DNA of 23,427 nt from a virus. Under the pieces are notes generated by a model, which ran no database searches, was not told the DNA's origin, and worked only from the letters and a program-made list of their open reading frames with translations. Positions 1 through 23,427 of this stretch are shown in pieces. The translations under genes were made by a program, and so were the position numbers. The stretch is taken from positions 1 to 23,427 of IMG/VR virus record IMGVR_UViG_3300040801_002555, one strand, 5' to 3'. Positions within the stretch are counted from its first letter, which is position 1, and the number at the start of each line of letters is the position of its first letter.

Positions 1-3000
1 TATCCGTTGATAATGTTGATGATAGTTTGGAACCCATCAACATCGTACGGTGAAGTGAATGACAATACGTTACTCGTGTCAAGAGCGTAACGTTTCCATA
101 GCGTTGGCGATATTCCGTCAGTGAACGTTGTTAGGACTTTTCCGACGAAATGATCTCCCCTACCAACCGTTGTAATGTCGACATAGTTTCCATTCTCAGC
201 ATCAGACAGTGTTGTTGCTAATCTAAATGTGGTGTCAGACAACCGAATGAAATAGTACAGGAACACACCATTGGTATTATCCGACTCTAACGGAACAGGA
301 AGAGTTTCGTGTGTATTGACAATAACTGTTTCGCCTGTTGTCCACGGGAGCGTACGGTAGTGAAGAGTTATTCTTCCGTCTACTGTAACACCTTGAACGT
401 TTTCTTCAACATCAATTATCGTTTGGTCTGATACAGCATTATAAACGGAATTTCTAATTGTGTAGGTTCCGTCGTTGTCTGTTGAATCAACAACGTCAAA
501 CGTCCTTCCTGCTACGAACAACGAAGTTTGATCGCCACGAACGCTAAATGTATCATTGAAGAAATTCGAATCGTCAATCTTCCACGAATATATTGTCATC
601 GTATCTGTCGTAGGATCAGCATAGAACTGATAGTTTTGAACGTCGTAGTACTCAACAGATTTTGTAAATGGTGGTTTTGTTACAATCTCGAATTTCCATT
701 TGTATGTGTTGTCGTAACGAATAACTTTTGGTGGGATAGATAATGTATACACGTCGAACGAATCCAACCAATAATCTTCTGTTCCCAGCGAACGTTTTGT
801 CGCAACGCGGTAATCGAACTCACTAACACACACATTTCTGTGGGCGACATCAAGCGATGGTGTATCAACAAACGATGAGAATTGGTACATTAACGGAGCG
901 TACCACTCCGTCCACGATGAGCGGAAATCTGACTGGCTCGTATCGAATCCAGCATACCGAAGGTAATTAACATACCACTGGTTAATTCCGTTTATAGAGA
1001 GAACTTCTCCATCAACAACATCGCCATGGAAGTACGTATCCAAATGCGATAGAACTTTATGTGTTCGTTTATCAATCAACAGATCGCCGATTGTATGGAA
1101 CTCCGTTCCAAACGTCATGTACAGGAACCGGATCGGATCCAACCTATATGCAGCTGCTAACTGATCGTATAGGAATTGTGATGAATTTCTCCACGTCCAT
1201 TCAACATAACCGGAGTCACCAAAAGCATAGTCAGCAGACTCAGCAATTATTTCTGTAGTCAAGAATGAGAATACCGAACGAACGGGAATATCAAGTTCCG
1301 TAACTACTGGACCAAAGTGAGATGTTCTGTTCCAATATGGTGGGAACACGTCATCAGGTTGGAAAGTACCGCCTGTTGTTATTGTGTTGTTCGATATATT
1401 GACGGACATATAGTTATAACTTGGAACAATGCTACTAATTGTTCCTGTGGAAATTATTCCGTCAGGATATGGGCGGCCTGCGGGAACGATACCGTGGATA
1501 ATGTTATACCACATTCCGTACCCACGCACCTGGTTCGGGTTAGACCCTAACCCTATACGACCACCCACTGCATTGGTCAAAATCTCATGTCCAACATTCG
1601 TTACTAATAGTATTTCCGTTTCGTTTGTTGATGGTTGATAGAATACACCACTAACGTTAGCAAACGCGGACGGATTAACAATCTCTTCTTCGACAACAAC
1701 AATTGTTTTATTGGCTGGTAATCCTGTGTACACAGATGATGTTACAGTTAACAACTGCGCAATCGTGTTGGTTGCTGTCGAAACGGAGAATTTTTTCCCT
1801 GGCGTGAACACACCAACCAAGTTACCATCGAGCGCGAGGCTAGCACTTAGTGCTGGCCCTGGTGTAACATCTGCTGGTGTTAGACTAACTAACGATTTTA
1901 CGACCCAATGACCATCATATGCTCCTAGAGGTGATTGGTCAATCCACATGCTTTTTCCTGTCGGAAACACTTCGCGGAAATCGCCTGTAATAATAAACGC
2001 GTCGTTAGTGGCACGGGCCAGTTTAATATCAAATCCGTGCTTATATTTCCAACGACGGTTGCCCCACTTGCGCGGATCATCATTCAAATATTCTTCGTCC
2101 CACCAATCAGGCTTGCTGGCATATCCTTGCAACGCCCATGGCTCAAGATGCGGGAATGGAGTTCCATACAGCTTTTGATACAAATCACGCCAATCACCAC
2201 CAGATTCAGATCCATCATTTTGCGACGATGGTAACTGTCCTTGGTATATTACACCACCGACGATATCTGTTACAGGCTCTTGAACGAAAATTCTCGTCCG
2301 TTTGTTGTCGTTTGGACACGTAGAAACAGCCCCTGATGTGCAGAAATTTTCTGCTGCATATATTGTGTCGGTAGACACAATTGGATGCCACGTTCCGTCA
2401 TTCAACCCACCGTTTTTGATGTAGAATGATGGTGGTGTTAGCCCACTCGGCAGCAGACATGCTGTTGGTGGTGATGTTGATCTACACGGATCAAATATAT
2501 GTTCCCAATGTCCTGCAATGATGAATGCGTTGTTGTCGACATCAACATCAAGAATAGGATACCCTCGACCAATCGTCGAGTATCTGTAATTCCACGTGAA
2601 TGGATCTGCTGGTTGGTACACAGCGTTAGCCAATGGGTTGATAATTTCTGACTCGCTGACATACGCAAGGAACTGTTCATACATGTATTGGTTAAACTCA
2701 GCTGGATACTGTTCGCTCAGTTGTTCAATATTGTATTTTAGTGGTTGTTGTTTATCGACAACGTCATATAACCGCTGTTCTACTTCAAGTATGATATCCG
2801 TTAAGATATCATTTAGATCAATTCTCTGCCAAGCAGTTACATCTGCTGTAGTCATATCCGATGGCGAAGTACCATTATGCAAACGTACTGGTGACTCACC
2901 GATAGTTAACCCAAACGGCACATTCCATTCGATGTCGCCTGTGTTAACATTCGTTTGTTTAATACGCATAATTTCCTGACTAGGTGTCAGATCTAGCCAT

Positions 3001-6000
3001 AGCGATCCGTCAGGAACATTCGACGGAGGTGATGTTCCAACCTCAACCAATTGCAGCCGGTAAAGTACTCGCGATGGTCCGTTCACATGATACCAGTACA
3101 CTCCTGATCTGTTATTGATCAACGTACCATATGCGTTCTCAAACTCCGTAATGTTATTTGGTGGCATTGTTGGTGGTTGAGGAATAATACCGAGAGGCTT
3201 AGTTCCTGTGTTTGTTGCCGTTCTCGGATCTGGCGTGTTAATCAGTTGGCGAATTATATTTTCGATAACGGCATCTGCAAGGAAATAGTTATTCCTATGA
3301 CCATCGTGGTGAATAATTTGATTAAGTTGGTGATCTTCATCGAACACTTTTGCTGGACGTTGTGCAGCAAGCAACCGAAGAATTGGCAACGTCGCGATCC
3401 AGTTGCGAACACCTAATTCGTCAGTTCCTGTTTGGTCGACGAATGCTGTAGTATCTCCATACCACAGTCCATATATGTCATTTTGTTCGAACGATGTTAT
3501 GATACTATCAATAACCGATTGCTTCAGATCAGGAATTGTTTTTATTGATGTGTCTGATAGTAATTCAACACCATCCCGTCTGAGCAATTCAGACATCGTG
3601 TTCAACATAATCTCATATTGATCTTGCGCAAACTCAAATAATGTCCGAGGTGAAACTTGACGAGAGAACAACGAAGACAAGAAGGTATCAAACCCGTGAT
3701 TATATTCTCTTATTGTCCCACCAAGAGCATGATTGACGTCGTTGATTGGAATCAGATGGAACATATTTTCACGAGGGCCATTGAATCCAGGAACTTTTGG
3801 CTGATTCTGAATGATTGTATTAAAATGCGTCAGCACTTCAGTCAGCGACACAACACGACGATTTTCATGCGCGTAGTTATAATATAATGGGTCGGGAATT
3901 TCCCAATCGCCTTTCCATTCGCCGCTCAACGATAAATGATTTGTTTGGGATGCATACCACCGTTGTTCAGCTTGTTGTTCGGCTTCAACCAAGGTCATCG
4001 ACGGATTAGATGCAATAATTTCTTCGGCAGTTTCTTCAACGAATAACTGCATCTGTTCGTTATACTGTTCAAGCGAACGTTTTTGCCAATCACGTTTTTG
4101 TGGTACGTATGCTTCGTCGTTCAACCCCTTCTTCCATATTGTCTGAAGAGTCGGGTCTTCGTTTGTATAATGAGCCGAGACGGCTTCCCAAGATGAGTTG
4201 AATACTTTGAGCGACCCGTTTGTTGTATCCAACCAATAGGTTCCGTTGGATACGCCCGTTGGAGGAACATCGCTAACAACAGGGGTGGTATACACGCTTC
4301 GAACTAGAACATGTTGCGACCACGCTAATCCATCCCAGAACCAAACATTATTGGTAGATAAGTCAACCCAAACATCATACTGTCTGTTCGCATAATCGCG
4401 GTACGCTAACATTCGATCTTCTTCGTCGAGCAAGAACTGTTCAAACAAATAGTTACCCTCGCCTGATGTTGCTATACGAAGACCAACTGCTCTATTGACA
4501 TCCGCAGACGAGTCTATGGAATATCCAAAGATAGGTGATACAGCATTTGCTGGCGTCCCATCTACGTGGTACAAATCGAACAGCGGATATTGATTTGTAT
4601 CTGCTTTGACTTGTTCTTCTTTTCTAAACGTTATCAGGCTCTTTCGTACAGGTTGTTCTGATGTTGTAACAGCTGCTGCATATTCAGCGTCATCTTCGAT
4701 CGTACGAACAGATATATCCCCCCAACCGAAGTCAGATGGAGTTGCTTCACCAACTTCAATCAACACTTCGTCGAACTGTTGTGGCTGGTTACCAGCATCG
4801 AATATGACTTTTTCCACGAAACCTGAGCTTGTTGAATACTCTTGGTACGTTCCATATTGACGGATACCGTTGATGTATACACGCACATCATTCTCACCAA
4901 CACGTGCTCGTTGACGAAGCGTTCTCGTCGTTCCAGAGAGGGAAGTTGCTGAAAGTTCTAATTCGCTAACCCCTGCCACGTTTTTGATCAAGTAATATTG
5001 TGCATAATATGATGTTGCATAATCATAATCTACACCTGACGATAACGATGATGTATCTACAACAGCAAGTGGGTTGCTTGGTTTATGCGCAACAGGAACA
5101 GTTACTGGTTGCTCTACTAACACCCAATGAACGTTGTATCCTCTCCAGATATCTCCTTGTGACGTTCTTGACGGAACAATCGGATCATTCGGGATAGGTA
5201 CGATATTTTCTGTTATGATGACTTCTGTTCGACCAGGTTGACCAATAGCTGTTTGTTTGTATGATGATGTCAATACTTCAATCGCCAGCCCCGCTGACGA
5301 CATCATCACAACTCGACCTGGAGTAAAATAATCAGTTAAGTCACCATAGCGTTCACTTAAAACAATCGTGTTTGAAAACGGCATTGTATATTCAGCCAAC
5401 TGAACAAGCTCAATATATTCAGGTTTGACGTCTGTATCTTTGAATTTTGACAAATTCTCTGCTCTATATTTCCATCTATATGAAGTTTGTGTCCATTCAT
5501 TAAGCTCTAGATCCCATTCATATTCGATAATAGGAATCTGTGCTTGTTTCGCTATCGAAAAATTAGGCACATTAATTTTATGCAGCCATTTGTTTTGGTT
5601 AATCCATTGATCGCCTGCAGCAACAACTGTTTGAACACCACAACCGACACTCGAATCCCACACTGATGTTCCAACAACTTGGTCAACATAAACTGAGAAA
5701 TTATTCCATAACGCCTTCCATCCAGTAGACGTGTTATACTGGTACAACACATCGCTTGTGGTATCCCACCACAATTGTCCATCACCACACGCAGGTAATG
5801 TTGGTGGAGTTGTATTAGAAATTGCCGACATCAAATCTTCAAAGTCTGTTATCGCATTTCCACACACATCGACATGTGGGGTTGTTTGGTACCATACGGA
5901 GGGCGACTCGGGGTTATCATCCCACGGCAATAGATCCCACCCAATTGTTCCATCGCACTGGCAATCTCTAACCGCATTCGCAGCTGTTAGTAACTCAGCT

Positions 6001-7013
6001 AGAGATATGTCACCCATCGTTGTTTGGTCAGTGAACACTGTTGTTATCGTGAGTACTGTTATGTTTTGACCTTGATCATAATCAACGTTCGACACAATCA
6101 AATACGAATTATTCAGTTCGACGTTTGCTGAATTCCTGAAGAAAAACACAAACCCAGCATCGAACAAACGACCAAAATCGCCAGCAACAATAAACTTATC
6201 ATACCGTTTCAACCGAACATTACCGGAAAACTCATCAGCAACTAACGTTCCCGGAACGACAGGAATAGTCGTTCGGTCTGAACCTGCATTGTACGTTAGA
6301 GAGCCTGCTACATTATACAAACCATCATTCTGCGAAGTTCCTTCAACTGCGAAGAACTGTCCGGTTGTTAACTCACCTGTAACATTTCCCATCACCACAA
6401 CTACGTTAGCGGAGGCAGTAATATGGTCAATAGTAAATGGGCCGGGGATATTATCGACAGGGAGAATACCCGTTATAGGAATTATTTCGCCATATTCGTC
6501 GATAATACTTTGGTAAAAATTAGCTTTGGCAGTAGCAACAGCACAACGACTGCGGATCGTTATGTATTGTGGCGGCGAACTTGGATTATCTTCATCATAC
6601 CAGTAATAATCTTGATAATGAATCAACTTGTCGATATCAATTGGTGGAACCCAACTAAACCGTTGCAAGTCTAACCACTCAGACACTCGTTCAGGATCTA
6701 TCCCCAAACGTTCAATTTCGTTAAGAAGGTCTACCCACGATGACATAGATTCAACTGAACCAATCTTGTTGTATAAAATTGGTTGTAATTGATAACCTTG
6801 ACGATGAACATTGAACTCGTGGATTTGACGAGACGTGATGGCATTTGAGCTACCTTCGCCGATATAGCCTGACACTCTCTTCGTTTCTTGTTTCGATAAG
6901 AAACGGTTAAACAGATTCTCAATTACCGAACGGTTTGTATCCGATTGGTAAACTTCTGGCAACAAATCAAAAAGGTTCGTTCTGTCTTTTGTATAATCGC
7001 TATTATCCGCCAC
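1..7013 (-). CDS. Giant baseplate/tail structural protein (partial, C-terminus outside window)
   Basis: An uninterrupted reading frame covers the whole left end on the minus strand, giving at least 2,337 residues; the stop lies beyond position 1. I chose the GTG at 7013-7011 because GGAG (7024-7021) sits 7 bases upstream; the ATG at 7020 is out of frame and stops after five codons. The protein is rich in beta-type sequence, Tyr, Trp, Asn and Thr, with no signal peptide or membrane segment. It contains about four degenerate copies of a module of the form F-I/V-x-G-D-F...F..G (near residues 271, 1493, 1670 and 2157) and several G-x-L/Y-W-x-D-T motifs (near 411, 922 and 1335) of a kind common in phage tail proteins. 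Its place directly after gp6 is where T4 carries wedge genes 7 and 8, so a wedge or peripheral baseplate/fibre role is likely; that is inferred from position, not from recognised homology. It has its own late-type promoter. Confidence 0.85.
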   Translation of the reverse strand, partial: MADNSDYTKDRTNLFDLLPEVYQSDTNRSVIENLFNRFLSKQETKRVSGYIGEGSSNAITSRQIHEFNVHRQGYQLQPILYNKIGSVESMSSWVDLLNEIERLGIDPERVSEWLDLQRFSWVPPIDIDKLIHYQDYYWYDEDNPSSPPQYITIRSRCAVATAKANFYQSIIDEYGEIIPITGILPVDNIPGPFTIDHITASANVVVVMGNVTGELTTGQFFAVEGTSQNDGLYNVAGSLTYNAGSDRTTIPVVPGTLVADEFSGNVRLKRYDKFIVAGDFGRLFDAGFVFFFRNSANVELNNSYLIVSNVDYDQGQNITVLTITTVFTDQTTMGDISLAELLTAANAVRDCQCDGTIGWDLLPWDDNPESPSVWYQTTPHVDVCGNAITDFEDLMSAISNTTPPTLPACGDGQLWWDTTSDVLYQYNTSTGWKALWNNFSVYVDQVVGTSVWDSSVGCGVQTVVAAGDQWINQNKWLHKINVPNFSIAKQAQIPIIEYEWDLELNEWTQTSYRWKYRAENLSKFKDTDVKPEYIELVQLAEYTMPFSNTIVLSERYGDLTDYFTPGRVVMMSSAGLAIEVLTSSYKQTAIGQPGRTEVIITENIVPIPNDPIVPSRTSQGDIWRGYNVHWVLVEQPVTVPVAHKPSNPLAVVDTSSLSSGVDYDYATSYYAQYYLIKNVAGVSELELSATSLSGTTRTLRQRARVGENDVRVYINGIRQYGTYQEYSTSSGFVEKVIFDAGNQPQQFDEVLIEVGEATPSDFGWGDISVRTIEDDAEYAAAVTTSEQPVRKSLITFRKEEQVKADTNQYPLFDLYHVDGTPANAVSPIFGYSIDSSADVNRAVGLRIATSGEGNYLFEQFLLDEEDRMLAYRDYANRQYDVWVDLSTNNVWFWDGLAWSQHVLVRSVYTTPVVSDVPPTGVSNGTYWLDTTNGSLKVFNSSWEAVSAHYTNEDPTLQTIWKKGLNDEAYVPQKRDWQKRSLEQYNEQMQLFVEETAEEIIASNPSMTLVEAEQQAEQRWYASQTNHLSLSGEWKGDWEIPDPLYYNYAHENRRVVSLTEVLTHFNTIIQNQPKVPGFNGPRENMFHLIPINDVNHALGGTIREYNHGFDTFLSSLFSRQVSPRTLFEFAQDQYEIMLNTMSELLRRDGVELLSDTSIKTIPDLKQSVIDSIITSFEQNDIYGLWYGDTTAFVDQTGTDELGVRNWIATLPILRLLAAQRPAKVFDEDHQLNQIIHHDGHRNNYFLADAVIENIIRQLINTPDPRTATNTGTKPLGIIPQPPTMPPNNITEFENAYGTLINNRSGVYWYHVNGPSRVLYRLQLVEVGTSPPSNVPDGSLWLDLTPSQEIMRIKQTNVNTGDIEWNVPFGLTIGESPVRLHNGTSPSDMTTADVTAWQRIDLNDILTDIILEVEQRLYDVVDKQQPLKYNIEQLSEQYPAEFNQYMYEQFLAYVSESEIINPLANAVYQPADPFTWNYRYSTIGRGYPILDVDVDNNAFIIAGHWEHIFDPCRSTSPPTACLLPSGLTPPSFYIKNGGLNDGTWHPIVSTDTIYAAENFCTSGAVSTCPNDNKRTRIFVQEPVTDIVGGVIYQGQLPSSQNDGSESGGDWRDLYQKLYGTPFPHLEPWALQGYASKPDWWDEEYLNDDPRKWGNRRWKYKHGFDIKLARATNDAFIITGDFREVFPTGKSMWIDQSPLGAYDGHWVVKSLVSLTPADVTPGPALSASLALDGNLVGVFTPGKKFSVSTATNTIAQLLTVTSSVYTGLPANKTIVVVEEEIVNPSAFANVSGVFYQPSTNETEILLVTNVGHEILTNAVGGRIGLGSNPNQVRGYGMWYNIIHGIVPAGRPYPDGIISTGTISSIVPSYNYMSVNISNNTITTGGTFQPDDVFPPYWNRTSHFGPVVTELDIPVRSVFSFLTTEIIAESADYAFGDSGYVEWTWRNSSQFLYDQLAAAYRLDPIRFLYMTFGTEFHTIGDLLIDKRTHKVLSHLDTYFHGDVVDGEVLSINGINQWYVNYLRYAGFDTSQSDFRSSWTEWYAPLMYQFSSFVDTPSLDVAHRNVCVSEFDYRVATKRSLGTEDYWLDSFDVYTLSIPPKVIRYDNTYKWKFEIVTKPPFTKSVEYYDVQNYQFYADPTTDTMTIYSWKIDDSNFFNDTFSVRGDQTSLFVAGRTFDVVDSTDNDGTYTIRNSVYNAVSDQTIIDVEENVQGVTVDGRITLHYRTLPWTTGETVIVNTHETLPVPLESDNTNGVFLYYFIRLSDTTFRLATTLSDAENGNYVDITTVGRGDHFVGKVLTTFTDGISPTLWKRYALDTSNVLSFTSPYDVDGFQTIINIING

Positions 7014-7020
7014 GAGTCAT

Positions 7021-7049
7021 CTCCGTTGTTTACTAATATTTATCAACGG
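7021..7049 (-). promoter_or_regulatory. Late promoter box inside an inverted repeat, before the giant gene
   Basis: On the minus strand GATAAATA (7044-7037) matches the T4-type late box TATAAATA at seven of eight positions. It lies between the arms CCGTTG (7049-7044) and CAACGG (7028-7023), and the Shine-Dalgarno GGAG (7024-7021) overlaps the second arm. A transcript starting from this box would lack the first arm, whereas a read-through transcript from gp6 could fold it. Confidence 0.6.
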
Positions 7050-7076
7050 TTCCCATCAATAATTTTACAGCGCAAA

Positions 7077-10000
7077 TTACTGTTTTTGTCTGATGCTTTC
7101 GGGGGTAATAGACTGAATGATATCAATATCTTCCGTGGATATGTCAGGAATAAACATCTCATTCTCTCTGGTGTAGATTTGCATCAGGTCACCGAATTGA
7201 TTTTGAGCGTGTGTTGGAACTAATACGACCGAATCAACCTCAGGGCCTAGTGCTGCGTGGATTGAAGCCGATAACTCCGAGAAGAAGAACGTTTCGCCAA
7301 ATTCCCAGTGATCGATAGTAAAGAACGCTCTAACAACATTAACAACCTCTGTTTTGACTTGGTTGTCCGTCATAGTTGCTCGATCTGGGCGAATGATTTT
7401 AATTTGCGCTTGAAGTTGTGGTATCGCTTTCGACCCGAATAAGATTTTGAAGCTCCCCGAATGTAGTATGACTGTATCGGAAATCATTTTATTCTCGACC
7501 ATGTTCGAGTATGCTGAGCGTAACTCAAAGGGCGTTGGTTCTTTCGGTTGGATACTAACAACGCCAGCTAACCATTGTGTTATAGCTGTATAATACCCTT
7601 TCGTGATAATATACATATCAATAATGTTTGAAGCAGCAGGATCGACAAGATTTAACCTTGGCGTATAGTGGAACCACGCAAAGTTTAGAGGGTATCTGCC
7701 AACAACCCGTATAAACGACTCACTGTCCGTATCCGACAGATAACGAACTCTATTTGCGTCTGTATCGTCAATTGGAATCCACCCATCGTTTGTTAATGTT
7801 CGTTCGAAATACACAAAGCTTCGAATGATGATTCGAATACGCGTGGAAGGAGTAAACAATGATGATACGACCGACGAATTCACTTTAATTTTATCAACGA
7901 CAAGATTTGTTGATAGCGCTGATGGTATAAGAAGATCAAACCCTGCGAACGTTAATCTCGTCGTGTTAGAGCCATCGACCGCATACACAATGACATCATA
8001 ATCTAATCCTTTCGTTTCGCTGTTGTTTATCTTTTTGCCGAACATCGTGAAAATGTCGATAATATATTCACCACCTTGTAAATCAACGATACTCTGCCAA
8101 TCACCCTCAAACTCTAAATCAATTAATTCTTCCTGGACTAGATCGTCAGGAATTCCATCGCCATTAACATCTTCTGTTGCAACCGATAACCGATGTATAT
8201 CGGGTAGGTTACTTGAGTTATCATCTACTAACTCTTGTGCAAGAACGACATAGTTCTTGTTTGATGATAACAACGAAGTGTTTCCTGCGTTCGTATTTGC
8301 TTTTAAAACCACAATACGATCGCCCCTCGAATTCAACGTATCAAAGTTTATAACACGGGTTGAAGTATTACTATTCCAGAACCGGGTCGTCTGACTATGA
8401 ACAACTAGACGACGCGTTAAGGAGCGAATATTCCATTCATTTCCCCCTAACTGTTCAACCACGAAGTATTTGACGCTATCAACACCTCCCGAACCAACCG
8501 TCCACGCATCTGTCAAAGCAGTATAAAACAACTCAACAGGAGTTGTTGCGTTTAATAACGCACCGGAAATTGCTACCAATTCGCTGGGGGTAAAATACGT
8601 CCGGTATTGACCACCAACCAAACCTAGAGATTCGCGCAAAGGAACTGCGAACAGCATAAAATCGGTACCAGACAATAACGGTTCGAGATAATTAGTTATC
8701 ACTGTATCGATATCGGTCGTTGCTGGAATATCAACCGACAATCCCTGTTCGGGTGGATTTTCGACCCAATATAAAGCAAGATCGTCTCCGAAAATCTTAA
8801 CATCTTCATAATTTTCACGGGGATCATGCCATGCAATGTACTTCGAATCCCCCGCAAACGTTCTGTTGATTGCACGTAACTTCAATATCGATGGATCTTG
8901 AAGCATGAACGAGTTATAATCTCGTCCATTAACCATACGGTCTTGTGTATAATACACTGATGGAGCAACGCGACGGATGTGCTCTATATCTTCTGATGCT
9001 GAAGCATTTTGCAATGAACTGACGAGCGAGAATGTGATCGATAGCGTTTGAACGCTACCAACTAAATCTGTGTATGATAATGTTGCAGTTTGATCAACGA
9101 TAGACGTTTTTTCAATTAGAATATCTTCGTTCAAAGACGTTCTAAACCACAATTGGAACGTTCCTGATGGAATATCTGAGAATTCACCATCACCAAATAT
9201 TAACCGAACTTGGTCATTATCAAGCGTTTCTACTTCATACTTGTGCCGATTTCGGTTCGTGTTGAATAGAATATTTTGTGCGTTTGATAAATCTACTTCT
9301 TCCCATTCACCAAACAACAAATCATCTGATACTAGGTGAGGCAACAAATCTTCATATGGATTGGTTGTTAAAACAGCACCTGTTTCGGAGTCGATGTTGT
9401 TTAGCCACAAATCTGTTTCGTTTATGTTGTTAACCGGCAAGTCATATGTCTGGTTTGGCGTCACACCATCAAATGTAATAGTTCGCTGAGCTAATTGTCC
9501 CTGTTTGACGAACATTAAGAAACCGGTGGTGTCGGAACCATCTCCTAACCCGTCGTTTGCATATACTAACGAAAACTTTGCATTCTGTACTGGGCGACGT
9601 TCTTCAGGACCATTTGCTGTCAACTGAATAGGAACAGCTTCCATCGGTGCTGTCACGCCACCTGCATCAGCCGAGAATTGAATCGTAGCAGACGTTCCCG
9701 TACCAAATGGGTTATTGTTTAGCGTGTACAGTTCAAATAAAATATCATTTACTTGTACGCGTTCATTCTGGGATACTGTTCCAAATTCTTGTTCGAATAC
9801 CCGGTTGAGTACAAGCAGAAATTGTTCTTTCCAATCGGGGTTGTTGCCGTCATTCCAGTAAATTCGACGACCTGCAAGGTTTCGGCCTGCAGAATCAATC
9901 ACTGTTTCTGTTGTTTGAACAGACGTTAACTTGACAAGCCCACGTGCTGGAATGTTTCGCGAAACTTTATACGAGATTAACTTTGCAAGACGAAGAATGG

Positions 10001-10271
10001 ATTCTTTGCGTTGTGCTGTTGTTATGAAGTTTTCGTGGGCATTGAGGTCAATTCGATAGGCAAGCAGCTCACCGACATATGCAAACAATTCGAGGATCGC
10101 AACGAATTCTGACGACTCGATATAGTCATTGAAATCTTCAGGAAAGTACAACTTTACATAGTCTAACAGACTTTCTTTGATCGAAGTATAGTCAAACGCG
10201 TTAAAGTTAACTTGTGTAAAAACTTCGTGTGCTCTTTCCCATGCTTCGGCTCGTGAGATTACCCTTGCCAT
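7077..10271 (-). CDS. gp6: Baseplate wedge protein gp6-like (baseplate J family)
   Basis: A 1,064-residue protein whose first ~100 residues (FNAFDYTSIKESL, then a YVGELLAYRIDLNAHENF stretch) are typical of T4 gp6/baseplate J-like wedge proteins, in which gp6 dimers form the continuous ring of the contractile-tail baseplate. Position fits: gp25 ends 3 bases upstream, the same adjacency seen in many myoviruses. The start ATG at 10271 has GGAG about 9 bases before it, within the end of gp25. T4 gp6 is about 660 residues, so this version carries roughly 400 extra residues, mainly in the middle and C-terminal half, which are rich in beta strand and Asn/Thr/Val. The far C-terminal part (around residues 950-1025) keeps the gp6/gpJ-like pattern of an alpha/beta domain with phrases such as FFTIDHWEFGETFFFSEL. 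Catalytic activity is not expected. Confidence 0.9.
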   Translation of the reverse strand: MARVISRAEAWERAHEVFTQVNFNAFDYTSIKESLLDYVKLYFPEDFNDYIESSEFVAILELFAYVGELLAYRIDLNAHENFITTAQRKESILRLAKLISYKVSRNIPARGLVKLTSVQTTETVIDSAGRNLAGRRIYWNDGNNPDWKEQFLLVLNRVFEQEFGTVSQNERVQVNDILFELYTLNNNPFGTGTSATIQFSADAGGVTAPMEAVPIQLTANGPEERRPVQNAKFSLVYANDGLGDGSDTTGFLMFVKQGQLAQRTITFDGVTPNQTYDLPVNNINETDLWLNNIDSETGAVLTTNPYEDLLPHLVSDDLLFGEWEEVDLSNAQNILFNTNRNRHKYEVETLDNDQVRLIFGDGEFSDIPSGTFQLWFRTSLNEDILIEKTSIVDQTATLSYTDLVGSVQTLSITFSLVSSLQNASASEDIEHIRRVAPSVYYTQDRMVNGRDYNSFMLQDPSILKLRAINRTFAGDSKYIAWHDPRENYEDVKIFGDDLALYWVENPPEQGLSVDIPATTDIDTVITNYLEPLLSGTDFMLFAVPLRESLGLVGGQYRTYFTPSELVAISGALLNATTPVELFYTALTDAWTVGSGGVDSVKYFVVEQLGGNEWNIRSLTRRLVVHSQTTRFWNSNTSTRVINFDTLNSRGDRIVVLKANTNAGNTSLLSSNKNYVVLAQELVDDNSSNLPDIHRLSVATEDVNGDGIPDDLVQEELIDLEFEGDWQSIVDLQGGEYIIDIFTMFGKKINNSETKGLDYDVIVYAVDGSNTTRLTFAGFDLLIPSALSTNLVVDKIKVNSSVVSSLFTPSTRIRIIIRSFVYFERTLTNDGWIPIDDTDANRVRYLSDTDSESFIRVVGRYPLNFAWFHYTPRLNLVDPAASNIIDMYIITKGYYTAITQWLAGVVSIQPKEPTPFELRSAYSNMVENKMISDTVILHSGSFKILFGSKAIPQLQAQIKIIRPDRATMTDNQVKTEVVNVVRAFFTIDHWEFGETFFFSELSASIHAALGPEVDSVVLVPTHAQNQFGDLMQIYTRENEMFIPDISTEDIDIIQSITPESIRQKQ

Positions 10272-10274
10272 CTA

Positions 10275-10655
10275 TTAAACTCCAAATTGTATATTCAACT
10301 CTAGGTTATCGATCATGTTAAGTTCGATGTAGAGTACACGAGCGCCAACATGTAAAGAATTTTGGTCATAATTTGGTTGAACTTCCATGTTAAGAATTTC
10401 AACGCGCGGATCAAACTCTAAGACTCTTGTTACTTCTGACTCAACAATATTAACTGTTTCTTGATCTAACGGTTCAAACGCCATTTCGGGTATTTGTGTA
10501 CCAAACGTTGGCATCATGACACGCGACCCACGTTTTGTGAAAATGTGGTTCAATAAATCCATTTTTACTAACTCAAGATCGCGGAGTTTGAACGTTTTTC
10601 TTCGTTGAAATTCAAAACTCGAAAATCCTTTGTATAGTCCGCGCGTTATTGCCAT
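10275..10655 (-). CDS. gp25: Baseplate wedge protein gp25-like (GPW/gp25 family)
   Basis: A 126-residue protein with the family hallmarks: N-terminal F-x-L-R-D-x-E-L, then R-G-S-R-V-M-M-P-x-F-G-T-Q-I-P (about residues 42-56), an E-x-E-V-T-R-V-L-x-F-D-P-R-V segment, and a C-terminal beta region. T4 gp25 (132 residues) joins the sheath to the baseplate wedge and is conserved across contractile injection systems. The start ATG at 10655 is preceded by GGGG (10664-10661) with a 5-base spacer. It lies between gp5 (52-base gap) and gp6 (3-base gap) and has its own upstream late box, so it probably begins a gp25-gp6 transcription unit as well as being read through from upstream. Confidence 0.95.
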   Translation of the reverse strand: MAITRGLYKGFSSFEFQRRKTFKLRDLELVKMDLLNHIFTKRGSRVMMPTFGTQIPEMAFEPLDQETVNIVESEVTRVLEFDPRVEILNMEVQPNYDQNSLHVGARVLYIELNMIDNLELNIQFGV

Positions 10656-10679
10656 ACTAACCCCATAGTGCCGTTGGTG

Positions 10680-10687
10680 TATTTATT
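10680..10687 (-). promoter_or_regulatory. Late promoter box before gp25
   Basis: Minus-strand AATAAATA at 10687-10680 matches the late box NATAAATA and lies 24 bases from the gp25 start, in one of the few gaps of the operon. A weak 5-bp hairpin (GGTAA/TTACC) just upstream at the end of gp5 lacks a T-tract and is not a convincing terminator. Confidence 0.6.
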
Positions 10688-10707
10688 GGAGGGTAACTTG
10701 TGTAAAA

Positions 10708-12321
10708 TTACCGCTTCCAATACTGGCCGCGGTAATAAGTTTCACCACGTTCAACACTACCTTTGCCGACTTTCGTATCTTTATAATCGTATTCTGGCGT
10801 ATGTACGTTTGGGTCGGTCAGTGTTTGAGCTTCATTGTTTGGACCGTTGTTGTCAGCTCCTTCAGGGCCTTCTTTCTTCATGAACACACGAGCCCACGGT
10901 TCGTGTTCAGGAACACGAGATGTTAAATATGCCCAATATTCTTTTGCATTTTCAGGAGCCGTCGCCGCGACTGCAGGAAAACTATTCCAATGGACTTGCG
11001 ATGCATTACCCACTATATTCGCACCGCTAGTGAGGTTTAATTGCCCTGATGAAGATAAATGCATCGTCCCCTCTGTTCCAGCATGTAGTGGTCCTGTGGA
11101 GCCGATAAATGTTGATCCTTGTACCCGAACATGCATATCTGCGTCAGACTCAATGCGCGTTTCGTTCTTGGAATGCGTTCGAAACTTTGCTTCTGTGCGA
11201 ATGTTGAAATCCTTTATCGAATGTGCACGAAACTCTCCGTCCGTTCGCATATGGATTCCTTCTCTTGCCTGCATTCGAATAGTTTTATCGGCATAAAAGT
11301 TGATATCACCGCCAGCGTGCGTCGAAACGTTTTTACTGGCATAAATGTCAATATTCCCAACTTGATCAATCTCAATCCACGTTTCGCCACCGGCAGTGTT
11401 AATATAGATTCGCTCGTTTGTATCATCCATCAAAATCTGATGACCTGACGTTGTCCGCAACCGAATCCGACAGTTATCTTTCCTATCATCCATTGAGTAT
11501 GAATGGAAACCAGGCGTTGTCCATGAGTATACGTGTGAGTCATAACTCGTTGTAGTTGTTTCATAGTTATCATCTGGGGTTATCTGACTCTTCGCATATC
11601 CCGGGCCGTCAACTTCGAGTCGCGTTCCGTCTTCTTGTGTTATCGATGTGAATGATGCATTTCCTGGTTCGGTGTCGGCAATAAAGTTTCCTGGGCCATC
11701 GTACTTGCTCTCCGTTTGGATGTTGTTTATTCCAGCGACTTGACGATCAACACCTCGAGTTCTCCATTCCATGTTTGCTCGCGGGTCGTCAGGCGTTCCT
11801 GGTGCATGATTATTACCTACTTTCGTAAAATGGTTTTGTAAATTAGAGTATAATGGTTCGATCGGTTGTTCGTACGTGTCGACAGGGCCGTCTGGTTTAC
11901 CTTTCTCTTCTGTACTCCATAAGAAACGTCCATGGGGCATTGTGTGTGTCATATACTGTGGATGGATGCCGCCTATGTAGAACCGTTTACCTCGGTGTCC
12001 ATCAACACATCCAACCATAACATATGAACCGATTTTAGGAATGTTCCACATCCCATACGCAACAGGTCCTTCGACCTCAGAGTCTTCTGCTCCACGCGTT
12101 CCTGTAGTCGTTACGCCTGCCAAAGGAGAAACAGGGAACGCGAACGGAATGTCTCCTACTTTCTTCGAATACGTGTCCCCCCACGCGGAACATTGCACAC
12201 GGATACGTCCCATTTGTTGTGGATCGTTCGTGTCAATTACTCGACCAATGGTGAACTGTGTTGCTGGACCTTGAGTAAGGTTCTTTTGCATTATTGAACT
12301 TAAATATCCTTGACCAAACAT
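10708..12321 (-). CDS. gp5: Baseplate central spike protein gp5-like, OB fold plus beta-helix needle, no lysozyme
   Basis: A 537-residue protein. Residues ~20-120 form the gp5/VgrG-type OB fold with the typical phrase G-R-V-I-D-T-N-D-P-Q-Q-M-G-R-I-R-V and later P-K-I-G-S-Y-V-M-V-G. Residues ~290-440 are a run of short repeats (I-x-I-D-x-x-G-N-I-D-I-Y-A..., then I-R-M-Q-A, H-M-R-T-D) that fits the trimeric beta-helix needle. The protein should sit at the tip of the tail tube and pierce the outer membrane. T4 gp5 (575 residues) carries a lysozyme domain between OB fold and needle; here I see no E-D-T lysozyme motif, so peptidoglycan degradation must come from elsewhere. The start ATG at 12321 has GGAG 9 bases upstream. 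The last ~100 residues after the needle are Pro/Glu/Asn-rich and not recognised; they may form a cap. It directly follows the hub gene (27-base gap), its expected binding partner. Confidence 0.9.
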   Translation of the reverse strand: MFGQGYLSSIMQKNLTQGPATQFTIGRVIDTNDPQQMGRIRVQCSAWGDTYSKKVGDIPFAFPVSPLAGVTTTGTRGAEDSEVEGPVAYGMWNIPKIGSYVMVGCVDGHRGKRFYIGGIHPQYMTHTMPHGRFLWSTEEKGKPDGPVDTYEQPIEPLYSNLQNHFTKVGNNHAPGTPDDPRANMEWRTRGVDRQVAGINNIQTESKYDGPGNFIADTEPGNASFTSITQEDGTRLEVDGPGYAKSQITPDDNYETTTTSYDSHVYSWTTPGFHSYSMDDRKDNCRIRLRTTSGHQILMDDTNERIYINTAGGETWIEIDQVGNIDIYASKNVSTHAGGDINFYADKTIRMQAREGIHMRTDGEFRAHSIKDFNIRTEAKFRTHSKNETRIESDADMHVRVQGSTFIGSTGPLHAGTEGTMHLSSSGQLNLTSGANIVGNASQVHWNSFPAVAATAPENAKEYWAYLTSRVPEHEPWARVFMKKEGPEGADNNGPNNEAQTLTDPNVHTPEYDYKDTKVGKGSVERGETYYRGQYWKR

Positions 12322-12348
12322 TTATTGGGCTCCATTAGTAGACGGCGT

Positions 12349-14676
12349 TCATGGGGATACGCCTCCGGAATATGTCCATCCTTTAAGATCCATTATTCGA
12401 ATAGTTTTACTACCGATTGACCATTTTATCTTGCCGTCTTTCATTCTTTGGTATATTTCATCTTTAGTTAATCCGTCAGGTACTCTTGTGAAACTTTCAT
12501 CCGACGAACTAGTTGTTCCAGCTTCGGTGCCAGGGCCATTTAATCTTGTCATGCGCTGTTCAACTGTTTCTTCTTCAGTTGGAGCTGGCGTGGTGCTTGG
12601 TTTCGCTTTTGGACGACGTGAAAGAGTTCGCTGGCGTTGTGTTGGAACTGCCGCTGGCGTTGTTGAAGAAGTAGAAGCAGTTGGAGCTGACGTGGTGGCT
12701 GTTGCTGACGTAGCTGGTGTTGTTGGTGAAGGAGTTGTTTCAGAAACAACAGGTTTTGCTGTTGTCGCATCCTCATTATCACATTTGCCAATCTGTGATT
12801 GACCTGCATCAGTAGGCAAGCTATATACTTCAAGCGTCTGCGTAAACTCTCCTTCGTTGAATTCGTGGTCAATTTGCAGCAACATGAACCATCCCTTATA
12901 CCAAAACGACGTGGCATAATCTTGTGCAGCAAATGATACATGATCGTTCGTTTCAGAACTCTCATACTGCCATTCGTGTGGCATGAAAACGTTGATCTTT
13001 ACATACCCAGGAACGTTGTGTCCTTGTGGCATTATCGGCCGCGTACTATTCGGCGCAAGCACGGGTGGTGCAGCTCCAAACCCTATATCTGAGCTTTGTT
13101 GCGTCGTATCCTCTAGAAGTTGTGGGTTGCCACGAATTTTGACTCGAACGCCAATATTTTCCAATGCTGCAATACGATGTAAAATTGCATTATACCCAGC
13201 AGAAGACGAGGGCGAACGTGTATCCCTAAACGCTGGATGTGTTATGCTCATTCCAAGGAACAGAGGTTTTTTGATTGCTCCTTCGCCGTTTGTTAGCTCA
13301 CAAACTCCGTCTGGGCCCTTTTGATCGCCAGGGCCGTCCTTGTTTCCAACACCTGCAACAATAGTATTTGGATTAGTGAACATCGAATTATCTTTCTGCG
13401 ATGTGGGCGCTGATGTTTCAGCACCAAGCATTTGCAAGAATGTTAGACCATACTGCATGTTCAAGTCGAAATCGATAATGTCGATATTCTTTCCTGAGAA
13501 AATATAGTCGAATACTATTCCACGAGATTGTGGATCATTTTCGTCGATTCCTGGTGGATTGGGCGAAAAGTCTTCAACTTTATCGTGTGGAATGAACGTT
13601 CCTTTGTATTGATGAACATAAAACGTTACAAGATATTCACGTTCGCCACGATCATTTCGGTCGATACGAACATCTGAAGCTATCTTATAAATCTTTCGTT
13701 GAGTCGTTGCGATATTGTCTGTAACAGGAAGTTCAGCGTCTTTTAGCACTTGTAGTGATGATTGCATAATTGAGTTGATTATACCTTCAATTGTACCATT
13801 TTCCCCAATTTCGGTAATTACAGAATCACCATCACCTTTCGCTTGTTGTCTAATCGAATCACTCGTTCCTGTTTTGTAATCTTTGTAAGCTGGGTCGATT
13901 TCAATAGCATATCTAACTGGCATAAACTCATTTTCAAAGTCAATTTTCTTATCCCCACCACATGCATTGGCTGATTCAATTAGTTTTTTGCGTTCCTGTA
14001 GATATAGTTCGTTCAGCTTCTTTGTCACAATCTCCATTGCAGCGCCCAATGAGCTCCCTGATGCAATGTCAGCAGAGAATCCATTAGCTATTGCGTTGAC
14101 GTATGGCATCTTACTACCACCATTGACAGCACCAACAAATGATATCGTATATTGCGCCCCTGACGCATCAAATGTTGCTGTGATATCTGTCAAAATGAAC
14201 TGTAGCGGGCGAATTGTGGTTATAACATCCGTTATTCCTTCGTCTGTTATCCCTACAAAGATCGTCTTCAACACGTATACCATCGCGGCTGGATCAATAC
14301 GTAAAGTTTTTGTTACGTTGTTTAGCAGATTAAAAAAGTTTACCCCTTTTGGTTCAACGATAACCATCTCACCATCAACAGCCATTGTGGTCGATACGTT
14401 TGCTTGGTTTGGACCAGGAACTCTGGGTATCATGACTGATGACCATTTAGCGGTGCTAATGTAAAATTCAGCATCAGACGTTCCGTTTATTAAAACGACG
14501 TACAGCCCTTTATGTTTGGATTGTTTAGGGCAAAATTTTTGTTCAGGATGCTCGAACACAGAAAGTTTTGACTCATCAACCAAGTCATTTGCAGTCGACG
14601 TACTATCACATGCTATTAAGATGTGATGGTATGCGTATGTTCTATAGATATCAAGCGGGTTTGGTGGTGATGACAT
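12349..14676 (-). CDS. Probable baseplate hub protein (gp27/gpD-like)
   Basis: A 775-residue protein between gp53 and gp5. The assignment to the hub, the ring that joins tail tube and gp5 spike, rests on position and on two traits I recognise: an early region with an F-I-L-T-D-I-T...Y-T-I-S-F-V-G pattern (residues ~163-187) and a late segment W-F-M-L-L-Q-I-D-H-E-F-N-E-G-E-F-T-Q-T-L-E-V-Y (near residue 600), a phrase shape typical of hub proteins of gp27/gpD type. Length is about twice that of T4 gp27 (391). After residue ~620 follows a ~75-residue linker made mostly of Thr, Ser, Pro and Ala, then a basic R-R-P-K-A-K patch and a short C-terminal domain ending S-I-G-S-K-T-I-R-I-M-D-L-K-G-W-T-Y. 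The ATG overlaps the gp53 stop by one base (TAATG), indicating coupled translation. A tape-measure-linked or other hub component is the main alternative. Confidence 0.7.
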   Translation of the reverse strand: MSSPPNPLDIYRTYAYHHILIACDSTSTANDLVDESKLSVFEHPEQKFCPKQSKHKGLYVVLINGTSDAEFYISTAKWSSVMIPRVPGPNQANVSTTMAVDGEMVIVEPKGVNFFNLLNNVTKTLRIDPAAMVYVLKTIFVGITDEGITDVITTIRPLQFILTDITATFDASGAQYTISFVGAVNGGSKMPYVNAIANGFSADIASGSSLGAAMEIVTKKLNELYLQERKKLIESANACGGDKKIDFENEFMPVRYAIEIDPAYKDYKTGTSDSIRQQAKGDGDSVITEIGENGTIEGIINSIMQSSLQVLKDAELPVTDNIATTQRKIYKIASDVRIDRNDRGEREYLVTFYVHQYKGTFIPHDKVEDFSPNPPGIDENDPQSRGIVFDYIFSGKNIDIIDFDLNMQYGLTFLQMLGAETSAPTSQKDNSMFTNPNTIVAGVGNKDGPGDQKGPDGVCELTNGEGAIKKPLFLGMSITHPAFRDTRSPSSSAGYNAILHRIAALENIGVRVKIRGNPQLLEDTTQQSSDIGFGAAPPVLAPNSTRPIMPQGHNVPGYVKINVFMPHEWQYESSETNDHVSFAAQDYATSFWYKGWFMLLQIDHEFNEGEFTQTLEVYSLPTDAGQSQIGKCDNEDATTAKPVVSETTPSPTTPATSATATTSAPTASTSSTTPAAVPTQRQRTLSRRPKAKPSTTPAPTEEETVEQRMTRLNGPGTEAGTTSSSDESFTRVPDGLTKDEIYQRMKDGKIKWSIGSKTIRIMDLKGWTYSGGVSP

Positions 14677-15035
14677 TATGCTCTCTGTCCGCCAGGGCTC
14701 TTTGTTAGAATATCCAACATCAGACGGCGTTGTGTCGGAAGTCTAATTTCCATCCCTGTTCTAAATTCTGTTTCTATATCAACGATGTTATTATATTGAA
14801 GAACAACCCACATCAAAGAAGTTTGTCCGTACATTTTATACGCGACTAAATCAGGTCGGCGATCTTCGTCTGGAAGCAACAACAATGTTATATCACTATC
14901 GTCTTTAGGTATTTCACGACGCTCCCACCATCCAACACGGCGCGGAAAACGCTCGGTTGTTCCGCCTTGAACGTATCTTGACTTTGCAATATTTGTAACG
15001 TTGTTTGTTCGCGTTGTGCTTGTCTTAACAGCCAT
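14676..15035 (-). CDS. gp53: Baseplate wedge protein gp53-like (LysM-like fold)
   Basis: A 119-residue protein. Residues 60-84 (R-R-P-D-L-V-A-Y-K-M-Y-G-Q-T-S-L-M-W-V-V-L-Q-Y-N-N) reproduce the gp53/LysM-like signature R-P-x-x-L-A-x-x-x-Y-G-x-x-x-L-x-W-V, and the C-terminal G-x-E-I-R-L-P closes the domain. In T4, gp53 clamps neighbouring wedges together during baseplate assembly. T4 gp53 is 196 residues; this shorter form keeps only the core domain plus an N-terminal basic tail. Start and stop overlap with both neighbours by one base (TAATG at each junction), so gp48-like, gp53 and hub are probably translated as a coupled set. GGAGG lies about 6 bases before the start. Confidence 0.85.
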   Translation of the reverse strand: MAVKTSTTRTNNVTNIAKSRYVQGGTTERFPRRVGWWERREIPKDDSDITLLLLPDEDRRPDLVAYKMYGQTSLMWVVLQYNNIVDIETEFRTGMEIRLPTQRRLMLDILTKSPGGQRA

Positions 15036-15724
15036 TAGAATCCTCCCAACATTCCATCTTTGAATTGCTTTAGACTAAAATTAGAATACTCACGCGGCGA
15101 GTGTGTCTCAGCGAGTGTCATATCCAACGTCATTAACGTTGGCATCGGGATAAACGACTCTGCTGTTGGAAAATAATCCGTATCTGACGGATATGGAATA
15201 CTTATGTTCTGTATAACAACAGGAACTCGATGAATATGTGCACGACCTGTTCGATCTTCTCTATCTGGCGAATAAGCTGATAGTAGGAGAACGGCAGGTG
15301 GCGTTCCTAGTAAGTTTGTTCCATACCAATTTGGATCCTCTCTTATTTCTTGGAGAATTTCTCGGCGCCGTTCTTCAGACACTCCTCTGTTGTTAACTCT
15401 ATTAACTTGCGTTTCTCGACGTCTCTGTTGTGATTCTGAGAGGCCGCCCTGTCCAAACTCTGGCATCGTCCATGAACGAAGGCGCCACAGATAAAGCAAG
15501 TTGCGTTCCGCTTCTTCGCGTGTCCTAGATATTAACTTTACCCCCGACAGGTTAAAAGACCTAGCAGTTGAATTAACATACGCAAATATTTGACCAGGAG
15601 CGTGAATCGGATCAACTGTTTTATAATTAACGTTTCTCGTCTCCACAAGATCAGGTGTGGCTTCAAACAGAACGCTCTCGCTTCTGTTTGTGGAATTAAC
15701 TAACTTAACGCGATAATCGCTCAT
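15035..15724 (-). CDS. gp48: Baseplate tail-tube cap protein, gp48/gp54-like
   Basis: A 229-residue protein. The C-terminal third (V-V-I-Q-N-I-S-I-P-Y-P followed by I-P-M-P-T-L-M-T-L-D-M-T-L-A-E-T) has the shape of the T4 gp48/gp54 ending, where the baseplate completes with a cap on which the tail tube polymerises. The middle region contains L-L-Y-L-W-R-L-R-S-W-T-M-P-E-F and G-T-P-P-A-V-L-L-L, as expected for a tube-like beta fold; residues ~104-132 are a polar, Arg-rich insertion. T4 gp48 is 364 and gp54 320 residues, so this is a compact version, and I cannot tell which of the two it replaces. The start at 15724 follows the upstream stop by one base (TGATATG) with GGAG inside the end of the preceding gene. 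Confidence 0.75.
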   Translation of the reverse strand: MSDYRVKLVNSTNRSESVLFEATPDLVETRNVNYKTVDPIHAPGQIFAYVNSTARSFNLSGVKLISRTREEAERNLLYLWRLRSWTMPEFGQGGLSESQQRRRETQVNRVNNRGVSEERRREILQEIREDPNWYGTNLLGTPPAVLLLSAYSPDREDRTGRAHIHRVPVVIQNISIPYPSDTDYFPTAESFIPMPTLMTLDMTLAETHSPREYSNFSLKQFKDGMLGGF

Positions 15725-15725
15725 A

Positions 15726-16352
15726 TCACACAGCTCCCATGCTAATTCGTGTCGCTTCCATTAACTTCTCTGCCACATCACCGTTCCAGCCGGTCGCAAC
15801 TCGAAACGCACCAATGTCGTTAATTAGTGCAGCTGCGCGAGCTTTTGTTGCACTCATCCCCGTGACATCTGACGCATCAGGATTTCGAACACCCGCGCTA
15901 ACGATTTCAAAAGAGTTAAACAAACTTGATACTGACTCCGATAAACGAGTAAAGTCATTGATCTGATCAGAACCAACAACCATCTTCAAATCTGTGTACC
16001 CTTGCTCACCTAACCATTCAGGAATCATCCAAGGATTATTCGGTGCATTCTCTACTATGTTTGCATTAGGAAATAATGTGCGCATGAATGCGACTTTTAT
16101 TTCAAACGGCAGTGGATTTTTGCTAGTTTTTGGGTTAATCTTCCCTGTTGTTTTTAGCGGAAGATCGATGGTGCGTGATGGAATAATGAAGTGATCACCA
16201 CCAACTTGTTCAGCAAGTGCAGTTACTGTGGCAATTAATTTACCATGCCCTCGTGTTGGAGGGTTGTACCGCCCAAACGAAAATATCGCCCACTTTGCTT
16301 GATCTACAAGTTTTGTGTTGTCGTTTTCAAGAAACTTCGTCAAGGTTGCCAT
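15726..16352 (-). CDS. Nucleotidyltransferase-like protein (NMNAT/cytidylyltransferase superfamily)
   Basis: A 208-residue protein with both active-site motifs of the superfamily: G-R-Y-N-P-P-T-R-G-H at residues 27-36 (the HxGH-type motif, first His replaced by Thr) and M-S-A-T-K at 166-170 (the ISTxK-type motif), plus V-V-G-S-D-Q at 126-130. Such enzymes transfer a nucleotide from NTP to a phosphorylated acceptor, for example NMN or nicotinamide derivatives; the acceptor here is unknown. It is the first gene of the baseplate operon, directly behind the late promoter, and its end is translationally linked to the gp48-like gene. The start ATG at 16352 has GGAG about 12 bases upstream; an in-frame TGA lies just before, so no longer version exists. 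NAD salvage or modification of a host or virion component are both possible. Confidence 0.8.
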   Translation of the reverse strand: MATLTKFLENDNTKLVDQAKWAIFSFGRYNPPTRGHGKLIATVTALAEQVGGDHFIIPSRTIDLPLKTTGKINPKTSKNPLPFEIKVAFMRTLFPNANIVENAPNNPWMIPEWLGEQGYTDLKMVVGSDQINDFTRLSESVSSLFNSFEIVSAGVRNPDASDVTGMSATKARAAALINDIGAFRVATGWNGDVAEKLMEATRISMGAV

Positions 16353-16375
16353 TTGTTTGCATCACTCCGCCTATT

Positions 16376-16391
16376 ATAAATGATATTTATG
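16376..16391 (-). promoter_or_regulatory. Late promoter box before the baseplate operon
   Basis: Minus-strand CATAAATA at 16391-16384 matches the late box NATAAATA, 31 bases from the nucleotidyltransferase start. It overlaps a short inverted repeat ATAAAT-GAT-ATTTAT (16376-16390), so the plus strand reads TATAAATG at 16375-16382. Confidence 0.65.
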
Positions 16392-16395
16392 TGTG

Positions 16396-16423
16396 TTGAC
16401 CTTCGTGATTTTTCGCGTATAAT
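16396..16423 (+). promoter_or_regulatory. Sigma70-type promoter for gene 55
   Basis: TTGACC (16396-16401), a 16-base spacer and a perfect TATAAT (16418-16423). It lies 30 bases before the gene 55 start and probably drives early expression by unmodified host RNA polymerase. Its -35 element is four bases from the divergent late box. Confidence 0.8.
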
Positions 16424-16453
16424 GAATCGCACAAATGTGAGGATACCACAGAT

Positions 16454-16957
16454 ATGGCAAAAAAACAAGAAGTGGCACCAAAGCCAACGAAAAAAGTAAA
16501 ATATCTAAACAATAGGGATCTTCTCGCTGAAGTTGTAAAAAGCAAACAACAAGGCAAGATGACCAATGAATTAGCTAAGATGCTGACGTTGCTAACAGCG
16601 AGGTATGGTAAGAAGGGGAACTTCAGCGGGTATACCTATAACGAAGACATGCAAGCATATGCAATGATGATGCTTGTCAGAACATGGAACAGTTTTGACC
16701 CCGAAAAAAGTTCGAACCCCTTTGCTTTCTTCACTCAGTGTATTAAGCATTCGTTTATCCAATACCTAAACCAAGAAAAAAGGCAGAGAACAATTCGTGA
16801 CGAATTGCTCGTTGATAACGGTCTAACTCCATCATATAATTATCAAATGGAGTATGAAGATTCATTGGCTCATGATGAAGAAGATCATGAACAGCACATG
16901 AAAGACGCGAACGCTCTTGAAGAACAACAACAAGAAAACGATCTATTAGAATATTAA
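16454..16957 (+). CDS. gp55: Late-promoter sigma factor gp55-like
   Basis: A 167-residue protein similar to T4 gp55 (185 residues), the small sigma factor that directs host core RNA polymerase to late promoters and works with the sliding clamp. Residues ~58-112 (G-Y-T-Y-N-E-D-M-Q-A-Y-A..., W-N-S-F-D-P-E-K-S-S-N-P-F-A-F-F-T-Q-C-I-K-H-S-F) form the sigma region 2-like core that binds the polymerase and recognises the TATAAATA-type box. The C-terminal part is strongly acidic and Gln-rich and ends N-D-L-L-E-Y; an acidic-hydrophobic tail is where T4 gp55 carries its clamp-binding motif, so the same role is likely here (inference). The start ATG at 16454 has TGAGGA about 10 bases upstream. It leads the recombination gene cluster and sits opposite a late promoter it should itself activate. 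Confidence 0.92.
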   Translation: MAKKQEVAPKPTKKVKYLNNRDLLAEVVKSKQQGKMTNELAKMLTLLTARYGKKGNFSGYTYNEDMQAYAMMMLVRTWNSFDPEKSSNPFAFFTQCIKHSFIQYLNQEKRQRTIRDELLVDNGLTPSYNYQMEYEDSLAHDEEDHEQHMKDANALEEQQQENDLLEY

Positions 16958-16962
16958 TTCAT

Positions 16963-18048
16963 ATGAGCGAAACCAAAACAATAACACAAAGAATCAATAG
17001 GATAGCACTTTTTACTGATATCCATTTTGGTGCGAAATCAAATTCCGAACTTCACAACCAAGACTGTCTGGATTTCGTCGAGTGGTTTTGTTTGCACGTC
17101 AAAAGCGACCCTTATATAGACGCGGTCGCTTTTCTAGGCGATTGGAACGAGAACAGAAGTTCGCTTAATATAGCAACGTTAAATTATTCTTACCGAGGAG
17201 CGAAGCGATTAAACGACCTTGGTATTCCTGTATTTTTTGTAGTGGGAAACCATGACCTATACCACCGACACACTCGCGAAATTCACTCGATTGTCCCATT
17301 CAATGAGTTTGACAACTTTATTGTTATTGAAGAACCAGTCATCGTGAATAATCCTAGAAATGAAGATGTGCTGTTTTGTCCATATTTGTTTCATGATGAA
17401 TACCCAACTCTCGCGGAACATCTTAACATTCCGATTTGGATGGGACACTTCGAATTCAAAGGATTTGAAGTAACGGGATACGGCATGAAGATGCCAACAG
17501 GACCTGATCCAAAAGATTATGCAGGGCCGCGATATATAATGTCTGGTCATTTCCATAAGCGGCAAGCATACGAAGACTGTAATGTCGTGTATATCGGTAA
17601 TGCGTTTCCGTCTAACTTTGGTGATGCTGGCGATTTTAATCGTGGGATGGCTGTATACGATTTCGCTGATAACCGACTAACATTCAAAAACTGGGAACAG
17701 TGCCCCAAATACATTAAAACTTCCTTGACAGATATATTGGACGGTTCTGTTACTATGCATTCCGGTGCGCGCGTCAAGTGTCTAGTTGACGTACCGATAT
17801 CATTCGAAGAAAGTACTGTGTTGAAACAAAGTTTGACAGAGAAGTACAACTTACGTGAATTCACGATGGAAGAGTCTTTGGAGATACGAGAAGTTCTGTA
17901 TGATACAGAAACATCGGTTGACTGGAGCGACACTACCAAACTGGCTAGCGTAGATGAACTCGTAGAACAAATGTTGAATGAGATCAATTCCGATCACTTC
18001 CAAAACGATCTACTGGTTAAAATTTACCAAGGGCTGAAGTCACCCTAA
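16963..18048 (+). CDS. gp47: Recombination nuclease subunit gp47-like (Mre11/SbcD family)
   Basis: A 361-residue metallophosphoesterase with the full Mre11-type motif series: D19-I-H21 (motif I), G-D60-W-N (II), G-N96-H97-D (III), G-H162 (IV) and S-G-H196-F-H198 (V). With gp46 it forms the complex that resects DNA ends for recombination-dependent replication and helps degrade host DNA in T4. T4 gp47 is 339 residues, so the length is normal. The start ATG at 16963 lies 5 bases after the gene 55 stop and lacks a clear Shine-Dalgarno, so translation may depend on coupling to gene 55. Confidence 0.93.
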   Translation: MSETKTITQRINRIALFTDIHFGAKSNSELHNQDCLDFVEWFCLHVKSDPYIDAVAFLGDWNENRSSLNIATLNYSYRGAKRLNDLGIPVFFVVGNHDLYHRHTREIHSIVPFNEFDNFIVIEEPVIVNNPRNEDVLFCPYLFHDEYPTLAEHLNIPIWMGHFEFKGFEVTGYGMKMPTGPDPKDYAGPRYIMSGHFHKRQAYEDCNVVYIGNAFPSNFGDAGDFNRGMAVYDFADNRLTFKNWEQCPKYIKTSLTDILDGSVTMHSGARVKCLVDVPISFEESTVLKQSLTEKYNLREFTMEESLEIREVLYDTETSVDWSDTTKLASVDELVEQMLNEINSDHFQNDLLVKIYQGLKSP

Positions 18049-18061
18049 AAACGACGACTTT

Positions 18062-18082
18062 AAAAAGGGACGAAAAAGGGAC
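18062..18082 (+). repeat. Tandem AAAAAGGGAC repeat in the gp46 leader
   Basis: AAAAAGGGAC occurs at 18062-18071 and 18073-18082, an 11-base period, directly before the ATG of gp46. The second AGGG is only two bases from the start codon, too close for normal use; the first is at a 13-base spacing, somewhat long. The repeat may be a translational control site or a duplicated ribosome binding site. Confidence 0.6.
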
Positions 18083-19849
18083 ATGATAAAATTTACTTCA
18101 GTGACAATGAAGAATTTCCTTAGCTACGGTAATGTACCAACCGTTGTTGTGCTCGACCGTCCCGGAACCACGCTTGTTGTTGGCGAAGACCTTGACAATA
18201 CATCTTCTGGAACTGGTGCGAATGGTGTAGGAAAAACGGTTTTGCTTAACGCATTAGTTTATGCTGTCTACGACAAACCTGTTTCGAACATATCAAAAGA
18301 TAATCTTGTAAATAATATCAATAAAAAGAATATGGAAGTTGCTGTCGAATTTGAAAAAGACAGTAAAAAGTATACCATTATTCGAGCTAGAAAAACAAAG
18401 GCTGGCGCTGCAGGGAATCATGTACACTTATACGAAAATGGAAAAGACATCACTCCAGACAGCGTCAGCCACACGAATGAGAAAATCGAAAAGATCATAG
18501 GAATTCCATACGAGCTTTTTGTACGAATTGTGGCCTTCTCTGCAACGCACACACCTTTCCTTGATCTCCCAGTTAGGTCGCCCAATGCAGCAAATCAGAC
18601 GGATATTATTGAAGAGCTGTTTGACCTAAAGACGTTGTCGGAGAAGGCCTCCATATTGAAAGAACAGATCAGAGAAACAGAACAATCTCTTGAGATGCAT
18701 AAAGCTCGCGTCGACCAGCTTAAAAAAGAACATGATCGACACGAGAAACAAATACAGTCAGCTGAACAGCGAGCACTAAACTGGCAGGAGCAAAACTTAC
18801 ACGAGATTGCAGAAATTGAAGCTAAGTTGAAAAAACTTGCTGACATTGATTTCGATGAACAAGCCGCGCTACATGATGAATTATCTTTGATCGATACGGA
18901 TTTGCGTGAAGCTCTAAATCGGTCTGGTCTAGCTGAGCAAACAGTAAAAGCAAATAAGAAAAAACTTAACGATCTAACATCACAACTTACGCATTTGGAA
19001 GAAGCTAAGTGTCCATATTGTCTGCAAAAATATGAAGACGCTGCTGATAAAATATCCGAGTTGAAGATTAAGATGGAAGAACTATCGAAAAGGATAGAGG
19101 AAGACAATATCTCTCTTGACCAGTCAGATGCAGACGCTGAACGACTAGCATCTCTACACAAGGAAACAAAAGCAAAGATTACTGTTGGTAACCTAAAAGA
19201 GCTAATCGATATTAGGGGTAAACAAGATCAGTTCAAAACAAGACTATCTGATTTACGGTCCGCTCAAAATCCATTTTTGGAACCATTACAAGAGTTGCAA
19301 GACATTGAATTAGATAAGATCGACATGAATAAGATCAACGAGCTAACGACACTAATTGATCACCAGAAAGCGTTGTTAAAATTATTGACGAAGAAGGATA
19401 GTTTTGTTAGGAAGGCATTGTTAAACAAAAACATTCCATTTCTTAACCAACGTCTGCAGCATTACCTAACGCAGTTGGGGCTATCCCATACTGTTGAATT
19501 TACGCATGAGATGACAGCAAGCATCTCACAATTCGGCCGGCCAATGGACTTTGGAAACTTGTCAAATGGCCAACGTGCTCGTGTAAATATTGCATTATCA
19601 TTTGCGTTTAGAGACGTGTTGCAGAGTTTGCATGATCACATTAACGTATGCATGCTTGATGAAGTGTTAGATGTTGGTTTGGACACAATTGGTGTTCAAG
19701 CAGCTGCTCGAATGCTTAAACATAAGGCAAGGGATGAAAAATTATCAATGTACGTGATATCACATCGCGACGAAATTGATAGCGCTTTTGACCATAGAAT
19801 GGTAATTCAGATGTCAAAGGGATTTAGTTACATTAAATTTGAGGAATGA
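18083..19849 (+). CDS. gp46: Recombination nuclease subunit gp46-like (Rad50/SbcC family ATPase)
   Basis: A 588-residue SMC-type ATPase. The Walker A motif G-A-N-G-V-G-K-T is at residues 45-52, a long coiled coil runs from about 180 to 420, interrupted by a zinc hook C-P-Y-C at 310-313, then the ABC signature L-S-N-G-Q at 493-497 and a Walker B region (C-M-L-D-E-V-L-D) near 523-530. T4 gp46 is 560 residues. It should dimerise through ATP and the zinc hook and hold gp47 at DNA ends. The start M-I-K-F-T-S-V matches the usual beginning of the family. It is 34 bases downstream of gp47, and its stop is two bases from the next gene's preferred ATG. Confidence 0.94.
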   Translation: MIKFTSVTMKNFLSYGNVPTVVVLDRPGTTLVVGEDLDNTSSGTGANGVGKTVLLNALVYAVYDKPVSNISKDNLVNNINKKNMEVAVEFEKDSKKYTIIRARKTKAGAAGNHVHLYENGKDITPDSVSHTNEKIEKIIGIPYELFVRIVAFSATHTPFLDLPVRSPNAANQTDIIEELFDLKTLSEKASILKEQIRETEQSLEMHKARVDQLKKEHDRHEKQIQSAEQRALNWQEQNLHEIAEIEAKLKKLADIDFDEQAALHDELSLIDTDLREALNRSGLAEQTVKANKKKLNDLTSQLTHLEEAKCPYCLQKYEDAADKISELKIKMEELSKRIEEDNISLDQSDADAERLASLHKETKAKITVGNLKELIDIRGKQDQFKTRLSDLRSAQNPFLEPLQELQDIELDKIDMNKINELTTLIDHQKALLKLLTKKDSFVRKALLNKNIPFLNQRLQHYLTQLGLSHTVEFTHEMTASISQFGRPMDFGNLSNGQRARVNIALSFAFRDVLQSLHDHINVCMLDEVLDVGLDTIGVQAAARMLKHKARDEKLSMYVISHRDEIDSAFDHRMVIQMSKGFSYIKFEE

Positions 19850-19851
19850 TC

Positions 19852-20064
19852 ATGTCTATTTTACCAAACGGTTCAACAATAAGCGACTTGCCACCAAAAC
19901 AGGCTCCGTTAGGACATATTTGGTATAACACATCCACTGGCATGTTTTACTATAAAAGCGAACACAACCGGTGGGTTGCAACAGACCATGAAGACCATGT
20001 AATTGATGTATATGTCGAACACGACTACGATGAAGCGTATAAGAGAGCCATGAGCATATTATGA
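19852..20064 (+). CDS. Small protein of unknown function with a tail-protein-like W-Y-N-T motif
   Basis: A 70-residue protein. I prefer the ATG at 19852 over the ATG at 19846 because GAGGA lies 6 bases before the former and touches the latter. Residues ~20-43 (G-H-I-W-Y-N-T-S-T-G-M-F-Y-Y-K...R-W-V) match a motif common in phage tail and fibre proteins and also present in the giant protein of this window. The rest is acidic and His-rich and ends E-A-Y-K-R-A-M-S-I-L. The gene overlaps the next by four bases (ATGA). No function is assigned; it could be a small virion or regulatory protein expressed with the recombination genes. Confidence 0.75.
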   Translation: MSILPNGSTISDLPPKQAPLGHIWYNTSTGMFYYKSEHNRWVATDHEDHVIDVYVEHDYDEAYKRAMSIL

Positions 20065-20384
20065 ACTATAAAAAAGTACTTACATATAGGTTATTGAACG
20101 AATTAAACAAATTCTACCAAATGAATTATCACGATCCGTTAGTTGTCACGGGGATAAATGCGACTGCTTTAATCATCTTGGCTGACATGCAGGATAGCGA
20201 CGAAAATTTCGATGGAGACGTTGATTTTGACTATGATCCTGAGCCTATGCTAAGGGTTTTTTGGTGGATTGGCAGCGATCGTCGCAACGGCAGCGAGATA
20301 CGTATTAGGTTTGACCCACTTCGCGTTGAACAGGATATAAAAGAGTTGGCTGACGCTTATGACAGAGCGATGAGGGTTCTCTGA
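20061..20384 (+). CDS. Hypothetical acidic protein, 107 residues
   Basis: Not recognised. The protein has an N-terminal helix (Y-R-L-L-N-E-L-N-K-F-Y), a hydrophobic segment T-A-L-I-I-L-A, a very acidic stretch (residues ~46-62, with D-S-D-E-N-F-D-G-D-V-D), a beta-like L-R-V-F-W-W-I-G and a C-terminal helix ending D-A-Y-D-R-A-M-R-V-L. That ending resembles the last ten residues of the upstream gene. Its ATG overlaps the upstream stop (ATGA), so the two are probably translated together. The stop is followed by only 26 bases before ruvC. Confidence 0.75.
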   Translation: MNYKKVLTYRLLNELNKFYQMNYHDPLVVTGINATALIILADMQDSDENFDGDVDFDYDPEPMLRVFWWIGSDRRNGSEIRIRFDPLRVEQDIKELADAYDRAMRVL

Positions 20385-20387
20385 CAG

Positions 20388-20421
20388 TTTACCCTGTAAA
20401 TATCTTCATTATGAAGATATT
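20388..20421 (+). promoter_or_regulatory. Inverted repeat and late-like box over the ruvC start codon
   Basis: AATATCTTCAT (20399-20409) and ATGAAGATATT (20411-20421) form a perfect 11-bp inverted repeat with one base between; as RNA it gives a 9-bp stem whose five-base loop contains the AU of the start codon. A second small hairpin TTTAC-CCT-GTAAA lies at 20388-20400. TGTAAATA (20395-20402) resembles a late box. No Shine-Dalgarno is visible. Confidence 0.6.
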
Positions 20422-20908
20422 AGCAATCGATCAGTCATATACGTCATGCGGAATAGTTGTTTTGAACGACGGACAGATACAATACGTTGAGCGATTTGTC
20501 ACGGATAAAACAAGGGATATATTTGAAAGAGCATGGGAGTTGACAGAACATTTACGAGCAATAGCGTTGAATTGTAAACCTGACGTCATTGCTCTGGAAG
20601 GGTTAGCATTTGCAAAGAACGGCAATGCGACTCGTGATTTAGCAAGTTTGCAGTCAGCTATTGTTACTGTGTTGCGTTTTATTGACAAGTATGATACTAT
20701 GATCATATCACCAAACACTGTAAAAAAGGTTGCAACTGGAAAAGGAAATTCCTCGAAAGAAGAAATGGTAGAAATGCTACCAGAGGATGTTAGACGTGAA
20801 TTTGATGCATTAGGCGTCAAGAAAACAACTGGTTTACATGATTTGTGCGACGCATACTTCATAGGAATCGCAGCACAGAATGTGTTGATAACACAAGAAA
20901 AAATATAA
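20411..20908 (+). CDS. ruvC: RuvC-like Holliday junction resolvase
   Basis: A 165-residue RNase H-fold nuclease. The acidic catalytic set of RuvC is visible: D7 in I-L-A-I-D-Q-S-Y, E63 in I-A-L-E-G, and H143-D144...D147 in H-D-L-C-D-A-Y. The segment S-P-N-T-V-K-K-V-A-T-G-K-G (100-112) matches the RuvC DNA-contact loop. Length is close to bacterial RuvC (about 173). It should cut four-way junctions, doing the job of T4 endonuclease VII (gp49) in debranching DNA before packaging; T4 itself uses an unrelated fold. D7 is so near the start that ATG 20411 must be right, although it has no Shine-Dalgarno and lies in an inverted repeat. Confidence 0.9.
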   Translation: MKILAIDQSYTSCGIVVLNDGQIQYVERFVTDKTRDIFERAWELTEHLRAIALNCKPDVIALEGLAFAKNGNATRDLASLQSAIVTVLRFIDKYDTMIISPNTVKKVATGKGNSSKEEMVEMLPEDVRREFDALGVKKTTGLHDLCDAYFIGIAAQNVLITQEKI

Positions 20909-20919
20909 TTTATAACAAT

Positions 20920-20939
20920 ACCGGGTAAATAGAACCGGT
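20920..20939 (+). promoter_or_regulatory. Late-like box in an inverted repeat before the FmdB-type gene
   Basis: ACCGG (20920-20924) and CCGGT (20935-20939) enclose GTAAATA (20925-20931). The sequence TACCNNGTAAATA here (from 20919) repeats that before ruvC (from 20390), suggesting a shared element. No T-tract follows, so it is not a terminator. Confidence 0.4.
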
Positions 20940-20960
20940 CTTAGCGAGGGAATAATACAG

Positions 20961-21152
20961 ATGGCAACATATGCATATCGTTGCGAAAATTGCGGGCATG
21001 AGTTTGAGACCCGCCAATCTATGAAAGATGATCCGCTTGTTCATTGCGATCAATGCAATACTGATTCATTGAAACGAGTAATTCAACCTGCTGGAGGGTT
21101 CAGAATTCAGGGACGCGGTGTTCATAAACCAACTTCGAGGTATGGGTCCTAA
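20961..21152 (+). CDS. FmdB-type zinc-ribbon protein
   Basis: A 63-residue protein with the FmdB family layout: M-A-T-Y-A-Y-R-C8-x-x-C11-G-H-E-F-E, then C29-x-x-C32, followed by L-K-R-V-I-Q-P-A-G-G-F-R-I. The four cysteines should bind one zinc. The family is named as a putative regulatory protein, with no firmly known biochemical role; DNA, RNA or protein binding are possible. GAGGGA lies 10 bases before the ATG. The C-terminal tail is basic (R-G-V-H-K-P-T-S-R-Y). The next gene starts one base after the stop. Confidence 0.85.
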   Translation: MATYAYRCENCGHEFETRQSMKDDPLVHCDQCNTDSLKRVIQPAGGFRIQGRGVHKPTSRYGS

Positions 21153-21153
21153 C

Positions 21154-21555
21154 ATGGCCTGGAGAGATGGGATTACTACTCTTTTAGAATTCAACAATTT
21201 CTCTCCCTCATTACAGTATTGGAACAAAATCTTAAATTATTTTGATAGACATAAAAACACACTTTCGGTCAGTGATTTAGAAGCGCTGGCTTATGAAAGT
21301 GAACGTTGTCGTCTTTATTGGAATAAAGAACGAACGGAAACTAAATGTTTCCACAAAAACGGAAAAATCCATGAAATGGTGATCAAAAAACCAGGTCTTG
21401 GTATCGAAAAGAACGATGTAAATCCGAATATAGAAAAATTCATAGCACAAAAAACAGAACCGAATATACAAGAAGAATACGAAGACGAGACCCCACCTGA
21501 AGAGAACAATCCCAATTTTGTAGCACAAATGGCAGCATTGCCATATAACAAATAG
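21154..21555 (+). CDS. Hypothetical protein, 133 residues
   Basis: Not recognised. The start at 21154 (M-A-W-R-D-G) is chosen because it follows the FmdB-type stop by one base and has GAGG at 13 bases; an ATG at 21142 inside the upstream gene is too close to that site. The N-terminal half (residues 1-55) looks helical with many aromatic residues (W, F, Y); the middle is basic (K-C-F-H-K-N-G-K-I-H...K-K-P-G); the C-terminal 50 residues are acidic, Pro/Glu/Asn-rich and probably disordered, ending A-L-P-Y-N-K. It is the last gene before the structured non-coding region. A DNA- or protein-binding accessory role is conceivable, but nothing in the sequence decides it. Confidence 0.75.
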   Translation: MAWRDGITTLLEFNNFSPSLQYWNKILNYFDRHKNTLSVSDLEALAYESERCRLYWNKERTETKCFHKNGKIHEMVIKKPGLGIEKNDVNPNIEKFIAQKTEPNIQEEYEDETPPEENNPNFVAQMAALPYNK

Positions 21556-21574
21556 AACGAGAACGAGTTGTAAA

Positions 21575-21775
21575 ACGATTCCGTTGCCCCACGTTACGGG
21601 GAGCGCCACCACTGGCAGGGAAACCGCAGTGTGAGGTCCATAGCAGTTGTGAGTATACTGATCTATGGGATGTGAGAAACTCAACCGTTTGCCAGTACTC
21701 GTATAAACTGGACAGGGGATACCGAAGAAACGAGCCCGTATTTCCTTTGACGTTTGGGTCATAAAGGGGGCGGTT
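21575..21775 (+). ncRNA. Candidate structured RNA in the non-coding gap
   Basis: The gap 21556-21937 holds no supported gene. Its first half is about 53% G+C (21581-21770), against about 32% in the following 120 bases, and contains closely packed hairpins: CCCC/GGGG (21587-21601); CACT-GC-GG closed by a GAAA tetraloop (21610-21631); CCATAG-CAGT/ACTG-AT-CTATGG (21638-21668); TGAG-AAA-CTCA (21673-21683); CCAGT/ACTGG (21692-21711); CCTTT-GAC/GTC-AT-AAAGG (21744-21767). AACCG (21683-21687) can pair with CGGTT (21771-21775), closing the 3' half. No known RNA family is recognised: I see no group I intron core, tRNA, tmRNA or RNase P motifs. Strand is assumed from the flanking genes and the terminator; ends are approximate. 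Confidence 0.5.
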
Positions 21776-21818
21776 ATAAAAATTGTTTTAAGATTGGGTT
21801 TTAATTAAGTCAAGAAAC

Positions 21819-21875
21819 AAGATATAGAGATACGAGCGCAGCGAAGTATCTCTATATCTTTCTCTTTTTATTTTT
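21819..21875 (+). terminator. Strong intrinsic terminator
   Basis: GATATAGAGATAC (21821-21833) pairs perfectly with GTATCTCTATATC (21846-21858), extendable by two A-T pairs, with a 12-base loop, followed by the T-rich tract TTTCTCTTTTTATTTTT. It ends the transcript that carries the recombination genes and the candidate RNA. A-rich sequence before the stem could allow weak function in the other direction. Confidence 0.9.
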
Positions 21876-21937
21876 GTGGATCGGAATGGAGTTTTTGTGT
21901 AAAATTACGGAAGTAGAAATTTTTGGAGGAGACTTTC

Positions 21938-23427
21938 GTGAGCGAAATCTTAGACTTCTGGCCATTTCCATATGAACCAAGAAAAAACCAAGTAAGAGCA
22001 TTAGAATGGCTTTCGGAGCAGGAAGTCCCGTTTCTTTTACTAGAAGCACCCGTAGGTAGCGGTAAATCAGCAATTGGATTGACATATTCACATTACCTCA
22101 ATCAGCGCCATCCTAGCATCCGTGGTGACTCATACATACTGACCCCCCAACGGATCCTACAACAGCAATACGAAGATTCCGTTGAAGGGATTAGCAAAAT
22201 CCATATGGCATCGTTATACGGCAAATCAAACTACACATGCGCAAGAAAAAACACGTCTTGTGACATTGGTAATATAGTGAAACCTAGGTGTGAAGAATGC
22301 CCGTTCCAATTAGCGAAAAAACGTGCTCAGGTTGCACCTGATACGGTACTAAATTACAAGTTAGCACTAACGTCATTTGCGTTCACGAAGACATTTAGTA
22401 GACGTGAATTGCTAGTTATGGACGAGTGCCATACTCTTGAACAACACCTTGTTGATTTCGACGCATTTAAGGTAATGGAAGGCCGATGCAAGAAATACAA
22501 TATTCCGTTCAAGATGCATAAAGAAATTGTTGGTGCGCATTCGTGGGTTAAACAAACATATATCCCAGCACTGAATGACGCACTCAAAAAACTTGAAGAC
22601 GAAATCGAACCGCTTTTTGACAAATCAGGAACCGAGTTAACAAGAGCGGAATTAAAGAAATTACGTGAGTTTTCCTCCTTACAGGATCATGCTGACGAAG
22701 CAGTTGAGATGATACTTTCCTCGCCAGAAACACTTAGCGAACAATTCGTTTTAACATGGGATAAAACGATGTTCCAGTTTAAACGTTTGAAAGGAGAATA
22801 CTCATTCAATAGAATCATCACTCCAATGGCGAACAAGTTCTTGTTCATGTCATCGACGATTTTGAATAAAGATGGATTTTGCGAGGACCTTGGAATACCT
22901 GAGGATAAAGCTGAATTCCTAACTTTGCCTTCCGAATTTGAACCTAGCAACCGCCCTGTGTTTTACATGCCGAAAGCCAAAATGAATTCGAAGTGGAAGC
23001 TGCCAGAGAATAAGGACGGACGAAAAACGATGCTCTCCGCTGTTGAGACGTTATGTTCCGTTCATAAGAACGAAACAGGAATTATCCATACCGGCAACTT
23101 CGAAATTGCACAATGGCTAGTTGAGAACCTAAATGTTGACCACCAGATATACCATCACAATCCTGACATTGGTGATGATCGAAATTCCGTTATTTTTGCA
23201 TTTCAAGGTGAACCTAAACCTGCAATATTGATATCACCATCCAGCACAGAAGGGCTAGATTTGAAAGACGATCTTGCTCGCTTTGCAATTTTTGTCAAAG
23301 TACCGTTCGGATACCTTGGTGATCAGTGGATCAAACGCCGGATGGAAATGTCTCCCGAATGGTACCAGAGACGTGCTCTGATCGACATAATTCAAGGTGG
23401 GGGTCGTGTTGTTCGGTCAGGAGATGA
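21938..23427 (+). CDS. XPD/DinG-family iron-sulfur DNA helicase (partial, C-terminus outside window)
   Basis: At least 496 residues, still open at the right edge. I chose GTG 21938 because GGAGGAG (21925-21931) lies 6 bases before it; the first residues (F-W-P-F-P-Y-E-P-R-K-N-Q) form the Q-motif-like start of the family. Walker A is A-P-V-G-S-G-K-S (37-44); the Walker B box is D-E-C-H (162-165, where most members have DEAH). Between them C101, C108, C118 and C121 are spaced like the 4Fe-4S cluster ligands of XPD/DinG. Motif V-like S-S-T-E-G-L-D and motif VI Q-G-G-G-R-V-V-R-S close the second motor domain. Such enzymes unwind DNA 5' to 3', often at R-loops or forked DNA. It follows the terminator, so it needs its own promoter; TAAAAT (21900-21905) is a possible -10 element without a good -35. 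Confidence 0.9.
   Translation, partial: MSEILDFWPFPYEPRKNQVRALEWLSEQEVPFLLLEAPVGSGKSAIGLTYSHYLNQRHPSIRGDSYILTPQRILQQQYEDSVEGISKIHMASLYGKSNYTCARKNTSCDIGNIVKPRCEECPFQLAKKRAQVAPDTVLNYKLALTSFAFTKTFSRRELLVMDECHTLEQHLVDFDAFKVMEGRCKKYNIPFKMHKEIVGAHSWVKQTYIPALNDALKKLEDEIEPLFDKSGTELTRAELKKLREFSSLQDHADEAVEMILSSPETLSEQFVLTWDKTMFQFKRLKGEYSFNRIITPMANKFLFMSSTILNKDGFCEDLGIPEDKAEFLTLPSEFEPSNRPVFYMPKAKMNSKWKLPENKDGRKTMLSAVETLCSVHKNETGIIHTGNFEIAQWLVENLNVDHQIYHHNPDIGDDRNSVIFAFQGEPKPAILISPSSTEGLDLKDDLARFAIFVKVPFGYLGDQWIKRRMEMSPEWYQRRALIDIIQGGGRVVRSGD

Follow-up and report, generated by a model that had tools for sequence, protein, structure and literature searches.

The 382-base gap in front of a helicase gene in a 23,427-base virus fragment (IMG/VR record IMGVR_UViG_3300040801_002555; hereafter the window, the whole stretch of DNA analysed) most likely holds an independent non-coding RNA gene of the phage, whose family is not represented in Rfam. 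Judged from sequence comparison, the gap almost certainly encodes a real structured RNA with compensatory changes, and this RNA probably has its own transcript. The gene would consist of a pseudoknotted body of ~220 nt followed by a terminator, and the window RNA would be the local version of structured RNAs retained beside one clade of DinG/XPD-like phage helicases. A preliminary description of the window had proposed a structured phage RNA at this place, a proposal now supported by covariation in homologues.

The gap extends from 21556 to 21937, as described earlier, between an open reading frame of 133 amino acids (stop at 21555) and the GTG start codon of the helicase at 21938. It is preceded by genes for a late sigma-like factor, an SbcD-like and an SbcC-like protein, a RuvC-like resolvase, an FmdB-like zinc-ribbon protein and the orphan 133-aa protein; the neighbours of the RNA are recombination and replication genes. 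The G+C content of 21556–21775 and of the next 220 bases was measured as 50.9% and 32.7%, respectively, in keeping with the contrast of ~53% to ~32% given before; equally G+C-rich 220-base stretches make up only 0.5% of the record. The predicted elements, with L001 denoting the nearest relative, are:

21556–21775, + strand: structured RNA body, a conserved block with ~82% identity to L001 over the core, non-triplet alignment gaps and the elevated G+C content.
21587–21601, + strand: hairpin H1 (CCCC/GGGG), weak; ambiguous alignment, one pair broken as aligned with L001.
21610–21631, + strand: hairpin H2, with the GNRA tetraloop GAAA at 21620–21623; two double substitutions against L001.
21638–21668, + strand: hairpin H3 (CCAUAG/CUAUGG and CAGU/ACUG), with a 2-base bulge at 21661–21662; three double substitutions against L001.
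21650–21683, + strand: pseudoknot PK1, H3 loop UGAGU (21650–21654) with ACUCA (21679–21683); one double substitution.
21692–21711, + strand: hairpin P2 of the 3' domain (CCAG/CUGG), unchanged in L001; its counterpart covaries in 15 relatives.
21714–21746, + strand: helix P3, 21714–21722 with 21738–21746; nine pairs unchanged in L001, counterpart covarying in 15 relatives.
21734–21771, + strand: proposed pseudoknot PK2, GCCC (21734–21737) with GGGC (21768–21771), drawn by analogy with relatives; the window group shows no variation here.
21748–21761, + strand: hairpin P4 (UGAC/GUCA), followed by a UAAA linker and a G-run at 21766–21770; unchanged in L001, counterpart covarying in 15 relatives.
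21819–21860, + strand: terminator-like hairpin, 15-pair stem with a U-rich tail to ~21876; folding z = -4.1.
21877–21905, + strand: weak promoter-like site (TGGATC-17-TAAAAT) ahead of the helicase gene; on its own it does not reach significance in the window.
21938–23427, + strand: XPD/DinG-type DNA helicase with four conserved cysteines (phrog_2488, E 6e-92; PF13307), running off the record.

L001 is a gap in a virus record of 147,644 bases, and its helicase is 75% identical to that of the window. The core alignment of the two RNAs contains gaps of 2, 1, 4, 1 and 1 bases; since these are not triplets, a conserved protein-coding frame, the reading that would have spoken against an RNA, is excluded. 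The proposed structure comprises 48 pairs, with 99% of the cells of both sequences paired. Double substitutions occur in six pairs, one of them in PK1 (UGAGU/ACUCA in the window, UGGGU/ACCCA in L001). The one broken pair lies in the doubtful H1, whose counterpart in L001 is a CCUC/GAGG hairpin shifted by one base, and the H2 tetraloop reads GAGA in L001. When the structures were slid by 1–3 columns, 32–48% of the cells were paired and 0–1 double substitutions were found. A shuffle control (7/500) is weak with only two sequences, and both were in view when the structure was drawn; the evidence therefore lies in the slid control and the double changes.

Most of what the preliminary description had read from the single sequence was confirmed: the local hairpins (21587–21601, 21610–21631, 21638–21668, 21692–21711 and a stem at ~21748–21765), the GAAA tetraloop, the strong terminator-like hairpin downstream, and a pseudoknot, which is supported by the double change in PK1 as well as in the wider set of relatives. 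Two identical AU bulges had also been listed. That at 21661–21662 is present in the window, but L001 has UG in its place, so the identity of the bulge is not conserved; the other is more plausibly a piece of the single-stranded UAAA linker. Some arms do have two potential partners, as 21744–21745 can pair upstream within P3 or with 21764–21767; comparative support for a switch between such partners was absent.

Folding energy was rejected as evidence for an RNA because it equals that of shuffled sequence (z = +0.10 for 21556–21820 and +0.58 for 21579–21780), an outcome no better than chance. Together with the empty Rfam search, it is what favors the reading of the gap as a G+C-rich spacer with random hairpins before a terminator and no functional RNA. 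This reading is nevertheless very improbable, being contradicted by compensatory substitutions far above the slid controls and by a covariance model that independently detects further members (see below).

Further relatives of the helicase were collected by helicase alignments from IMG/VR, plus a few in genome contigs; the four cysteines are invariant. These orthologues led to ~40 loci with a long non-coding gap at the equivalent place. Helicases with at least 38% identity usually have 300–800 gene-free nucleotides upstream, whereas distant ones (≤32% identity) have a gap of ~50–140 nt, with no room for the RNA. Among the relatives the position of the RNA is constant, directly 5' of the helicase and on the same strand; the window RNA likewise lies on the same strand as, and directly 5' of, a helicase of the RNA-bearing clade. 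In a tree of 52 helicases, a 43-row clade (support 94/95) includes every RNA-bearing locus, with the helicase of the window nested among them and seven distant helicases outside. RNA groups, assigned to the gaps by eye, change 13 times on this tree versus 34.3 times when shuffled. The upstream genes vary between loci while the linkage of RNA and helicase stays. Four helicases within the clade (L022, L023, L037 and L038) and two adjoining it (L027 and L031) were classed as RNA-free. In L022, L023, L027 and L031 its place is taken by an opposite-strand gene of 240–280 aa, nucleotidyltransferase-like by eye, and the upstream gap of L038 carries tandem ATTATTATACAACACT-like repeats and no recognisable RNA. 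At another locus (L080:1302–2520) the helicase gene is split at the ATP-binding loop by an apparent intein.

Relatives of the helicase are carried by Xanthomonas phage XacN1 and Stenotrophomonas phages CM1 and RAS14, and those of XacN1 and RAS14 fall within the RNA-bearing clade and have long upstream gaps. Transcription, binding partners and the effect of a deletion are therefore testable in cultured phages. In XacN1 (L006, ~3400–3870), an upstream AATAAACCCCCCG and the G-run preceding the helicase are exact complements of each other over 13 bases; 8 contiguous pairs of this complementarity are left in RAS14 (L007).

Fifteen gaps (groups B, D and F) could be aligned across a 3' domain of 80–90 nt; the structures that RNAalifold drew from automatic whole-group alignments outside this domain were unreliable. 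Within the domain, 99.3% of the cells were paired versus 76.2% in shuffled alignments, and covariation reached 0.771 versus 0.272 (slid versions ≤0.18). Double changes occur in 9 of the 10 pairs, and the conserved pairing includes G-U pairs. A pseudoknot is supported in this set as well, as the G-run behind the 3' domain is complementary to one of its loop strands. The exact complementarity of each loop with its own tail averaged 5.82, compared with 4.80 for exchanged tails; the observed value was attained in 0 of 20,000 permutations, and with near-copies collapsed to nine clade representatives in 952 of 362,880. Duplex energy was discarded as a test of this pseudoknot: it did not discriminate (708 of 5000 permutations were equally low), because any C-run pairs with any G-run, and exact complementarity was used instead.

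A covariance model built from the 3' domain of the 15 relatives (R1) matched two loci that had played no part in its construction, L036 (E 6e-5), which belongs to another group, and L080 (E 1e-4); both matches lie directly 5' of the helicase. Over four whole records, R1 gave one significant match each, at the helicase. In the window R1 found no match (4 bits with filters off). Because R1 is insensitive to groups other than its own, the lack of matches elsewhere carries little weight. A sequence profile of the window found none of the other groups, and sequence profiles gave no convincing link to the window, the best (0.0035, group D) covering the stretch around the terminator. As both R1 and the window profile miss, the case for a common origin with the other groups is built on synteny, layout and the helicase tree. 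The window and L001 contain, in order and invariant between the two, the P2 hairpin, P3, the loop C-run, the P4 hairpin, an A-rich linker and the G-run. From these three lines of evidence the window RNA probably belongs to the same family as the RNAs of the other groups, and its synteny, layout and nested helicase make it likely a divergent branch of the helicase-linked RNAs. Groups A, C, E and X and three ungrouped gaps are supported by place, length and within-group motifs, with within-group sequence conservation in addition for A and C. Across groups, the sequence diverges fast and the architecture is kept; the RNA stays with the same helicase clade despite a near-complete change of sequence.

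A hairpin, CTGGCTATTNAATTAGCAG, is also part of the 5' domain in RNA groups A and B. When scanned away from the helicase, it appears as a small, mostly intergenic hairpin in unrelated phages, the rest of the RNA being absent from these copies. It is intergenic in unrelated phage contigs such as L127, L130, L132, L134, L135 and L140, among others, and is sometimes repeated with compensatory changes (GGCTA..TAGC and GGCGA..TCGC in L132).

In group C the RNA lies behind a sigma-70-like promoter (mean best match 9.55/12 versus 7.89 shuffled), and a promoter-like site lies before the helicase across 36 loci (9.14/12 versus 7.64), relative to shuffles that preserved single-base composition only. In the window, no significant promoter was found near the RNA or before the helicase. 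Between RNA and helicase, both the window and L001 have a terminator-like hairpin. Promoter-like sites before both genes and a terminator-like hairpin between them suggest that RNA and helicase are transcribed separately and that the RNA acts in trans instead of being a leader. The competing reading is that of a cis-acting leader, a riboswitch, attenuator or autoregulatory element that would respond to a ligand or to the helicase and thereby govern transcription through the hairpin at 21819–21860 into the helicase gene. The constant position 5' of the helicase on the same strand, the intervening terminator-like hairpin and the alternative partners of some arms are all compatible with such a leader, which we regard as unlikely: in most loci the promoter-like sites between RNA and helicase start would bypass its control, the RNA reaches 800 nt and is large for a leader, and conserved alternative pairing with the terminator stem was not found, L001 having at this place a hairpin with a different stem sequence.

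A role as replication origin, in which the transcript primes synthesis via an R-loop and the helicase acts on the hybrid, is quite improbable. Recombination and replication genes adjoin the RNA, and cumulative GC-skew minima lie 3–8 kb from it in two large records and in the window. These minima, however, are away from the RNA and explained by a switch in gene direction, for which reason the skew was rejected as an indication of an origin. Furthermore, the conserved feature is RNA pairing, G-U pairs included, and not DNA sequence. In the window the minimum is at 16030, where structural and replication genes change direction, and minimum and direction switch also coincide in two large relatives. 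The whole records of L112 and L043 (L150–L183) contain several more stretches of 250–870 bases without an open reading frame of at least 45 aa, some of which may be RNA genes.

For the RNA as an independent gene, we infer action in trans, with production alongside the phage replication and recombination genes. Because the RNA is co-inherited with one helicase clade while the genes further upstream vary, the helicase is its foremost candidate partner. Enzymes of the XPD/DinG type are generally known to use RNA-DNA hybrids as substrates, along with other unusual structures. The RNA could be a partner, a regulator or a bound substrate of the helicase, for example by loading it onto RNA-DNA hybrids or by keeping it inactive. 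That the two work together is a tentative proposal, with chances somewhat below even, as such linkage can persist without an interaction. A bolder version, a phage ribonucleoprotein in which the fast-evolving RNA serves as a dedicated cofactor or guide of a DinG/XPD-type helicase, co-inherited across large phages and without a known counterpart, seems rather unlikely; if true, a dedicated RNA for a replication or recombination helicase would be unexpected. Just as doubtful is a trans-acting RNA directed against the host, a decoy or mimic titrating a host or defence protein, for which the linkage to the helicase would be incidental. Fast sequence divergence with a kept architecture fits an arms race, and the promoter before the RNA in group C is in line with such an RNA, but a decoy would not be expected to remain tightly linked to one clade of helicases where the upstream genes change, and a resemblance to any known RNA was not found.

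Large phage genomes contain many genes without an assigned role, and their structured RNAs have received little study. Rfam 15 gave no match at the gathering score for the window and 20 loci; at a relaxed E-value, the window region and nine loci returned only weak, unrelated matches, GOLLD and ROOL not among them. The lack of a known family fits the possible novelty of the RNA raised in the preliminary description. ARAGORN found no tRNA or tmRNA in the window, tRNA genes were absent near the RNA across 36 loci, and the gap DNA showed no similarity to annotated phages. In titles and abstracts of the open-licence literature no description of the helicase-linked RNA was found, and the text of the XacN1 genome paper mentions neither non-coding RNA nor intergenic regions nor the helicase (PMC5852040). 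Large computational surveys of phage RNAs may already contain it as an unnamed candidate.

The gene downstream of the RNA is a member of the phage DinG/XPD-like helicases of phrog_2488, whose distant members differ by their short gaps without RNA. Among known RNAs, GOLLD is a large, pseudoknotted phage RNA whose function is not known and whose 3' region is better conserved than its variable 5' region, and ROOL an ornate phage-borne RNA with no known protein partner (PMC12286853). The helicase-linked RNA shares with GOLLD its occurrence in phages, a large size, the pseudoknots and the better conserved 3' and variable 5' regions, and with ROOL the ornate fold in a phage setting and the lack of a known protein partner. 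An RNA-only assembly of this type, in which the RNA multimerises and plays a structural role, would accord with the phage-borne, ornate and pseudoknotted RNA and its 3' domain, conserved as in GOLLD (PMC12286853). This is improbable, as the Rfam models of GOLLD and ROOL do not recognise the RNA, the window RNA is smaller, and tRNA genes are missing from the surroundings. In contrast to GOLLD, which exceeds 800 nt, the helicase-linked RNA has ~220–500 nt, lacks an Rfam match, adjoins a helicase and has no tRNA genes nearby; from ROOL it likewise differs by lacking an Rfam match and lying away from tRNA genes. The known RNAs most alike in kind are GOLLD and ROOL, which, judged by Rfam models and tRNA surroundings, are a different family; the helicase-linked RNA would be a family new to Rfam 15 of a precedented kind, the orphan structured phage RNAs that these two represent.
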